The notes beneath the pieces are model-generated. The model was not told the DNA's origin. It saw nothing but the letters and a program-made list of their open reading frames with translations, and made no database searches. A stretch of DNA of 64,000 bases from Flavobacteriales bacterium (lineage in GTDB: Bacteria > Bacteroidota > Bacteroidia > Flavobacteriales_F > PHOS-HE28), in contig JAHBUK010000003.1 of NCBI GenBank assembly GCA_019638115.1, positions 186,001 to 250,000 of the forward strand, in the 5' to 3' direction. Positions 1 to 64,000 of this stretch are shown here, piece after piece (positions within the stretch are counted from its first letter, which is position 1; each line of letters opens with the position of its first letter). The position numbers and the translations under genes are program-made.

Positions 1-110
1 ATCACAGGCTGGCCCAACAGCCGCTCGAACTCCCTGATCTCGGTGGTTCGGCCAGCCAGATAGGGCGGTGGGTGCCCGGCTCCTGGCCGGAATGGATTAG
101 CGAAGGTCAT
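1..110 (-). CDS. AAA-family ATPase, N-terminal fragment (runs off the window)
   Basis: Only the first 36 codons are inside the window, read from an ATG at 110 down to base 1. The peptide begins MTFANPFRPGAGHPPPYLAGR and continues into TEIREFERLLGQPV. The NPF-x-PG-x-G-x-PPYLAGR opening followed by an E-rich helix is typical of a family of AAA ATPases (AAA_16/ORC-like NTPases) whose Walker A motif follows about 30 residues later, here outside the window. The gene is divergent from the T9SS cargo gene at 344, and a palindrome lies 37 bases upstream of its start. The family call rests only on this opening. Confidence 0.6.
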   Translation of the reverse strand, partial: MTFANPFRPGAGHPPPYLAGRTTEIREFERLLGQPV

Positions 111-146
111 GGCTCCGTAACGACGATGGGTGCAAATTTACGACCG

Positions 147-164
147 TTTAGTTTCGAGACTAAA
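147..164. promoter_or_regulatory. Operator-like palindrome upstream of the AAA ATPase
   Basis: TTTAGTTTCGAGACTAAA has perfect TTTAGT/ACTAAA arms of 6 bp around a 6-base centre that is itself nearly symmetric. It is AT-rich compared with its surroundings and is followed by a further TTTACTAA. It lies between the divergent ATPase start (110) and the first T9SS gene (344), closer to the ATPase, so an operator for that gene is the simplest reading. No binding protein can be named from the sequence. Confidence 0.45.
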
Positions 165-332
165 TTTACTAAGGAGAGCTATTCGCCCTAAACCTCATCT
201 GCGACCTTCGGGAGGTCGAGCTCATCATATTGCGGAATACGCTTGTCCATCAGGGGTTTCAAGAGGGCGCGTCAGCCCGCGTTGAACGTGGCCGACGAAC
301 AGGCCGCGAAGATAGACCTTGCCGCACAGGCC

Positions 333-340
333 TACCTTCG
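333..340 (+). promoter_or_regulatory. -7 promoter element (TACCTTCG)
   Basis: This matches the Bacteroidota -7 consensus TAnnTTTG with C for the third T. It ends 3 bases before the ATG at 344, which supports that start and predicts a leaderless transcript. No clear -33 TTTG was found at the usual spacing. Confidence 0.55.
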
Positions 341-343
341 CGC

Positions 344-1450
344 ATGATCCTGCGTGTACTTCCGCTGTTGCTGCTCTCCCGGCTCGCGCTTGCACAGGGG
401 CTTCAACCCACCCTGCTCACGGAGCTGCCGCCGGTGCTGAACGAGACCAGTGGTCTGCTGATCGCCAACGGGGAGGTGTGGACCCTCGGTGACAGCGGAA
501 GCCCCAACAAGCTCTACCGCATCGATCCAGGTACGGGCACCATCCTGCGTGAAGTGGTGCTCACCAACGCCAGCAACGTGGACTGGGAGGAACTCACGGC
601 CGATGCATCATGGGTCTACGTGGGCGACTTCGGCAACAATTCCGGTGCACGTACCGACCTGCGCATCTACCGCTTTCCGCTGGCCCAGCTGCTGGACCCG
701 GCCGTCACGGCAGTGGTGGTGGACACCATCCGCTTCGCCTATGCCGATCAGACGGACTTCACGCCCGCATACCAAGCCAACAACCGCGACTGTGAGGCCT
801 TCATCGCGATCAATGACAGCCTCCACCTCTTCACCAAGAACTGGCTGGACTTCCGGAGCTACCACTATGTGCTGCCCGCGCAACCCGGAGACCACCTGGC
901 GCAGCTCCGCGACACGCTCGATGCTATGGGCTTGATAACCGGTGCAGCCTGGGATGCGCAGCAGGAGGTGCTCGCGCTAATGGGTTACACGGTGCTGATG
1001 CAGCCCTTCGTGTGGCGCTTGTCCGACTTTCCGGGAACGGCCTTCTTCAATGGACTGGCCTACCGCCACGAGCTGGCGTTGACCCTCACACAAGCCGAGG
1101 CGCTGGCATGGGAAGCGACCGACACGCTGCTCTTCACCAACGAGGCCGAGATGATCGGCAACGCCCGCCTGTGGCGCCTGCCCTTGGGCGTTGATGCGCG
1201 CATAGGTGCCACCGCCCTGGAACAGGTGCTTGTGCTGGTCCCCAATCCGGCGCGGGACACGGTGCGCATCACCGGACTGAAAGGCCCGGCCTGGCTCAGT
1301 CTGCGCGATGACCAGGGGGCCGAGGTCCTCAACCGGCGTGTGAGTGCCGATGGGCAGTTCTCCGTGGCCACGCTCGCTGCCGGGCTCTACTTCGTGGAAG
1401 TGGAGGCGGAAGGCAAACCGGTGCTCCTGCGCCTTTCGGTGCTGCGCTGA
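344..1450 (+). CDS. Secreted protein with T9SS type A sorting domain
   Basis: This is a 368-residue exported protein of unknown function. The chosen ATG gives a clean signal peptide (MILRVLPLLLLSRLALAQ) and lies directly after a -7 element. The open frame continues upstream to 230, but that extension is arginine-rich and not signal-like. The mature part has repeated beta-strand-like segments with GEVWTLGDSG and WVYVGDFGNN, which suggest a beta-propeller-like fold. The last 75 residues, beginning VLVPNPARDTVRITG and containing LAAGLYFVEVE, are a typical Por secretion tail that directs export through T9SS. It is followed by a second T9SS gene in the same direction. Confidence 0.8.
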   Translation: MILRVLPLLLLSRLALAQGLQPTLLTELPPVLNETSGLLIANGEVWTLGDSGSPNKLYRIDPGTGTILREVVLTNASNVDWEELTADASWVYVGDFGNNSGARTDLRIYRFPLAQLLDPAVTAVVVDTIRFAYADQTDFTPAYQANNRDCEAFIAINDSLHLFTKNWLDFRSYHYVLPAQPGDHLAQLRDTLDAMGLITGAAWDAQQEVLALMGYTVLMQPFVWRLSDFPGTAFFNGLAYRHELALTLTQAEALAWEATDTLLFTNEAEMIGNARLWRLPLGVDARIGATALEQVLVLVPNPARDTVRITGLKGPAWLSLRDDQGAEVLNRRVSADGQFSVATLAAGLYFVEVEAEGKPVLLRLSVLR

Positions 1451-1526
1451 GTGCGCCTGTGCCGCAACGCCAGCGACCGTTCCTTGGATGAGCACGTAAC
1501 ACTGCGTGGTACGTAGACGCAATGCA

Positions 1527-1534
1527 TAGCTTGG
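1527..1534 (+). promoter_or_regulatory. -7 promoter element (TAGCTTGG)
   Basis: The element is TAnnTT-G-like and ends 5 bases before the ATG at 1540. It favours that start over the in-frame ATG at 1522, which lies upstream of the element. Confidence 0.45.
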
Positions 1535-1539
1535 CAGGT

Positions 1540-2496
1540 ATGGAAAACCACATTCGAAGTGTGATCATGCTGCTTGCCCTGCTTGCCGGCATGAGCACTC
1601 GCGCCCAGCAGGTGCTGATCTCCGAACAGTTCGATGCCTATTCCCAAGGTGACCTGCTGGTGGCCACGCTCGGCTTGCCTTGGGTCACATGGACGTCCAA
1701 TGCCATGAACGATGTACCCTTGAGTGCGGAACAGGCCTACTCCGGCACCTTGAGCGCGCGCTTCGTTTCCGGCATTTCCACTGGTGGCCCGGGTGATGTC
1801 ATTTTGCGGCTCGGTGAACCCACCACCGGGCGCTACAAATTGGAGTGGCGCATGTTCATCCATCCCGGTCTCGGTGGCTACTTCAACCTGCTTCATTCAC
1901 AGACCAACCCCTTCGGCAGTTGGGCGATGGACATCACCTTTCTTGGTAACGGCACCCTGCTGGGGTCGACCAACGTCAACCTGCTCAATACCAGCTTCGC
2001 CCATGGTGCCTGGTTACATGTTGAGCTCCTCATCGATCTGGATACGCAAGTGGGCGAATTGCTGATCGACGGTGTTCAAACCGCCACCTGGCCTACCAAT
2101 TTGAACTACGTGGGGCAGCCTTCGCCGAACCGCTTGGGCGGGCTGAACTTCTACGCCTATGGTGGCGGTGGTATTGCACGCTACTTCGTGGACGATGTGC
2201 AGTTCACCGACCTTAACGCGGTGGGCGTCCAGGAGTCGGCTCCACCCGTGCCCGCACTGCATCCCATGCCTACCACAGGCCCCCTCACCCTCACCATCCC
2301 CGAACACATGGATCTGCGCACCATCAGCCTCTGCGATGCTTTGGGCAGGGAGTTGGACGTTCCCTTGCCTGCGCTACACAACGCAGTTGGCCTGGTGCAA
2401 TTGGACCTTTCAACGCTGCCCGTCGGCACCTACCTGCTGCGCATGAGAACTTCGCAAGGCGTGGTAGTAGCCCGCGTGTTGCGCAGTGACGGCTGA
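1540..2496 (+). CDS. Secreted LamG/concanavalin-like protein with T9SS sorting domain
   Basis: This is a 318-residue exported protein. From the ATG at 1540 it has a signal peptide with hydrophobic core IRSVIMLLALLAGMSTRAQ. The central region (about residues 25-220) has the alternating strands of a concanavalin A-like/LamG sandwich, including YKLEWRMFIHPG, GAWLHVELLIDLDTQ and YFVDDVQFTDL, a fold often used for glycan binding. The C-terminal segment starts LHPMPTTGPLTLTIPE and ends with LPVGTYLLRMRTSQG, a T9SS type A sorting tail. It is convergent with the oxidoreductase gene 78 bases downstream. No catalytic residues are apparent. Confidence 0.75.
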   Translation: MENHIRSVIMLLALLAGMSTRAQQVLISEQFDAYSQGDLLVATLGLPWVTWTSNAMNDVPLSAEQAYSGTLSARFVSGISTGGPGDVILRLGEPTTGRYKLEWRMFIHPGLGGYFNLLHSQTNPFGSWAMDITFLGNGTLLGSTNVNLLNTSFAHGAWLHVELLIDLDTQVGELLIDGVQTATWPTNLNYVGQPSPNRLGGLNFYAYGGGGIARYFVDDVQFTDLNAVGVQESAPPVPALHPMPTTGPLTLTIPEHMDLRTISLCDALGRELDVPLPALHNAVGLVQLDLSTLPVGTYLLRMRTSQGVVVARVLRSDG

Positions 2497-2574
2497 TCGG
2501 AAAGTGCCGTGATCGGGAGCGCTGGGAAGATCCCGTACTTGCTTTTGTGTGTTACACCACACTGCTGAGCGGGC

Positions 2575-3843
2575 TTACATCGTCCCCTTCATCATCTTGT
2601 TCCAGTACAGCCATGGCAGCATGTACTTCTTCAGCAGCCACATGCTCCACAGTGGTTTGGCGGTGTCGAAGAGCTTGCTCAGCAGCGGATCGCTGTCGCG
2701 CACGTTGTCGTACTTGAACTCGGCCAGGAGCATCTTGCCGTAGCCGGTCACCAGCGGACAGCTGCTGTAGCCGCTGTACTGCTCCTTGCTCAGCGCGCCG
2801 TCCTTGATGCGTTGCAGGATGTTGGCCACCACCACGGGCGCCTGCTTGCGGATGGCCGCACCGGTCTTGGCGGTGGGTAGCGCAGCGCTGTCGCCCAGTC
2901 CGAAAATGTTCGGGTAGCGCTTGTGCTGCAGCGTGTGGATGTCCACCTCCAGCCAGCCCTTGTTGGGTCCATCGGCATAGGCCAGTGGTGAGTTGCGCAC
3001 AAAGTCCGGCGCGCTCTGCGGCGGGGCCAGGTGGAGCATGTCGTACTTCATCACGATCGTGCTCTCACCTTCCACCTTTTCCTGCAGTCCCTGCTCCTCG
3101 GTGATCACGCAGTGGTTGTCGCCGGGCTTGCTCCATTTGAAATGGACCTCCTGTTTCACCGGGTCGATCCGCACCGGGTTGTAGAAGGTCTTGAGAATGA
3201 TGTTCTTCTTGCGGATCACATCCTCCAGCGCGAAGCGGAAAGGCTCCACACCGAAGATCACCGAGCCGGGCGTGGCGAATACGAGCTTGGTCTCTTCCCG
3301 CGTCCCTTTGCGGCGGAAGAACTCATCGGCCAGGTACACTGCTTTCTGGGGTGCACCTCCACACTTGATGGGCGTACTGGGCTGCGTGAATACCGCCGTG
3401 CCTCCCTTGAATGAGGACATCACCCGCTTGGTCTTCTCGGGGTCGATGTAGTTGCTGCATACCTTGTCCGTGGCCAATGCTTCACGCAGGCCGGGTAGGT
3501 CGTCGATGTTCAACTGGATGCCGGGGCACACCACCAGATGACCGTAGGTGTAGACCTGGCCCTCCTTCGTGCGCACGGTGTTGGACTCCGGCTCGAAGGT
3601 GGCGGCGTGTTCCTTGATGTGGTCCACGCCGTGTGGAATCAAGCTGGCCTCATCGCGGCGCGTGGCCTTCATGTCGAAGGCGCCCGCCGCCACCAGCGTC
3701 CAGGCCGGCTGGTACCAGTGGTCCTTGGTGGGATCGATGATGCCGATCTTCAGGTCCTTCTTCTTTCGGCGCAGTTGCGCGGCGGTCATGATGCCGGCGG
3801 TGCCACCACCGATGATGAGGACGTCGTAATGCGGGAGTGCCAT
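2575..3843 (-). CDS. Sulfide:quinone oxidoreductase, SQOR type
   Basis: This 422-residue FAD-dependent disulfide oxidoreductase is expected to oxidise sulfide and pass electrons to quinone at the inner face of the membrane. The N-terminus carries the FAD dinucleotide motif (DVLIIGGGTAGI, residues 7-18). The two redox cysteines of the family are both present: Cys161 in PIKCGGAPQK and Cys362 in YSSCPLVTGYGKMLLAEF. A second FAD-binding segment reads NIFGLGDSAALPTAKTGAA (about 312-330). The C-terminal LPWLYWNKMM tail resembles the membrane-anchoring end of mitochondrial SQOR, which distinguishes it from a generic NADH dehydrogenase. The ATG at 3843 begins right before the FAD fold; the upstream in-frame extension has no support. 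Confidence 0.85.
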   Translation of the reverse strand: MALPHYDVLIIGGGTAGIMTAAQLRRKKKDLKIGIIDPTKDHWYQPAWTLVAAGAFDMKATRRDEASLIPHGVDHIKEHAATFEPESNTVRTKEGQVYTYGHLVVCPGIQLNIDDLPGLREALATDKVCSNYIDPEKTKRVMSSFKGGTAVFTQPSTPIKCGGAPQKAVYLADEFFRRKGTREETKLVFATPGSVIFGVEPFRFALEDVIRKKNIILKTFYNPVRIDPVKQEVHFKWSKPGDNHCVITEEQGLQEKVEGESTIVMKYDMLHLAPPQSAPDFVRNSPLAYADGPNKGWLEVDIHTLQHKRYPNIFGLGDSAALPTAKTGAAIRKQAPVVVANILQRIKDGALSKEQYSGYSSCPLVTGYGKMLLAEFKYDNVRDSDPLLSKLFDTAKPLWSMWLLKKYMLPWLYWNKMMKGTM

Positions 3844-3853
3844 GGTCCTGTGT

Positions 3854-3873
3854 GCTTTGCTGTTCCACAAAGC
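3854..3873. promoter_or_regulatory. Small inverted repeat upstream of the SQOR-type gene
   Basis: GCTTTG and CAAAGC are separated by 8 bases and lie 10 bases before the start of the oxidoreductase gene. On the minus strand one arm provides a TTTG that could be the end of a -7 element. Whether it is an operator or only a promoter half-site cannot be decided. Confidence 0.25.
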
Positions 3874-3933
3874 TCGTGGGGCACCCTTGCCAACTACGTG
3901 ACGATCATCACCAGAGCGCGAGGCAGTACACGA

Positions 3934-4767
3934 TCATTTTTCGGCAAGCACGCGGATCGAAGGCTGAGGCCCCGCAAGTCCTGCGCCTTGCAGTGCAGCG
4001 ATCCCTCGCTCATACACCTCGAAGTACACATCCCAATAGTCTTGTGGTGCGCAGTGTGGACGAACGGCCAGTTCCATGCCTTCCACATTCAACTTTGCCA
4101 CGGTTACCGCAGGCGCCGGGTCGGCCATCACCTTGGGGTTGTTCCGCATCACTTCGGTCAGCACTTCGCGCGCCTTGCCAACGGATGAGGCGTAGTTCAA
4201 TCCGAAGGTGAGGTCCACGCGGATCTTCCCCTCACGGGTGAAGTTCACGATGTTGCCATTGGCGATGGCGCCATTGGGAATGATCGCCGTCTTGCTGTCA
4301 AGCGTCACCAGCACGGTGGTGAAGATCTGGATCTCCTTGACGTGACCCAGATGCCCTTGCACATCCACAAGATCGCCCAAGCGATATGGTTTGAACAGGA
4401 GGATGAGCACGCCCCCGGCGAAGTTGGAAAGGGAGCCCTGCAAGGCCAGGCCCACCGCCAGACCGGCAGCACCCACCAAGGCTATGAAGCTGGTGGTCTG
4501 CACCCCCAGCATGCCCACGAAGGTGATCAGCAGCAGCACCTTCAACGAAATGGTGACCAAGCTGTGCAGGAAGCGCTGTAGGGTGGGTTCCACGCCACGA
4601 CTGCTCAGCACGCGGTTAAGCACTTTGCCCAGCAAGCTGATGAGCAAAGAACCGATCCACAATACCAGCAGCGCCGCCAGCAACTTCGGCGCGTAATCCA
4701 TGGCGAGTTCCTTCGTGCGCAGCGCCCACGCTTGGGCATTGTCCAGTTGTGTGTCCAGTTCGTTCAT
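3934..4767 (-). CDS. MscS-family small-conductance mechanosensitive channel
   Basis: This 277-residue inner-membrane channel releases solutes on osmotic downshock. After an amphipathic N-terminus there are membrane segments LLAALLVLWIGSLLISLLG and VTISLKVLLLITFVGMLGV. Next comes the pore helix TSFIALVGAAGLAVGLALQG, with the Gly/Ala packing pattern of MscS TM3. The beta domain follows, with FKPYRLGDLVDVQG, VLVTLDSKTAIIPNGAIA and IVNFTREGKIRVDLTF. Length and order match the minimal E. coli-type MscS. The ATG at 4767 (MNELDTQ) is preferred over the longer frame, whose extra residues (CGSRHYAGH) look non-coding. Confidence 0.92.
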   Translation of the reverse strand: MNELDTQLDNAQAWALRTKELAMDYAPKLLAALLVLWIGSLLISLLGKVLNRVLSSRGVEPTLQRFLHSLVTISLKVLLLITFVGMLGVQTTSFIALVGAAGLAVGLALQGSLSNFAGGVLILLFKPYRLGDLVDVQGHLGHVKEIQIFTTVLVTLDSKTAIIPNGAIANGNIVNFTREGKIRVDLTFGLNYASSVGKAREVLTEVMRNNPKVMADPAPAVTVAKLNVEGMELAVRPHCAPQDYWDVYFEVYERGIAALQGAGLAGPQPSIRVLAEK

Positions 4768-4899
4768 GGTAGGAGAGTGTTGGTTGACTAAGGGACATCT
4801 ATGCCCGGCATAGTGACGCGATCCGCAGGGGTTGGTCACTTAGCGGGTTGTGATCACCACCACCTGATCCAGGTTCGTTTCCTGACCACTGGAACAACA

Positions 4900-4931
4900 G
4901 AAAGGCCCGCCCTTTTCAGAGCAGGCCTTTC
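4900..4931 (-). terminator. Intrinsic terminator-like hairpin after the YceI gene
   Basis: GAAAGGCC and GGCCTTTC form an 8-bp stem around a 16-base loop with further partial pairing. It lies 25 bases beyond the stop of the minus-strand YceI gene, and the minus-strand 3' side continues into a T-rich stretch. Confidence 0.55.
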
Positions 4932-4955
4932 CATCTTCCTTGCGGTATGCCGCGC

Positions 4956-5501
4956 TTATCCCTGCTTGGCGAGTTGCACTTCCGCTTGGATGCGCACCTC
5001 ATCGCTCACCAGCACGCCGCCGGTCTCCAGCGCTGCGTTCCAGGTGAGGCCGAATTCCTTGCGGTCCAGTTTGCCGCTCAGGTTCAGGCCGGCCTTGGTG
5101 TTGCCCCAGGGGTCCTTCGCCTGGCCGCTCCACTCCACATCCAGCGTCACGGGCTTGGTCACGTCCTTGATGGTGAGGTCGCCCGTCACCTTCCAGTTGC
5201 TGCCGCTCCCCTCGATGCGCGTGCTCCTGAAGCTCATCTTCGGGAACTTCTCGCTGTCGAAGAAGTCGCCGCTGCGCAGGTGGGCGTCGCGCTTTTCGTC
5301 GTTGGTGAAGATGCTGGCGGTGTTCGCCCAGAAGCTCACCTGGGCGTTGGTCAGGTCATCGCCTTCCAATTCCACATCGGCTCCGAATTCCTTGAAGCTG
5401 CCCGTCACCGTGGTGATCATCAGGTGCTTCACCTTGAATTGGATCTCGCTGTGGCTGGGGTCGATGGCCCACTTGGTGGTCGTTGCGGTTGCTGTTTCCA
5501 T
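4956..5501 (-). CDS. YceI-family lipid-binding protein
   Basis: This is a 181-residue single-domain YceI protein, a lipocalin-like barrel that in characterised members binds polyisoprenoid lipids. Family signatures are visible in order: WAIDPSHSEIQFKVKHLMITTVTGSF near the N-terminus, DLTNAQVSFWANTASIFTNDEKRDAHLRS, FFDSEKFPKMSFRST, VTGDLTIKDVTKPVTLDVEW and DRKEFGLTWN. There is no signal peptide, so a cytoplasmic location is likely, unlike the periplasmic E. coli YceI. A terminator-like hairpin follows it. The gene is separated from the pirin gene by a block of short tandem repeats. Confidence 0.92.
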   Translation of the reverse strand: METATATTTKWAIDPSHSEIQFKVKHLMITTVTGSFKEFGADVELEGDDLTNAQVSFWANTASIFTNDEKRDAHLRSGDFFDSEKFPKMSFRSTRIEGSGSNWKVTGDLTIKDVTKPVTLDVEWSGQAKDPWGNTKAGLNLSGKLDRKEFGLTWNAALETGGVLVSDEVRIQAEVQLAKQG

Positions 5502-5546
5502 GATGGTTGGGGTTTGTCGTTGAGGTTTCAGGTTTGCGTTGTTGGG

Positions 5547-5700
5547 TGAGGAGGGTAAGGGAGGTCAGGGAAGAGAGGGAGGACAAAGAGGTGAATGGCG
5601 AATGGTCATTGGTGAATGGCAGGCCATCACGCGATGACCACCGGCGCCTTCTTCACCTCCCTTGCCTCCTTCACCCTCTTCACCTCCCTAACCCTCTTCA
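5547..5700. repeat. Compound array: 9-mers x5, 7-mers x4, spacer, inverted 9-mers x6
   Basis: Read on the plus strand, five purine-rich 9-mers (5547-5591: TGAGGAGGG, TAAGGGAGG, TCAGGGAAG, AGAGGGAGG, ACAAAGAGG) run without a gap into four 7-mers (5592-5619: TGAATGG, CGAATGG, TCATTGG, TGAATGG). A 27-base spacer follows. Then come six pyrimidine-rich 9-mers (5647-5700: consensus CCTCYYTCA), which are the inverted counterpart of the first block. The two 9-mer blocks can pair, so the whole could extrude as a long imperfect hairpin. It fills the space between the YceI start and the pirin stop. Confidence 0.8.
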
Positions 5701-5707
5701 CCAGCAT

Positions 5708-6604
5708 TCACAACTGCATCGGCACATCCTGCAGCAGGATCTCCGCGCCCTTGGGGCCTGCCTCGATGTTCAGCGAAGCGGTGTCCCACACGCCCAGCGC
5801 GTCGCGCTTGCCCAGCTGCTGACCGTTGATGGTGGCGCTGCCCTCGATCACGAAAGCATACACGCCGTTACCGTTGCGCTTCACATCGTAGGTGGTCTTC
5901 TTCGCTGCGTCGAACTGGCCGATGTGGAACCAGGCGTCCTGGTGGATCCACACGCCGGCATCGTCGGGGTTGGGCGAAAGGACCTGTTGCCACTTGTTGA
6001 TGCGGTCCTTCGGGTCCAACGTCATCTGCTGGTAGCGGGGCGTCACCTGGCGCTTGTTGGGGAAGAGCCAGATCTGCAGCGTGTTCGCATCGCGGTCGTT
6101 GTAGGGGTTGAACTCGCTGTGCAGGATGCCCGTGCCAGCGCTCATCACCTGCACATCGCCGGCGTTGATGATGCTGGTGTTGCCCATGCTGTCCTTGTGC
6201 TGCAGCGCGCCCTTCAAGGGGATCGTGATGATCTCCATGTTGTCGTGCGGGTGCGTGCCGAAGCCCTTGCCCGCCGCGATGATGTCGTCATTCATCACGC
6301 GCAGCACGCCGAAGTGCATGCGGGTGGGATCGTACCAGTTGGCGAAGCTGAAGCTGAAGTTGGCCTTCAGCCAGCCGTGGTCGGCGGTGCCGCGCTCGCT
6401 TGCGCGGTGCAGGATCATGTTGCCCATGCGTTCAGGGGGTGTTGGGGGGAGGTGATCGAAGCCTACGACCCCTCCCATCCTCCCCCGGGGGGAGGCGGGG
6501 TCGATCGGCGAAAGTTCATCGGTAAGCAGCTTGGCGGCAGCGCTGCCGGTAACAAGCATGCCGGTGCCCAGGAGGCTCTTGCGGAGGAAGTTCTTGCGGT
6601 CCAT
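5708..6604 (-). CDS. Pirin-family cupin protein with an exported-type N-terminus
   Basis: This is a 298-residue pirin. The core starts near residue 62 with MILHRASERGTADHGWLK and carries the cupin metal site in GFGTHPHDNMEIITIPLKGALQHKDSMGN and VQVMSAGTGILHSEFN, matching the His/His/His/Glu iron-site pattern of pirins. The first 60 residues are not part of the pirin fold. MDRKNFLRKSLLGTGMLV resembles a Tat-type leader with RK instead of RR, followed by a linker encoded by a palindromic repeat (6468-6503). The ATG at 6604 is preferred because the upstream extension is repeat DNA lying downstream of a strong promoter. Some pirins act as quercetinases; the function here is unknown. Confidence 0.85.
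   Translation of the reverse strand: MDRKNFLRKSLLGTGMLVTGSAAAKLLTDELSPIDPASPRGRMGGVVGFDHLPPTPPERMGNMILHRASERGTADHGWLKANFSFSFANWYDPTRMHFGVLRVMNDDIIAAGKGFGTHPHDNMEIITIPLKGALQHKDSMGNTSIINAGDVQVMSAGTGILHSEFNPYNDRDANTLQIWLFPNKRQVTPRYQQMTLDPKDRINKWQQVLSPNPDDAGVWIHQDAWFHIGQFDAAKKTTYDVKRNGNGVYAFVIEGSATINGQQLGKRDALGVWDTASLNIEAGPKGAEILLQDVPMQL
6468..6503. repeat. GC-rich palindrome inside the pirin coding sequence
   Basis: GACCCCTCC and GGCGGGGTC flank a CCTCCCCCGGGGGGAGG centre. On the coding strand it specifies DPASPRGRMGGV in the linker between leader and pirin core. The sequence looks like an interspersed palindromic repeat captured in frame. Confidence 0.55.
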
Positions 6605-6629
6605 GGGTGCTTTGGTTTTGTCACTCCGG

Positions 6630-6690
6630 GCCTCCCTGAGCATTCCCTGAGCGGAGTCGAAGGGGATCGAAGGGAGTCGAAGGGGCCGGA
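6630..6690. repeat. CCTGAGCGGAGTCGAAGG-type interspersed repeat in the pirin leader
   Basis: CCCTGAGCGGAGTCGAAGGG at 6645-6664 is preceded by another CCCTGAG and followed by further TCGAAGGG units. Sequences of this kind recur as dispersed repeats in many bacterial genomes. It lies between the pirin promoter and start, so it would be transcribed as part of a leader of about 130 bases. Confidence 0.5.
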
Positions 6691-6738
6691 GTCGCGATGA
6701 ACTAAACAGTTGCCGGTGGTCTTCGTTCGTTGACGGGG

Positions 6739-6770
6739 CAAATATAGTTTCCATGGAAGATATTTCCAAA
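6739..6770 (-). promoter_or_regulatory. Bacteroidota promoter for the pirin gene
   Basis: On the minus strand TTTG is followed, after a 20-base spacer, by TATATTTG. Both the -33 and -7 elements match the Bacteroidota consensus at the expected spacing. It predicts a leader of about 130 bases that includes the repeat at 6630-6690. Confidence 0.75.
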
Positions 6771-6795
6771 CGGTGGAGTTGGGTGGTGCTGTTTG

Positions 6796-7037
6796 GGCGT
6801 GTCCCCGCCTTCGCTGTGTACGATAAAGAACTGGTCGGTAGTCATAGCATCTTGCCCTTCTATCAGGCTGGTGGGCGAAGGCGGGGCCGCGCCTGCCTGC
6901 CGCAGGCAGGTGCTTCGCTGTAGCGCCCTTGGCTCAGCGGGTGTGGTTGCCGCTGCGGTGGCTTCCGCTGGTCGCCTCCTCGCTGGCACCACACCAGCGC
7001 TTCGCCTACGGTCGGCTGCCGCTACGCCCGCTCACGC
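6796..7037 (+). repeat. Left arm of a large inverted repeat (partner 7537-7715)
   Basis: With the minus strand of 7537-7715 this arm shares, in order: GGGCGTGTCCCC, GGGGCCGCG, TGCT-CGCTGTAG, CTGCGGTGGCTTCC, GGTCGCCTCCTCGCTG and GGCTGCCGCTACGCCCGCT. The stretches between these blocks differ. Together with 6605-6795 (pirin leader and promoter) this accounts for the gene-free region before the SEC-C gene. Only a few of the intervening bases (about 6821-6867) carry no recognisable signal. Confidence 0.7.
6892..6910. repeat. 19-bp palindrome inserted in the left arm
   Basis: CCTGCCTGCCGCAGGCAGG is a perfect palindrome around a central C. It sits between GGGGCCGCG and TGCTTCGCTGTAG. In the right arm those two blocks are directly adjacent, so the palindrome looks like an insertion in this copy. 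Confidence 0.75.
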
Positions 7038-7079
7038 ACCATCCGACACGGACCGCAACGCTTCCTTTGCATAGGCCGC

Positions 7080-7400
<321 letters not shown>

Positions 7401-7411
7401 TCGCGCCGCGC

Positions 7412-7485
7412 ACATGTATAGGAACCCGTGAAAGCCTATACATGTCGGCAGTGACGTGTATAGGAAATGGCGTTTTTCTATACAT
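7412..7485. other. Two tandem hairpins built from TGTATAGG half-sites
   Basis: ACATGTATAGG (7412-7422) pairs perfectly with CCTATACATGT (7435-7445). A second copy, GTGTATAGGAAA (7456-7467), pairs with TTTTTCTATACAT (7473-7485) with one G-T pair. The four half-sites are spaced regularly, and the block is AT-rich within GC-rich repeats. It begins 12 bases after the SEC-C stop, so it could be a double terminator or a protein-binding site. Confidence 0.55.
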
Positions 7486-7536
7486 ATCGCCAAGGGTCAG
7501 AGGCGCCTGTTCAGGCTGTGGCGGGATGGGGGGACC

Positions 7537-7715
7537 GCGTGAGCGGGCGTAGCGGCAGCCCGGCGCAGGAAGGGCCATGCAGCCACGTGCAGCGAGGAGG
7601 CGACCGAAGGAAGCCACCGCAGCGCCGTGGATGCAGGCCCTGACAAGTCCGGCTACAGCGGAGCACGCGGCCCCGTGCGTTGGCCTTTGCGAGCCGGGGA
7701 AGGGGACACGCCCCC
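7537..7715 (-). repeat. Right arm of the large inverted repeat (partner 6796-7037)
   Basis: Reading the minus strand gives the same ordered blocks as the left arm, without the 19-bp palindrome. It starts near GCGTGAGCGGGCGTAGCGGC and ends with GGGGACACGCCC at about 7701-7713. Together with the hairpins at 7412-7485 and the 9-mers at 7720-7764 it fills the 440 bases between the SEC-C gene and dxs. Confidence 0.7.
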
Positions 7716-7719
7716 ATGA

Positions 7720-7764
7720 CCTCCCTCACCTCTTTCACCACTCTTACCCTCTTCACTTACCTCA
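7720..7764 (+). repeat. Five 9-mers of the CCTCYTTCA family
   Basis: CCTCCCTCA, CCTCTTTCA, CCACTCTTA, CCCTCTTCA and CTTACCTCA follow without gaps. This is the same family as the arrays at 5547-5591 and 5647-5700. It directly abuts the right inverted-repeat arm and lies 40 bases before the dxs promoter. Confidence 0.7.
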
Positions 7765-7803
7765 CCCGCATTTCCCCGACAGCCCCGTGAACCCCACGCC
7801 CGT

Positions 7804-7811
7804 TACCTTTG
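7804..7811 (+). promoter_or_regulatory. -7 promoter element for dxs (TACCTTTG)
   Basis: An exact match to TAnnTTTG, 30 bases before the dxs ATG. It separates dxs transcription from the repeats upstream. Confidence 0.65.
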
Positions 7812-7841
7812 TTCATTCCCCTGTACCGACCCCTTGTTGCC

Positions 7842-9782
7842 ATGAGCGCCCCCACCTACCCCCTGCTGGAAGGCATCCAGCTGCCCGCCGACCTGCGCGC
7901 GCTGCCCGAGGAGCAGTTGCAGCAGGTATGCACCGAGCTGCGCGATTTCATCATCGACGTGGTGAGCGTGAAGGGCGGCCACTTCGGCGCCAGCCTGGGC
8001 GTGGTGGAGCTGACCGTGGCGCTGCACTACGTGTTCAACACGCCCTACGACCAGCTGGTGTGGGACGTGGGGCACCAGGCCTACGGGCACAAGATCCTCA
8101 CCGGCCGGCGCGAGGTGTTCCACACCAACCGCATCTACAAGGGCCTCAGCGGATTCCCCAAGCGCAGCGAGAGCGAGTACGACACCTTCGGCGTGGGGCA
8201 CAGCAGCACCAGCATCGGCGGGGCGCTGGGCATGGCGGTGGCCAGCAAGCTGAAGGGCGAGGCCGAGCGCCAGTGCGTGGCCATCATCGGCGATGGGGCC
8301 ATGACGGCCGGCCAGGCCTTTGAGGCGCTGAACCACGCGGGCGGCGCCGGCACCGACATGCTGGTGGTGCTCAACGACAACTGCATGAGCATCGACCCCA
8401 ACGTGGGGGCGCTGAAGGAGTACCTGACGGACATCGCCACCAGCCACACCTACAACAAGGTGAAGGACGAGGTGTGGAACCTGCTGGGCAAGATGAGCAA
8501 GTTCGGGCCCAACGCGCAGGCCGTGGTGCAGAAGGTGGAGAACGCCGTGAAGGGCGCGCTGCTGAAGCAGAGCAACCTGTTCGAGAGCCTCAACTTCCGC
8601 TACTTCGGTCCGGTGGACGGCCACGATGTGGACCACCTGGTGAAGGTGCTGCGCGACCTGCGCGATATCCCCGGTCCGAAGATCCTGCACACCATCACCA
8701 AGAAGGGCAAGGGCTACGCACCGGCCGAGGCGGGCAGCCCCACCGTGTGGCACGCGCCCGGCCTCTTCAACAAGGAGACCGGCGAGATCATCAAGGTGGT
8801 GCCCAAGAGCCCGCAGCCACCGAAGTACCAGGACGTCTTCGGCCACAGCATCGTGGAGCTGGCCGAGAAGAACCCGAAGATCGTGGGGGTGACGCCCGCC
8901 ATGCCCACGGGCTGCTCGCTGAACATCATGATGAAGGCCATGCCCGACCGCGCCTTCGACGTGGGCATCGCCGAGCAGCATGCGGTGACCTTCAGCGCCG
9001 GCATGGCCACGCAGGGCATGGTGCCGTTCTGCAACATCTACAGCTCCTTCATGCAGCGCGCCTACGACCAGGTGGTACACGATGTGGCGCTGCAGAACCT
9101 GAACGTGGTGTTCTGCCTGGACCGCGGCGGCCTGGCCGGTGCCGACGGCCCCACGCACCACGGCAACTTCGACTTCGCCTACTTCCGCTGCATCCCCAAC
9201 ATGGTGGTGAGCGCGCCGATGAACGAGGAGGAGCTGCGCGACCTGATGTACACGGCCCAGCTGCCGGACCAGGGTCCCTTCAGCATCCGCTATCCGCGCG
9301 GCGAAGGCGTAATGACCGAGTGGAAGACGCCCTTCAAGGCCATCAAGGTGGGCACGGGCCGCAAGCTGCGCTCAGGCACGGACATCGCGGTGTTGAGCAT
9401 CGGCCACATCGGCAACCTCGCCGCCAAAGGAATCAACGCCCTCGAAGCCGAAGGCTACAGCGTGGCGCACTACGACATGCGTTTCGTGAAGCCGATCGAC
9501 GAGCTGCTGCTGCACGAGGTGTTCAGCAAGTTCAAGCACGTGATCACCGTGGAGGACCATGGCCTGCACGGCGGCATGGGCAGCGCGGTGCTGGAGTTCA
9601 TGGGCGACCACGGCTACGCCGCGCAGGTGAAGCGCCTGGCGATCCCGGACAAGTTCATCGAGCATGGTACGCAGCCGGAGCTTTATCGGGAGTGCGGGAT
9701 CGATGATGTGGCTGTTGTTGAAGCGGTGAAGGAGATGTTGGGGGAGAAGGGGGTGAAGAAGGGGGTGCGGGTGAGCGCGTAG
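7842..9782 (+). CDS. dxs: 1-deoxy-D-xylulose-5-phosphate synthase
   Basis: This thiamine-diphosphate enzyme condenses pyruvate with glyceraldehyde 3-phosphate, the first step of the MEP isoprenoid pathway. The 646 residues match the family length. Visible signatures are HFGASLGVVELTVALH and WDVGHQAYGHKILTGR (N-terminal substrate region), GDGAMTAGQAFEALNHAG followed by VVLNDNCMSIDPNVG (ThDP/Mg site), and GIAEQHAVTFSAGMA in the second transketolase-like domain. DRGGLAGADGPTHHG and PIDELLLHE lie further along. The ATG at 7842 (MSAPTYPLL) lies 30 bases after a TACCTTTG element; the longer frame would start inside the leader. The gene stands alone, with the zeta-toxin-like gene 9 bases downstream. 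Confidence 0.96.
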   Translation: MSAPTYPLLEGIQLPADLRALPEEQLQQVCTELRDFIIDVVSVKGGHFGASLGVVELTVALHYVFNTPYDQLVWDVGHQAYGHKILTGRREVFHTNRIYKGLSGFPKRSESEYDTFGVGHSSTSIGGALGMAVASKLKGEAERQCVAIIGDGAMTAGQAFEALNHAGGAGTDMLVVLNDNCMSIDPNVGALKEYLTDIATSHTYNKVKDEVWNLLGKMSKFGPNAQAVVQKVENAVKGALLKQSNLFESLNFRYFGPVDGHDVDHLVKVLRDLRDIPGPKILHTITKKGKGYAPAEAGSPTVWHAPGLFNKETGEIIKVVPKSPQPPKYQDVFGHSIVELAEKNPKIVGVTPAMPTGCSLNIMMKAMPDRAFDVGIAEQHAVTFSAGMATQGMVPFCNIYSSFMQRAYDQVVHDVALQNLNVVFCLDRGGLAGADGPTHHGNFDFAYFRCIPNMVVSAPMNEEELRDLMYTAQLPDQGPFSIRYPRGEGVMTEWKTPFKAIKVGTGRKLRSGTDIAVLSIGHIGNLAAKGINALEAEGYSVAHYDMRFVKPIDELLLHEVFSKFKHVITVEDHGLHGGMGSAVLEFMGDHGYAAQVKRLAIPDKFIEHGTQPELYRECGIDDVAVVEAVKEMLGEKGVKKGVRVSA

Positions 9783-9791
9783 TTTTGATGC

Positions 9792-10322
9792 ATGGCCAAG
9801 CGCGCCAAGCCTCAACCTCGCTGCATCATCATCGCAGGTCCCAACGGGGCGGGCAAGACCACGTTCTCCCGCAAGATCTTGACGGCCCAGCAGGGCATCC
9901 TGCACTTCGTGAACGCGGACCTGATCGCTGCGGGTCTCTCCCCCTTGCATCCCGAGCTCGCTGCACGTGCAGCAGGACGACTGCTGCTGTCGGAACTGGA
10001 TCGGCTTGCGGCGGCCAGAACCTCCTTTGCGCTGGAATCCACGCTGAGCGGAGTGACCTATCTGGAGCGTGTTCGACGAATGAAGGAAAGCGGCTATTCC
10101 GTGGAGATCATCTTCCTCAAGCTGAGCAGTGCGGACCTGGCCATCAAGCGTGTCGCCCACCGGGTGAAGCAGGGCGGCCATCATGTGCCTGCCGAGGATG
10201 TCCGTCGCCGCTTCGTGCGCGGATGGCGTAATTTTGAACGGCACTACCGCCCCTTGGCCGATGTTTGGGCGGTGTACGAAAACTCTGGACCCACACCTGT
10301 TCTGTTGGAACAACATCCATGA
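9792..10322 (+). CDS. Zeta-toxin-like P-loop kinase
   Basis: This 176-residue protein resembles the zeta/PezT family, whose toxins phosphorylate UDP-N-acetylamino sugars and block wall synthesis. The Walker A is AGPNGAGKTTF (residues 15-25). Asp43 in FVNADLIAAGLSP and Glu82 in FALESTLSG are in the positions of the catalytic Asp and of a conserved Glu/Thr segment. A C-terminal VAHRVKQGGHHVPAEDVRRRF supplies lid arginines. Its stop overlaps the next start (ATGA), so the two genes are translationally coupled. No epsilon-type antitoxin lies upstream, so this may be a non-toxic kinase of the family or a toxin whose partner is downstream. Confidence 0.75.
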   Translation: MAKRAKPQPRCIIIAGPNGAGKTTFSRKILTAQQGILHFVNADLIAAGLSPLHPELAARAAGRLLLSELDRLAAARTSFALESTLSGVTYLERVRRMKESGYSVEIIFLKLSSADLAIKRVAHRVKQGGHHVPAEDVRRRFVRGWRNFERHYRPLADVWAVYENSGPTPVLLEQHP

Positions 10323-10477
10323 GCAAGAAGCAGAAGAAAGCCGAAGCGGAAGCATTCCTGGATGCTGTTGGCAAGGCCATGAAAGCCGCCGCCAAGGAAG
10401 CCCGCCGCGTCGCCAAGATGCACGGGACCAAGGTGTGGGTGATGAAGGACGGTAAGATCGTGGGGCTGGATCCGTGA
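10319..10477 (+). CDS. Small basic protein coupled to the zeta-like kinase
   Basis: This is a 52-residue protein starting in the ATGA overlap with the kinase gene. The first 33 residues (SKKQKKAEAEAFLDAVGKAMK onward) form a Lys/Ala-rich amphipathic helix. The rest (GTKVWVMKDGKIVGLDP) looks like a beta-hairpin. The strict overlap suggests expression together with the kinase, and it could be an antitoxin or accessory subunit. I do not recognise a named family. Confidence 0.6.
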   Translation: MSKKQKKAEAEAFLDAVGKAMKAAAKEARRVAKMHGTKVWVMKDGKIVGLDP

Positions 10478-10540
10478 GCGGACAGAACCTCGGATCGTGT
10501 TCAGTATGCACGCGCCTTCGCGCTTGCTGCCTTATTGGAC

Positions 10541-10649
10541 CACTGATCCACACGGATGCACACGGATAGGTCCGGGCCATTGCATGGCATCGGGTCCTAT
10601 AGCGGTCCATGGGCGTTCATCCGTGTGTATCCGTGTCCATCCGTGGTTT
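10541..10649. repeat. Inverted 10-mer arrays (ACACGGATNN / ATCCGTGTNN)
   Basis: CCACACGGAT and GCACACGGAT (about 10548-10568) face TCATCCGTG, TGTATCCGTG and TCCATCCGTGG (about 10618-10647) across a 48-base core. The two sides are complementary and could pair. The arrangement parallels the 9-mer block at 5547-5700. Such ATCCGTGT repeats are known as dispersed intergenic sequences in several phyla. Confidence 0.65.
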
Positions 10650-10688
10650 GAGGGCATTCATGCATGCCGCAAGGCATGCGATGCCCTC
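10650..10688. other. Strong stem-loop with GCAA tetraloop
   Basis: GAGGGCAT pairs with ATGCCCTC, and GCATGCC with GGCATGC, around a GCAA loop, with a small asymmetric bulge between the two stems. The GNRA loop suggests an RNA structure. There is no T-tract on either side, so it is not an ordinary intrinsic terminator. Confidence 0.5.
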
Positions 10689-10721
10689 TACAGCCCCCCC
10701 GTTCCGTGTACCTTAGTGCGC

Positions 10722-10922
10722 ATGCCCGCCCCCCACAAACCCGAGATCCGCTTCGAGACCAAAGAGGAGAGCGACGCCCGGCGCGAGCAGGAGTTCCTGG
10801 CCTTGAGCCCGTGGGAGCGGTTGCGTTCCTTCCTGCGCGACATTGCGCTGCAAGCCGACCCGAACGAAAGCCCGGGCGAGCGCAAGGGCAACTTCATCAT
10901 CGAACGGCGCCGCAGTCCGTAG
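10722..10922 (+). CDS. Small conserved-type protein preceding a nucleotidyltransferase remnant
   Basis: This 66-residue acidic/basic helical protein contains IRFETKEESDARREQEFLALSPWERLRSFL and ends NFIIERRRSP. From memory, proteins of this kind sit directly upstream of small nucleotidyltransferase genes in Bacteroidota, and the remnant that follows fits this. The ATG at 10722 is 5 bases after TACCTTAG (10709-10716), a -7-like element. The open frame extends to 10497, but that part lies in the repeat block. Confidence 0.55.
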   Translation: MPAPHKPEIRFETKEESDARREQEFLALSPWERLRSFLRDIALQADPNESPGERKGNFIIERRRSP

Positions 10923-10923
10923 C

Positions 10924-11037
10924 GCTCATACCAGCGACCTCTTCGACGACCTCATCAACAGCAAGGTGAAGAGCGCACGGCCGAAAGACCTGCTGGACGT
11001 GTACGAGCTGCAGCGTAGAAAGCAAGGCCACGCTTGA
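10924..11037 (+). pseudogene. C-terminal remnant of a nucleotidyltransferase-like gene
   Basis: The frame from 10924 encodes about 37 residues ending in LFDDLINSKVKSARPKDLLDVYELQRRKQ and a TGA. The pattern LxxLIxxKxxxxRPKDLxDxxEL is typical of the C-terminal helix of nucleotidyltransferases of the DUF6036/AbiEii-like group. Nothing of the catalytic GSxxxxxxxxxxD part is present. The frame begins abruptly 1 base after the stop of the 66-residue gene, which is consistent with a deletion that removed the rest. Confidence 0.55.
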
Positions 11038-11065
11038 GCTGGTCCTTTTCGCCCCTCTTGCGCTG

Positions 11066-11073
11066 TATGTTCG
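11066..11073 (+). promoter_or_regulatory. -7 promoter element (TATGTTCG)
   Basis: Matches TAnnTTYG and ends 4 bases before the GTG at 11078. It supports that GTG as the start. Confidence 0.45.
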
Positions 11074-11077
11074 CTCC

Positions 11078-12592
11078 GTGTCCCGCAAGGCCTTTTTCGT
11101 TCTGCTGTTGGCATACCTGCTGAGCCTGGCGGTGCGGGCGCCGCATGTGGGCAGGCCGCTGAGCGCGCACCACGAGTTCTGCTCGGCGCTGGTGCTCATC
11201 TTCCTGGAGAACTGGCGAGATGGGGGCTTCGCGGAGCACAAGGGCTGCCCGGCCTCCAACTTTCCGGGTACCGCCGATCGTTACGTGTATTCGGAATCCT
11301 ACGCCTTTGCCACAAGCAACGGGGTGTTCTATTACCTCTCGCACACGCCGCTGTCCTACTACCTGCCGCACCTGCTCTTCACCTTGAGCGGCACAGCGCC
11401 CAACGCAACGGGCCTCACGCTCTTCAACCTTTTCTTCCACTTCACCACGGCCCTGTTGCTCTTCCAGGTGCTGCGCATCACCCTCGCCCGCGACGACCCT
11501 TCGGACTTGCCGCGCGTGCCCTTGGTCGGTGCACTCTTCTACCTCTTCATGCCAGCGCCGCTCTGGTTCCACGGCAATGCCTACATGGCGGACATGTTCG
11601 TGCAGAACCTCTGGGCGCTGCACCTGCTGGTGGCGGTCCTACTCTTCCAGCGGGGAGCGCCCTTTCGCCGCCGCGACCTTGCCCTCTATGCCTTCACGCT
11701 GGCGCTCACCGTCTACACCAACTGGCTGGGCGTTCTGATCGGAGTGGTGGGCTTCGCTTATGGGCTTTATCGCCTGCGGAAGGATGGGCAGCGTGCCTGG
11801 TGGCAGGTGCTGTGGTTCAGCGTTGCCGCTGTGGTCTTACCCTTGCTGCTTGTGGCCTGGCAATATGCGCAAGTGCTGGAGCCGGGCGCCTTGCTGAAGT
11901 ACCTCGCCTACCGCTTTCACGATCGCGCCACCATGGACTTCGTGGAAGGTGGGGCGCTCACACACCTTCGGCGCCTGGGTGGCAATTATGTGATGGGCTG
12001 GCTGCCAATGCTGCTGCTCATGGCCGGAGCGGGGCTGTTGCTGCAAGCGCGCAGGGGGCGCACCAGTCCCTGGCCGCAGAGCACTGCGCTCTTCGTGCTG
12101 CTCACTGCTGCACCGGTGGTGTTGGACCACGCGCTGTTGCTGAAGTATGCCGACCACGATTTCGCGGCGCTGAAAGGCGGCTTCTTCCTCTGCGGCATGG
12201 CGGCGCTGCTGGCCGAGCGTGTGCTGCGGCAGGCGGGTGAGCGCTGGCCTGCGCTGCTGCTGCCCGGCGCGGCACTGGGCTGTGCTTTGGGCGTGGCGCT
12301 CTTTTTCCGTTACAACCCGCTGCCCGATGGCGATTACGTGCGCTACGACCGCCAGCAGCGGTGGGGCTATGCCATTGCTGCGGAAGCGCAGGCCGATGAA
12401 GTGGTGTTCGCCTTGGGCTTCGATCCGGAGCCGCAGGTGCAGTGGTACGCGCGTCGCAACATCAAGCCGGTGGCCAGCGAGCAGGAAGCGATTGCCTTGC
12501 TGCAGCGCCGGGGCATGAAGGGCATCCTCTTCACACCAGCGGAGGGCGGGCTGGTGTACCGGCGCTTGGGCACGGTTCAGCGCAGCGAATAG
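11078..12592 (+). CDS. Polytopic GT-C-type membrane protein
   Basis: This 504-residue integral membrane protein has about ten hydrophobic segments. The first loop has the APHVGRPLSAHHEF motif, resembling the acidic, substrate-binding first loop of lipid-linked-sugar glycosyltransferases of the ArnT/PMT (GT-C) type. A periplasmic C-terminal part (about residues 430-504) follows the last segment. The expected role is transfer of a sugar from a polyprenyl carrier to an envelope component; the substrate is unknown. It starts with GTG directly after a -7 element. Its end overlaps the convergent gene by 16 bases. Confidence 0.7.
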   Translation: MSRKAFFVLLLAYLLSLAVRAPHVGRPLSAHHEFCSALVLIFLENWRDGGFAEHKGCPASNFPGTADRYVYSESYAFATSNGVFYYLSHTPLSYYLPHLLFTLSGTAPNATGLTLFNLFFHFTTALLLFQVLRITLARDDPSDLPRVPLVGALFYLFMPAPLWFHGNAYMADMFVQNLWALHLLVAVLLFQRGAPFRRRDLALYAFTLALTVYTNWLGVLIGVVGFAYGLYRLRKDGQRAWWQVLWFSVAAVVLPLLLVAWQYAQVLEPGALLKYLAYRFHDRATMDFVEGGALTHLRRLGGNYVMGWLPMLLLMAGAGLLLQARRGRTSPWPQSTALFVLLTAAPVVLDHALLLKYADHDFAALKGGFFLCGMAALLAERVLRQAGERWPALLLPGAALGCALGVALFFRYNPLPDGDYVRYDRQQRWGYAIAAEAQADEVVFALGFDPEPQVQWYARRNIKPVASEQEAIALLQRRGMKGILFTPAEGGLVYRRLGTVQRSE

Positions 12593-13524
12593 GTGCGGGT
12601 GTCGGTCTCGCGCACGCCCTTCACTTCCACGCTGCGCACCAGATGCAGGTGCTTGGTCCAAGCGCCGTTCAGGTCCACCACCAGGTCCATGCGGTCGTTG
12701 ATCTTGGCTGATGCAATGATGGAACGCATCTCGGCCATCTGCGCGGCACTGAGCCCTTCGCCACCCACCTCGCGGGCCAGCATGTCCAGGTCCTCCTCCA
12801 TGCCCTTGGGGTCGAGCTTCTGCTCCATGCGCATGGTGGCAAGTGCCTTGGCCGTGTCCAGCTTGGTCATGGTGAACTCCTGCTGGGCGCGCAGGGCCGT
12901 GCCACCGAAGGGACTGGGCACTTCGGCACGCACTTTCTCGGTCTTGTTCAACACGTATTCCACCCCGAAGGCGAAGAGCAGGTTACCGATGTCCTCCAGC
13001 GCGCTTTGGGCCAGTGCTTGGGTGCTGAGCACACCGGCGAAGGCGTTCTCCATCTGCCGGCGTTCGTCGGCGTTGCTGGCCATGTTCAGCACCTGGTCCA
13101 GCATGGCTTGGGCATGTTCGCTCACCTCGGCCTCGTTCACCAATGCGATGGGGATGCCGGTCTCATCGGTGGCGCAGAGCACGCGCATGCCATCGGTGGC
13201 CTTCATCAGCCGCTGCATCAGTTCGGCCGCGCGCGGGTCGTCGGGCATCTCGGCGCTCACGCGCAGGTCGCTGTAGCGGCACTCCACCAGGTAGGTGCTG
13301 TCGGTGGCGTCCAACACTTTCAGGGTGATGCGGTAATCCGAGGTGCCGGGCTTGCGACCCTCCTTCACGCGGTGCACATCGTACACCTGCACATCGCCGG
13401 GAAGCCAGTAGGCGATCACCCGCGCGGTGCGCGCGTCGACCACGTTCTGGCCCTGCGCCTGCCCACTGTGGAGCGCGGTCACCAGGCAGCAGGCCAGCAG
13501 GAGCAGGGCATGCACGTGGCGCAT
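12577..13524 (-). CDS. Exported protein of unknown function
   Basis: This is a 315-residue protein with a signal peptide (RHVHALLLLACCLVTALHSGQAQ). The mature part resembles DUF6263-type proteins: paired strands such as WLPGDVQVYDVHRVKEG, YRITLKVLDATDSTYLVECRY and a C-terminal MDLVVDLNGAWTKHLHLVRSVEVKG flank a helical middle. A periplasmic or outer-membrane-associated location is likely. The ATG at 13524 is used; a GTG two codons earlier is possible. It overlaps the convergent GT-C gene at the 3' end. It lies 14 bases downstream of accC's start side only by orientation: accC ends at 13539, so both could be on one transcript. Confidence 0.65.
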   Translation of the reverse strand: MRHVHALLLLACCLVTALHSGQAQGQNVVDARTARVIAYWLPGDVQVYDVHRVKEGRKPGTSDYRITLKVLDATDSTYLVECRYSDLRVSAEMPDDPRAAELMQRLMKATDGMRVLCATDETGIPIALVNEAEVSEHAQAMLDQVLNMASNADERRQMENAFAGVLSTQALAQSALEDIGNLLFAFGVEYVLNKTEKVRAEVPSPFGGTALRAQQEFTMTKLDTAKALATMRMEQKLDPKGMEEDLDMLAREVGGEGLSAAQMAEMRSIIASAKINDRMDLVVDLNGAWTKHLHLVRSVEVKGVRETDTRTYSLR

Positions 13525-13538
13525 GAGCACGGTGGCGA

Positions 13539-14882
13539 TCAGCCCTTCTTGATCTCGAAGTCCTCCAGGAACTTCGTGGTGAAGTTGCCGGCGCGGAACT
13601 GTTCGTTCTGCAACAGTTGCAGATGGAAGGGGATGGTGGTGTGGATGCCCTCGATCACGTATTCGCTCAGGGCGCGCTCCATCTTTGCCAAGGCCTCCTC
13701 ACGGGTCTGTGCGCTCACGATCAGCTTACCGATCATGCTGTCGTAGTTCGGCGGAATGGTGTAGCCGGCGTAGGCATGGGTATCCACCCGCACGCCATGG
13801 CCGCCGGGGCTGTGGTAGCTGGTGATCTTGCCGGGGGTGGGGCGGAAGTTGTTGAAGGGGTCTTCCGCATTGATCCGGCACTGGATGCTGTGGCGGGTGG
13901 GCTCGTAGTTGAGGCCGCTGATGGGGATGCCGGCAGCGATCTTGATCTGCTCACGGATCAGGTCGTAGTCGATCACTTCCTCGGTGATGGTGTGCTCCAC
14001 CTGGATCCGCGTGTTCATCTCCATGAAGTAGAAGTTGCGGTCCTTGTCCACCAGGAACTCCACGGTGCCCACGCCCTCGTAGTTCACGCTGGCGGCGGCC
14101 TTGATGGCGGCTTCGCCCATTTTCTTGCGCAGGGCCTTGGTCATGAAGGGGGAGGGAGTCTCCTCCACGAGCTTCTGGTGGCGGCGCTGGATGGAGCAAT
14201 CGCGCTCGCTCATGTGGCAGAAGGTACCGTACTGGTCGCCCGCGATCTGGATCTCGATGTGGCGGGGCTCCAGAATGTATTTCTCCATGTACATGCCGGG
14301 GTTGCCGAAAGCAGCTCCAGCCTCCTGACTGGCCTTCTCGAAGGCTTCATCGAACTCTTCCTCCTTCCACACCAGGCGCATGCCCTTGCCGCCACCACCG
14401 GCGGTGGCCTTCAGGATGACCGGGTAGCCGATGCGCTTGGCCTCCTTCTTGGCGATCGCGAGGTCGGTGACCAACCCCTCGGTACCGGGCACGCAGGGCA
14501 CACCAGCCGCGATCATGGTGCTCTTGGCCGTGGCCTTGTCGCCCATGGCCTCGATCTGCTCAGGCAGTGCGCCGATGAACTTGATGCCATGTTTCTGGCA
14601 AAGGCGGCTGAACTTGGCGTTCTCGCTGAGGAAGCCGTAGCCGGGGTGGATGGCGTCCGCGTTGGTGATCTCCGCCGCCGCGATGATCCGCGACATGTTC
14701 AGGTAGCTGTCCTTGCTGGGGGGCGGGCCGATGCAAACGGCTTCGTCCGCGAAGCGCACGGGCAGGCTGTTCTTGTCGGCGGTGGAATACACGGCCACCG
14801 TCTTGATGCCCATTTCGCGGCAGGTGCGGATCACACGCAGGGCGATCTCGCCGCGGTTGGCTATGAGGATCTTCTTGAACAT
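13539..14882 (-). CDS. accC: Acetyl-CoA carboxylase, biotin carboxylase subunit
   Basis: This 447-residue ATP-grasp enzyme carboxylates the biotin on AccB using bicarbonate, the committed step of fatty-acid synthesis. It begins [25 protein letters not shown], with the N-terminal fold of the family. The glycine-rich ATP loop is [14 protein letters not shown], and the carboxylation site is [17 protein letters not shown] followed by [14 protein letters not shown]. The size is standard. It lies downstream of accB in the fatty-acid operon, with a 151-base gap that holds a short ATCTGCG repeat. Confidence 0.96.
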
Positions 14883-14980
14883 GGACTAAAGGGATCGTTC
14901 GGATGGGATCGTTCGTGCGTTCACCAGTTCAGGCAGGTATCCGAAAGTAGGCATGGGCATTTGCGCAGCGGTAGCGAGCA

Positions 14981-14998
14981 CATCTGCGCCATCTGCGG
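14981..14998 (+). repeat. Two-unit CATCTGCGC repeat between accB and accC
   Basis: CATCTGCGC and CATCTGCGG are direct 9-mers in the accB-accC spacer. They are similar in style to the other short-period repeats in the window but of a different sequence family. Confidence 0.35.
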
Positions 14999-15033
14999 CT
15001 GCTGAACTCGCATCTCCCTGCGGCTCGTTCGGC

Positions 15034-15513
15034 CTACGAAGGGTCGACCAGGAACAACGGCTGGTCGTACTCCACGGGCTTGGCGTCGTCCACCAGCACC
15101 TTCACGATCTTGCCGCTCACCTCGCTCTCGATCTCGTTGAAGAGCTTCATGGCCTCGATGATGCAGATGGTCTTCCCGGCCTTCACCTCGTCGCCCACGT
15201 TCACGAACACGGGCTTGCCGGGTCCTGCAGCGCGGTAGAAGGTACCGATCATGGGTGCCTTGATGGTGATGTACTTGCTGTCCTCGGTGGCGGCCGGAGC
15301 GGGTGCTGCTGGTGCTGCTGGAGCAGGTGCCGGGGCTGCCGCCACCGGTGCGGGTGCAGCAACGGCCGGAGCGGCCTGTGTGATCACCTGCACTTCCTTC
15401 TTGGAAGCGGCGGTCTTGATGGTGATCTTGAAGTCCTTCTGCTCGATCTCCACCTCGCTCACGCCGCTCTTGGACACGAACTTGATCAGGTCCTGGATCT
15501 GGGTTAGGTTCAT
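15034..15513 (-). CDS. accB: Biotin carboxyl carrier protein
   Basis: This is a 159-residue carrier subunit of acetyl-CoA carboxylase. The N-terminus (NLTQIQDLIKFVSKSGVSEVE) is the usual AccB helix. A flexible Ala/Pro-rich linker covers about residues 45-75. The biotinyl domain ends the protein, with Lys123 in IIEAMKLFNEIES as the biotin site. The ATG at 15513 is chosen because the longer frame (to 15651) adds a Thr/Lys-rich stretch that AccB proteins lack. It lies in the operon yceD-rpmF-plsX-fabH-accB-accC. Confidence 0.95.
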   Translation of the reverse strand: MNLTQIQDLIKFVSKSGVSEVEIEQKDFKITIKTAASKKEVQVITQAAPAVAAPAPVAAAPAPAPAAPAAPAPAATEDSKYITIKAPMIGTFYRAAGPGKPVFVNVGDEVKAGKTICIIEAMKLFNEIESEVSGKIVKVLVDDAKPVEYDQPLFLVDPS

Positions 15514-15684
15514 CGCTCGGGTTGTCTGTTTACCGGTGCTTTCCGGGTGAAAGGTAGTTGCTTGTCCGACAGGCTTGTCACCGCGGGTCGTCGTGCGGTT
15601 GGCCGTTGGCTGTTGTACCGCACTTGGATCTTTCTTCGTGGCTTTCTTCATCGTTCAGGAACAGGCAGAAAAGCCTGTTCGACA

Positions 15685-16683
15685 TTATCCGCCATAGGCC
15701 CACTTGATCCACACGGCACCCCAGGTGAAGCCACCACCGAAAGCCGCAAGGATCACGTTGTCACCTTTCTTCAGGCGGCTCTCCCATTCCCATAGGCAGA
15801 TCGGAATGGTGCCGCTGGTGGTGTTGCCGTACTTCTCGATGTTCACCATCACCTTGCTGTCGTCCAAACCCATGCGGCTGGCCGTGGCATCGATGATGCG
15901 CTTGTTGGCCTGGTGGGGTACCAACCAGGCCACGTCGTCGGCCGTTAGGCCGTTCTTCTCCATGATCTCCGCGCTCACATCGGCCATGTTGGTCACGGCG
16001 AACTTGAACACGGCCTTGCCCTCCTGGTACACGTAGTGGTCCTTGTGTTCCACGGTGCGCTCGGTGGCGGGGCGCATGCTGCCGCCGGCCTTCTGGTGCA
16101 GGTATTGGCAGCCGCTGCCGTCGCTGCGCAGGATGCTGTCCATGATGCCCACGCCCTCGGTGGTGGGCTCCAACAGCACGGCGCCGCAACCGTCGCCGAA
16201 GATGATGCAGGTGGCGCGGTCCTCGTAGTCGATGATGGAGCTCATCTTGTCGCCACCCACCACCACCACTTTCTTGTGCTTGCCGCTCTCAATGAACTGG
16301 GTGCCGGTGGTGAGCCCGTAGAGGAAACCGCTGCAAGCTGCACCGAGGTCGAAGCCCCAGGCGTTCTTGGCACCGATGGCATCGCAGATGATGTTGGCCG
16401 TTGCAGGGAACACGCGGTCGGGCGTTACCGTGCATACGATCATCAGGTCGATCTCCTCGGGCCCGATACCGCGTTTCTTCAGCAGACCGTTCACGGCCTC
16501 GATGGCCATCACGCTCAGGCCCTGGTCCTTGCCTTTGAGGATGCGGCGTTCCTTGATGCCGGTGCGTTCGGTGATCCAGGCGTCGCTGGTCTCCACCATG
16601 GTCTCCAGTACCTGGTTGCTGAGGGTGAACTCGGGCACGTAGCCGTGCACGGCGGTGATCGCTGCGGTGGTGCGGGTGCTCAT
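15685..16683 (-). CDS. fabH: 3-oxoacyl-ACP synthase III
   Basis: This enzyme condenses acyl-CoA with malonyl-ACP to start fatty-acid chains. The 332 residues carry the full Cys-His-Asn triad: Cys117 in [13 protein letters not shown], His257 in [11 protein letters not shown] and Asn287 in [10 protein letters not shown]. The N-terminal [16 protein letters not shown] motif is typical. The start overlaps the plsX stop by 4 bases (ATGA), which implies translational coupling. Downstream, accB follows after 171 bases. Confidence 0.96.
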
Positions 16684-17618
16684 GTGAGTGCTTCGCGGAT
16701 GCGGTCGCTCAAGCTGCTCTCCACCACCTCCTTGGTGAAGAGGATCATGTTCTTGATGGTGATGTCGTTGCTGATGCCGTGGCCGATGATGACGTTACCG
16801 TTCACCCCCAGCACGGGCAGGCCGCCGTAGCTCTCGTAATTGAAGCGGTCGAAGAAGGGTTCGTGCACGCCGCGTTGCTCCAGCAGGTCGTGGAAAGCCT
16901 CCACGGCCTTGAGCACGATGTTGCCGGTGAAGCCGTCGCACACGATCACATCGGCTTTGTCGTTGAAGAGGTCGCGCCCCTCCACGTTGCCGATGAAGGT
17001 GTACTGGTTCTGCTCCTTCATCAGGCCATAGGTGGCCTGGGTAACGGCATTGCCCTTTTTCTCCTCTTCACCAATGTTGAGCAGCGCCACCTTGGGCTCC
17101 TCGATGTGGTACACGTGTTTGGCCAGTAGCGCACCCAGCAGGCCGAACTGTGCGAGTACATCGGGCTTGCAGTCGGCGTTGGCGCCTACATCCAGCAGTA
17201 TGCCGTAGGTGCCGTTCTCCTTGGGAACGATGCTGCAAATGGCCGGGCGGATGACTCCGGGAATGGGCTTGATGCTGAGCACCGAACCCACCAGCATGGC
17301 GCCGGTATTGCCGGTGCTGGCGAAGGCGTCCAACTTGCCTTCCTTCAGCATGCCGAAGCCCACCGCGATGCTGCTCTGCGGCTTTGCCACCAAGGCTTTG
17401 GTGGGGTTGTCGTGCATGGTGATATCGTCCCGGCTTGCCACAATATCGAAGGCGGCGGGGTCGGCACCTTCGGCCTTCAAGGCCTCGTGGATAAGCTCGG
17501 GGTCACCAATAAGTACCAGGCGCACTTCCGCGGGAAGTTCGCGCAGGGCAAGGACCGCGCCTCGGGTGGGTACACCCGGACCGTGGTCGCTTCCCATGAT
17601 GTCCACTCCGATCCTCAT
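16680..17618 (-). CDS. plsX: Phosphate acyltransferase
   Basis: PlsX makes acyl-phosphate from acyl-ACP for phosphatidic acid synthesis. The 312-residue protein has the family opening [24 protein letters not shown], the internal GCMLxG-like segment [34 protein letters not shown] and [18 protein letters not shown]. The order rpmF-plsX-fabH is conserved in many bacteria. It starts 32 bases after the rpmF stop. Confidence 0.95.
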
Positions 17619-17650
17619 CTGGGGCGGGGGCTCAGGGCTTGCAGACTGGC

Positions 17651-17845
17651 TTACTCAGCGCCTTCGGTGGAGGACACCAGCACCTTGCCGTTGTAGTAGA
17701 GGTCGTCCCCTACTTTGTAGGCGCGGTGACGCAGGTGGGTCTCACCGGTCACCACGTCCATGGTGATGGCGGGTACGGCTGCCTTTTGGTGCGTACGGCG
17801 CTTGGCGGTACGGGTCTTCGAGTGGCGACGCTTTGGATTTGGCAT
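17651..17845 (-). CDS. rpmF: 50S ribosomal protein L32
   Basis: This 64-residue ribosomal protein begins MPNPKRRHSKTRTAKRRTHQK, the canonical basic N-terminus of L32. It lacks the CxxC zinc pairs found in some L32 forms, so it is the C-minus type. It sits between yceD and plsX, its usual place. Confidence 0.95.
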   Translation of the reverse strand: MPNPKRRHSKTRTAKRRTHQKAAVPAITMDVVTGETHLRHRAYKVGDDLYYNGKVLVSSTEGAE

Positions 17846-17863
17846 GGTCGGGGCAATTGTGGC

Positions 17864-18403
17864 TTAGGGCCGCTTGGTGTTCATCCCCGGTTCATCGGGG
17901 GTCTTCAGTTGGTTCAGGGCCTCCCAACGCGGGTCGGGGGCGGGGGTCTCATCCACGCGCAGCTTGTCCAATACCGCTTCCACTTCGGGGTCGCAGCTCC
18001 CAGGGGGGTGCAGGCGACGGGCGGGCAGCGCAAGGCGCAGGCATTCGTAGAAATAGTGCGAGAGGTTGATGCTGTGGGCATGCGCATCCAAGCCCACCAG
18101 TTCATCGTCGTCCAGGTCCTCCTCCGCGTTCAGCTGGAAGATCTGGCGCTGATCGCCACTTGTGGACAGGCTGAGCGGTGCATTGCAGTGGTCGCAAAGC
18201 ACCTCCACGCTTCCTTCCAAGTGTATGTTGGCCACCATCAGGTTGCCACGCTTGTCCAGCGTAACCAAGGCTGCCAGAGTGCCGCCATCCAGGTCTTCAT
18301 CACCCGTCCGGTCGAAGAAGCGCTTATCCAGATCGAACCGGAATTCGTGCTCCCCGTCCTTCAGGCCGGTGAAGTTGATGGTATGTTCGTCCAAGGCGAC
18401 CAT
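17864..18403 (-). CDS. YceD/DUF177-family protein
   Basis: This 179-residue member of the DUF177 (YceD) family is encoded upstream of rpmF in many bacteria and has been linked to 23S rRNA accumulation. It has the CDHC cysteine pair in GSVEVLCDHCNAPL with another Cys in PPGSCDPEVEAVLDKL, and an acidic middle (AEEDLDDDELVGLDA). The ATG at 18403 begins MVALDEHTINFTGLKDG, typical for the family in Bacteroidota. The longer frame to 18499 reads through the promoter. It is the first gene of the fatty-acid operon. Confidence 0.88.
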   Translation of the reverse strand: MVALDEHTINFTGLKDGEHEFRFDLDKRFFDRTGDEDLDGGTLAALVTLDKRGNLMVANIHLEGSVEVLCDHCNAPLSLSTSGDQRQIFQLNAEEDLDDDELVGLDAHAHSINLSHYFYECLRLALPARRLHPPGSCDPEVEAVLDKLRVDETPAPDPRWEALNQLKTPDEPGMNTKRP

Positions 18404-18429
18404 GGGGTACCCTCCCGACAAGCGGACCG

Positions 18430-18437
18430 CAAATGTA
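18430..18437 (-). promoter_or_regulatory. -7 promoter element of the fatty-acid operon (TACATTTG)
   Basis: An exact TAnnTTTG on the minus strand, 26 bases before the yceD start. A TTTGG lies further upstream at about the -33 distance. Confidence 0.65.
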
Positions 18438-18531
18438 GGCTTTCTCCCGATCCCCAAAGGGCGTGGGATCCGGCACCACACTAAGGGTATCGCCTGCATG
18501 AACAGGGCATCGCCCTACTGGTAAGGCGACC

Positions 18532-18539
18532 TACCTTCG
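18532..18539 (+). promoter_or_regulatory. -7 promoter element for cysS (TACCTTCG)
   Basis: Matches TAnnTTYG and ends 18 bases before the cysS ATG. It is divergent from the fatty-acid operon promoter about 95 bases away. Confidence 0.55.
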
Positions 18540-18557
18540 CGGATCTTCCACCCCGCC

Positions 18558-20051
18558 ATGTCCTTTTCCCCGCAAGGTCCCCTACACATCACCAATACCC
18601 TCACGCGCAGCAAGCAGGAGTTCGTTCCGCTCGCCCCGCCTCATGTTGGCCTATATGTCTGTGGCCCAACGGTATACAGTGATGTGCATTTGGGCAATGT
18701 GCGCAGCTTCCTCAGCTTCGACATCCTTTTCCGTTGGCTCACCGCCTTGGGCTACAAGGTGCGCTACGTCCGCAACATCACCGACGTGGGCCACCTTACC
18801 GGCGACGTGGATGAAGGGGAGGACAAGATCGCCAAGCGCGCTCGCCTGGAGCAGCTGGAGCCCATGGAGGTGGTGCAGAAGTACACCAATGGCTTCCACG
18901 ATGTGATGCGGGTCTTCAACATCCTGCCACCCAGCATCGAACCTACGGCCACTGCACACCTGATCGAGCAGATCGCCATGGTGGAGCGGATCCTTGCCAG
19001 TGGCTATGCCTACACCGCGAACGGCAGCGTGTATTTCGATGTGCCCAAGTTCGCTGCCGAACACCCTTACGGCGAGTTGAGCGGCCGTCGCGTGGATGAG
19101 CTGCTGGCCAATACTCGCGATACCGAGGGCATGGAGGAAAAGCGAAGCCCCTTGGATTTCGCCCTGTGGAAGCGCGCGGACCATACTCACCTGATGAAAT
19201 GGCCCAGCCCTTGGGGCGAAGGTTTCCCCGGTTGGCACCTGGAGTGCAGTGCCATGAGCACCAAGTACCTGGGCCTCACCTTCGACATCCACGGCGGGGG
19301 CATGGACCTGAAGTTCCCGCACCACGAATGCGAGATCGCGCAGAGCGTGGCCGCCGATGGACAGGTGCCGGTGCGCTATTGGATGCACGGCAACATGCTC
19401 ACCGTGAACGGCCGCAAGATGGCCAAGAGCGAAGGCAACGGTTTTACGCCGGAAGAGCTGATCACCGGCAACCACAAATTGCTGGAGCGCGGATACAGCC
19501 CCATGACCGTGCGCTTCTTTATGCTGCAGTGCCACTACGGCAGCACCCTGGATTTCAGCAACGCGGCCCTGCAGGCTGCTGAAAAAGGCCTGGAGCGCTT
19601 GATGGCCGCCCTGCGCGGTTTGGAAAAGCTTGCACCGGCCGCCAAGCCGATGCCTGAGCTGGATGCACAGGTGCAGGAACTCGAACAGCGCTGCGTGGCC
19701 GCGATGAACGACGACCTGAACACACCGGTGCTCATCGCAGAGCTCTTCGAGGGTGTTCGCCTCATCAACTCCGCCCGCGATGGGAAGGCCGCGCTCAGCG
19801 GCCCGGCCTTGGAGCGCTTGCGGACCTTCTTCGCTGCCTTGGTGCGCGATGTGCTGGGCCTGCGCGATGAATCCGTGGCGATGGGCGATGACAAGTTACT
19901 GGACGGGTTGGTGCAGGAATTCATCCGTCAGCGTGCCGAAGCACGGGCGCGCCGCGATTTCGCAGCGGGCGATGCCATCCGCGATCGCCTGGCGGAGGTG
20001 GGCATCATCCTGAAGGACGGCAAGGACGGCACCACATGGGAACGCGCATGA
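18558..20051 (+). CDS. cysS: Cysteine-tRNA ligase
   Basis: This class I synthetase charges tRNA-Cys. It is 497 residues long. The HIGH motif appears as HLGN (residues 44-47) in [15 protein letters not shown]. The zinc-site Cys35 is in YVCGPTVY and Cys230 in [10 protein letters not shown], with HHECE near 255-259. The KMSKS loop is KMAKS (287-291). The anticodon-binding helical domain fills the C-terminus. It overlaps the next gene by ATGA, so the two are coupled. Confidence 0.96.
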
Positions 20052-21073
20052 ACACGAATGCTTTCAAGAACAACATGACACGCGGCGCGCGGTTTTTCCT
20101 GATCGGTGGCATTGCGCTGCTGGCCGCCTGTAATGGGGAGCAAACTGCCCCGGACAAGCAGCCCCGGGTGGAGGTGGCACCCCTGCCGCCAACACCGCTG
20201 TTCGACCAGGACAGTGCCTATGCCTTCGTGGCGCGGCAGGTGGCCTTTGGGCCTCGTGTTCCAGCCACTGCGGCCCACCAAGCCTGCGGGGATTGGCTGG
20301 TGGCCAAGCTGAAGGAGTATGGTGCCGAGGTCGTTGAACAACGCGCTACCGTTACCATCTTCAACGGCCAGTCCATGCCGCTGCGCAACATCATTGGCAG
20401 TTGGCGGCCGGAAGCTGCGGACCGGATCCTCCTGCTGGCACACTGGGATACGCGCCCCTTCGCCGACAAGGACACCGAGCGCATGAACCAGCCCATACCC
20501 GGTGCCAATGACGGGGCCAGTGGGGTGGGGGTGCTGCTGGAGATCGCCAGGCACTTATCCGCCAAGGAGCACGGGCCGGGCGTGGACATCCTGTTCACCG
20601 ATGTGGAGGACTACGGCCAGCCGGCCAACACCATGGGAATGGACGAACGCAGCATGGATACCTGGGCTTTGGGTGCGCAGTACTTCGCCAAGAACCCTCA
20701 CGTACAGGGCTACAAAGCCCGCTTCGGCATCCTGCTCGACATGGTCGGTGCGCGCGATGCGCTCTTCTACAAGGAGGCGCTCAGCGTGCAGTTCGCACCG
20801 GCCATCGTGAACAAGGTCTGGCGCACCGCAGAGTCCCTCGGGCATGCCGACCGCTTCATTCCGGAAACCAAGTATTTCGTGGGTACGGACGACCATGTGC
20901 CCATCAACAAGCAACTGCGCATCCCCACCATCGACATCATCCAGTACGACCCGTCCACGCAAGCCTTCGGCCCTTACTGGCACACGCACGATGACGATAT
21001 GGACGTGATCGATCCGGAGACCCTGCGGGCCGTTGGACGCACGGTGCTGGAGGTGGTGTGGAAGGAGCGCTAA
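20048..21073 (+). CDS. M28-family lipoprotein, glutaminyl-peptide cyclotransferase-like
   Basis: This is a 341-residue exported zinc-dependent enzyme. A lipoprotein signal (FFLIGGIALLAAC) places the acylated Cys near residue 28. The metal site is visible as LLLAHWDTRPFAD, then GANDGASGVGVLLEIARHL, then ILFTDVEDYG, with a later DHVPINKQLRIPTIDIIQYD and WHTHDDDMDVID. The order His/Asp/Glu-Asp/His matches M28 peptidases and glutaminyl cyclases; the DVEDYG segment favours the cyclase-like subgroup, which makes N-terminal pyroglutamate. ATG 20048 overlaps the cysS stop by ATGA; a start at 20075 would also keep the signal peptide. Confidence 0.85.
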   Translation: MNTNAFKNNMTRGARFFLIGGIALLAACNGEQTAPDKQPRVEVAPLPPTPLFDQDSAYAFVARQVAFGPRVPATAAHQACGDWLVAKLKEYGAEVVEQRATVTIFNGQSMPLRNIIGSWRPEAADRILLLAHWDTRPFADKDTERMNQPIPGANDGASGVGVLLEIARHLSAKEHGPGVDILFTDVEDYGQPANTMGMDERSMDTWALGAQYFAKNPHVQGYKARFGILLDMVGARDALFYKEALSVQFAPAIVNKVWRTAESLGHADRFIPETKYFVGTDDHVPINKQLRIPTIDIIQYDPSTQAFGPYWHTHDDDMDVIDPETLRAVGRTVLEVVWKER

Positions 21074-21291
21074 AGCCGGTCAAAACAGGCCTGCTCAAGA
21101 CTCCTTGGGTCGGAAACCAACAGCCGTAGAACACGCTGGGTCCATCACCATTCGGGTGAATGGGTTGGGAGGGCCGTGCGTTCGAACGATACGCGTTCCC
21201 GCGATGGCCACGTGCCAAGGCTTTTCCGATCGGGAAGTGAACAGGTCGGTCTTGTGCCCTGAACGGAGCTTGGCCATGTAGGCCTATTGCA

Positions 21292-23043
21292 TCAGAGCGC
21301 ACTTGCGCTCACCTGCAGACCGGGGAATGCCTGGACCGGAAGACGCAACACTTGGCGGTCGCCCTGGTACTCCACCACCAGCATCATCAAGGAATTGGTG
21401 CGGAGGCTGCCAGGCACACGGTGTTGTTCATCCGGCACAATGGTCTCCTGGGCCACCACGCGCCCAAGCATGTCCACCAAGCGCCATTCTCCTTCTTCCG
21501 GAAGTCCGCCAAGCACCCAGTCGCCGGATTCCTCCATCACAGCGAATGCGGTCCGTTGCTCGCGGAACATCACGGGCACCACATCGCTGTAGCTGGTGGT
21601 ACCATCGGTGTCGGTTTGTTGCAAGCGGTAGTAACTCACGCCTTCCAACGGGCGCTCATCAGTATAACTGTAGCGCGTTACCATTTGGGAATCCCCGGCG
21701 CCGTTCACCATGCCGATCGGCTCGAAGTGCTGGCCATCCGAGCTGCGTTCCACCAGAAAGAATTTGTTGTTCCGTTCGGTGGCGGTCACCCAATCCACCA
21801 CCACCTGTTTACCCGATGGTGAAGCGGTGAAGGAGATCAATTCCACAGGTAGGAACACGCAACTGGCAACGAGTATGGAGCGCGAGGCCACATTTTCGAT
21901 CGGGCAGGCCCCATCGAAGGCTTGGATGAAGACGTTGGCAGGTAGGAAGGCCTCATCCGTTACCCAGCAGATCCGCAGAATGGCCGGATTGGTGCCCAGA
22001 ATGGTCGTAGTGGCACCCGGCAACACGGACAAGGCATTGGTCTGCAGGGTAAGCACCGCGGAGGGTTGTGTATCTATGAAGGTAACGTCCACGCAGAACG
22101 AGGTGCCTGTGCAAACCCCGAGGCTGTTGGGCCCATAGAGCACGCCGGGGGATATGTTGGACATGCCGGGTGATAGCGGTGGTGCATCATCGCAGACCAA
22201 TATCACGATCAACACATCCCGCATCATGGTACTCAGCAGGTTGCCGAAAATATCGTAGCTCTCCACCTTGAAGACCACCACATAATTCCCTGTTGTGGTC
22301 GGTGTTCCGTTCAGCTGACCGGAAAGAGGATCGAAGGTCATGCCCGGGATCGGGTTCGAGCCGCTGTGCCCGGGGGCGTAGTTCACCGAGAAGGGTGTTG
22401 GTGTTGCGTAGCGCGCCGGGATGAGCGAGAAGATCAGCAGGTTGCCATCATCGGGGTCCGATACACCGGGGTTGTAGGTGGCCGGTTGGTTCACACACAG
22501 GAACGGGATACCCGTTTCCGGGAAGACCGGTGAATTGTCGGTTGCCGATGCGAGGTTGTTGAAGGTGAGTTCGATGTAGGTGCCTGGCTCGTTGATCACG
22601 TTCACCAACACGTTGCGGCAGCAGTTGGACCAAGTGACCTTCCATTCACTGCAGGCGAAAAAGAACAGATCACGCTCGAAACGATGGCGGCGGAAACCCG
22701 GTAGTGGGCCACCGTTGCAGGAGGTGCTTGTCAATGCGGATTGGCACACCGGTGATACCTCCTGGTTCACGGTCACGTTGGCCAGTGTCAGGTTCAAGGT
22801 GTATTCCGGTGAACCACAGCTGTTGGAAACCCGCAAGGCTTGCGTGGTCAAAGCCACGCCGGCACAGTCCAAGTACAACTCCAAATAGATCCTGTAAAAG
22901 CCCCCGCCAAGGTTGGTGTATCCCAGGCTCACTCCGGAAAAATGGTCTGCCCGCACCGACGTGCTGCCGACCATTGCCAGCAGCAACACAGCACGAAATA
23001 GTGCTCTGCGTAATCCGGCAGGGAGAGAATTTCCGAGGTCCAT
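21292..23043 (-). CDS. Secreted cadherin/Ig-like protein with T9SS sorting domain
   Basis: This is a 583-residue exported protein. After a signal peptide (RRALFRAVLLLAMVGSTSVRA) come strands typical of Bacteroidota surface proteins: DHFSGVSLGYTNLGGGFYRIYLELYLDCAG and many cysteines up to residue 170. An Ig-like/cadherin-like segment (about 190-300) follows, with DPDDGNLLIFSLIPA and MTFDPLSGQLNGTPTTTGNYVVVFKV. From about residue 400, VELISFTASPSGKQVVVDWVTATERNNKFFLVERS is the fibronectin-like piece that commonly precedes a T9SS tail. The terminal RLVDMLGRVVAQETIVP segment is the sorting tail. A minus-strand TACCTTGC (23062-23069) is the likely -7 element. Its role is probably adhesion or surface display. 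Confidence 0.8.
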   Translation of the reverse strand: MDLGNSLPAGLRRALFRAVLLLAMVGSTSVRADHFSGVSLGYTNLGGGFYRIYLELYLDCAGVALTTQALRVSNSCGSPEYTLNLTLANVTVNQEVSPVCQSALTSTSCNGGPLPGFRRHRFERDLFFFACSEWKVTWSNCCRNVLVNVINEPGTYIELTFNNLASATDNSPVFPETGIPFLCVNQPATYNPGVSDPDDGNLLIFSLIPARYATPTPFSVNYAPGHSGSNPIPGMTFDPLSGQLNGTPTTTGNYVVVFKVESYDIFGNLLSTMMRDVLIVILVCDDAPPLSPGMSNISPGVLYGPNSLGVCTGTSFCVDVTFIDTQPSAVLTLQTNALSVLPGATTTILGTNPAILRICWVTDEAFLPANVFIQAFDGACPIENVASRSILVASCVFLPVELISFTASPSGKQVVVDWVTATERNNKFFLVERSSDGQHFEPIGMVNGAGDSQMVTRYSYTDERPLEGVSYYRLQQTDTDGTTSYSDVVPVMFREQRTAFAVMEESGDWVLGGLPEEGEWRLVDMLGRVVAQETIVPDEQHRVPGSLRTNSLMMLVVEYQGDRQVLRLPVQAFPGLQVSASAL

Positions 23044-23216
23044 CAGATCAGAAAACGAAGTGCAAGGTAATAGATCTTAGGTGGTTGTGAACAGGACTTT
23101 GTTCATGGGCCTTAGGCTTATGCGGAGTCATTGTCCATTGCTCAAGACAAGCGTTGGGTCGCGGGCCCCCGGCCCGAAGACGGGAATGCGTTGCGTTGGG
23201 TTGCCTTTGTGCGGAC

Positions 23217-23224
23217 TATCTTCC
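23217..23224 (+). promoter_or_regulatory. -7-like element (TATCTTCC)
   Basis: A partial TAnnTTTG match that ends 4 bases before the GTG at 23229. It favours this GTG as the start of the OmpA-domain gene. Confidence 0.35.
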
Positions 23225-23228
23225 GGCC

Positions 23229-25016
23229 GTGCCCTTCCATCCCCCCCGTCGCCTGGTCCTAATGGGGTTGTTCTGCTTTGTCCAGGCTGTATGCCCTTGC
23301 CAGGAATTGGTCTTGAATGGCGGCTTCGAGCTTTTCCATAGGTGCCCCAAGGGGGCTTTCGGGGAAGGTGTGGACCAGCTTCGCCATTTGCGCGATCCCA
23401 GAGGTGGTTCAGGAGTGTACCACAGCTGCGCTGGCGCAGTGCCGACCAATTGGGCAGGACACCAGCAAGCCCATGAGGGCCAGGGCTATGCCGGTCTTGT
23501 ACTCACTGCGCATGGTGGGGGTGAATGCGGATCACGGAGTTTCGTGGAACTCCAATTGGCGGAGCCGCTGGTCAATGGTGGGAAGTACAGGCTCTCATTC
23601 CAGGTGAGCCTGGCGGAGCAGAGCGGTTATGCAACGGACCGGATAGGGGCACATTTCTCCAGCGAAAAGCTAAAGCGCAAACAGGGACTCGCCGCGCGCG
23701 TGGGCAGGGCACATGTGGATAATACGGTCGAGCGCTACCTATCGGACACCGTGGGCTGGATGCAGGTGGAAGGCATCTACAACGCACAGGGAGGCGAGCG
23801 CTACATCCTGATCGGTAACCTGCAGGCTTGCGACCGTACCAGCAGGCGTGCGCTGGCAAACAACCAGGGCGATGCTGTGCTGGAGAACATGAAGCGCAAA
23901 GCCCACATGGACCTGGATCCGGATCGTGAGCGCGGGCTCCGTCGGCGCATCCTGGCCACGCAGAGCTACGTCTTCCTCGATGCGGTCTCCTTGGTACCCC
24001 TGGCCGGGCATGAGGGGCATGAGGTGCTCGATCAGGCTGCGGCCTGTCCGGTGCCCATGCCGAGGCCACCCGATGCCCGGGAACTGGTGCCCGATCCGCG
24101 CTTCGATAGGAATGTGCCCGAGCGCAGTTCCACTTGGAAGAACGCCAGCGGGGGCACGCCGGACTTCCTCCAAGGGCGCATGGGTATCTACCTCCATTCC
24201 GCCGTGAACCCCGATCACCGCGAGTACATCCGAACCGACCTCGTGGAAGCCCTCGACCCCTGCGGCACCTATGCTTTCCGGATGCGGGTGCTCCGCAACA
24301 CTACGTACGGGTATGCTGTGGACCGGATCGGTCTGGCCCTGGTGGACACCTTCGTGATGGACCGCAGGCGCGACTTGCTGCCCTTCCAACCCAGTTGGAG
24401 TATACCTGGCGGAAGGGTGATGGACAACACCACGGAGTGGATCGAGCTGTGCGGTGAGTTCCAAGCTCCCGGTTGCAGCCGCACCCTGGTGATCGGCAAT
24501 TTCCACAGCGATACGGCCACCACGGTGCTGGTAACGGACCTTTCGGGTGGCCCCTTTGCCTACTACTTCCTCGATGAGGTCTCTCTTTGGCGCACTGGCA
24601 CGGTGGAGGCTTGCACGCTTAGCTGTGCGCCGGAGCTGGTGATCATGGATACGCTTTCACCGGAGCCAATGCCGCCCGCTCCATCGATGTGGGAGATCCA
24701 CTTCGATGTTGCTGCCGATCTGCCCAAAGAGGCACTTGGCGATATTGCCGAGCAGGTGCTTGGCCTGCTTGCCGATAAGCCCGGAACGCGGGTCTTCATC
24801 GCAGGACATACGGATCCCTCCGGCACCGATGAGATGAACAAGGCGCTCTCCATGCGCAGGGCTCTGGCCGTACGGAATGCGCTGATGCAGCTCGGTGTCC
24901 CGGCAACGGTCTTCCAATTGTCGGGCCTGGGCAGCACTGAGCCGATCGCCGATAACGACACGCCCGCAGGCCGCGCGCGCAACCGCCGCGTGGAGGTCAC
25001 CATCCTGAGGCACTGA
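23229..25016 (+). CDS. Outer-membrane OmpA-domain protein with duplicated N-terminal module
   Basis: This is a 595-residue envelope protein. From GTG 23229 it has a signal peptide with basic start (PFHPPRRLVLMGLFCFVQAVCPC). Two related modules follow (about residues 25-260 and 280-470). Both contain a YA-x-DRIG segment, a NTTE/NTVE strand, an IGN strand and a terminal YVFLD/YYFLD-xVSL strand, so they look like an internal duplication of a carbohydrate-binding-like sandwich. The C-terminal OmpA domain (about 490-595), with VFIAGHTDPSGTDEMNKALSMRRA and NDTPAGRARNRRVEV, binds peptidoglycan. An ATG at 23262 is an alternative start but would give a shorter n-region. Confidence 0.8.
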   Translation: MPFHPPRRLVLMGLFCFVQAVCPCQELVLNGGFELFHRCPKGAFGEGVDQLRHLRDPRGGSGVYHSCAGAVPTNWAGHQQAHEGQGYAGLVLTAHGGGECGSRSFVELQLAEPLVNGGKYRLSFQVSLAEQSGYATDRIGAHFSSEKLKRKQGLAARVGRAHVDNTVERYLSDTVGWMQVEGIYNAQGGERYILIGNLQACDRTSRRALANNQGDAVLENMKRKAHMDLDPDRERGLRRRILATQSYVFLDAVSLVPLAGHEGHEVLDQAAACPVPMPRPPDARELVPDPRFDRNVPERSSTWKNASGGTPDFLQGRMGIYLHSAVNPDHREYIRTDLVEALDPCGTYAFRMRVLRNTTYGYAVDRIGLALVDTFVMDRRRDLLPFQPSWSIPGGRVMDNTTEWIELCGEFQAPGCSRTLVIGNFHSDTATTVLVTDLSGGPFAYYFLDEVSLWRTGTVEACTLSCAPELVIMDTLSPEPMPPAPSMWEIHFDVAADLPKEALGDIAEQVLGLLADKPGTRVFIAGHTDPSGTDEMNKALSMRRALAVRNALMQLGVPATVFQLSGLGSTEPIADNDTPAGRARNRRVEVTILRH

Positions 25017-25039
25017 GCCAGGCCCTTGGACCGTGAGCC

Positions 25040-25047
25040 TAACTTGG
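25040..25047 (+). promoter_or_regulatory. -7-like element for polA (TAACTTGG)
   Basis: A TAnnTT-G match 6 bases before the polA ATG at 25054. It is consistent with a near-leaderless start. Confidence 0.4.
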
Positions 25048-25053
25048 CACCCG

Positions 25054-27915
25054 ATGTCCAACACGACCGAGATCCCGACCACTGCGCCTGCCGCGGAGAA
25101 CGACAAGCGCCTCTTCCTCCTCGATGCCTATGCGCTCATCTACCGCGCTTATTTCAGCTTCATCAAAGCTCCCCGCATCAACAGTCGGGGCTTGAACACG
25201 AGCGCCTCGTTCGGCTTCACCCTTACCCTGCTGGACTTGATCAAGCGCGAAAAGCCCACGCACATCGCCGTGGTGTTCGATACCGCTGCACCCACGGACA
25301 GGCACATTGAGCATGTGGAGTACAAAGCCAACCGGCAGGAAATGCCCGATGACATCCGCAGCAATGTGCCCTACATCCGCCGCATCATCGAGGCCTTCAA
25401 CATTCCCGTGCTGGAGAGCGATGGTTACGAGGCCGATGATGTGATCGGCACCCTGGCCAAAAAAGCGGAGAAGGAGGGCTACACCACCTACATGGTAACG
25501 CCCGACAAGGACTTCGGGCAGCTGGTGACGGACCATATCCTGATGTACAAACCAGGCCGTGCCGGAGCGCCACCCGAGGTGCTCGGGCCGCAGGAGATCT
25601 GCGCGCGATGGGGCCTGAACAACACCGATCAGGTGCGCGACATCCTGGGCCTTATGGGCGATGCGGTGGACAACATCCCCGGCATACCGGGTGTGGGCGA
25701 AAAGACCGCCATGAAGTTGGTGCAGGAGTTCGGCAGCCTGGAGGCCGTGATCGAACGCGCGGGCGAGATCAAAGGGAAGCTGGGCGAGAAGGTGAAAGAG
25801 CATGCCGAGCAGGGCGTTTTCTCGAAAAGGCTCGCCACCATCATCATCGATGCGCCGGTGGAGTTGGACCACAGCGCCCTCACGCTCGACCCGCCCGACA
25901 AGGACAAGATCATGGAAGTGTTCAGCGAGCTGGAATTCCGCAACCTGCTGAAGAGCGTGCTGGGCGAGGAGGCACAGGTGCAGGCGCCAGCGGCTCCGGC
26001 CAAAAAGACCAAGGCGCGCAATGCCGACCAGATGGACATGTTCGGCGGTGGTGATGCGGAGGATGCGGGTGATGCCCTGCCAGCCACCACCACACTGGCC
26101 ACCATCCACAGCACCGAACACGACTACCGGATCGCCGCCACTGTGGAAGAGCAGGAAGCACTGGCCAGAGAACTGGCCGGCCTGGAACGCTTCTGCTTCG
26201 ATACCGAGACCACCAGCATCGATGAGCGCCATGCCGAGTTGGTAGGCCTGGCCTTCAGCTGGAAAGCGCACAGCGGCTGGTACGTGCCCGTGCCTGCCGA
26301 TCGTGAGGCGGCGGGTGCCGTGGTGGCCCGCTTCAAAGCCGTGCTGGAGGATGCCCGCATCGAAAAGGTGGGGCAGAACATCAAGTACGACCTCATCGTG
26401 CTCGAAGGCTACGGCGTGCACCTGGCCGGGCCGATGTTCGACACCATGCTGGCGCATTACCTGTTGCAACCCGAGCTGCGCCACGGCATGGACTACATGG
26501 CCGAAACGGTACTTGGATACCGGACGGTGAGCATCACCGAGCTGATCGGCCCCAAGGGCAAAGGCCAGAAAAGCATGCGCGAGGTGCCGGTGGAGCAGGT
26601 GGCCGAATACGCCGCCGAGGACGCGGACATCACTTGGCGACTTTACGAGGCTTTCGCGCCGCGACTGAAGGAGGACGGGCTGGAGCAACTCTTCCGCAAC
26701 ATGGAGATGCCCTTGGTGCGCGTGCTGGCCGACATGGAGATGGAGGGCATCCGGCTCGACGTGGCCGCCCTGAAGGACTACAGCCGCGAACTGGGCGAGG
26801 ACATCCTGAAGCTGCAGGACGCCATCAAGGAGGCTTGCGGCCACATCGACTTCAACATCGATTCGCCCAAACAACTGGGCGATGTGCTCTTCGAGACGCT
26901 GAAGATCGGCGGCGACAAACCGAAGAAGACCCGCACCGGCCAGTACCAGACCAGCGAGGACGTGCTCGCCGAGCTGAAGGACGCGCATCCCGTGGTGCCG
27001 CTGATCCTGGAGTACCGCATGCTGCGCAAGCTGAAGAGCACCTACGTGGATACCCTGCCCACCATGGTGGACCCGCGCACCGGCCGCGTGCACACCAGCT
27101 ACAAGCAGGCCGTGGCCGCCACGGGCCGCCTGAGCAGCGAGGACCCCAACCTGCAGAACATCCCCATCCGCACCGAGAAGGGCCGCGCCATCCGCAAGGC
27201 CTTCGTGCCGCGCGATGCGCACCACCTGCTGCTCAGCGCCGACTACAGCCAGATCGAGCTGCGCGTTATCGCCCACATGAGCGGCGACCATAACCTGCAG
27301 GAGGCCTTCCGCCATGGGCTGGACATCCATGCCGCCACGGCTGCCAAGGTCTTCAACGTGGACATTGCCGAGGTGACCCGTGAGCAACGCAGCCGGGCCA
27401 AAGCAGTCAACTTCGGCATCGCCTATGGCCAGGGTGCCTTCGGTCTCAGCCAGAACCTGGGCATCCCTCGCGGCGAAGCCAAGCAGATCATCGACGACTA
27501 CTTCATGCAGTTCCCCGGCGTGCGCGATTACATGGACACCCAGATCGAGTTCGCCCGCACACACGGCTATGTGAAGACCTTGCTGGACCGGCGGCGCTAC
27601 CTGCCGGACATCACCAGCGCCAACCAGACCGTGCGCGCCCAGGCCGAGCGCATCGCCATCAACGCCCCCATGCAAGGCACGGCTGCGGACATCATCAAGA
27701 TCGCCATGGTGCGCATACACGATCGGATACGGATGGAAAAGCTGCGCAGTCGGTTGCTGCTGCAGGTGCATGACGAACTGGTGCTGGATGTGCAACTGGA
27801 GGAGGTGGACCTCGTAAAAGCCCTCGTTAGAGAACTGATGGAGGACGCGATGAAGCTGGAAGTTCCCCTTGTTGTTGACATGAACGTGGGGAAAAACTGG
27901 CTGGAGGCGCACTGA
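25054..27915 (+). CDS. polA: DNA polymerase I
   Basis: This 953-residue enzyme repairs DNA and processes Okazaki fragments. The N-terminal 5' nuclease (about residues 15-300) has LFLLDAYALIYRAYFSF, ESDGYEADDVIGTLA and MGDAVDNIPGIPGVGEKTA. The 3'-5' exonuclease (about 340-550) keeps its acidic residues in CFDTETTSID, GQNIKYDL and YAAEDADITWRLYE, so proofreading should be active. The polymerase part carries motif A (LLSADYSQIELRV), motif B (RSRAKAVNFGIAYGQGAF) and motif C (QVHDELVLDV). A linker of about 40 residues rich in Ala/Lys separates the first two domains. ATG 25054 is preferred over 25033, which lies before the -7 element. Confidence 0.97.
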   Translation: MSNTTEIPTTAPAAENDKRLFLLDAYALIYRAYFSFIKAPRINSRGLNTSASFGFTLTLLDLIKREKPTHIAVVFDTAAPTDRHIEHVEYKANRQEMPDDIRSNVPYIRRIIEAFNIPVLESDGYEADDVIGTLAKKAEKEGYTTYMVTPDKDFGQLVTDHILMYKPGRAGAPPEVLGPQEICARWGLNNTDQVRDILGLMGDAVDNIPGIPGVGEKTAMKLVQEFGSLEAVIERAGEIKGKLGEKVKEHAEQGVFSKRLATIIIDAPVELDHSALTLDPPDKDKIMEVFSELEFRNLLKSVLGEEAQVQAPAAPAKKTKARNADQMDMFGGGDAEDAGDALPATTTLATIHSTEHDYRIAATVEEQEALARELAGLERFCFDTETTSIDERHAELVGLAFSWKAHSGWYVPVPADREAAGAVVARFKAVLEDARIEKVGQNIKYDLIVLEGYGVHLAGPMFDTMLAHYLLQPELRHGMDYMAETVLGYRTVSITELIGPKGKGQKSMREVPVEQVAEYAAEDADITWRLYEAFAPRLKEDGLEQLFRNMEMPLVRVLADMEMEGIRLDVAALKDYSRELGEDILKLQDAIKEACGHIDFNIDSPKQLGDVLFETLKIGGDKPKKTRTGQYQTSEDVLAELKDAHPVVPLILEYRMLRKLKSTYVDTLPTMVDPRTGRVHTSYKQAVAATGRLSSEDPNLQNIPIRTEKGRAIRKAFVPRDAHHLLLSADYSQIELRVIAHMSGDHNLQEAFRHGLDIHAATAAKVFNVDIAEVTREQRSRAKAVNFGIAYGQGAFGLSQNLGIPRGEAKQIIDDYFMQFPGVRDYMDTQIEFARTHGYVKTLLDRRRYLPDITSANQTVRAQAERIAINAPMQGTAADIIKIAMVRIHDRIRMEKLRSRLLLQVHDELVLDVQLEEVDLVKALVRELMEDAMKLEVPLVVDMNVGKNWLEAH

Positions 27916-27962
27916 TCCACCTCCGTGCGGATGTGACCTTTACCCCGTTGTCCCCCAGACCT

Positions 27963-28862
27963 ATGATGCACATGCGAACGAACCGATGGCCTGTTGCTTT
28001 TGCCCTGTTGGTGCTGCTGAGCGCCTGTGGCGGTGGCACGGAACAGGAAACCCTGAACGTGGACGAGGGTCAACCCAACGGGGTTGAACAAGCCCGCTTG
28101 GAAAGCACCAAGAAGATCTTCTACAGCATTCCCTCTCCCATGGAGACGGCCGCATTGCTGAAAAAGGCCGGTGCCACGTACAACAAGAACATCCTCAACG
28201 ATGTCAACAACGTGGACAAGTACACCTCCGCCAGCAAACAAGCGCTGAACCTGGGTGTGTACGGCGCCGACCTCAGTTATGCCAGCGTGTTCAACCACAC
28301 GCAGGAAAGCATGTTCTACACCTCCTGCGCCAAGCGCCTGGCCGATCGCCTGGGTGTCAGCTCCGCCTTCAACGACAGCACCTTGGAGGCCATGGAGAAG
28401 AGCCAGAACGATCGTGATGCTTTGCTCGACATCATCAGCGAGACCTATTGGGAGGTGGACCGCTACCTGAAGGTCAATGACCGTGAGAGCACCAGCGCCC
28501 TGATGATCGTAGGCGGCTGGGTGGAAGGCCTCTACATCGCCACACAAGTGGCCGGTGCGAAAAGCACCCCCGAGCTACGCCAGCGGATCGCTGAACAGAA
28601 GATCTCCTTGGGCGACTTGATCAGCCTGCTCGCCACGTACGACGACAGCGACCCCGCCTTGCAAAGTGCCCGTGAGGACCTCAATTCCTTGCAGGCCCTC
28701 TACGCGGACGTGAAGATCGGAGGGGGGCAACCCACGTCATCCACCCAGGCCGATGGGATCATCGTGGTGGGCAATGATGGCGAGACCGCTGCGCTCACCG
28801 ATGCCCAATTGAACGCCATCCGCGAACGGGTCGCTGCCATCCGCAACTCCTACATCAACTGA
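27963..28862 (+). CDS. Lipoprotein of unknown function, first of a two-gene unit
   Basis: This is a 299-residue lipoprotein. The signal RWPVAFALLVLLSACGGG gives a lipidated Cys about 20 residues after the start. The mature part is helical and Ala-rich: IPSPMETAALLKKAGATYNKN, LNLGVYGADLSYASVFN and ALMIVGGWVEGLYIATQVAG. I know the pattern as a conserved Bacteroidota protein without assigned function. Three in-frame ATGs (27963, 27966, 27972) are all usable. The next gene starts 8 bases after its stop, so the two are co-transcribed. It lies 47 bases after polA. Confidence 0.75.
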   Translation: MMHMRTNRWPVAFALLVLLSACGGGTEQETLNVDEGQPNGVEQARLESTKKIFYSIPSPMETAALLKKAGATYNKNILNDVNNVDKYTSASKQALNLGVYGADLSYASVFNHTQESMFYTSCAKRLADRLGVSSAFNDSTLEAMEKSQNDRDALLDIISETYWEVDRYLKVNDRESTSALMIVGGWVEGLYIATQVAGAKSTPELRQRIAEQKISLGDLISLLATYDDSDPALQSAREDLNSLQALYADVKIGGGQPTSSTQADGIIVVGNDGETAALTDAQLNAIRERVAAIRNSYIN

Positions 28863-28870
28863 CGGTCGCC

Positions 28871-29317
28871 ATGCGTATCGAACGATCCCTCCTCAGTGCA
28901 TCCGTCCTGGTGGCATTCCTGGTGCTCGCCACAGGTTCCGTGCAGGCCCAGTGCCGAAGCTTTGCCAAGAACAAGTGCGTGCCCCAGTTGGCGCCCTATA
29001 AGTTCAACGAGTCTTTCAACGGTGCACAGTTGGCCCCCGGCGAAGAAGCCGAAGTGAACCTCACCTTCTATTCCGGACAGGAATACCGGGTAATGGTGTG
29101 CGTACACCAGATCCTCGGTGATGTGAACTGGAAGTTGGTGGACTCGAACAACAAGATCGTGTTCGAGAGCCTGGCGGACAAGCCCAAGACGCACTTCGAC
29201 CTGAAGGCCACCAGCACCAGCCAGATGAAGGTGGTTGTCTGGGTGCCGCCCACCAAAGGCCAGTCCGATATGGTGCACACGGGTTGCGTGGCCATCATGG
29301 TCGGCTTCAAGGAGTAG
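28871..29317 (+). CDS. Small exported protein co-transcribed with the preceding lipoprotein
   Basis: This is a 148-residue protein with a clear signal peptide (RSLLSASVLVAFLVLATGSVQAQ). The mature region is mostly beta strand: EEAEVNLTFYSGQEYRVMVCVHQ, NWKLVDSNNKIVFES, MKVVVWVPPTKG and CVAIMVGFKE. Four cysteines (CRSFAKNKC, VMVC, GCVAI) may form disulfides in the periplasm. The spacing of 8 bases after the lipoprotein gene suggests a shared function. No named family is recognised. Confidence 0.7.
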   Translation: MRIERSLLSASVLVAFLVLATGSVQAQCRSFAKNKCVPQLAPYKFNESFNGAQLAPGEEAEVNLTFYSGQEYRVMVCVHQILGDVNWKLVDSNNKIVFESLADKPKTHFDLKATSTSQMKVVVWVPPTKGQSDMVHTGCVAIMVGFKE

Positions 29318-29423
29318 TTCCCGCGAACGGTACAAACGTGCCCCTACCGGATGCGGCGTTCCGTACACGGTAGGTGGTCGCACAATGGTTCGCCTGCACA
29401 TGCTTTCGGTGGCATGCGGGCTG

Positions 29424-29431
29424 TAGCTTCA
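29424..29431 (+). promoter_or_regulatory. -7-like element (TAGCTTCA)
   Basis: A weak TAnnTTTG match that ends 7 bases before the aminotransferase ATG. It fits the near-leaderless pattern seen elsewhere in the window. Confidence 0.35.
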
Positions 29432-29438
29432 CAGCGCC

Positions 29439-30602
29439 ATGAACACTGCACATCGGGTACCACCGTTGCACGATAAATTGCCTGAGGTCGGCACCACGAT
29501 CTTCACCGTGATGAGCCGATTGGCGCAGGAGGTCGGTGCCATCAACCTTTCCCAAGGCTTCCCTGACCATCCCATCGATCCCGCCATGATCGACCTGGTG
29601 GACCGGGCCATGCGCGATGGGCACAACCAGTACGCGCCCATGCCGGGGCTGCCCGCCTTGCGGTCCGCCTTGGTGGACAAGGCCGCCAAGCTCTACGGGT
29701 ACAATTACGATGCGGAGACCGAAGTCACCGTAACAGCAGGTGCCACGCAGGCCCTCTTCACAACGATCGCGGCTTTGGTGAGCGTCGGCGATGAGGTCAT
29801 CATCATCGATCCGGCGTACGACTGCTATGCGCCTGCCGTGCGCTTGTTCGGTGGCGTTCCCGTGCATGTGCCGCTTACCGCATCCATGACGATTGACTTG
29901 GAAGCGCTTCGAGCGGCTTTTGGTCCACGCACCCGTGCGTTGATCATCAATACACCGCACAACCCGGCGGGTACCATCCTGCACGCTTCGGATATGCAGG
30001 CGATCGCGGAGCTGCTGCGCGATTCGGATGCCGTGCTCATCAGCGACGAGGTGTATGAACACATGGTCTTCGATGGCGCTGCGCACCAGTCGGCCATCCG
30101 CTACCCGGAGCTTCGCGAGCGGGCATTCGTGGTGTTCAGCTTCGGAAAGGTCTTCCATGCCACCGGCTGGAAGGTGGGTTATGTCTTCGCTCCGGAAAAG
30201 CTGATGACCTTGTTCCGAAAGGTGCACCAATTCAACGTGTTCAGCGTGAACACGCCAGTGCAGCATGCCTTCGCACATTACCTCGCCGATCCCGCGCACT
30301 ACGATGGCCTCTCTGCTTTCTTCCAAGCCAAACGCGACCACTTTGCACAAGGCATGAAGCATTCGCGCTTCAGGTTGCTGCCCTGCCAGGGCTCGTACTT
30401 CCAGTTGGCGGACTACTCGGCCATCAGCGATGAAGGTGATCTTGCCTTCGCTGAGCGCCTGGCGCGTGAGCATGGTGTGGCTTCCATTCCGCTTTCACCT
30501 TTCTACCATCGGCCACCTGCCGATCAGCGCATCTTGCGGTTCTGTTTCGCCAAACAGGTATCCACACTGGATGCCGCCATTGAAAGACTATGCAGGATCT
30601 GA
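29439..30602 (+). CDS. Class I PLP aminotransferase, methionine/glutamine transaminase-like
   Basis: This 387-residue fold-type I aminotransferase resembles E. coli YbdL and kynurenine aminotransferases. It shows AINLSQGFPDHPID at the N-terminus, TVTAGATQALFTTIAAL, the NTPHNPAG motif, SDEVYEHMVFDG, and the PLP lysine Lys237 in VVFSFGKVFHATGWKVGY. YbdL-like enzymes transaminate methionine and other side chains, often with glutamine as amino donor. Its 3' end overlaps the nitrilase-family gene by 13 bases, so the pair is likely a glutamine transaminase/omega-amidase unit. Confidence 0.88.
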   Translation: MNTAHRVPPLHDKLPEVGTTIFTVMSRLAQEVGAINLSQGFPDHPIDPAMIDLVDRAMRDGHNQYAPMPGLPALRSALVDKAAKLYGYNYDAETEVTVTAGATQALFTTIAALVSVGDEVIIIDPAYDCYAPAVRLFGGVPVHVPLTASMTIDLEALRAAFGPRTRALIINTPHNPAGTILHASDMQAIAELLRDSDAVLISDEVYEHMVFDGAAHQSAIRYPELRERAFVVFSFGKVFHATGWKVGYVFAPEKLMTLFRKVHQFNVFSVNTPVQHAFAHYLADPAHYDGLSAFFQAKRDHFAQGMKHSRFRLLPCQGSYFQLADYSAISDEGDLAFAERLAREHGVASIPLSPFYHRPPADQRILRFCFAKQVSTLDAAIERLCRI

Positions 30603-31366
30603 GGATCACGCTGGTGCAATCCATGTTGCACTGGGAGGATGCGGCCGCGTGCCGTGCCATGTTCACTGAGAAGCTCGCTGGGCTAGCGGGTACCACCGAT
30701 CTGGTGGTGCTGCCGGAGATGTTCAACACGGGATTCACCATGCGGAGTGCACAACACGCCGAAACCATGCAGGGGCCGACCGTGGCCTGGATGCGTGAGC
30801 AGGCCGCAAGCTTGAATGCCGCCATCTATGGCAGTGCGATCATCGAGGAGCGTGGTGCTTACAAGAACCGCGGCCTCTTCGTGAAACCGGATGGCACCAT
30901 TGCGCATTACGACAAACGCCACCTGTTCCGGATGGCCCAGGAACACCAGTACTTCCAGCCCGGAGAACAACGTGTGGTGGTGGAGTGGTGCGGCTGGCGG
31001 ATCCTCCTGCAGGTCTGTTACGATCTGCGCTTCCCGGTCTTCAGCCGCAACCGGGGCGACTATGACCTGTGTCTTTATGTGGCCAACTGGCCGGAAGCAC
31101 GGCGCCATGCATGGAGCAGCCTGTTGGTGGCACGCGCGATCGAGAACCAGTGCTATGTGGCGGGCGTGAACCGCGTTGGCATGGATGGCAAGGGCATCCA
31201 TTACAGCGGAGATTCCGTGCTTATCAGCCCCCTGGGCGATGCTCTTTCGGACCTTGCGCCACACCAGGAAGGGGTCGCGTGCGTGATCGCCGAGCGGAAG
31301 GCCTTGGAAGACTACCGCGAACGATTCCCGGTAGGCCTCGATGCTGATGCCTTCTCTTTGGATTAG
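30590..31366 (+). CDS. Nitrilase-family omega-amidase
   Basis: This 258-residue enzyme of the carbon-nitrogen hydrolase family is of YafV/omega-amidase type, which hydrolyses alpha-ketoglutaramate or alpha-ketosuccinamate. The catalytic triad is complete: Glu43 in VVLPEMFNTGF, Lys109 in AHYDKRHLF and Cys143 in LLQVCYDLRFPVFSRN. The length is typical. It overlaps the aminotransferase gene by 13 bases. In such pairs the amidase removes the amide product of glutamine transamination and so drives methionine salvage-type reactions. Confidence 0.88.
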   Translation: MQDLRITLVQSMLHWEDAAACRAMFTEKLAGLAGTTDLVVLPEMFNTGFTMRSAQHAETMQGPTVAWMREQAASLNAAIYGSAIIEERGAYKNRGLFVKPDGTIAHYDKRHLFRMAQEHQYFQPGEQRVVVEWCGWRILLQVCYDLRFPVFSRNRGDYDLCLYVANWPEARRHAWSSLLVARAIENQCYVAGVNRVGMDGKGIHYSGDSVLISPLGDALSDLAPHQEGVACVIAERKALEDYRERFPVGLDADAFSLD

Positions 31367-31370
31367 TACA

Positions 31371-34300
31371 CTACCGCAGCACTTGGATGTGCCCCATCTG
31401 TTCCTGCTCCATTCCCAACCTGCCGTATTCATCCTCGGCGAAGCGGTAGCGCAGTTTCCAGAGGTACACGTCGTTCTTCACGGGTTGCCCCTGCTGCGTG
31501 CCGTCCCAGCCCATGGTGGGATCGTTGCTCTGGAACAGCACGGCACCCCAACGGTCGAAGATGAGCAGCTCCATGGAAGCGATGTTCTTGCCCACCGGGA
31601 TGAACACATCATTCAAGCCATCGCCATTGGGGGTGAAGGTGTTGGGCACATAGATGGCTGAGGGACAGTACTCGTTCACCACAACGGAATCGCGCACGCT
31701 GCATTCGAAGCTGTTGGTGATGTCCACGAAGTACCAGCCGTAGGCGCCGGCCAGGATCACCTGTTGGTTGGAGCCGGTGCTCCACACGTAACGCGAGCCC
31801 GGGTTGCCGGCATTCAGGGCCACATGACGCGGATCTTCATCGAGGCAGGTGAAGGCCTGGCGCACGGCCATGCGCGCTGGTGAGGGGTCGAATCGCACAT
31901 CCACCGCTGCACTTCGCATGCAGTATCCATTGTCCACGGTGACCATGTAGATGGCACTGCTGGTAACCGTTATCGTACGCGTGGTGGCACCGTTGCTCCA
32001 GGTGTATTGGGCGCCGGGGTTGCCTGCATCCAGTACGAGCGACTGTCCTTCGCACAGTACGGTATCAGCGCCAAGCGAGACCGAAGGTGGTGCAACGAGT
32101 TGCACCGTGCTGCTGAACTGTGCTGAGCAGCCCAGTGCGTTGGTGACCTGTACACTGTAGGTTCCCGAGGTAGGAGCCGCAATGCTCTGGGTAGTGGCGC
32201 CTGTGCTCCACAAGTACGTGCAGCCCGGATTGCCTGCGTTCAGGGTTACTGCGTTGTCCACACAGGTGGTCACATTGTTGAGGGAGTTCTGTGGCAGAGG
32301 CAAGGTGCTCACCACGAGAGATGCACTGCTTGTGCAGTAGCCGTTGCTCACGTCCACACTGTAGGTACCTGCTTGGTCAACGGTGATGGTGGGTGTTGTC
32401 TGTCCGGTATTCCACACGTGGGAAAGCCCCGGTTCACCTGTTGTGAGCATGAGTTGCGTGCCCGCGCAGATGGTGGTGTCGTTGCCAAGGTCCACGGATA
32501 CCAAGGGTGCCAATTGCACTTCCGCGGAGAACGTGGCACTGCATTGTTGTGCCGTGGTCACGATCACGCTGTAAGTGCCGGAGGTGTTCGCGATGATGGT
32601 CTGGCCGGTTGCTCCCGTGCTCCACAGGTATGAGCTTCCTGCGTTGCCCGCGTTCAAAGTGGGCGGGCTGTCCATACAAGCGGTCACATCTTGAAGCACG
32701 TTCACGGGCATGACATTGAACTGCACCTGGATGTCGTCGCCGCTGATGCAACCGTTGGCATTGGTCACCGTCACGGTATAGGTGCCGGTGTTATTGACCG
32801 TGATCTGCGGGGTGCTTTGCCCGGTGTTCCAGAGGATGGTGCTGCCCGCGTTGCCCGCGTTGAGCACATGCGTGGACTGGCCGCAGAGCGCCACGTTGGG
32901 GCCGAGCTCCACTATGGGCAGCGCATGCAGCGTTACCGCGAAGGTGGTGATGCCTTGACAGCCTTGCGCGTCGGTGATGGTGACCGTGTAATTACCGCTT
33001 GCAGTAGGAATGATGCTGGACGTGGTCTGCCCGGTGCTCCACAAGTAGCTCACGCCGGTTTGAGGTGCCTCCAGTACCGGCGGTTGATCCTCACATGCGG
33101 AAGCAGTAAGCTGAGCAGGTAAGCCGGCGAATGCGCGGGTAATGGAGACCTCATCGCTCACGCTGCATCCGTTGGGGTCGGTTACGGTCACGGTGTAGGT
33201 GGCCGAAACATCGTTCAGGATCGTCGGCGATTGGATGTTGGCAGCATTGAGGTTGGCTGCAGGGCTCCACTGGAAGCTGGCGTTGGGCACGTTGTGCGTA
33301 ACGCTTAGCTGGTGGCCCAATGCGGAGCACAACGTAAGGTCCGGTCCGGCGTTGGCCGTGTATCCGGTGTTCACCACCACGGTGACCGAAGCGCTCAGCG
33401 AGCAGCCACTTACAGGCTCTGTTACCGTGCAGGTGTAGGTGGTGGTCTGGCCCGGTGTGGCGGTCGGGTTGGCAACGGTGGTGCTGCTCAAGCCGCTGCC
33501 CCCGCTCCAAGCATAGGTCAGGCCGCTTCCACCGGCTACCACGGCCTGCAACTGTGTGCTCTGCCCTTGGCAAAGCGTTGTCTGCGCCGCGGATACGTTC
33601 AGGTCCAGCAATTGGCCAACGGTAATGGTCATACTGGCACTGGCCGTACACCCCGATTGAGTTTCGGCAGTCACCGTGTACGTGGTGTTCACCTGTGGCG
33701 TGGCGATCACCTGCGATACGTTGGTGGCGCTCAAGGAACCGTTGTTCGGCGACCAGCTCCACGTGGTGGGTGTAATGAAGCTGGGCACGGCCTGCAAGGG
33801 GATGCCTGCCACGGAGCACAAGGTTGTGTCGTTGGTGAGTGCCAGCGTAAAGGCCGGGTCCACTTGCACGAAGACGGAATCCTGGTAGACACAGCCGGCG
33901 ATCGGGTCCGTGCCACTGAGCACATACCATCCCGTGCTGGTGGGATAGCCCATGGTCGAAGCGGCTGTTTGCGATGCCACGGTACCCGGTTGCCACTGAA
34001 GGTTCAAGTAGGAGTTGTCCACGCGCACCACCATCACTTCATCCAAGGCCCAATTGTCCTGCCCTGCGCCTGAATGGGCCACCTGGCGGAAGCGGAACAT
34101 GGTGTTGTTGGTCTGTGCAGGTGCCGGAATGGATACTTCCAACAAGGTGAAGTCGGGGTAGGCGTTCTCTTGGTAGGTGCCCATGTTGTTCCACCCCAGT
34201 CCGTTGTTGGTGGAATACTCCAATACCACGTTCTCTCCCGGGTCGGCATCATCGCAAGGCGCGGTTCCATTGGCGATCTTCAGATGAAAACGCACCATGC

Positions 34301-36386
34301 CGCCACCCAGGGTGTTCAGGCCCGTGGTCTGTGCCGAACGCTGTCCATTGCCGTTGAAATACAAGGCCGACCCGCTATGGCTGCCGCAGACGGAGCTGAT
34401 CGCACCGCCTTGGAGCGCCATCCATTCGGGCCCTGGGTTGCCGTCAAGCGGGTCATGCATCATCACCCGCAGGGTGCTGCTGCTTAGTTGCGTTGAATCG
34501 CCCAGGCATAGCTGGTCTTTTTCGGTGAAGGCGTTGAAGGCAAAAACGGCACCTGGTTGAACGGTCACCAGAATGCTGTCCAACATATCTCCACACCCAC
34601 TGGGGCTCGTCACTTGCACTTTGTACCAGGTGGAGCTCAGCGGACTGGCCAATGGGTTGGCAATGTTGGCATCGTTCAGTGTGTTGGATGGCCACCACTG
34701 GATGTTGAACCAGTTGGGGTCCGGGGCTGGGTTCAGCGCCAGTTGCACGGGTTCGTATTGGCACACGTTGATGGTGGGACTGCCATTGGCGGTAAGCAGC
34801 GTGGGAATGGTCAAGGGGATGCCAACGTTGTATGAGAAACTGCTGGCACAACCGCTAATGGGTTGCAAGCCGCTCACGATGTAGGACGTGCTGCTCGTAG
34901 GGCTCACCGTGAAGCTCGGGCTGGTGCTCAGAACGGTGTTCGGGTCATCCGAGGTTACCCAGGTGATGTTGTTGAGCGAGCTGGGTGCGTTCAGGGTTAC
35001 GCTGCCCATGCCACACACCACCGAATCCTGCTGAACGGAGATCGCTTTGATGTCGTGTGCGGATGACGCGTAGCTCTCCCCGTAGCCCATGCCGATCACG
35101 TAGGCTTGGAAACCGGCTGCTGCTTGCAAGCGGTGAACCCCTGCCGTGATGGGGATCTTGGCGTGCCTGCGATCACTGCATCCTGCGTAGGTCTGGAACA
35201 GGGATGGGTTCACCACCGTGCCGTTGAGCGTTAGTTGACCAACGGCGGCCGTGGGCACTACCACGCTGATGCTGTGCTGGTTGATCTGGGAGGAGGTGGG
35301 GGTGTGCAGCAACGCCGAAGTGGACCGGCGATCGGCAGGGGAAAGCAGCACGAACGAAGGGTCTCCATTGCCGGCGCAACTGTAGCCCTCCAGCAACTGA
35401 ACCACGCTCACCGGGGCGTTGGCCTGAATGCATACCGGTGTTGAAGTTCCGTTCACCTCATGGCGTTGTCCGGCATTCAAGGTGATGGGTGCGCCATTGC
35501 CGATCGTTACCTGGGTGTTGTCCGTATCCGCCATGATGCGGTAGGTGGAACCGGAAACTCCGTTCACCGGTATGGTGAAGTACTGCGTGCCCCAAGCCGA
35601 ACGAGGCACCATTTGGGTGAAGATGGCATCGCATGCCGAGCAGGATCCGGGAACCGTGGCGCACATGGACCCGCCCAAAACAACGAAAGGGCGGCAGCTG
35701 CCGCTTTGTTCGGTCGCTTCCACCAGCGTGCCGGTAAGGTCCAGGAAATCCTGTGCGGCCTGTAGCTGGTAGGATTGGCCAGCGTCCAGCGTTATCACGA
35801 AAGGCACGTTCGCGGCATTGCCGCTAAGAGTCGGTACCGATGGCGTGATGCGTACTTCAGTGCCGTTCTCGGTGGCCACCACCAAGAGTTCGCTTTTGTG
35901 CAGGTTGTTGAAGTTCGGCAGACCCTGATAGGCATCCACGCGATAGCTGGAGCCAAGGGACCCGACGGGCAGTACCTGGCTCAGGTCGTGCGTAAAATTC
36001 TGGAAGCTGCTGATGAACACGTTCACGCTGTCGGATGCCTGTATCAGAACGCCTTTGTTGGCAATGGTCCCCGAGCCCCAGTTCTCGGCAAGGGTGGGTA
36101 CTTCCACTACGGCAACACCGTTGACCGCTACGCTGAAGTTGGTGCTCCATCCGCTTTGCGGGATACTGACCGTGCCTGTGCTCGCCATGGAACCCATGAT
36201 GTGCACTTTCAGTGTTTGTGCCCCGAAACCGTTCTGCATGAAACCGGTCCAGAAACGCTTGCCGCGTGTGGGCAGCACCGAGCCGCTTTGAGCCTGTGCT
36301 GCCAAGGAAAGTGACATGGCCAGGACCATCATTGGTATGATGGTCCGCAGCGGGGATCGCAGGTGCGGCATTTGGATCGACTTCAT
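31371..36386 (-). CDS. Giant SprB-like adhesin with gliding-motility C-terminal domain
   Basis: This is a 1671-residue cell-surface protein. A signal peptide (LRTIIPMMVLAMSLSLAAQAQ) follows the ATG at 36386. The first 400 residues (GKRFWTGFMQNGFGAQTLKV, VFISSFQNFTHDLSQVLPVGSLG, DNTQVTIGNGAPITLNAGQ) resemble the IgGFc-binding N-terminal domain. PKD/SprB-like repeats follow. A jelly-roll-type segment (DPLDGNPGPEWMALQGG) sits near residue 640. The last 95 residues contain YVPNTFTPNGDGLNDVF and RWGAVLFQS, the CHU_C domain that directs T9SS type B export. Adhesion or gliding is the expected role. The in-frame extension to 36458 is not signal-like. Confidence 0.88.
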   Translation of the reverse strand: MKSIQMPHLRSPLRTIIPMMVLAMSLSLAAQAQSGSVLPTRGKRFWTGFMQNGFGAQTLKVHIMGSMASTGTVSIPQSGWSTNFSVAVNGVAVVEVPTLAENWGSGTIANKGVLIQASDSVNVFISSFQNFTHDLSQVLPVGSLGSSYRVDAYQGLPNFNNLHKSELLVVATENGTEVRITPSVPTLSGNAANVPFVITLDAGQSYQLQAAQDFLDLTGTLVEATEQSGSCRPFVVLGGSMCATVPGSCSACDAIFTQMVPRSAWGTQYFTIPVNGVSGSTYRIMADTDNTQVTIGNGAPITLNAGQRHEVNGTSTPVCIQANAPVSVVQLLEGYSCAGNGDPSFVLLSPADRRSTSALLHTPTSSQINQHSISVVVPTAAVGQLTLNGTVVNPSLFQTYAGCSDRRHAKIPITAGVHRLQAAAGFQAYVIGMGYGESYASSAHDIKAISVQQDSVVCGMGSVTLNAPSSLNNITWVTSDDPNTVLSTSPSFTVSPTSSTSYIVSGLQPISGCASSFSYNVGIPLTIPTLLTANGSPTINVCQYEPVQLALNPAPDPNWFNIQWWPSNTLNDANIANPLASPLSSTWYKVQVTSPSGCGDMLDSILVTVQPGAVFAFNAFTEKDQLCLGDSTQLSSSTLRVMMHDPLDGNPGPEWMALQGGAISSVCGSHSGSALYFNGNGQRSAQTTGLNTLGGGMVRFHLKIANGTAPCDDADPGENVVLEYSTNNGLGWNNMGTYQENAYPDFTLLEVSIPAPAQTNNTMFRFRQVAHSGAGQDNWALDEVMVVRVDNSYLNLQWQPGTVASQTAASTMGYPTSTGWYVLSGTDPIAGCVYQDSVFVQVDPAFTLALTNDTTLCSVAGIPLQAVPSFITPTTWSWSPNNGSLSATNVSQVIATPQVNTTYTVTAETQSGCTASASMTITVGQLLDLNVSAAQTTLCQGQSTQLQAVVAGGSGLTYAWSGGSGLSSTTVANPTATPGQTTTYTCTVTEPVSGCSLSASVTVVVNTGYTANAGPDLTLCSALGHQLSVTHNVPNASFQWSPAANLNAANIQSPTILNDVSATYTVTVTDPNGCSVSDEVSITRAFAGLPAQLTASACEDQPPVLEAPQTGVSYLWSTGQTTSSIIPTASGNYTVTITDAQGCQGITTFAVTLHALPIVELGPNVALCGQSTHVLNAGNAGSTILWNTGQSTPQITVNNTGTYTVTVTNANGCISGDDIQVQFNVMPVNVLQDVTACMDSPPTLNAGNAGSSYLWSTGATGQTIIANTSGTYSVIVTTAQQCSATFSAEVQLAPLVSVDLGNDTTICAGTQLMLTTGEPGLSHVWNTGQTTPTITVDQAGTYSVDVSNGYCTSSASLVVSTLPLPQNSLNNVTTCVDNAVTLNAGNPGCTYLWSTGATTQSIAAPTSGTYSVQVTNALGCSAQFSSTVQLVAPPSVSLGADTVLCEGQSLVLDAGNPGAQYTWSNGATTRTITVTSSAIYMVTVDNGYCMRSAAVDVRFDPSPARMAVRQAFTCLDEDPRHVALNAGNPGSRYVWSTGSNQQVILAGAYGWYFVDITNSFECSVRDSVVVNEYCPSAIYVPNTFTPNGDGLNDVFIPVGKNIASMELLIFDRWGAVLFQSNDPTMGWDGTQQGQPVKNDVYLWKLRYRFAEDEYGRLGMEQEQMGHIQVLR
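31700..33105 (-). repeat. About seven tandem 70-residue repeats in the adhesin
   Basis: Units recur about every 205-217 bases with the pattern C-x-LNAGNxG-x-YLWSTGxTTQxI-x-GTYSVxVTNxxGC. Some copies read WNTG or WSNG in place of WSTG. Each looks like a disulfide-closed SprB-type Ig fold. Confidence 0.75.
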
Positions 36387-36497
36387 ATCGGACAGCCTGC
36401 CAATACTTAGCAGCGGCCTTTCTACGCCGTAGCCGAACGCAAGGTTCTGCAAGGCCAATGCCGTACCGGTGTCGACGAACCGAGGTATGGTAGTACG

Positions 36498-38099
36498 CTA
36501 AGGTTCCAGCTCCCGGTCCACGCCCAGGTCCCAGGCGGCCCGCACATTTATGGGGGCATTGTTCTGCCACACCCGTTCGGGCTGCAGGCCGGAGTTCAGG
36601 GTTCCGGTATCCCAACGGCCGTTCCCATTCATGTCCTGCACGATACGTAGCGTGTAGTTGCCCGGTCTTACACGCTGCCAAATGATCTCTTTGCCAAGCG
36701 CGCTCAAACGTTCCTCACGCGCTACCTGCCCCTGCGTGCTCAGGAGTTGTACGATGAACGGACCGGCCGCACCTGCCTTTGTACTGAGTCGTATCCTCAA
36801 GGTGCCGGTGCTTTGGTCCGCAGATCTGCCGATCCCCACGCGCAAGGTGTCGTTGGTGCCGTTGTATGGATCGCGAACTGCTTTGGGAAGAATGGTGAGT
36901 GATGCCGATCGTCCGGGGCCGAGGTCGCTGTGCATCCACCAGGTGCGCATGTCGACACTGTCCGCTTGCAGGGTGAATGGCACTTCCACACTATCCGCCA
37001 CCAAACGGAACAGGGCGGGATCCACCGTTCGCAGAGGGCGGTTGGCACGGATCCGTACGATGTCCTGCTGGCTGCTGTCCACGGAACTTGCTTGTAGCCC
37101 GACAAAAAAGGGCATGGGCGTAAGTGGTCGGTAGCGCAGGGTGTCCAGCGCTTCGTCATCAACGGTGAGCGCGTACCTGCCTGGTGCAAGGGCAACCGTG
37201 TCCGATGGCCAGAGCAGTACCGTATCCCGCTTGCTGCTCCATTCCTGATACCACTCCAACCGGCCGCCGGTGCGCGTAATGTCCTTTACGGAAAGCACCG
37301 CTGCCGGGCGTGCGAACACGATCTGGAACGCACCATCGGCGATCACCTTTGTCTCGCGCACTTGTTGCACCGGGCTGTTCTCCGCAAAGAGCCGCAGCAG
37401 ATGGAGCGGCATGGTACTATCCGCTGCGGTGGGTTGCACTTCCTCATCCAGAAAGGCGATCTCTTCATTGGGCAGGTCGAAGCGGTAGTTGGCGTTCTTG
37501 TCACGCAGGGCATGCAGCCGATAGCTCCCCGCCCGAAGGTGCAGCATCGCGAATCGGCCATTGGCATCGCTGCGTGTGGCATATGCGGGCCGTGTTGTGC
37601 GCACACTGCCGGTATCCAAGGTGTTGTACAGCAGCACAAGCACCTCTTTTTCGGGAACACCGGTAAAGGCGTTCTCCACACGTCCTGCAATGGCCAGGCT
37701 ATCCAGCACATCGCCGGTTGAAAATACGTGCACCACGCCCGTGGCAATATTGCCTTCGCTGAGGTCCTTCACCGCTTCACCGATCCCGAAGGTGTAGGTC
37801 GTGTTGGCCTTCAGGGGGGCTTTCAACTCTATGGTCACCGTGCGTGGGCCGGAAAGCCGAACGACCGGTGGCACATCCAGCGGAGGTGATACGAGCATGC
37901 GATCCTTGGGGCGGTCCAACTGGATGCGTTCGTTGAACTGGAGCACGATGCGGTCGCCACGGAATCCGGTGGACATGTGCGGTGGGTAGGCCTCCACCAA
38001 CTGCGGAGCTTCCTGGTCTTTCGGGCCACCGGTCACTTCGCCCACTTTGGCACAGGCCGAAAGCAGGATCACCGATGCAAGCAGGAGCAGGCCTTTCAT
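36498..38099 (-). CDS. Ig-like (Big_5) lipoprotein
   Basis: This is a 533-residue lipoprotein. The signal KGLLLLASVILLSAC lipidates Cys16. Then come AKVGEVTGGPKDQEAP and the Big_5 Ig-like domain (about residues 30-130: GFRGDRIVLQFNERIQLDR through NTTYTFGIGEAVKDLSEGN). A carboxypeptidase-regulatory-like strand set follows (about 130-220), with NGRFAMLHLRAGSYRLHALRDKNANYRFD. A DMNGNGRWDTG segment near the C-terminus matches the usual end of this Bacteroidota family. Its start overlaps the msrC stop by ATGA. Function is unknown; surface exposure is likely. Confidence 0.82.
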   Translation of the reverse strand: MKGLLLLASVILLSACAKVGEVTGGPKDQEAPQLVEAYPPHMSTGFRGDRIVLQFNERIQLDRPKDRMLVSPPLDVPPVVRLSGPRTVTIELKAPLKANTTYTFGIGEAVKDLSEGNIATGVVHVFSTGDVLDSLAIAGRVENAFTGVPEKEVLVLLYNTLDTGSVRTTRPAYATRSDANGRFAMLHLRAGSYRLHALRDKNANYRFDLPNEEIAFLDEEVQPTAADSTMPLHLLRLFAENSPVQQVRETKVIADGAFQIVFARPAAVLSVKDITRTGGRLEWYQEWSSKRDTVLLWPSDTVALAPGRYALTVDDEALDTLRYRPLTPMPFFVGLQASSVDSSQQDIVRIRANRPLRTVDPALFRLVADSVEVPFTLQADSVDMRTWWMHSDLGPGRSASLTILPKAVRDPYNGTNDTLRVGIGRSADQSTGTLRIRLSTKAGAAGPFIVQLLSTQGQVAREERLSALGKEIIWQRVRPGNYTLRIVQDMNGNGRWDTGTLNSGLQPERVWQNNAPINVRAAWDLGVDRELEP

Positions 38100-38584
38100 C
38101 CCAGAAGTGCTTCCACGGGTGCGCAAAGCATGGCCAATTGCTCTGCATCAAGGGTGTCGAAGTCGGCCACTTCGGTGCTGTCCACGTCCAACACGGCCAC
38201 CACCTTGCCAGCGCCATTGCGCAACGGCACCACGATCTCCGATCGGCTCAAAGAACTACAGGCAATATGACCGGGGAAGAGTTCCACATCGGGCACCACC
38301 ATAGTGCGCTCCTGTTGCCAGGCGCTGCCGCAAACACCTTTGCCGAAACCGATGCGGGTGCATGCCACGGGGCCTTGAAAGGGCCCCAGCACCAACTCGT
38401 TGCCCACCACGCGGTAGAAACCCACCCAATGCCAGCCGAAGGCCGCGTGCAACGCGGCGCTCAGGTTCGCCATGGCGGAAATGGCATCCGGTGAAGTGGC
38501 AAGCAGCGCCTCCACTTGTGGGTGCAAGGCCGCATAGATGGATGCCCGGTCCGTGGTGGTGGGTAAGGTGATCGGGGCTTCCAT
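38096..38584 (-). CDS. msrC: Free methionine-(R)-sulfoxide reductase (GAF domain)
   Basis: This 162-residue GAF-fold enzyme reduces free methionine-R-sulfoxide. The three family cysteines are present: Cys75 in GPVACTRIGFG, Cys85 in GKGVCGSAW and Cys109 in FPGHIACSS. The GPFQGPVAC, SEIVVPL and VLDVDSTEVADFD segments closely follow E. coli YebR/MsrC. The ATG at 38584 gives the normal size. It lies 23 bases after comF and overlaps the Ig-like lipoprotein by ATGA. Confidence 0.93.
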   Translation of the reverse strand: MEAPITLPTTTDRASIYAALHPQVEALLATSPDAISAMANLSAALHAAFGWHWVGFYRVVGNELVLGPFQGPVACTRIGFGKGVCGSAWQQERTMVVPDVELFPGHIACSSLSRSEIVVPLRNGAGKVVAVLDVDSTEVADFDTLDAEQLAMLCAPVEALLG

Positions 38585-38607
38585 GGATGGGGCGCCAAAG
38601 GTACCCG

Positions 38608-39306
38608 CTACGCGCAAGCTGCCGTGAAGATGCTGATGCGGATGCCAGGTATCCGGGCGAGCGCATGCACGCAACCTTCCAGCGTGGCGCCGGTGGTGAC
38701 CACATCATCGATCAGCAGAACATGCTTGTTGCGCAAGGCTTCCGGGTCGGTTATGGTAAAGGCCTCCTTCACATTGGTCCAACGCTCCCAGCGGCCTTTG
38801 CGGGTTTGGCTGTTGGTGGCCTTGGCCCGCACCAACAGGCCGATCGGTGACTCTATTGCCCATTCGCGTTGCATGCCTTCAATGAGCACGCGGCTTTGGT
38901 TGAATCCGCGTTGGCGCTCTTTGCCCTTGTGCAAGGGTACGGGCAATGCGACCTCCACGGTATTGAAACGGTCCGAGGCCATCAGTTCCAAGGCCATCAG
39001 GCGCCCCAGCTCCAAGCCAACAGCCCGGTCGTTCTTGTACTTGAGCCGATGCAGGATCTGTTGCACCATGCCTTTCCTGCGGAAGAAGAGGAAAGCGCTG
39101 GCCGAGGTGAGCTGTAGTTTGCCCCAGAACAAGCGCTCCACCGGGTTGGCCGGGTCGTGGTGAAAACGGGTAAGGGGCAGATCTTCCAAGCACGCCAGGC
39201 ATAAACTTTCCTCGAACGGCATCAGGCCCATATCGCAGGCGGAACAGCGTCGGGGAAGGAACAGTCCCATGAAATCCTTCAACCACGGTGATAGGGTCTT
39301 CCACAT
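38608..39306 (-). CDS. comF: ComF-family phosphoribosyltransferase-like protein
   Basis: This 232-residue protein is required for DNA uptake in competent bacteria and found widely outside them. An N-terminal zinc site has the CSAC and CLAC pairs (residues about 21-45). The phosphoribosyltransferase-type fold ends with HVLLIDDVVTTGATLEGC, the PRPP-binding motif. The internal PVPLHKGKERQRGFNQS is characteristic. ATG 39306 is used; an in-frame TTG lies 3 codons upstream. It heads the comF-msrC-lipoprotein unit. Confidence 0.92.
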   Translation of the reverse strand: MWKTLSPWLKDFMGLFLPRRCSACDMGLMPFEESLCLACLEDLPLTRFHHDPANPVERLFWGKLQLTSASAFLFFRRKGMVQQILHRLKYKNDRAVGLELGRLMALELMASDRFNTVEVALPVPLHKGKERQRGFNQSRVLIEGMQREWAIESPIGLLVRAKATNSQTRKGRWERWTNVKEAFTITDPEALRNKHVLLIDDVVTTGATLEGCVHALARIPGIRISIFTAACA

Positions 39307-39399
39307 AGGGTTCAATACTTTGTTGATAAGCGTTCCGTTGGATCGATAGGCCCCTTTTGGGCGCCTGTAATTTAGCCCTCAATTTCCGGCTTTACGCCC

Positions 39400-40320
39400 A
39401 TGGAACAAGCAAACCACCAAGCCCCCGAGAACACTGGCAAGAACCGTTCTAATACGGCCCTCCTGCTCCTTGTCGTCATTCTGTTGATCAGCAATGTGGC
39501 ATTGCTCTACCTCTACATGCAGAGTCGCAATGAGGGCGAGTCCAAGGACACCAAGCTGGAGTACGTTTCCAGCGAGAAGGACAACGTGACCCGCATGTTG
39601 GAGGAAGTGCTGGAGAGCTATGATACCCTGAAGACCAGCCACGACCAGACCACCGCGGAGATCGCAGCCCAGCGGGCACAGATCGAAGAGCTGATGGACA
39701 AAGTGAAGCGCGGCGATTACGACCTGGCCAAAGCCAAGAAGGAAGCTTCGACGTTGCGCAAGATCATGCAGGGCTACGTGGCCACCATCGATTCCTTGAA
39801 CCAACTGAACCAGCAGCTCACTGCGGATAACGTGATCATCCGCCAGGAGCTTGGTGAGGTGAAGGGCCAGCGTGAAGCGCTTCAGTCCAAGGCAGGCGAT
39901 CTGGAGGCCAAGCTCGCCCAAGGCAGCGTGCTCCATACCACGTCCATCTCCTCGCAAGCGCTCTTTGTGCGAAGCAATGGAAAGCAGGTGGAGACCGATC
40001 GTGCCAAGAAGGCCGAGATGGTGAAGTGCTGCTTCACCTTGGGAGAGAACAAAGTGACGAGCCCCGGCGACAAGGTCATCTACATGCGCGTGATCAGCCC
40101 GGATGGCAAGGTGTTGCGTGCCACCGACAGCAACAACCGCTTCCGCTACGAAGGGGTGGAAGGGGAGTATAGCGCACGCCGCGAGATCAACTACCAGAAC
40201 AAGCCGGTGGACGTCTGCATCTTCTGGACCGGCACCGGTGAACTGGCCACGGGTCAGTACATCGTGGAGATCTACGAAGCGGGCGCCTTGGTGGAGAAGT
40301 CGGGCTTCGTGCTGAAATAG
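39400..40320 (+). CDS. Membrane-anchored coiled-coil protein
   Basis: This is a 306-residue protein with one N-terminal membrane anchor (ALLLLVVILLISNVALLYLYM). A long charged coiled coil covers about residues 45-175. The C-terminal beta domain contains MRVISPDGKVLRAT, YQNKPVDVCIFWTGTGELATGQYIVEIYEAG, with a strand order seen in Bacteroidota proteins annotated only as hypothetical. The topology suggests a periplasmic scaffold tethered to the inner membrane. It is divergent from comF with a 93-base gap. Confidence 0.75.
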   Translation: MEQANHQAPENTGKNRSNTALLLLVVILLISNVALLYLYMQSRNEGESKDTKLEYVSSEKDNVTRMLEEVLESYDTLKTSHDQTTAEIAAQRAQIEELMDKVKRGDYDLAKAKKEASTLRKIMQGYVATIDSLNQLNQQLTADNVIIRQELGEVKGQREALQSKAGDLEAKLAQGSVLHTTSISSQALFVRSNGKQVETDRAKKAEMVKCCFTLGENKVTSPGDKVIYMRVISPDGKVLRATDSNNRFRYEGVEGEYSARREINYQNKPVDVCIFWTGTGELATGQYIVEIYEAGALVEKSGFVLK

Positions 40321-40345
40321 GCCGGTAGCGCTGCATGCCGATGGG

Positions 40346-40380
40346 GCCTCCTCAAGGAAAGGTTCCGAGGCTGTTTTTTG
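40346..40380 (+). terminator. Intrinsic terminator after the coiled-coil gene
   Basis: GCCTC pairs with GAGGC around an inner GGAA/TTCC stem and is followed by TGTTTTTT. It lies 26 bases after the stop at 40320. Confidence 0.65.
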
Positions 40381-40493
40381 GTCCGGGCGATGTTGTAGGT
40401 GCTTCGTGGAACGGTGCCCATGGGTACCATGCCCGGTGGTACAGCGGTGCAGAGGTTCCGTGAGGAGCGCTTGAAGAGATCCTAAACGGGCTC

Positions 40494-43400
40494 TTAGAAG
40501 AAGGCGCGCACTTGTGCCCCGCCCACGTGCACCACGGGCACCCCTTCGGACCGCCGGCCATTGTAGGTCAGGTCCACCTGCATGTTGCCGCTCAGGTTGC
40601 GTTGCAGGCTCACGCTCCAAGTGGCGTTGGTGCCGGGTTTCAACCCGCCCAGCAGTTCGTTGCCGAGCGAGGAGTTCACCTCCCCGTCATGATCGATGCC
40701 TACCAGGTTGAAATTGGCCAGCAGACTTCCTTTGCCTGCCGTGTTGTAGCGCAACTCCATCCCCAAATCCCGTAGCGTGGTTGTTTCGCCACCGAACTCG
40801 GCTTGGTTGCGTTTCTCGGTGACCTTCATGAACAGGATGGCCCTGAAGGAAGTGTTCGGTTGCCAGGTAACACGTGGACGGAGCGACTCTTGATCGATGG
40901 CGTATGTGCGGCCCACCAACAGGTCTGATGCGTTGCTTATGCGCCCCTGCTCGGATTCGATATCGAGGGTCCAATGCCGAGTGGTGTTCCAGCGAACGCG
41001 CACGGTGTTGAAGGAACGTGAGCGCGACTCGAACCCGTTCAGCAGCAAGGTGCGACTTTGATCGTTCTGCCAGGTGTGGTCCACGCTCCAGGTCCTGCTC
41101 GTGCGGTCATAGTACAAGGTGTTGCGCGCAGAGAGGATCTGCGAGGTAAGACTGGTGTCGTTCACCACCGGTAGAAAGGGGTTCAGAGCTGCTGCCACAT
41201 CCTGCCCACCGGTCTTCCGGTCCGAGCGCAGGGATGCCGCATCGGAGAATTTGCCAATGACGCCTTTCATGCCCTTCGCTTCCGCCCAGCGCACGCCCGG
41301 CCGCACGTCCAACGAGCTGCTGAACTGGTTGCTGAAGACCCGCACGTAGCTGTTGCTGGGTACGAACACCCGCAGGAAATTGGCCTCGTAACCGAAGTTG
41401 GCCAGCTCGAACTCGTTGAGCTCGCGGATGCCGTTCCCATTGTAGTCGATCCATACGTAAAGACCCTGTCCGGCGGGCACCTCTATGTAGATGTACTCGC
41501 GCTGCTGTTCCAGTCCGGAGCCGAACTCGTAGAAGGAAGAGAGCACCGCAACGCCTTTCCACAAAGTGAGGTTGTAGTCCACCCGGGCCAGGTAGGTGTC
41601 TTCCGGGCGTTGAGCGCTAAGGGTGCTGTCCACAATGGCAAGGCTGCGGTAGGTGAAGGATGTGGCGAGCCGGTTGCGGGGGTTGCGGTTCAGCGCGAAA
41701 AGGGCGCTGTACGATGTGGCCATGGTGCTCCGCACCAAGCTCGAGTCTCGCCAGGCCTGCTCCATGCGCTGACCGCCGGCCAGGCGCCATTTGGTAACGC
41801 TCGTATCGGGGCTTTGGATGAACACCTCCCAATCGTGGAACTGGTAGCTGCCGGGTCGTAGCGCATCGCTTTCCACGGATCTGAACAGGTTCCTTTCGTG
41901 TTCATCCGCATAGCCCAAGGAAAAGCGCTTGAACCGATGTTTCAATTGGCCTTTGTGCCGCAGGAAATCGCTGCGGTCGGGAAGTTCGGTGGTAAGCCAG
42001 CTACCCGTGCCGATCAGCTCGCTGCGTCCCAACCGCACGTTGCTTACCACCTGTTGTTTGTAGCCCCGGTACAAATCGCCCACCATGAACGTGCCGCTGC
42101 CCAAACCGAACTGACCGAAGGAGCGACCCGCAATGCCCACCCGCGCTTCCGCCAACAGTTGTTCACCGGCCAAGGCAAGTCCTTGTACGTTCCAGTTGCG
42201 CTCAAACTCCACGGCCCGATAGCGCTCAAGGGGTTTGAAGTCGATGGAGGTCGATTCAATGTCACCGCCGATCACCAAACGCATGGTGGTGTCGCGTGCA
42301 CTGATGGGGATGGCGTGGCTCAATCGGGTCATGATGGCCAAGCCCCCGTTGTCCTTGTCGTCCGCACTGCTGAAGGTGTTCAGGTCGTTGTTGCTGAAGG
42401 CGAGTTCCACCGTGCCTTCGGTACGCTGGGAGAACTTGTGGTCCAGGGCCAGGGTGAGGAGTTGCTGACTGCGGGGCGGTATCAGAACACGTACAGGGGC
42501 ATGATCGCCTCGGCGCACAATGCCTCCGTTCACCGTGTCCGGCGCCACCCAGCGGAAGACCCTGCCGTTGGGCGTGAATTCCTGCTGTACGTAGTCGCCG
42601 TTGCCCGCGCTCACTTGCGAGAAGATGAGCCGGTACACGGCCTGCTCGGGGTCCGTGCTGAACACATAGACCGGCCCATAACCCAGGGAGTCGGTCCTGC
42701 GGTACAGCACCTGGTCGCTCGCGAAGCCCGTACTGTCCACGCCGGGCACAGCGGCGGCCAAGGGGTCGTCGCCCGCCAGTGCCAGCACTTCACGCTCCGT
42801 GTCACTAAGCTGTTGCTGCAAGGATTGGTTGCGGTGGTCCTGCTCGCTGTACACGTTCAAGCGCAGTTGTGTGGCGCCCATGTCCGTGGTGTTCTCCACG
42901 CGAACCAAGGATCGCGCGTAGTTCTTGTCCGAGTATTGGAACTCCACCACGATCCGCCGGTCTTTCGTGATCATTCGCCGGGCCGTGAAGGTCACTTCAG
43001 CCGTGTTGTAGTCGATCACATAATCGTTCTCCTGCCCCCGCAGCATGGGTTGGCCATCAATGAAAACGCGTTCGGTACCGCTCAACACCACAATGAACTG
43101 CTCGCCAATGCTCCCCCGCAAACGATAAGGCCCCTGCACGCCTTCAACACCCTGTATCACGTTGCGTGCGAACTGGCCTTTGCTGATGGCTATGCTACCG
43201 CCGGAGGTGCTGCTGCCGCCACCAGGTGCACCGTGGCGTGCGGTGAAGCCCAGGCCTTTGGTCTTCTTCAAGTAGGTGAGGAAATGGCTGTTGGGCCGTT
43301 GCAGCACGAAATCGCCGGCGATCAGCTCCCATTTGTTGCCCGTGGCGCGATCGTCCTCTTCGTACAGCTTGATGAAGACCTGGTCGAAATCCTGGAGTTC

Positions 43401-44039
43401 CAAGGTGTTTCCCCCGGCCTGTATGGGGATGTTGTTGTCGGTGATGGAAGCCAGCACACTGATCCGATCGGACACACGCCCACTGAGTTCCAGGTTGAGG
43501 GTGGAGTTGACCGCAAGGTCCTGGTTGTTGCCGAAAAGCACGCCGCGCGAAATGCTGCCACTGCGGTTCAGGCCCTGCATGCCCAATAGGTCTCCCTGCT
43601 GTCTGGGGGGCACGTAGCGGAAGGGGTCGGTCAGGTCGGCATTCGGAGTGTACAGCCGGGCGGGGTCCTTGTGGTTGCGCACACCCTTCATCAGCAAAGG
43701 GAGCACCCGGTAGCGTACATACACGGAATCGACCTGGGGTCTGCTGCGCCAGACCAACGTTGCGTCATAGGGGTCAACGGTGTAGAGCCCTTCCCCGATC
43801 GGCAGGCCCGATGCGAACAGGTGCACGCTACCCGGAACAAGGCTCAGGGTGTCCAGCACCAGGCTGTCGCCGCTTACGGGCAGCCAGCGTTGCCTCAGGT
43901 TCGAGGGGTCCTGTGCATGTGCGTTGCCGGCCCACAACAACACGCTCAGCAGCCACACGCCGGCGGATCGGATCAGCCAACGTGCACCGCCGGTGTGGCA
44001 GATCGCCTTGATGCGGCGGCTGAAGGGCACAAGAGACAT
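40494..44039 (-). CDS. Large SprA-like outer-membrane protein of unknown function
   Basis: This is a 1181-residue protein. A signal peptide (LIRSAGVWLLSVLLWAGNAHAQ) follows the ATG at 44039. Typical strings are SRGVLFGNNQDLAVNSTLNLELSGRVSDRISV, DNNIPIQAGGNTLELQDFDQVFI, GQFARNVIQGVEGVQGPYRLRG, ENDYVIDYNTAEVTFTARRMI and VVEFQYSDKNYARS. These match a family of Bacteroidota barrel proteins related in pattern to SprA, the T9SS translocon. A DYNGNGIRELNEFE segment lies near residue 870. The remainder alternates in strands like a porin. It is likely an outer-membrane channel or biogenesis factor. It is divergent from a peptide-binding lipoprotein. Confidence 0.7.
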   Translation of the reverse strand: MSLVPFSRRIKAICHTGGARWLIRSAGVWLLSVLLWAGNAHAQDPSNLRQRWLPVSGDSLVLDTLSLVPGSVHLFASGLPIGEGLYTVDPYDATLVWRSRPQVDSVYVRYRVLPLLMKGVRNHKDPARLYTPNADLTDPFRYVPPRQQGDLLGMQGLNRSGSISRGVLFGNNQDLAVNSTLNLELSGRVSDRISVLASITDNNIPIQAGGNTLELQDFDQVFIKLYEEDDRATGNKWELIAGDFVLQRPNSHFLTYLKKTKGLGFTARHGAPGGGSSTSGGSIAISKGQFARNVIQGVEGVQGPYRLRGSIGEQFIVVLSGTERVFIDGQPMLRGQENDYVIDYNTAEVTFTARRMITKDRRIVVEFQYSDKNYARSLVRVENTTDMGATQLRLNVYSEQDHRNQSLQQQLSDTEREVLALAGDDPLAAAVPGVDSTGFASDQVLYRRTDSLGYGPVYVFSTDPEQAVYRLIFSQVSAGNGDYVQQEFTPNGRVFRWVAPDTVNGGIVRRGDHAPVRVLIPPRSQQLLTLALDHKFSQRTEGTVELAFSNNDLNTFSSADDKDNGGLAIMTRLSHAIPISARDTTMRLVIGGDIESTSIDFKPLERYRAVEFERNWNVQGLALAGEQLLAEARVGIAGRSFGQFGLGSGTFMVGDLYRGYKQQVVSNVRLGRSELIGTGSWLTTELPDRSDFLRHKGQLKHRFKRFSLGYADEHERNLFRSVESDALRPGSYQFHDWEVFIQSPDTSVTKWRLAGGQRMEQAWRDSSLVRSTMATSYSALFALNRNPRNRLATSFTYRSLAIVDSTLSAQRPEDTYLARVDYNLTLWKGVAVLSSFYEFGSGLEQQREYIYIEVPAGQGLYVWIDYNGNGIRELNEFELANFGYEANFLRVFVPSNSYVRVFSNQFSSSLDVRPGVRWAEAKGMKGVIGKFSDAASLRSDRKTGGQDVAAALNPFLPVVNDTSLTSQILSARNTLYYDRTSRTWSVDHTWQNDQSRTLLLNGFESRSRSFNTVRVRWNTTRHWTLDIESEQGRISNASDLLVGRTYAIDQESLRPRVTWQPNTSFRAILFMKVTEKRNQAEFGGETTTLRDLGMELRYNTAGKGSLLANFNLVGIDHDGEVNSSLGNELLGGLKPGTNATWSVSLQRNLSGNMQVDLTYNGRRSEGVPVVHVGGAQVRAFF

Positions 44040-44162
44040 ACGCTGCGTTGGGCCGAAAATTATCCCATTGGAGCGGGGTGGCGTGCATTCGGCCGCTTTC
44101 ATCTACGATCGGCTGTTGATCCCCAAGCGTGTGCTGCCTGCCATGGATGCATGTGGTGCCGA

Positions 44163-44170
44163 TACCTTGG
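44163..44170 (+). promoter_or_regulatory. -7 promoter element (TACCTTGG)
   Basis: TAnnTT-G match ending 8 bases before the ATG at 44179. It supports that start over much longer in-frame alternatives. Confidence 0.5.
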
Positions 44171-44178
44171 CATCGCAC

Positions 44179-45891
44179 ATGAGAACATCCCTGCAAGCCT
44201 GCCTGATCGTTGCGGCCTTGATGGTCAGCGCCTGCTCCAACGAACCGCCTCCGCGTGAACGCCTGGGGAAGGAAGGTCGCTACTACGGCGGCGTGTTCAA
44301 TGCCAACGAGTCCCAATCCTTGCGCGGCTTGTTCCCGCTGGGTATAACACAGGCCGCATCACAACGCATCGCAGCACAGGTGTACGAGGGCCTGGTGGCT
44401 TTCGATCAGAACGACCTTTCGCTGGTGCCCGCTTTGGCCAACTCCTGGTCAGTGGATGCCACCGGAACGGTGTACACTTTCTCGTTGCGCAAGGGTGTGC
44501 GCTTCCACGACGACCCCTGTTTCCCGGATGGAAAGGGCAGGTTGGTCACTGCCGAGGATGTGATCATGTGCTTCAAGGAACTTTGCACCTACAAGAACAC
44601 CAACCAGATGTTCTGGTTGGTGCAGGGTCGTATAGCGGGTGCGGATGAGCACTACGAGGCCACCCGCACCGGTGTTGTGCCCAAGGATATCGAGGGCATT
44701 CAATTGGTGGACGACCATACGGTGCGCTTCACGCTCACCGCGCCTTGGCCTGGCTTCCTTCAGGCGCTGGCCCACCAGGGCACGTGGGTGTATCCGGAGG
44801 AATTGACAGCGCATTACAAGGATGCCGCACTGTGGCGCATGGTGGGTACCGGGCCTTTCCGCCTGAAGACCTTCAAGGAGGGGGAGGTGCTGATCCTGGA
44901 GCGGAACTCCGATTATTGGGGGGAAGATGAGCATGGTAACCAACTTCCTTTTCTGGATGCGGTGCGGATCACCTTCGTTCAGGACAAGAAGCGTGAACTG
45001 GACGAGTTCGAGAAAGGGAACCTGAGCATGGTGTATGAGCTACCGGTGGATCGCACCGATGTGCTCCGGACCTTTTCTGACGGACGCTTCCAAGTGCAGG
45101 ATGTGCCGGCATTCACCACGCAGTTCTACGGCATCAACGCACGGCTTGAGCCATTCACGGACGTACGTGTGCGCCGCGCCTTTTCCATGGTCATCGATCG
45201 CCGGTTCCTGGTGGACAGCGTGTTGATGGGACTGGGTTATCCTGCAATGCGAGGTGTGGTACCGCCCGGATTTGCCGGGTACCCTTATGATACCGTTCCG
45301 GAAACGCACTTCGATCCCGTTGCTGCGCGTGCACTGCTTGCGGAGGCGGGCTACCCCAATGGAATCGGCTTGCCCACCATTCACCTGCAAGTGAACCGGG
45401 GCGCTGGTTATGTGGAAGTGGCCACCTCCGTGCAGGCCATGTTGGAGTCCCATTTGGGGGCACGGGTGGTTACCTCCTTGCTGCCACTGGACCAACACTA
45501 TCAGCGCATTGAGCAAGGTCGCTCGTTGTTCTGGCGTGAAGGGTGGATCGCTGACCATCCGGATCCGGAGAATTTCCTGGCACTGTTCCACGGCAAGCAA
45601 GTGCCTGCCGACACCGCCTTGCCGTCCACCTTGAACAGCACCCGGTACAACGAACCGCGTTTCGACGCCCTGTTCATGGAAGCGCAGCGCACCACGGATG
45701 TGGCCGCGCGCCTGCAACTGCTCGCGCAGGCGGAACGCGTGTTGATGGGTGATGCGGTGGTGATCCCGCTGTACCACGAACGGTCCGTGCGTTTGCTGCA
45801 GAACTGGGTGCAAGAGCTACCCATCAATGGCCTGGAGTACCGCTTGTTGCGGGGGGTCTGGTTCGACCCGAAGCAGCGCAAAGGCGCATGA
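44179..45891 (+). CDS. Family 5 extracellular solute-binding lipoprotein
   Basis: This 570-residue lipoprotein is of the oligopeptide/nickel-binding (SBP_bac_5) family. A lipobox ends the signal (CLIVAALMVSACSNEPP). Family signatures follow: IAAQVYEGLVAFDQNDLSLVPALANSWSVDATGTVYTFSLRKGVRFHDD, LVTAEDVIMCFKEL, RMVGTGPFRLKTFKEGEVLILERNSDYWG and RVRRAFSMVIDRRFLVDSVLMGLG. No permease or ATPase genes adjoin it, so it may serve a transporter encoded elsewhere or act in envelope peptide handling. ATG 44179 is preferred because the signal peptide and the -7 element coincide there. Confidence 0.9.
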   Translation: MRTSLQACLIVAALMVSACSNEPPPRERLGKEGRYYGGVFNANESQSLRGLFPLGITQAASQRIAAQVYEGLVAFDQNDLSLVPALANSWSVDATGTVYTFSLRKGVRFHDDPCFPDGKGRLVTAEDVIMCFKELCTYKNTNQMFWLVQGRIAGADEHYEATRTGVVPKDIEGIQLVDDHTVRFTLTAPWPGFLQALAHQGTWVYPEELTAHYKDAALWRMVGTGPFRLKTFKEGEVLILERNSDYWGEDEHGNQLPFLDAVRITFVQDKKRELDEFEKGNLSMVYELPVDRTDVLRTFSDGRFQVQDVPAFTTQFYGINARLEPFTDVRVRRAFSMVIDRRFLVDSVLMGLGYPAMRGVVPPGFAGYPYDTVPETHFDPVAARALLAEAGYPNGIGLPTIHLQVNRGAGYVEVATSVQAMLESHLGARVVTSLLPLDQHYQRIEQGRSLFWREGWIADHPDPENFLALFHGKQVPADTALPSTLNSTRYNEPRFDALFMEAQRTTDVAARLQLLAQAERVLMGDAVVIPLYHERSVRLLQNWVQELPINGLEYRLLRGVWFDPKQRKGA

Positions 45892-45932
45892 GCCACTGCT
45901 GAGCCGGTGAATAAGTTCCGAACGTATGCGAG

Positions 45933-46184
45933 GTGCAGCAACGCATCTCCAACCGAGCGGGGATGGACTACGTCTTAGTTGCCGACCAAACAATTGACGG
46001 TAGAGAAAGTGGGTCTGTTCATGATCTCTTCAAACTTGGCCCCGGTCTCTTTGCCGGCCATGTTTTGCCTGAAGACCACCCATGGACACTGTTACGGGAT
46101 GACCTGATCGCGTCGGAACGAAGTACAGCCAAGGGATACATCGTTCAAGAGATCCTTGAATACGCTCAAAAGAGGAGGCCATGA
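45933..46184 (+). CDS. Small protein of unknown function, AT-richer than neighbours
   Basis: This is an 83-residue frame from a GTG; an ATG at 45963 (MDYVLVADQ) is an equally good start. Its sequence (TIDGRESGSVHDLFKLGPGLFAG, WTLLRDDLIASERSTAKG) matches no family I know. Codon use is less GC-biased than in the flanking genes. It overlaps, by ATGA, a second short frame with a strong AGGAGG site. This looks like the first gene of a small, possibly transferred, operon. Confidence 0.45.
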   Translation: MQQRISNRAGMDYVLVADQTIDGRESGSVHDLFKLGPGLFAGHVLPEDHPWTLLRDDLIASERSTAKGYIVQEILEYAQKRRP

Positions 46185-46243
46185 ACAAGGTCCAAGCCTA
46201 CGTGGCGCGCGAAGTGTGGCGCTGGTCCGCTATGGCGCGGTGA
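46181..46243 (+). pseudogene. Truncated second gene of the small operon
   Basis: This 20-codon frame starts in the ATGA overlap with the preceding gene and has AGAGGAGG 2 bases upstream of its ATG, a ribosome-binding site rare in this window. It stops after MNKVQAYVAREVWRWSAMAR, and its 3' part overlaps the convergent gene's end. This suggests the downstream gene was cut off by a rearrangement. Confidence 0.35.
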
Positions 46244-46947
46244 ATGAGCAGCCTGCCCAAGGGAATGCGAGTCTCCATGAAGGGGATGTTCTGCGGGGCC
46301 TCCAATACGAACGTTGCCGCATTGGGCATGTCCCTGTGCAGCTTCAATAAGGATGATCGAATGCGGTCGTAGGTGTTGGAAAGGCTAACGGTGCAGGTGG
46401 TCACATACCGGGTTATCACGGAGCGATGAGCATCCTGCCCTGAACGGCCCTGCACCAAGGGTATGGTGTAGTTGTAGACCCGCGCTTCGCAACCGTCGCG
46501 CACCAGCAGCCAACCTTCCGAAAGGTTCAGGGGCTGCACGCCTATGGGTTCAAGGCGCATGCGTGCTTGCAGTTCCTGCCGCAGCTCCTCACCGTGCGCA
46601 AGGGTCCGTTGCAGCCCGGGCAAAGCCAGTTCCACCACGGTGTTTATCACTCCCATTTCAGCATTCTCGGCAGGGGCTTCATACACCGGCTTGCCGGTAT
46701 GTGGGTCAAAGCCGAGCAAGGGGCCGTGCAACTCGCGTTGCAGCTCCTGCTTGCGTTCGCGCAAGCGGGTAAGCTCGGTCAGGTGCATCTGCAATTCGGC
46801 CAGGTAGGGGTAAAGCTTGTGCTCTTTGAACCGGGCGTGTACGCGTTGCAGGTAGGCCAGCAGCAGGTACTCCTTCAATTCCACATCGAAGGCAGGGCGT
46901 ATGGCCCAATCCAATGGGAGGTGCTGGCTGTTCGGTCCGTTCATCAT
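46198..46947 (-). CDS. Conserved-type cytoplasmic protein of unknown function
   Basis: This is a 249-residue protein with no signal peptide. The N-terminus (LPLDWAIRPAFDVELKEYLLLAYLQRVHARFKEHKLYPYLAEL) is a long helix, followed by RLRERKQELQRELHGPLLGFD, a coiled-coil segment. The C-terminal half is mixed, with LSEGWLLVRDGCEARVYNYTIP and FVLEAPQNIPFMETRIPLGRLLIH. I recall related proteins from Bacteroidota genomes but no function. It is divergent from the OmpA lipoprotein at 47047. Its last residues overlap the truncated gene at 46181-46243 and may not be original. Confidence 0.65.
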   Translation of the reverse strand: MMNGPNSQHLPLDWAIRPAFDVELKEYLLLAYLQRVHARFKEHKLYPYLAELQMHLTELTRLRERKQELQRELHGPLLGFDPHTGKPVYEAPAENAEMGVINTVVELALPGLQRTLAHGEELRQELQARMRLEPIGVQPLNLSEGWLLVRDGCEARVYNYTIPLVQGRSGQDAHRSVITRYVTTCTVSLSNTYDRIRSSLLKLHRDMPNAATFVLEAPQNIPFMETRIPLGRLLIHRAIADQRHTSRAT

Positions 46948-47046
46948 GCTCGTCCGCTTGGAACGCCTTGTTCAAAAATAATGTTGCCGCACACTTCATC
47001 CGCCAAGCCCGTTCAGACCTTTGTACTACCCGAAAGCCCCCGATCC

Positions 47047-48012
47047 ATGCGTAAGTCCATCGTGCTTTTCATCCTGCCCCTTTTGCTCGCCGTAGGCTGC
47101 GTACCAGCGCGGAAATACGAAGAGGCCAATGCCCGCAACAAGGCCATGCAGGCTGAAGTGGACGGCGCGAACGCCCGCGCCCGCGATGCGCAAGCCCAAT
47201 TGGACGATATGAAGAGTGGTATGGAGGAAACACAGCGCCGCTTGGTCAGGCTTCAGCAGGATACGGCCGTGCTGGGAACGTCCCTGCGCCAGATGACCAT
47301 CCAGTACGACAAGATCAACGCCTTGAACAACGAGCTGCTGGAGAAGTACAACAAGTTGATGGCCGGCCATGGAAGCGAGAACCGCAAGTTGCTCTCCGAC
47401 CTGGAAGCGCTGCGCCTCGATCTGATGAACCGCGAGGATTCGCTGGGTGCGCTGAGCAAGCGCGTGAACGAGAAGCAAACGGCACTTGCTGACCGCGAAG
47501 CGAAGCTGGCTGAATTGCAGGCGGAGATCGCCGCAAAGGATGCTGCCATGAAGGGCTTGAAGGACCGCGTGAGCGCTGCCTTGCTCGGCTTTGAAGGCAA
47601 AGGACTGACCGTGGAACAGCGCCAGGGCCGCATCTATGTGAGCATGGACAACAAGCTCCTTTTCTCCAGCGGCAGTTACTCTGTGGACGCCAAGGGCAGG
47701 GAGATCATCGTGAAGCTTGCCAAAGCGATCGAAAGTGAGCAGGAGCTCAACATTCTGGTGGAAGGCCACACCGATACCGATCGCGTGAGCGGGGGGGGAG
47801 CGCTAAAGGATAACTGGGACCTGAGCGTGATGCGTGCCACCAGTGTGGTACGGATCCTTCAGGAGAACAGTGTTATTGACCCTTTGCGCATCACCGCGGC
47901 CGGCAGGGGCGAGTACCTCCCGATAGACCCCAGCGACAAAGCCAAGAACCGGCGCATCGAGATCATCCTCGCACCTGACCTAAAGGAGCTCTACGAGATG
48001 GTGCGCGATTGA
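47047..48012 (+). CDS. OmpA-family coiled-coil lipoprotein
   Basis: This is a 321-residue peptidoglycan-associated lipoprotein. The signal KSIVLFILPLLLAVGCVPARKYEE gives a lipidated Cys18. A long coiled coil (about residues 25-185) is followed by the OmpA domain (about 190-315), with LLFSSGSYSVDAKG, ELNILVEGHTDTDRVSGGG, WDLSVMRATSVVRILQEN and DPSDKAKNRRIEIILAPD. It probably tethers the outer membrane to the cell wall. A GACCTTTG -7-like element lies 23 bases upstream. The long upstream frame to 46567 is only read-through. Confidence 0.9.
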   Translation: MRKSIVLFILPLLLAVGCVPARKYEEANARNKAMQAEVDGANARARDAQAQLDDMKSGMEETQRRLVRLQQDTAVLGTSLRQMTIQYDKINALNNELLEKYNKLMAGHGSENRKLLSDLEALRLDLMNREDSLGALSKRVNEKQTALADREAKLAELQAEIAAKDAAMKGLKDRVSAALLGFEGKGLTVEQRQGRIYVSMDNKLLFSSGSYSVDAKGREIIVKLAKAIESEQELNILVEGHTDTDRVSGGGALKDNWDLSVMRATSVVRILQENSVIDPLRITAAGRGEYLPIDPSDKAKNRRIEIILAPDLKELYEMVRD

Positions 48013-48150
48013 GGGAATTCCCTTGGTCATGCGGCAAGCACAGGCCGCACCATCGTACCCGGAATATCCGTGCGTCAGGAAGTTTCGGAGGGTAAGGTGG
48101 ACGCGCCCCCTCACCCTCCCTTCACTTCCCACGGAGGTTCAGCCAGAGTA

Positions 48151-48311
48151 GAAGCCATCCCAAAATAGTTTTTGGCAGCGAGCCGGAGGGATTTTGCGGC
48201 CAGCCAAGGCGTGAAATCCGCGCATAGCTGGATGCTCTGTAAGGGTTGAGCAACGATGGATGGCCGAAAAAGGCCCCGGCGCAGCCCGAAGGATTATTTT
48301 GAGATGGCTTC
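48151..48311. repeat. MITE-like element with 17-bp terminal inverted repeats
   Basis: GAAGCCATCCCAAAATA (48151-48167) and TATTTTGAGATGGCTTC (48295-48311) match as inverted repeats at 16 of 17 positions. The 127 bases between hold further partial symmetry (GCCGGAGGGATTTT against CCCGAAGGATTA). No transposase is encoded. Together with a GGAGGGTAAGG/CCTCACCCTCCC inverted block at about 48088-48120, it accounts for the gene-free stretch 48013-48318. No target-site duplication is obvious. Confidence 0.55.
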
Positions 48312-48318
48312 CAGCCTT

Positions 48319-48735
48319 CTACGACATGCTCGGCACTTCCATGCCGTTCAGCAGCCATTCCCGGGCATCCCCTTCCTCCAAGAACACACGTGTAGGGTGT
48401 GGGCGTGGGTGATAACGGAAGTAGATCTCCAGCAAACGCTGGTTGAATCCGGAGTTGGCCACGAAGGCCAGCCGACGGCTGTTCGCACAACCTCCGTTCA
48501 GTTGGTTGTGGTCCGATGCCAACAGGTTCAGCTCGAAATCCAGGTCAGCAGGCACGGAGGCCAGTATGTCCGGGGTATCCATGCCGCATAGTGCCCGTTT
48601 GGCAGTGATGAATTCGCCGACCCCCTCCGCATCCAACTTCACATCCGGCTTGATCCGAAGCTCGATCAGCTCCTTGGAGACGCGCTCCACGGTGGCGTGA
48701 CGGGTCTCGATCAGTTGTTTCGGTGTGTTCTGCAT
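48319..48735 (-). CDS. Protein of unknown function under an operator-like palindrome
   Basis: This is a 138-residue protein starting QNTPKQLIETRHATVERVSKELIELRIK, with an acidic middle and RRLAFVANSGFNQRLLEIYFRYHP near the end. No domain is recognised. The ATG at 48735 is 4 bases after a TACCTTTG element on the minus strand, so the transcript should be leaderless. A perfect palindrome overlaps the promoter just upstream, and its product could be autoregulated. Its 3' end abuts the MITE-like element. Confidence 0.6.
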   Translation of the reverse strand: MQNTPKQLIETRHATVERVSKELIELRIKPDVKLDAEGVGEFITAKRALCGMDTPDILASVPADLDFELNLLASDHNQLNGGCANSRRLAFVANSGFNQRLLEIYFRYHPRPHPTRVFLEEGDAREWLLNGMEVPSMS

Positions 48736-48739
48736 GGCG

Positions 48740-48767
48740 CAAAGGTATTTGGTATGCGTGCATACCA
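48740..48767 (-). promoter_or_regulatory. Promoter with overlapping operator palindrome
   Basis: TACCTTTG (48740-48747, minus strand) is followed upstream by TGGTATGCGTGCATACCA (48750-48767), an inverted repeat with two 8-bp arms and a 2-base centre. A repressor bound there would occlude the -7 to -33 spacer. This is the most convincing operator in the window. Confidence 0.6.
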
Positions 48768-48890
48768 TCATGGTCCGTGGTGCTTACAAGTCATTCATTG
48801 TCAAGAATTAACGTTTGGTGACAATGAGCCCGATGCCGTCCTTTGTGCTGGTAGCTTCTTTTGCTTCGGGCTACTGGTCGATCGGTTACC

Positions 48891-49670
48891 ATGTGGTTCG
48901 CAGTACTTGCACTTTTGGCCCTCCTTGTTTGGCGGGTGCTGGTCCTTGCGGCAAAACGACGAGCTGCTCCATCGCCGGCATTGCCCGCTGCATGGCGGAT
49001 GATCCTGGAAGGCAAGGTCACGTTCTACAAGCAACTTGACCATGACGATCGCAAGCGCTTCGAGGATCGTATCATGCGCTTTATGGCCGATGTGCGCATC
49101 ACCGGAGTGAGCACCGAAGTGAGCGATGAGGACAGGCTGTTGGTGGCTGCCAGTGCCGTCATCCCCATCTTCGGCTTTCCGCAGTGGCAATACCGTGGCC
49201 TGCGCGAAGTGCTCCTCTATCCTTCGGCCTTCAACGAGCGTTACGCGGTTACCGGTGGTGGAAGGAACAGACTGGGCCAAGTGGGCAGTGGCACCATGGG
49301 TGGCAAGATGATCCTATCGCGCCCGGCTTTGTTGCAGGGCTTCTCCAACGAGACCAGCAAGAGCCATGTGGGCATCCACGAATTCGTGCATCTGCTGGAC
49401 AAGGCCGATGGTATGGTGGATGGCCTGCCTGAAGCATTGCTTGAGCGTCAATACGCACTCCCTTGGATGAAGCTCATGCAAGAGAAGATCAAAGGGATCC
49501 ACGCTGGCAAGTCCGACATCGATCCATATGGAGGCACCGAGGAGGCGGAATTCTTCCCCGTGGTGAGCGAATACTTCTTCAAGCGGCCCAAGCTGCTGAA
49601 GCGCAAACACCCAAGGTTGTATGCCAAGCTGGAGCGGATCTTCCGGCAGGACCCTGCGGGATTCGCGTAG
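48891..49670 (+). CDS. M90-family zinc peptidase, MtfA-like
   Basis: This 259-residue peptidase is of the MtfA/DgsA-antirepressor family. An N-terminal membrane anchor (FAVLALLALLVWRVLVLAA) is followed by the zinc motif HEFVH in SKSHVGIHEFVHLLDKADG. The third ligand is likely in EEAEFFPVVSEYFF. ATG 48891 puts the anchor at the very N-terminus; the longer start adds 10 residues. In enterobacteria MtfA binds the Mlc repressor of glucose uptake; this does not transfer directly to Bacteroidota. Confidence 0.9.
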   Translation: MWFAVLALLALLVWRVLVLAAKRRAAPSPALPAAWRMILEGKVTFYKQLDHDDRKRFEDRIMRFMADVRITGVSTEVSDEDRLLVAASAVIPIFGFPQWQYRGLREVLLYPSAFNERYAVTGGGRNRLGQVGSGTMGGKMILSRPALLQGFSNETSKSHVGIHEFVHLLDKADGMVDGLPEALLERQYALPWMKLMQEKIKGIHAGKSDIDPYGGTEEAEFFPVVSEYFFKRPKLLKRKHPRLYAKLERIFRQDPAGFA

Positions 49671-49679
49671 TACGGATCT

Positions 49680-50555
49680 TCAGTGCTTGTGCCCGGGCTC
49701 CCAGATCAAGCGCGTGAACATGCTGAAGCGCTCGTTCTCCCGGTCAATGGGTATGCCCGTAACGATGCCCACCAGAAAATTCTCGGCAATGCTCACGCGC
49801 ATCTGTGGGCGAAGCGTTCCGTCGAAATCCTTGCCGTCAAACTCCTTGTTGAACTCAAGGCCTACGAAGTTGCGCGTGCCGGGTATCATGTAGTGAAGGT
49901 TCGAGTTCACCTCGTACACGCTATGCGTGTGTCGCGTGGCAAAGTCCCTTTCCATGCGCGGACCCGTGTATACCAGGGTGTGCCAATTGGTGCCCCACCG
50001 TTTGGCCGCTATGAAGAACGGGTTGAACACGTTCCCGGTCACCAATGGTGATCCGAAACGATCGAACGGAGACAGCTCGAACTCGTTGATATAGCCTATG
50101 GCGAGGGTGGTGGCGATCTTCTCATTCACCAGAAAGGACCACTGTGCAGCCAGCTTCAGGCTTTCCATCCGGTTGGAAGGACGGCTATCAACAGCCCCGT
50201 TCCGCGCTTGGCCGAAGAAGGTGAAGGGGGTTTCGATCTCCAAGCCCAAGCGGTCGGCAATGGCCCATTCATACTCCACCAACATTTCATAGCTGTCATA
50301 GCCCAGCTTGTCGGTCACCCCGAAGCCGAAGTTCCATTCCTTCTCGCCCTTGCGTGCACCGAGGTCACGGATCAGATCGATGTAAAGAGGTTCGGCATGC
50401 AGCACCTTCACCCGTTCGCCGGGTACGCGTTCAACTTCGGCAATGAACAAGCTGTCCAGGCGCTCATTGAGGTCTGTGCGACTGCTGTCAGGCACTTGCG
50501 CATAGGCTGAAGTAGCCCCCAGAAAGATGATCGAGAAGAATGCTGAACGGACCAT
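49680..50555 (-). CDS. Outer-membrane beta-barrel protein
   Basis: This is a 291-residue exported protein with signal peptide RSAFFSIIFLGATSAYAQ. The mature part is strand-rich: KEWNFGFGVTDKLGYDSYEMLVEYEWAIADRLGLEIETPFTF, LKLAAQWSFLVNEKIATTLAIGYINEF and HYMIPGTRNFVGLEFNKEF, ending FSMFTRLIWEPGHKH. The alternation and terminal aromatic strand fit a small barrel. The HAEPLYIDLIRDLGARKGEKEWN segment is conserved in a Bacteroidota family I know only as hypothetical. ATG 50555 is chosen for the signal peptide. Confidence 0.7.
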   Translation of the reverse strand: MVRSAFFSIIFLGATSAYAQVPDSSRTDLNERLDSLFIAEVERVPGERVKVLHAEPLYIDLIRDLGARKGEKEWNFGFGVTDKLGYDSYEMLVEYEWAIADRLGLEIETPFTFFGQARNGAVDSRPSNRMESLKLAAQWSFLVNEKIATTLAIGYINEFELSPFDRFGSPLVTGNVFNPFFIAAKRWGTNWHTLVYTGPRMERDFATRHTHSVYEVNSNLHYMIPGTRNFVGLEFNKEFDGKDFDGTLRPQMRVSIAENFLVGIVTGIPIDRENERFSMFTRLIWEPGHKH

Positions 50556-50712
50556 TGGGTCGACATGTACGGCGCAGTGCGCAAAAGTGTACATCCACGC
50601 ATGAACAGTCGTGCTACGGCGCGGGCTTTTGGGCTTTCTTAACGTTCGCAACAAGGGCCGCATGGTGATCTGTGGTCGGTGTACCTTTCAAGCTCAAACC
50701 CCGATAGGTAGC

Positions 50713-51822
50713 ATGACAGCACGTGTCCTTATGGGAGTGACCCTTACCGCACTCTTACTCTCCAGCTGCCATGTGGGCCGCTTCTTCGTCTGGAACTTCG
50801 CTGATATCCGCGACCACAAGAAGTTCCCATCGCGCCCGCTGCCCGCTTCACCCGAGCCTTTCCAATTCGCCGTGGCCACGCAGGAGAAAGCCCCGAAGTA
50901 CAAGGAGGAGAATGGTAAGCAGATCCCATTCGACACCTGGTTGAAGGACCATAAGACCGTGGCCTTCCTCATCATCCGCCGCGACACCATCCTCTACGAG
51001 CGCTACTTCAAGGGCTACGATGCCGCGCACGTGCATCCCTCGTTCTCCATGGCCAAGAGCGTGGTGAGCATGCTCATCGGCACCGCCATCGCCGACGGCT
51101 TCATCCGCGATGTGCAGCAGCCGATCACCGACTTCATTCCTGAACTGAAGAAGAACGGCTTCGAGAAGGTCACCATCGAGCATGTGCTGCAGATGACCAG
51201 TGGCATCGACTTCACGGAGAGTTATGTGAACCCCTTCGGCACCGTGGCCAAGTTCTACTACGGTCGCGACCTCACGAAGTACACGCTGAAACTGAAGCTG
51301 AAAAAGGATCGGGTGCCCGGTGAGAAGTGGGAGTACGTGAGCGGCGATACGCAGTTGCTGGCTCTGCTTCTCACTCGTGCGCTGAAAGCCAAAGGCGATC
51401 AGCGCACGCTCACCCAATACCTCAGCGATCGCTTATGGACACCGCTGGGCATGGAGTACACCGCTTCGTGGAGCACCGACCGGAAGAAGGACGGCATCGA
51501 GAAGGCCTTTTGCTGCATCAATGCACCGGCGCGCGACTTCGCGAAGCTGGGCTCGCTTTACCTGAAGAAGGGCGCGTGGCGCGGCGAGCAGCTTGTACCA
51601 CGCCACTGGGTGGAGACCAGCACACGCAGCGGGGGCACCGTCAGCTTCTACCGCTACCAATGGTGGTTGCCCAGCAGCGAGGGCGACTTTCAGGCGAAGG
51701 GCATCCTGGGTCAATACATTTATGTGGACCCCAAGCGCGAGTTGGTAATGGTGCGCCTGGGCAGCGCGTACGGTGGTCTCGACTGGTCGAACGTTTTCCG
51801 TTCGATCGCCGTGAACTTTTAG
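50713..51822 (+). CDS. Serine hydrolase of the beta-lactamase/PBP superfamily
   Basis: This is a 369-residue lipoprotein. The signal RVLMGVTLTALLLSSCHVG is followed by the class C beta-lactamase fold. The SxxK motif is SMAK at residues 112-115 (HPSFSMAKSVVSMLIG). The YxN-like site is YVSGDTQ, and GGLDWSNVF lies near the end. The LQMTSGIDF segment is typical of these esterase/peptidase-like proteins. It may be a D-aminopeptidase or esterase rather than a true beta-lactamase. The 3' end overlaps the convergent lipoprotein gene by 4 bases. Confidence 0.87.
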   Translation: MTARVLMGVTLTALLLSSCHVGRFFVWNFADIRDHKKFPSRPLPASPEPFQFAVATQEKAPKYKEENGKQIPFDTWLKDHKTVAFLIIRRDTILYERYFKGYDAAHVHPSFSMAKSVVSMLIGTAIADGFIRDVQQPITDFIPELKKNGFEKVTIEHVLQMTSGIDFTESYVNPFGTVAKFYYGRDLTKYTLKLKLKKDRVPGEKWEYVSGDTQLLALLLTRALKAKGDQRTLTQYLSDRLWTPLGMEYTASWSTDRKKDGIEKAFCCINAPARDFAKLGSLYLKKGAWRGEQLVPRHWVETSTRSGGTVSFYRYQWWLPSSEGDFQAKGILGQYIYVDPKRELVMVRLGSAYGGLDWSNVFRSIAVNF

Positions 51823-52451
51823 AGCGCTGGATGCCAAACTCCTGCTGGAGGGTCCTCCCCCAGGTTCTCCTTCAGCAGTTCCAGCACGGCTTGGTCCGTG
51901 GCTTCGTTGGTGCTTCCCATTTTACCGAGCGCCTGCCGGGTCATGTCGAACAAGGAGGTGAGGTCGATCCGCCAGCCACCTTGCTCGCGTTTGAAGGTGA
52001 AGGTGGCGGGGGTGGGGAAGCCATACATCTTCAACGGTGCGCTTGCTTCGTCGCCAGTTACCGTAACTGTGCCCAGCGATAGCCCGTCCGGTCCATCGCT
52101 CGCCATCATGCCTTGGCTTGCAGAGCGTGCCAAAGCACCTTTGGCATCCAGGTCCCGGAGCTCTTCAACAGGAACTTGGGAGCGCATGCTCAACACAGTG
52201 AGCTTGTCCATCACATCAAGCCCGCTCACCGTGGCACTGTCCGCACTTCGTGCCAGTTGCAGCATCCGGTCAAAGTGGGCGAGGGTATTGCTGTCCACCA
52301 GGTCGGCAGCTTTTTCTCCTTCGCCGGCTTTCAGGGCGGCGAAATAGTCGTCGTAACACTTGTGGATGGCCGCCACATCGTCCTTGGGGCCATTGTCCGA
52401 ACAGGCCAGGAGAAGCAGTGGAAGCAGAATGGTGGGCACCGATGGTTTCAT
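51819..52451 (-). CDS. Lipoprotein of unknown function
   Basis: This is a 210-residue lipoprotein with signal PSVPTILLPLLLLACSDNG. The mature part begins with helices (VAAIHKCYDDYFAALKAGEGEKAADLVDSNTLAHFDRMLQL), resembling NTF2/SnoaL-like domains that occur in such lipoproteins. It continues with VTVTGDEASAPLKMYG and FTFKREQGGWRIDLTSLFDM, a strand pair typical of the same fold. It is divergent from the flavoprotein gene, 41 bases away. Confidence 0.7.
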   Translation of the reverse strand: MKPSVPTILLPLLLLACSDNGPKDDVAAIHKCYDDYFAALKAGEGEKAADLVDSNTLAHFDRMLQLARSADSATVSGLDVMDKLTVLSMRSQVPVEELRDLDAKGALARSASQGMMASDGPDGLSLGTVTVTGDEASAPLKMYGFPTPATFTFKREQGGWRIDLTSLFDMTRQALGKMGSTNEATDQAVLELLKENLGEDPPAGVWHPAL

Positions 52452-52480
52452 GCTCGCAAGATAGCGGCGCCCAAGGCATC

Positions 52481-52488
52481 TACCTTGG
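52481..52488 (+). promoter_or_regulatory. -7 promoter element (TACCTTGG)
   Basis: TAnnTT-G match ending 4 bases before the ATG at 52493. It supports that start and a leaderless transcript. Confidence 0.5.
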
Positions 52489-52492
52489 CGCC

Positions 52493-53668
52493 ATGGAGAA
52501 GGTGGCGATCGTGGGTGGCGGTGCTGCAGGGCTCATGGCAGCGCTGGAGCTTTCGGCACATGGCAAGGTGGACCTCTACGAAGGGGGACGCACCCTTGGG
52601 CGCAAATTCCTGGTGGCCGGAGAGGGCGGACTGAACATCACCAACAGTGCCCAAGGTGAAGAGCTGCTGAAGCACTACTCTCCGCCGGGCTTCCTGGAGG
52701 AGGCTTTGAACTACTTCGGATCCGGTGAGCTTCGCGAATGGTTGTCGGCACTTGGTATTCCCACTTTCGTAGGCAGCAGTGGCAGGGTCTTTCCGGAGCG
52801 CGGTATCAAACCGGCCGAGGTGTTGAAGGCGATCACCGCTGCGCTCAAGAGCAAGGGTGTTCGCATCCATACGGAGCATCGCTTCGTGGGCTTCGATGAA
52901 CAGTCACGACCGATCATCGAACACGCCGGAGAGCGAACCGTGATCACCGCTACTCCGGTGCTCTTTGCACTGGGCGGCGCTTCCTGGCCGAAGACCGGAT
53001 CCACAGGTGAATGGGCGGAACACTTCAACGCAATCGGTGTCGATACGCTTCCTTTCCGTTCCAGCAATTGTGGGGTGGAGGTGGAGCTGCCACAAGCCAT
53101 GCTGGTGCATGCCGGCAAGCCCTTGAAGAACATCGCGGTGCGCTGTGGTGAGCGTTCCGTACGTGGTGAGGCCACCATTACCGAACAGGGCATTGAAGGC
53201 AATGCCATCTATCCCATCATACCAGTACTTCGCTCTGCTTTGGAGGAGGAAGGGAAGGCCGATCTCATCATCGACCTGAAACCGGACCTGAGCGAAGAAC
53301 AGATAGAGCGGAAGCTACAAGATGCCGCATGGAAGGAGCGCATGGCCGCGTTGCGTTTGGATCGTCCTTCGGTTGCCCTGCTGAAGGCGTTCACGCCCTT
53401 GATGCGCTACATCGATGGCAGCACCCTGGCGCATGACGTGAAGCATGTGCACGTGCCGGTCGTGGGCTTGCGTCCGTTGGAAGAGGCCATCAGCACCGTG
53501 GGAGGCATCGCCATGGATGAGGTTTCCGCCGATCTCTCCTTGAAGAAGCATCCGCATCTCTTCGTGGCCGGCGAGATGCTTGATTGGGATGCTCCCACCG
53601 GTGGTTTCCTTTTGCAGGGAGCGCTCAGCACGGGCCGCTGGGCGGCCAAACACATGGCGCAACGCTAA
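52493..53668 (+). CDS. HI0933/TIGR03862-type flavoprotein
   Basis: This 391-residue FAD protein belongs to the BaiN/HI0933-like group. The N-terminal dinucleotide fold is VAIVGGGAAGLMAALELSAHG. LGRKFLVAGEGGLNITNS corresponds to the GRKxxxSGGGRCNxTN family motif in the TIGR03862 variant. The C-terminal FAD motif is LFVAGEMLDWDAPTGGFLLQGALSTGRWAA. Related proteins are oxidoreductases of uncertain substrate. ATG 52493 is placed by the -7 element. It overlaps the radA stop by 4 bases in convergent orientation. Confidence 0.9.
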   Translation: MEKVAIVGGGAAGLMAALELSAHGKVDLYEGGRTLGRKFLVAGEGGLNITNSAQGEELLKHYSPPGFLEEALNYFGSGELREWLSALGIPTFVGSSGRVFPERGIKPAEVLKAITAALKSKGVRIHTEHRFVGFDEQSRPIIEHAGERTVITATPVLFALGGASWPKTGSTGEWAEHFNAIGVDTLPFRSSNCGVEVELPQAMLVHAGKPLKNIAVRCGERSVRGEATITEQGIEGNAIYPIIPVLRSALEEEGKADLIIDLKPDLSEEQIERKLQDAAWKERMAALRLDRPSVALLKAFTPLMRYIDGSTLAHDVKHVHVPVVGLRPLEEAISTVGGIAMDEVSADLSLKKHPHLFVAGEMLDWDAPTGGFLLQGALSTGRWAAKHMAQR

Positions 53669-55083
53669 CCGAACAAGTGCCCCAGCACCTCGTTCACCTG
53701 CCCCACTTGTACCAGTTCGATGCCCTTCACGGGGCCTATCCCCTTGGTACCTTGGGGTAGGAAGATGCGTGCGAAGCCCAGTTTGGCGGCCTCGGCTATC
53801 CGTTGCTCCGTGCGCGTAACCGGACGTACCTCGCCGGAAAGGCCCACCTCGCCGCAGAACACGGTGTCCATGGGAATGGCGATGTCGGCATTGCTGCTGA
53901 GCACGGCGCACACCACCGCCAGGTCGATGGCAGGCTCTTCCACGCGGAAGCCGCCAGCCAGGTTGAGGAACACATCCTTCTGCCCCAGGCGGAAGCCGCA
54001 GCGTTTTTCGAGCACTGCCAGCAGCATGTTCATGCGTCGCAGGTCGAAACCGGTGGCACTGCGTTGCGGGGTGCCATAGACGGCGCTGCTCACCAAGGCC
54101 TGCACCTCGATCAGCAGTGGGCGTTGGCCCTCCAGCGTGGCGCTGACCGCTACACCGCTCGGGCGCTCACGACGGTCTCCCAACAGCACCTGGCTGGGGT
54201 CCTCAACAGCGCTAAGACCCGTGCCCTGCATTTCGTAGATGCCCAGTTCGTTGGTGCTTCCGAATCGGTTCTTCAAGGGGCGCAGCAGGCGGTAGGCGTG
54301 ATCACGATCGCCCTCGAACTGCAGCACGCAGTCCACCATGTGCTCCAACACCTTGGGTCCGGCAATGAATCCATCCTTGGTGATGTGGCCGATGAGCACG
54401 AAGGGAATGTCGCTCGCCTTGGCGAAACGCATCAGCTCTGCGGTGCATTCGCGCACCTGGCCCACACTGCCCGGGCTCGCTTCCAACGACGCCGTATGCA
54501 AGGTCTGCACGCTGTCGATCACCACCAGGCCGGGCTGCAGTGCTTCGATGTGCTTGAAGATGTTCTGGGTATTCGTTTCGGTAAGCACGTAACAATTCGC
54601 GGGTGATGTGGCGATCGGCGAGTCAGGTGCATTACTCGCCACTCGCCACTCACTACTCGCCACTTGCAAGCGCTCAGCGCGCATCTTCACTTGGTGCTCG
54701 CTCTCCTCTCCGGAAACGTACAGCGTCTTGAGGTGTGGGTTCCGTAATGCGGTCTGCAGCAGCAGGGTGCTCTTGCCGATACCGGGTTCACCACCGATCA
54801 GCGTGATGCTACCGGGTACCAGGCCACCACCGAGCACGCGTGCCAATTCGCCATCGTTCAGTGCGATGCGGGGGCCATCCTGCACGGGTATCGCATCAAT
54901 GGCGATGGGCTTGGGCGTACGGCTCCGAACGCTTTCGGGCGTGCCGCGCTTTTCCTGCACGCGGTCCATCACCTCCTCCACAAGGGTGTTCCACTCCTTG
55001 CATTGGCTGCACTGACCCAACCATTGCGCATGGCTGGTGCCACAGCTCTGGCACACGAACTTGGAGCGGACCTTAGCGGCCAT
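53665..55083 (-). CDS. radA: DNA repair protein RadA with an extra internal peptide
   Basis: This 472-residue branch-migration ATPase acts with RecA in recombinational repair. The zinc finger is CQSCG...CSQC (residues 11-28). Walker A is [10 protein letters not shown] (97-106). The RadA-specific KNRFGS motif is in [18 protein letters not shown]. The C-terminal Lon-like part has [16 protein letters not shown]. Between RAERLQ and NCYVLTETN there is an extra segment of about 22 residues (about 141-163, [13 protein letters not shown] onward) that other RadA proteins lack. It is encoded by a tandem 7-mer repeat. The start overlaps rfaE2 by 11 bases. Confidence 0.94.
54634..54668 (-). repeat. Five 7-mers inside the radA reading frame
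   Basis: On the plus strand the block reads ACTCGCC, ACTCGCC, ACTCACT, ACTCGCC, ACTTGCA. On the coding strand this is GGCGAGT-type heptamers, encoding [11 protein letters not shown]. It has the same heptamer layout as 5592-5619. It is 35 bases long, so flanking bases must complete the in-frame insertion. Confidence 0.75.
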
Positions 55084-55576
55084 CGCGGATGCGGTCCACC
55101 AACCCGGTGGTGGAATAACCATCCACCAACTTCAGACTGCGCACCTCGCCACCGCGGGCCTTCACCACCTCGGCGCCCACGATCTTGTCCTCGGTGTAGT
55201 CACCTCCCTTCACCAGCACATCGGGACCGATGGCTTGGATGAGTTCCAGTGGCGTATCCTGGTCGAAGAGCACCACGGCGTCCACCAAACGCAGCGCGGC
55301 AAGCACCTTGGCACGGCTGTCCTGGTCGTTGTAGGGTCGGCCGTCCCCTTTGCCCAGGCGGCGCACGCTGTCGTCGGTGTTCAGTCCGATCACCAGCCGG
55401 TCGCCCAGGGCAGCGGCTTCCTGTAGGTATTCCACGTGCCCCCGGTGCAAGATGTCGAAGCAGCCGTTGGTGAACACGATACGGTCCCCCTTCATGCGCC
55501 AGATATTGCATAGGCGCTGCACCTGCACGAGGTCCACCACACGTTTGTCCAAAGGGGTGCTCACTTCCGTGGTCAT
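55073..55576 (-). CDS. rfaE2: D-beta-D-heptose 1-phosphate adenylyltransferase
   Basis: This 167-residue nucleotidyltransferase makes ADP-heptose for lipopolysaccharide. It corresponds to the second domain of E. coli HldE, as a stand-alone protein. The HxGH motif is HRGH (residues 44-47) in [38 protein letters not shown] and [25 protein letters not shown] are typical. ATG 55576 overlaps the flippase stop (ATGA). Its stop lies inside the start of radA, so the three genes are tightly coupled. Confidence 0.9.
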
Positions 55577-56604
55577 ACTGCTTGGGGTTTTCCCGAACGG
55601 GAGATCAAAAGTAGGGACAGGCCACCAACGACGATGGTCATCAGCGTTTGTGCCACCCAGATGAGCCAGCCCATGGCCAGTGCATCCGGTCGGAGCAGCC
55701 CGGCGCCTTCGGGGGCGGGCATGTAGACACTGACGATCAGTGCCACGAAGGCCGGATAGACGCCGATGCCGCCCTGCACCAGCACGATGCCCACGGAGCC
55801 CGCGATGAAGCCGGCCATCACACCTGCGAACGGCACTGCCTGTGTGCCCGGCAAGGCCAGGAATCCCACCCAGAACATGGCGATGTACAATACCCAGATC
55901 AGCACTGTGTGGAACAGGAAAGCGGTCTTGTGCGGGGTGCGGAAAATGGCGGCCACGCCCTCGTAGAAGCCGCGGACGGTCTGTTTCAAGCGGCCCCGCA
56001 GGGCGGGGCGGGTGAGCAGCAGGTAGACTCCCGTAATAATGGCCATGAGGATGACGATGATCACCACGATGGACCACCAGGGCCAACCGGTGGCAGCCTC
56101 CGCGGGGTCACCTTGTCCTGCGCGGAAGGCCGCGATGCGGTCCTGGAACAGGTCGAGTTTGTCCAGTTGGAGCAAAACGGTAAGGGCAGCGATGCCCAGC
56201 AGCATCCCCATGTCCACGGCCCGCTCGCCGAGAATGGTGCCGAAGCCCTTCTCAAAGGGTACCTGCTCCATACGCCCCAGCATCACGGCGCGGCTCACCT
56301 CACCGGCACGTTGGATGAGCAGGTTCATGAAATAGCCGCTCATCACGGCATTGAATGCGTTCCAGAAGCTCACCCGGTGGCCCAGCGGCGAAAGCAGATA
56401 GCGCCAACGCCAGGCGCGGCTTATGTGGCTGGCCAGGCTTAGCACGATGCTCAGGCCAAGCCACCACCAATTCGCTTCGCGGAAGGCCGTGAAGAGCTCG
56501 GCGCGTTGCCCCTCATCCAGCTGCCGGTAGAAGTACAGGACGAGCCAGATCCCCAAGGCTATGGGGATGGCCATGCGCAGCCCACTGATCAGGGCCTTAC
56601 GCAT
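55573..56604 (-). CDS. YbhN/AglD-family integral membrane protein
   Basis: This is a 343-residue protein with eight or so membrane segments. It matches the lysylphosphatidylglycerol synthetase/flippase-like family: [64 protein letters not shown] and a late [20 protein letters not shown]. The RAGEVSRA segment is the most conserved signature. It may move lipid-linked precursors. It follows panD by 4 bases and overlaps rfaE2 by 4. Confidence 0.87.
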
Positions 56605-56608
56605 TGGC

Positions 56609-56968
56609 TCAGGCTTTCAGTTTGTTCGTTACCTCGTCCGGGAAGACGATGGTCGGCTTGAAGGTGCGTGCTTCCTCCAAGGGCATGTGACCGTAGGCGA
56701 TAACGATCACGATGTCGCCCACCTGCGCCTTGCGGGCAGCGGGCCCATTGAGGCTTACGATGCCGGACCCGCGTTCACCCTTGATGATGTAGGTCTCCAG
56801 ACGCTCGCCGTTGTTGATGTTCACCACCTGCACCTTTTCACCTTCCAGCAGGCCTGCCGCGTCCAGCAGATCCTCGTCGATCTGGATGCTGCCCACATAG
56901 TTCAGTGCCGCCTGGGTGATGGACACCCGGTGGATCTTGGCACGCATTACGTCGATGGAGATGGGCAT
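56609..56968 (-). CDS. panD: Aspartate 1-decarboxylase
   Basis: This enzyme makes beta-alanine for pantothenate. The 119-residue proenzyme self-cleaves between Gly26 and Ser27 ([10 protein letters not shown]) to form the pyruvoyl group. [20 protein letters not shown] is the usual N-terminus, and [21 protein letters not shown] follows. ATG 56968 is used in place of a start 8 codons upstream. It lies 55 bases downstream of panC. Confidence 0.96.
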
Positions 56969-57023
56969 GTGCTGGACGGAAAGGGGTCGCAAAATTAGCT
57001 TCCCTTCCGGAACTGGGCGTGGG

Positions 57024-57869
57024 TCAAGCTTCCAAGGTCAGGTTGTCGATGAGCCTTACCGGTCCCACTTGGGCGGCGATCAGTGCCACGGCACGACGGC
57101 GCACCCCCCATTCGGTGATCGGTTCCAAGCTGTCCTCATCCACGATGCCGATGTGGTCGGGGGCCACGATGGACGACCGGGCCAGCATTCCGGACATGGC
57201 GTCCAGGACCTCTTGCACCGGCGCCCGGAAGGCAAGCTCGCCGGCCATCCGGAGCGCCATGTGGAGGATGGTGGCCTCGGCGCGCTCGGCGTCGGAGAGG
57301 CGGGCATTCCGTGAACTGAGCGCCAGACCGTCGGGGTCGCGCACGGTGGCGCAGGGTACGATGTGTTCCGGCCAGCGCAGGCTGCGCGCAACATGCCGGA
57401 TGATGGCCAACTGTTGCCGGTCCTTCTCACCGAAATAGGCCGCATCGGGTCGCACATAGTGGAATAGCCGTTCCACCACGTTGACCACCCCTTGGAAATG
57501 GCCCGGGCGGGATGGTCCTTCCCAGAAACGGTCCAAGCCACCCAGGTCATACTGGCGTGGTTGGTGGTTGGCATAGATGCCTGTTTCGGAGGGCATGAAC
57601 AGGGCGGAACAACCCAGCCCGGAGAGCAATGCCACATCGGCTTCCAGGGTGCGCGGGTAGTTCCGCAGGTCTGTTGGGTCGTTGAATTGCAGGGGGTTGA
57701 CGAAGATGCTGCAGGCCACCGCGCCATGATCCAGCAGGGCACGCTCCACCAGGGCCGCATGACCGGCGTGCAGGGCTCCCATGGTGGGGACGAAGCCCAC
57801 GCTCTGCCCGTTTCTGCGGGCATTGGCGCTCCAGCCTGCCATGGCCTCGGGGGCTGTTAGGATCTCCAC
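57024..57869 (-). CDS. panC: Pantoate-beta-alanine ligase
   Basis: This enzyme joins pantoate and beta-alanine using ATP. The 281 residues carry the HIGH-like motif HAGH (34-37) in [19 protein letters not shown], the [19 protein letters not shown] motif and the [13 protein letters not shown] segment. The start is a GTG at 57869, just before the conserved first strand. It is divergent from the GT5-domain gene, as in other Bacteroidota, and heads panC-panD-ybhN-rfaE2-radA. Confidence 0.95.
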
Positions 57870-57921
57870 GTCCGGTGCGGGTTTGGCGTGGTCGGATGGG
57901 TGTCCATCAAGGGGGGCTTTG

Positions 57922-57953
57922 TTGATGTTCCGGCCAAAAGTCTATATTTTTGT
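57922..57953 (+). promoter_or_regulatory. Promoter of the GT5/DUF4270/glmS cluster
   Basis: TATTTTTG at 57946-57953 matches TAnnTTTG. A TTG at 57922-57924 lies 21 bases upstream. The start codon is 23 bases downstream. Confidence 0.65.
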
Positions 57954-57976
57954 ACCCGAATCCCCCACTCCACATC

Positions 57977-58804
57977 ATGAGTTTGAAGAACGCGAAGGTC
58001 CTGACCATTTCCCAATCCATCCACCCTTTCATGGATGGTCCCGAGGAGATGGCGAAGGTCGCACGCCAACTGCCCCAGGGTATCCTGGAGCAAGGCAATG
58101 AGATCCGGGTGTTCATGCCGAAGTTCGGCTGCATCAACGAACGCAGGCACCAGCTGCACGAGGTGATCCGCCTCAGCGGGATGAACCTCATCATCAACGA
58201 TACGGACCATGCCCTTCTGATCAAGGTGGCCAGCGTGCCCAGCGCGCGCATGCAGGTGTACTTCATCGACAACGAGGAGTATTTCAAGCGCAAGTCCGAT
58301 ACCCATTGCACGGAAGGGGAGTTCCACGCCGACAACGACGAGCGTGCCCTCTTTTTCGGTCGCGGGGTGCTGGAGACCGTTCGGAAATTGGGCTGGGTGC
58401 CGGACATCATCCACTGCCATGGCTGGATGACCGCCTTCGTGCCCCTGTACGTGAAGCACCAGTTCGCTGACGACCCGCACTTCGAGAATGCCAAGCTGGT
58501 ATACAGTGTGTACGACCAGCCTTCCGAAGCCTTGGACAAGAACCTGGTGAAGAAACTGACCATGGAAGGTTTCGACAAGGACCTGCTGAAAGGCCTGGCG
58601 AAGCCCACCACGGATGAACTTCAGAAGTTCGCCATGGGGCTCAGCGATGGCGTGGTGAAGGCCAGTGCCAAACTGAGCAAGGGGCTGGAGACCGCCGTCA
58701 AGGGTTATGAGCGCTCCGTGCTATTGAGCCACGGCGCCGAAGGCGACATGGTGCAGGCGCACGCCGACTTCTACCATGGCGTGTTGGAGGAGGCACTCGT
58801 TTAA
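57977..58804 (+). CDS. Glycogen/starch synthase catalytic-domain-like protein (GT5 N-terminal domain)
   Basis: This 275-residue protein contains the N-terminal half of a GT5 glycogen synthase: ISQSIHPFMDGPEEMAKVARQLPQGILEQGNEIRVFMPKFG, ERALFFGRGVLETVRKLGWVPDIIHCHGWMTAFVPLY. The C-terminal nucleotide-binding domain is absent, so it cannot be a complete glycogen synthase by itself. Bacteroidota commonly encode this short form in the order panC/GT5/DUF4270/glmS. The usual KTGGLADV acceptor motif is replaced by DGPEEMAKV. Confidence 0.87.
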   Translation: MSLKNAKVLTISQSIHPFMDGPEEMAKVARQLPQGILEQGNEIRVFMPKFGCINERRHQLHEVIRLSGMNLIINDTDHALLIKVASVPSARMQVYFIDNEEYFKRKSDTHCTEGEFHADNDERALFFGRGVLETVRKLGWVPDIIHCHGWMTAFVPLYVKHQFADDPHFENAKLVYSVYDQPSEALDKNLVKKLTMEGFDKDLLKGLAKPTTDELQKFAMGLSDGVVKASAKLSKGLETAVKGYERSVLLSHGAEGDMVQAHADFYHGVLEEALV

Positions 58805-58820
58805 GGTGTTCGCTTCCTAC

Positions 58821-60155
58821 ATGGCCGGCGCCTTCCGCTCGTTGTTGCCCCTCGCCACCATGATGGCGTTGGTATTGTCCGTTGGCTGCAAAAAGCCCGA
58901 ACAAGACCTTGGTCTGGAATTGCTTCCCGTGGATGCCTTGGGTGTGCAGGTGGACACTGCGGCCCTGCATGCGTATGTGATCGCTGATTCCAACATCCGC
59001 ACCAGCGGGCTTACCCGCAACCTGGTGGGTTCCTATCTGGACCCTCATTTCGGATCGGTGCGCGCTGGCATTGTCACCCAGGTAAGGCTCAGTTCCAACA
59101 TTCCATTGGGTCAGGACAACTCCGGCCTTGTGGCGGACAGCCTGGTGCTTGCCCTTGCTTTCGATGGCATCAATTACGCCTACGGGGACCTATCCGGACA
59201 GGTCTTCCAGGTGTATGAGCTTTCCGAGAGCCTTTCCTTGGATTCGGTCTACCGCAGCGACCGCATCCCGGATTTCCATCCGGAGGATCAGGTGGCCGTG
59301 CGTGGCGGGCGCTTGGTGCCCCAGCCGCTGCGCAATGTGGTCATCGGCGGCGACAGCCTTCAGCCGCAACTCCGGATAAAGCTTGGGCGGGATCTTGCTC
59401 AGCGCTTGCTGAATGCCTTCGGTACTTCCGACCTCGTCGACAACGCCGCCTTTCTGGAGTTCTTCAAGGGCTTGTACATCAAGGTCGATAATGGGCAACA
59501 GCTCCCCTTCCAACAAGGTCTCCTCTATTTCAACCTGACCAACGCGGCCAGCAAAATGGTGCTGTATTACCGGGATACGACTACCGATCCCGTGGAATCC
59601 CGCGTCTTCGACTTCGTGATCAACCAGAGCTGCGTGCGCTACACGGTGGTTGAGCACGAGCATCAAGCAGCGCTCTACCCGTACCTGCCAACGCTTCTTG
59701 CCGATACCAGCCTGGCCGCTACAGCTACGTACGTGCAAGCTTTGGGTGGTTTGCGCACGGTGGTCCGCTTCCCGGACATCATGCGCTATGATTCAGCGGG
59801 CCTCGTGCTGGCCAAAGCGGAGCTCATCATGCCCCTTTCAGGAACGTACGACCCATTTCTGCCTCCTCCAGCGCAGCTCTTTCTATTCAGAAAGGACGAT
59901 GCAGGTGCTGATGCCTTTCTGCCGGACCAATTGGCCGGGCTGGGCGTGATCGATGGCAATTTCAGACCCACGGAACAGGCTTATCGCTTCAACATAACCC
60001 GCTATGTGCAGGGCGTGTTGAACGGCAGCCTGCCGAACAACGGGTTGGAGCTGGTGCCAGCAAGCAACGGCATTACGGCCAACCGCGTTATGTTGACCGG
60101 TCCGGCAAGTGCGGAGAAGCCCATGCGTTTGAGGCTTACTTTTACCACATACTGA
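58821..60155 (+). CDS. DUF4270-family lipoprotein
   Basis: This is a 444-residue lipoprotein with signal RSLLPLATMMALVLSVGCKKPE. The DLGLELLPVDALGVQVDT opening and VRTSGLTRNLVGSYLDPHFGSVRAGIVTQVRLS-like segment (here NIRTSGLTRN) are signatures of DUF4270. Mature domains are strand-rich, ending MLTGPASAEKPMRLRLTFTTY. It starts 17 bases after the GT5 gene and is followed after 7 bases by glmS, the conserved order in the phylum. Function is unknown. Confidence 0.88.
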   Translation: MAGAFRSLLPLATMMALVLSVGCKKPEQDLGLELLPVDALGVQVDTAALHAYVIADSNIRTSGLTRNLVGSYLDPHFGSVRAGIVTQVRLSSNIPLGQDNSGLVADSLVLALAFDGINYAYGDLSGQVFQVYELSESLSLDSVYRSDRIPDFHPEDQVAVRGGRLVPQPLRNVVIGGDSLQPQLRIKLGRDLAQRLLNAFGTSDLVDNAAFLEFFKGLYIKVDNGQQLPFQQGLLYFNLTNAASKMVLYYRDTTTDPVESRVFDFVINQSCVRYTVVEHEHQAALYPYLPTLLADTSLAATATYVQALGGLRTVVRFPDIMRYDSAGLVLAKAELIMPLSGTYDPFLPPPAQLFLFRKDDAGADAFLPDQLAGLGVIDGNFRPTEQAYRFNITRYVQGVLNGSLPNNGLELVPASNGITANRVMLTGPASAEKPMRLRLTFTTY

Positions 60156-60162
60156 AACGAGC

Positions 60163-62007
60163 ATGTGCGGGATAGTGGCATACTTGGGCGACAAGGACGC
60201 CTACCCCATTCTTATCAATGGGTTGAGGAGGCTGGAATACCGGGGGTACGATAGTTCCGGTGTGGCCATGATGGATGGTGGTGTGCTGAACATCCAAAAA
60301 TGCCAAGGCAAGGTGAGCGACCTGGAAGCCCATGTTGGCAGCCAGGGTATGAAAGGCACCGCAGGCATGGGCCACACCCGTTGGGCTACCCATGGTCCTC
60401 CCAACGACATCAACGCCCACCCGCATCGTAGCACCAGCGGAGATCTCGCTTTGATCCACAACGGTATCATCGAGAACTACGCAGCGATCAAGGAGGAGCT
60501 GATGCACCGCGGGCACACCTTCAAAAGCGATACGGATACCGAGGTGTTGGTACACCTTATCGATGACATTCAGCGCTCCGAAGGCGTGGACATAGCGGAA
60601 GCTGTTCGACTGGCCCTGGTCAGTGTGGTGGGAGCTTACGCGATCGTGGTCATGGACCGCAAGGAACCGGATCTGCTGGTTGCGGCGCGCAAGAGCTCGC
60701 CTTTGGTGATCGGCATTGGTGATCATGGTGATCATTTCGTGGCCAGCGATGCCACACCCATTGTGGAGCACACCAAGAACGTGGTCTACTTGGAGGATGG
60801 TGAGATCGCTGTTATGGACCGTGTGAACGGTCTTAAGGTCCGCAACATCAAGAACCAGGTCAAGACGCCCTTCATCCAAGAGCTGGAAATGCATTTGGAG
60901 GCTTTGGAGAAAGGTGGCTATGACCATTTCATGCTGAAGGAGATCCATGAGCAGCCTCGGAGCATCCGGGACAGCATGCGTGGGCGGTTGAACGTGACCA
61001 AAGGCGAGGTGGTACTGGGAGGCATCAAGGACCATGAGCAGAAACTCGTGAACGCCAAGCGCATCCTGATCCTGGGGTGTGGTACCAGTTGGCATGCCGG
61101 CTTGGTAGGTGAGTACCTGTTCGAAGAGCTTGCCCGCATTCCAGTGGAAGTGGAGTACGCCAGCGAATTCCGTTACCGGAACCCGATCGTGGGGGAAGAT
61201 GACGTGGTAATTGCGATCAGCCAAAGCGGTGAAACGGCGGATACCATGGCGGCCATCGAATTGGCCAAAAGCAAAGGCGCCACGATCTTCGGCATCTGCA
61301 ACGTGGTGGGCAGCAGCATAGCCCGGGTCACTGGTGCCGGCTCCTATACCCATGCGGGCCCGGAGATCGGAGTGGCCAGTACCAAGGCTTTCACTGCGCA
61401 GGTTACCGTTCTTACGTTGATGGCCCTGATGATCGGTCAGCGAAAAGGCACGATCAATTCCAGCCAATTCCATCGGCTCATCCATGAGCTGGACAGCATA
61501 CCCGACAAGGTGCAACAAGTGCTCTTGAAAGAGCCGCAGATCCAGTACATCGCGGACATCTACAAGGACGCCGGAAATGCCCTGTACCTGGGCCGTGGAT
61601 ACAGTTTCCCCGTGGCCTTGGAAGGTGCGCTGAAGCTGAAGGAGATCAGCTACATCCACGCCGAGGGATACCCCGCGGCGGAGATGAAGCACGGCCCGAT
61701 CGCCTTGATCGACGAGGCCATGCCCGTTTTCGTGATCGCCACTAAAGGGGCCAGCTACGAAAAGGTGGTAAGCAACATTCAGGAGGTGAAGGCCCGCAAA
61801 GGCAAGATCATCGCCATAGTGACCGAGGGTGATCAGGTGGTGAAAGGCATGGCCGATCACGTGATCGAGATCCCGGACACGCTCGACCCCTTCGTTCCCT
61901 TGCTCAGTGTGGTGCCTTTGCAATTGATCAGCTACCACATCGCCGTGATGCGCGGATGCAACGTGGACCAGCCCCGAAACCTGGCCAAGAGCGTTACGGT
62001 GGAGTAG
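60163..62007 (+). CDS. glmS: Glutamine-fructose-6-phosphate aminotransferase (isomerizing)
   Basis: This enzyme makes glucosamine 6-phosphate, the first step to UDP-GlcNAc. It has 614 residues. Cys2 (MCGIVAYLGD) is the glutaminase nucleophile. RRLEYRGYDSSGVA and GHTRWATHGPPND follow. The two SIS domains contain LGCGTSWHAGLVGEYL, SQSGETADTMAAI and EGALKLKEISYIHAEGYPAAEMKHGPIALID, and the protein ends PRNLAKSVTVE. A glmS ribozyme was looked for but not expected in this phylum and not seen. The end overlaps the convergent TM2 gene by 14 bases. Confidence 0.97.
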   Translation: MCGIVAYLGDKDAYPILINGLRRLEYRGYDSSGVAMMDGGVLNIQKCQGKVSDLEAHVGSQGMKGTAGMGHTRWATHGPPNDINAHPHRSTSGDLALIHNGIIENYAAIKEELMHRGHTFKSDTDTEVLVHLIDDIQRSEGVDIAEAVRLALVSVVGAYAIVVMDRKEPDLLVAARKSSPLVIGIGDHGDHFVASDATPIVEHTKNVVYLEDGEIAVMDRVNGLKVRNIKNQVKTPFIQELEMHLEALEKGGYDHFMLKEIHEQPRSIRDSMRGRLNVTKGEVVLGGIKDHEQKLVNAKRILILGCGTSWHAGLVGEYLFEELARIPVEVEYASEFRYRNPIVGEDDVVIAISQSGETADTMAAIELAKSKGATIFGICNVVGSSIARVTGAGSYTHAGPEIGVASTKAFTAQVTVLTLMALMIGQRKGTINSSQFHRLIHELDSIPDKVQQVLLKEPQIQYIADIYKDAGNALYLGRGYSFPVALEGALKLKEISYIHAEGYPAAEMKHGPIALIDEAMPVFVIATKGASYEKVVSNIQEVKARKGKIIAIVTEGDQVVKGMADHVIEIPDTLDPFVPLLSVVPLQLISYHIAVMRGCNVDQPRNLAKSVTVE

Positions 62008-62467
62008 GCGCAGGCGCTCCGTCAGCGCGGTTCCACATGAACACCCGGTCGTTGTTCATGTAGGGCCCCAGGTCCTTGCTGAACAACAAGTGGCCCAGGT
62101 CTATCAATGGTAATACGCCAAAGCCCCCGAAGGTGACCCCGTACACAACGGCCACCTTGGGCGTTGTGCCGAGGTAGAGCCTGTGTGCACCGAAAGGCCC
62201 CAGGAACAGCGCCAGTCCGGAAGCCACCAAGCGCTGGTTCTCACGCGCGGGCGAACCCGCTGGAATGCTGTCTGCAGGCAGGTATGCTGGCCAAGGTCCT
62301 CCGTCCCGACCAAAAGCGACGAACGTGCTGATCGGAGAATGCACCAGGAGCACGCATGCCAGCAGCAAGCGCAGCGTGCCCAGCCAAGCGTGCAGGGTGA
62401 AAAAGGAACAGGCATCGCGGTCCCGTAGGGTCCGGATGCCTGTTCCGATCGATGTTGTAGCGGGCAT
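61994..62467 (-). CDS. TM2-domain membrane protein
   Basis: This is a 157-residue protein. An N-terminal hydrophobic helix (LLLACVLLVHSPISTFVAF) is followed by a TM2 domain (about residues 75-150): RLVASGLALFLGPFGAHRLYLGT, VVYGVTFGGFGVLPLIDLGHLLF. The FGAHRLYLG segment is the family hallmark. It overlaps the superoxide dismutase stop by one base (TAATG), so the pair is co-transcribed. TM2 proteins are small membrane proteins of mostly unknown role. Confidence 0.85.
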   Translation of the reverse strand: MPATTSIGTGIRTLRDRDACSFFTLHAWLGTLRLLLACVLLVHSPISTFVAFGRDGGPWPAYLPADSIPAGSPARENQRLVASGLALFLGPFGAHRLYLGTTPKVAVVYGVTFGGFGVLPLIDLGHLLFSKDLGPYMNNDRVFMWNRADGAPAPTPP

Positions 62468-63075
62468 TATTTGCCAGCAGCGTAGCGCTTGGCCACTTCA
62501 GCCCAGTTCACTACGCTCCAGAAGGCAGCGATGTAGTCCGGACGGCGGTTCTGGTAGTTGAGGTAATAGGCATGCTCCCACACGTCCATTCCCAGGATCG
62601 GAGCGCCGCCGCAGCCCACATTAGGCATCAAGGGGTTGTCCTGGTTGGGTGTGCTGCACACCTCCAGCTTGCCACCCGCGTGCACGCACAGCCAAGCCCA
62701 ACCACTGCCGAAGCGGGTGGCGCCGGCAGCTGCGAACTTCTCTTTGAAGGCGTCGAAGGAGCCGAAGTCGCGCGTAATGGCGTCGGCCAATTCGCCTTCA
62801 GGAGCACCTCCGGCATTGGGCGCCATGATGTTCCAGAACAGCGTGTGATTGAAGTGTCCTCCGCCGTTGTTGCGAACAGCCATGTTGTTCATGTCAAGCC
62901 CCTTCATGATCTCCTCGATGGACAGGCCTTCGAGCGGGGTCCCTTCGATGGCCTTGTTCAGGTTGGTCACGTAGGCTTGGTGGTGTTTGCCATGGTGTAT
63001 TTCCATGGTGCGTGCGTCGATGTGGGGCTCCAAAGCATCGAACGAATAGGGTAGTTGGGGCAGGTTGAACGCCAT
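62467..63075 (-). CDS. Fe/Mn superoxide dismutase
   Basis: This 202-residue enzyme dismutates superoxide in the cytoplasm. All four metal ligands are visible: His27 ([11 protein letters not shown]), His77 ([10 protein letters not shown]), Asp164 and His168 ([12 protein letters not shown]). The [20 protein letters not shown]-terminus is standard. The metal cannot be assigned with certainty from these motifs. A TATCTTTG promoter element lies 38 bases upstream of the ATG at 63075. The open frame to 63183 crosses the promoter and is rejected. Confidence 0.96.
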
Positions 63076-63113
63076 GTTGGTCGGTTTATAGTGGGGTTCT
63101 GTCGGAAAGGGCA

Positions 63114-63121
63114 CAAAGATA
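63114..63121 (-). promoter_or_regulatory. -7 promoter element of the superoxide dismutase gene (TATCTTTG)
   Basis: An exact TAnnTTTG on the minus strand, 38 bases before the start codon. Confidence 0.65.
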
Positions 63122-63142
63122 ACCACCACAAGGGGGGTGCTG

Positions 63143-63176
63143 TTTGGAAGTATGGCTATACGTAACCTTACCTTTG
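63143..63176 (+). promoter_or_regulatory. Promoter of the small acidic lipoprotein
   Basis: TACCTTTG (63169-63176) with TTTG at 63143-63146, 22 bases upstream. The leader is about 25-30 bases, so this gene is not leaderless. Confidence 0.65.
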
Positions 63177-63207
63177 TGGCCAAATTTCACCAATACGCAC
63201 TACTGTC

Positions 63208-63432
63208 ATGATCAAGAAGTTCGCACTGCTCGCCACTGTGGCAGCCCTGTTCGTTGCTTGCGGCGAGGCTCAGACCGAAGCCATGGAGCAGAAGGTTGAT
63301 GAGACCGCCACCCAAGTGGAGGAGGTTGCAACCGACGCCCAGGAAGCCATTGAAGAAGCCGCTGATGCAGCTGTTGAAGCTGTTGAAGAAGGCGCTGAGA
63401 AGGTTGAAGCCGCTGTGGAAGAGGTGAAGTAA
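63208..63432 (+). CDS. Small acidic lipoprotein
   Basis: This is a 74-residue lipoprotein. The signal KKFALLATVAALFVACGEAQ lipidates Cys18. The mature part is almost only Glu, Ala, Val and Thr (KVDETATQVEEVATDAQEA, EEAADAAVEAVEEG), an amphipathic helix with a heptad-like pattern. It may coat or stabilise the envelope in the manner of small abundant lipoproteins. It has its own promoter and a perfect terminator, which suggests strong independent expression. Confidence 0.8.
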   Translation: MIKKFALLATVAALFVACGEAQTEAMEQKVDETATQVEEVATDAQEAIEEAADAAVEAVEEGAEKVEAAVEEVK

Positions 63433-63451
63433 GCCGACCACGAAAGAGTAC

Positions 63452-63479
63452 GGAAAAGGGGGCCTAAGCCCCCTTTTCC
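63452..63479. terminator. Bidirectional intrinsic terminator
   Basis: GGAAAAGGGGGC and GCCCCCTTTTCC form a perfect 12-bp stem around CTAA. It serves the lipoprotein gene on the plus strand and, 13 bases past its stop, the S41 peptidase gene on the minus strand. Confidence 0.9.
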
Positions 63480-63491
63480 CATTTTGGGTGG

Positions 63492-64000
63492 TCAGCTTCC
63501 CTTTACCAGTTCCAGCCGTGCCTTGTCGAACAGCGGATCCGCACCGAGCATGGTCTCATAGTACCCTGCATTGCCCCAAAGATTCCGGGCGATGCCCGCC
63601 TTCAAGCGGGACCGGATCTGCGCCCGGGAGCGCTCCAAGTCCTTTGGGCGCTCTTCGATGCCTTGGCTCTGCGCGTAGCGTCCCAATTCGCGCAACAGCT
63701 CATCGCTTACCATGAAACGCTGGTTGAAAGTCTTGTATGAGCCGTATGCCAATAGCTTCTCGCGCTGGCGGTCGGCCACATCGAATGCGAACTGGTTGAG
63801 CGTGCCACTGAAGAACAACTCGCTCAGGTAGTGCGAGCCCTCGGTGGTGTCCGCGGCAACGTAAATGTCGGGCATCACACCACCGCCGCCGAACACCACC
63901 CGACCACCGATCGTGGTGTAGCGCTGGGTGGAATCCACTCGGACGTTCTCCGCGGAGAGGATCTCCCCGTTCTCGTAACGCTCTTCCAAGTCATGTTTGT
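63492..64000 (-). CDS. S41-family C-terminal processing peptidase, C-terminal part
   Basis: The frame is open to the window edge, so only the last 169 or so residues are seen. YTTIGGRVVFGGGGVMPDIYVAADTTEGSHY is the typical segment after the catalytic domain in Bacteroidota S41 (CtpA/Prc-like) peptidases. The remaining helical tail (FAFDVADRQREKLLAYGSYKTFNQRF, DPLFDKARLELVKGS) is also characteristic. The catalytic Ser/Lys lie outside the window. The CDS continues beyond 64000. Confidence 0.85.
   Translation of the reverse strand, partial: KHDLEERYENGEILSAENVRVDSTQRYTTIGGRVVFGGGGVMPDIYVAADTTEGSHYLSELFFSGTLNQFAFDVADRQREKLLAYGSYKTFNQRFMVSDELLRELGRYAQSQGIEERPKDLERSRAQIRSRLKAGIARNLWGNAGYYETMLGADPLFDKARLELVKGS

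Follow-up and report, generated by a model that had tools for sequence, protein, structure and literature searches.

The window analysed here is a stretch of 64,000 nucleotides (G000:C3:186001-250000) and is part of a 4.06-Mb genome. A repeat block occupies window positions 5545-5702 between a pirin-like and a yceI-like gene; about 5 nt separate the stop of the pirin-like gene from the start of this element, and the yceI-like gene starts 43 nt downstream of its end. The block is built of tandem arrays in which the arms of a nonamer family, B, lie around an arm of a heptamer family, A (Table 1). The initial annotation had described a 9-base period that changes to a 7-base period and is closed by inverted 9-mers; lag identities, shuffles and arm complementarity bear out this mixed 7/9 inverted array, whose coordinates had been placed accurately to a few bases. 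Lag-9 and lag-7 periodicities were above those of shuffles at P 0.006 or below, the P values for the three segments in Table 1 being derived from 5000 dinucleotide shuffles with any lag from 5 to 12. For the slightly longer stretch 5650-5702, identity rose to 0.77 at lag 18 and to 0.85 at lag 27.

Table 1. Repeat arms of the window element and the neighbouring genes (window coordinates)
Feature	Position	Strand	Basis
YceI-like gene	4956..5501	-	ORF and coding score; family name read from sequence
Family B arm, outer left, purine strand	5545..5595	+	9-nt GGTGARGGA-like units; lag-9 identity 0.69, P<0.0002
Family A arm, heptamer array GGTGAATGGCGAATGGTCATTGGTGAATGG	5590..5620	+	lag-7 identity 0.71, P<0.0002
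Degenerate inverted A-arm partner GCCATCACGCGATGACCA, hairpin tip	5623..5640	-	72% complementary to 5603-5620; paired in minimum-energy fold
Family B arm, outer right, inverted, pyrimidine	5652..5702	-	9-nt TTCACCTCC-like units; lag-9 identity 0.62, P 0.006
Pirin-like gene	5708..6643	-	ORF and coding score; family name read from sequence

The outer 9-mer arms (5545-5595 and 5652-5702) are 75% complementary over 51 nt, and the block is predicted to fold into a hairpin of about 160 nt at -103.7 kcal/mol, compared with -63.5 kcal/mol for shuffles (z of -9.7 and -8.6 on the two strands). Given this strong predicted fold, a structured transcript, one of the roles proposed initially, is plausible; for a protein scaffold, another such proposal, no support was found. 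An Rfam scan of the window matched no family, and this copy is without an ORF of the PF05635 family. The B unit includes GGAGGTGA, the complete Shine-Dalgarno complement to the 3' tail of 16S rRNA, which may be coincidence. Other repeats of the window are one family B arm by itself upstream of a dxs-like gene (7709-7766), a B-like array at 9725-9767 (AVKEMLGEKGVKKGVRVSA) that supplies the final codons of this gene, a repeat with CCCTGAGCGGAGTCGAAGGG at 6618-6700 that recurs at C3:182621 (83% over 53 nt), and a palindrome GCCTGCCTGCCGCAGGCAGG at 6860-6920 with two partial copies near C3:100100.

Sequences that match the window's A arm fully or almost fully occur at other places in this genome and in genomes of the same genus. 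Genome-wide, the A pattern (heptamer GGTGAAT) was matched 144 times and its reversed control 3 times, and the B pattern (nonamer GGTGARGGA) 188 times against 31, so that these units, whose single occurrence would have spoken against the initial annotation, are present in dozens of copies. A profile scan covered 800 kb of contig C3 and 23 targeted stretches, and counts outside C3 are biased towards A and B because the stretches there were targeted; in this sample the purine arm came first in 41 of 41 two-armed clusters. With a simple gene caller of our own, 52 clusters were placed: 35 in codirectional gaps, 5 in convergent gaps, 5 in divergent gaps and 7 within one reading frame. Since 244 of the 385 gaps of at least 40 nt on C3 are codirectional, the excess of clusters over this baseline is modest. 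Intergenic clusters span the gap, often with ends within about 20 nt of both neighbouring genes. Single-armed arrays are also present (for example at C2:396588), and a second B-A mosaic lies at C4:239962-240074. In-frame A elements were found in dnaE (C7:12362-12463), two adenylate-cyclase genes and one glycosyltransferase-like gene, and B arms inside mfd and a methyltransferase-like gene, all names being read from sequence. An inner motif, GGGAAATRCC, had been noticed by eye in several A loops and was dropped as proof of common descent after a systematic loop test, in which it occurred in 3 of 21 loops versus 4.6% of random 45-mers and was not clearly enriched. An exact-pattern scan of genome contigs, in which records of the window's genome itself and of its nearest kin may be missing, gave matches only in Flavobacteriales/Bacteroidota MAGs. 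TGAATGG-type arrays were found in 28 of 172 sampled genera, and several of them form inverted pairs; at two mismatches, the reversed pattern gave a few matches as well. In G384, of another genus, one locus (L134-L136) carries long inverted arrays in which the heptamers CGTGAGA and GTGAATG are mixed.

Orthologous sites in related genomes differ in their occupation. Among the readable orthologous pirin-yceI gaps, the window element is present only in G000. The gaps of G015 and G007 are short and empty, that of G025 (L231) carries a different inverted octamer array of GGGTGTCA units, and those of G008, G019, G026 and G034 (L227, L230, L226 and L232) carry unrelated GCATCATGATGC-type palindromes; therefore this site was filled repeatedly by different inserts. 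At dnaE, the A insert is found in G000, G010, G008 and G024 and in shortened form in G028, and six genomes (G002, G004, G020, G037, G041 and G018) have a 25-26-residue linker without insert. Comparison of occupied with empty orthologous sites identifies the A and B elements as inserted DNA. The slippage hotspot that the initial annotation had also envisaged, taken as a one-off, is contradicted by the dispersed two-armed copies with fixed arm order and by the absence of the element from the relatives' orthologous site. In mfd (C1:509080-509316; orthologues L285-L313), purine arrays occupy the first variable loop and pyrimidine arrays the second, sometimes only one of the two. Conserved host codons separate the two B arms here, and in G029 only the downstream array is present, indicating that arms can arise separately.

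A family search of the genome found 11 genes of PF05635, the 23S rRNA-intervening-sequence protein (IVP/S23) family; three assignments were confirmed by hmmscan, with the solved homologue 2GSC at E 2e-21. All 11 are flanked by tandem arrays of 7-9 nt, usually inverted and each with its own unit: family B 9-mers at C3:109182 and C4:4215, TGAATGG (which is family A), the heptamers ACTAACG, TGTCCAC, TGGCTAC, GTGGCGA, TGCTGAT and TCAAGCT, and the 8-mers GATGTGGG and CATGTGCC. At C1:936724-937284, a complete PF05635 gene is enclosed by A arms. When arrays within 450 nt of the gene were compared between the 11 IVP genes and 604 control genes, a lag identity of at least 0.55 on both flanks was reached by 8 of 11 versus 15 of 604 (P 1.6e-10), and one of at least 0.7 on either flank by 9 of 11 versus 28 of 604. 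At two loci (L159 and L161), the arrays on the two sides are in direct, not inverted, orientation. Gene-less inverted pairs of the ACTAACG, GTGGCGA and CATGTGCC units occur at C3:59011, 510977, 562918 and 783300; for the families of L156 and L160, no gene-less copies were found in the 800 kb examined.

The gene-carrying form can be delimited between sdhA and sdhB. Six species (G000, G027, G024, G010, G008 and G022) have an IVP unit of about 543-562 bp at this site. A-arm sequence (GTGAATGG) opens the unit right at the sdhA stop, and its inverted counterpart (CCATTCACC or a variant) closes it ahead of sdhB. In about eight other species, sdhA and sdhB overlap (TGATGGG...) and there is no insert. 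The IVP-A reading frame has a dN/dS of 0.05-0.11 at larger distances, indicative of purifying selection, and in the predicted fold of the G027 unit the 5' arm pairs with the 3' arm at 26 of 37 positions. No target-site duplication was seen at sdhA-sdhB, where the empty sites come from diverged species. In about ten same-genus genomes (for example L256-L258), the gap holds a GTAG-tagged palindrome, GTAGCGTCGACCC..GGGTCGAC; this palindrome is also present at C3:56333 and 495613 and resembles the GTAG class of REPs.

Members of PF05635 were found in 299 of the 396 genomes sampled. Arm complementarity was examined at 40 IVP loci from many genera, 11 in this genome and 29 in others. Upstream and downstream flanks of the same locus had a mean complementarity rank of 0.93 versus 0.50 when permuted (0 of 20000 permutations), and far flanks, as a control, had a mean rank of 0.585 (P 0.03). 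A permutation of score means gave P 0.04, a weak result that is probably due to a few very long or composition-biased arms; the rank-based test, which is the version used, and the far-flank control were devised after it. A lag identity of 0.7 was reached in the near flanks of 18 of 41 loci versus the far flanks of 4 of 41. Array similarity correlated with IVP protein similarity (Mantel r 0.59, P<0.0005; r 0.49 outside this genome) in a set in which 1 of the 40 proteins (L156) was read in the wrong frame, and this correlation is no proof of coevolution because shared descent contributes to it. In a literature search that covered mainly open-access journal articles, no description of IVP genes flanked by tandem arrays was found.

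The inserts are thus dispersed and two-armed, their arms follow a fixed order, the IVP unit is exactly bounded by A arms, and the association of IVP genes with arrays extends through the genome and the phylum. IVP genes probably belong to inverted-array insertion elements, of which the window block would be a gene-less composite copy with B arms enclosing an A arm. The repeat types that bracket these genes suggest a kind of mobile element, so far little recognised, that is spread across Bacteroidota. More tentatively, this could be a new class that consists of a single IVP/S23 four-helix-bundle gene between inverted arrays of 7-9 nt, with lineage-specific recognition of the unit and gene-less hairpin satellites. 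A full element would comprise an arm, the IVP gene and an inverted arm, A and B being such terminal inverted arrays, and the array unit, of 7, 8 or 9 nt, would be particular to each IVP lineage. IVP may be the element's own mobility or maintenance factor, which would recognise the array multivalently, either as DNA or as a hairpin in RNA, and promote its spread. Gene-less copies, reduced to the arms and a short loop, would derive from full elements as MITEs do from their parents, and unit number and sequence would shift through slippage. The window copy would then have arisen by insertion of an A element into a B element or by fusion of the two. No transposition event was seen, and no catalytic activity is known for IVP.

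That units vary in number and sequence, that the mfd arms are separated by host sequence with one arm alone in G029, and that heptamer arrays outnumber every other short tandem class in most surveyed bacterial genomes (PMC4679880) would also fit an origin in which replication slippage expands arrays in tolerant gaps, template switching supplies their inverted partners, and IVP genes come in as passengers that land or are tolerated there. We consider this unlikely in view of the invariable purine-first order, the locus-specific complementarity of arms across IVP genes, the exact bounding of the sdhA-sdhB unit by A arms and the near-identical A arms at unrelated loci. Slippage alone is insufficient because it leaves the dispersal, the fixed inverted order and the link to IVP genes unexplained. 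Unit number probably changes by slippage inside arms, and the split arms of mfd, the failure to see a target duplication and the failed loop motif leave room for an origin of some arms by slippage combined with template switching.

It is rather improbable that the elements are host-useful intergenic RNA hairpins, such as terminators, mRNA stabilisers or RNase III sites, under selection at gene ends. They fold strongly and fill intergenic gaps that are mostly codirectional (35 of 45 intergenic clusters), and RNase III is known to cut rRNA IVS hairpins (PMC4990558), but copies also lie in frame within coding genes and orthologous sites are empty or occupied by a different family; the terminator reading was rejected after a search for a T-run hairpin at the window element found none. 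Movement of REP/REPIN-type elements by a TnpA-REP/RAYT (Y1 HUH) transposase would suit short, palindromic, intergenic and numerous copies and the four Y1_Tnp matches of the genome, yet it is very improbable, since no clear A or B arms were seen at the flanks of any of the four Y1 genes (three of them, L071, L073 and L074, being judged on flanks without a resolved Y1 reading frame; one A element, C3:351585-351658, lies at a distance of about 1 kb from one gene), the elements of both families inspected by eye have tandem-array arms and no GTAG/CGTC tag, and the arrays go with IVP genes instead.

S23/IVP genes are common, but their proteins have no known function; these data link them to a repeat-bounded insertion unit outside rRNA, and the old idea of the IVS ORF as a mobility component becomes directly testable. 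If true, the insertion-element reading would explain many so far unexplained intergenic heptamer arrays in Bacteroidota as well as the in-frame inserts of dnaE and mfd, and perhaps the 23S_rRNA_IVP genes noted in cas loci (PMC3936711). Under the more tentative reading of a new class, IVP would be the mobility factor that rRNA intervening sequences carry as well, and such elements would be common across Bacteroidota.

Among known systems, TAACTGA heptamer repeats form intergenic tandem arrays in Beggiatoaceae, Cyanobacteria and some Bacteroidetes (PMC4679880). The elements described here share intergenic tandem heptamers with cyanobacterial STRR, but STRR are direct arrays, whereas inverted pairs in fixed order with 7-, 8- or 9-nt units and a link to IVP are found here. 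Rickettsia palindromic elements and MITEs are small palindromic inserts, some of them in frame in genes; occupied and empty orthologous sites are a MITE-like trait of the present elements (dnaE and pirin-yceI, and sdhA-sdhB for the gene-carrying form), although their termini are of array type and neither transposase ends nor target duplications were seen. REP/REPIN-RAYT systems comprise intergenic and sometimes intragenic palindromes, including some in replication and repair genes (PMC3733652). Both these systems and the present elements combine a protein-coding partner with numerous small palindromic satellites, but here the partner is the IVP four-helix bundle rather than a Y1 transposase, and the arms are tandem arrays without a GTAG/CGTC tag. 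The nearest kind is the IVS of 23S rRNA, with which the elements share a PF05635 ORF in full-length forms and complementary stem-closing ends, and ORF-less IVS forms exist in Salmonella. In Coxiella and Leptospira, the S23 ORF lies in a unit with complementary stem-forming ends that has been called selfish, and the ORF was proposed to have been a mobility component (PMC4990558); a solved IVP relative is a toroidal homopentamer of four-helix bundles (PMC4990558; 2GSC). In contrast to the location in rRNA that defines these sequences, the sites read here are intergenic or in protein genes, the ends are tandem 7-9-nt arrays with units that vary between loci, and copies without the gene are scattered over the genome.
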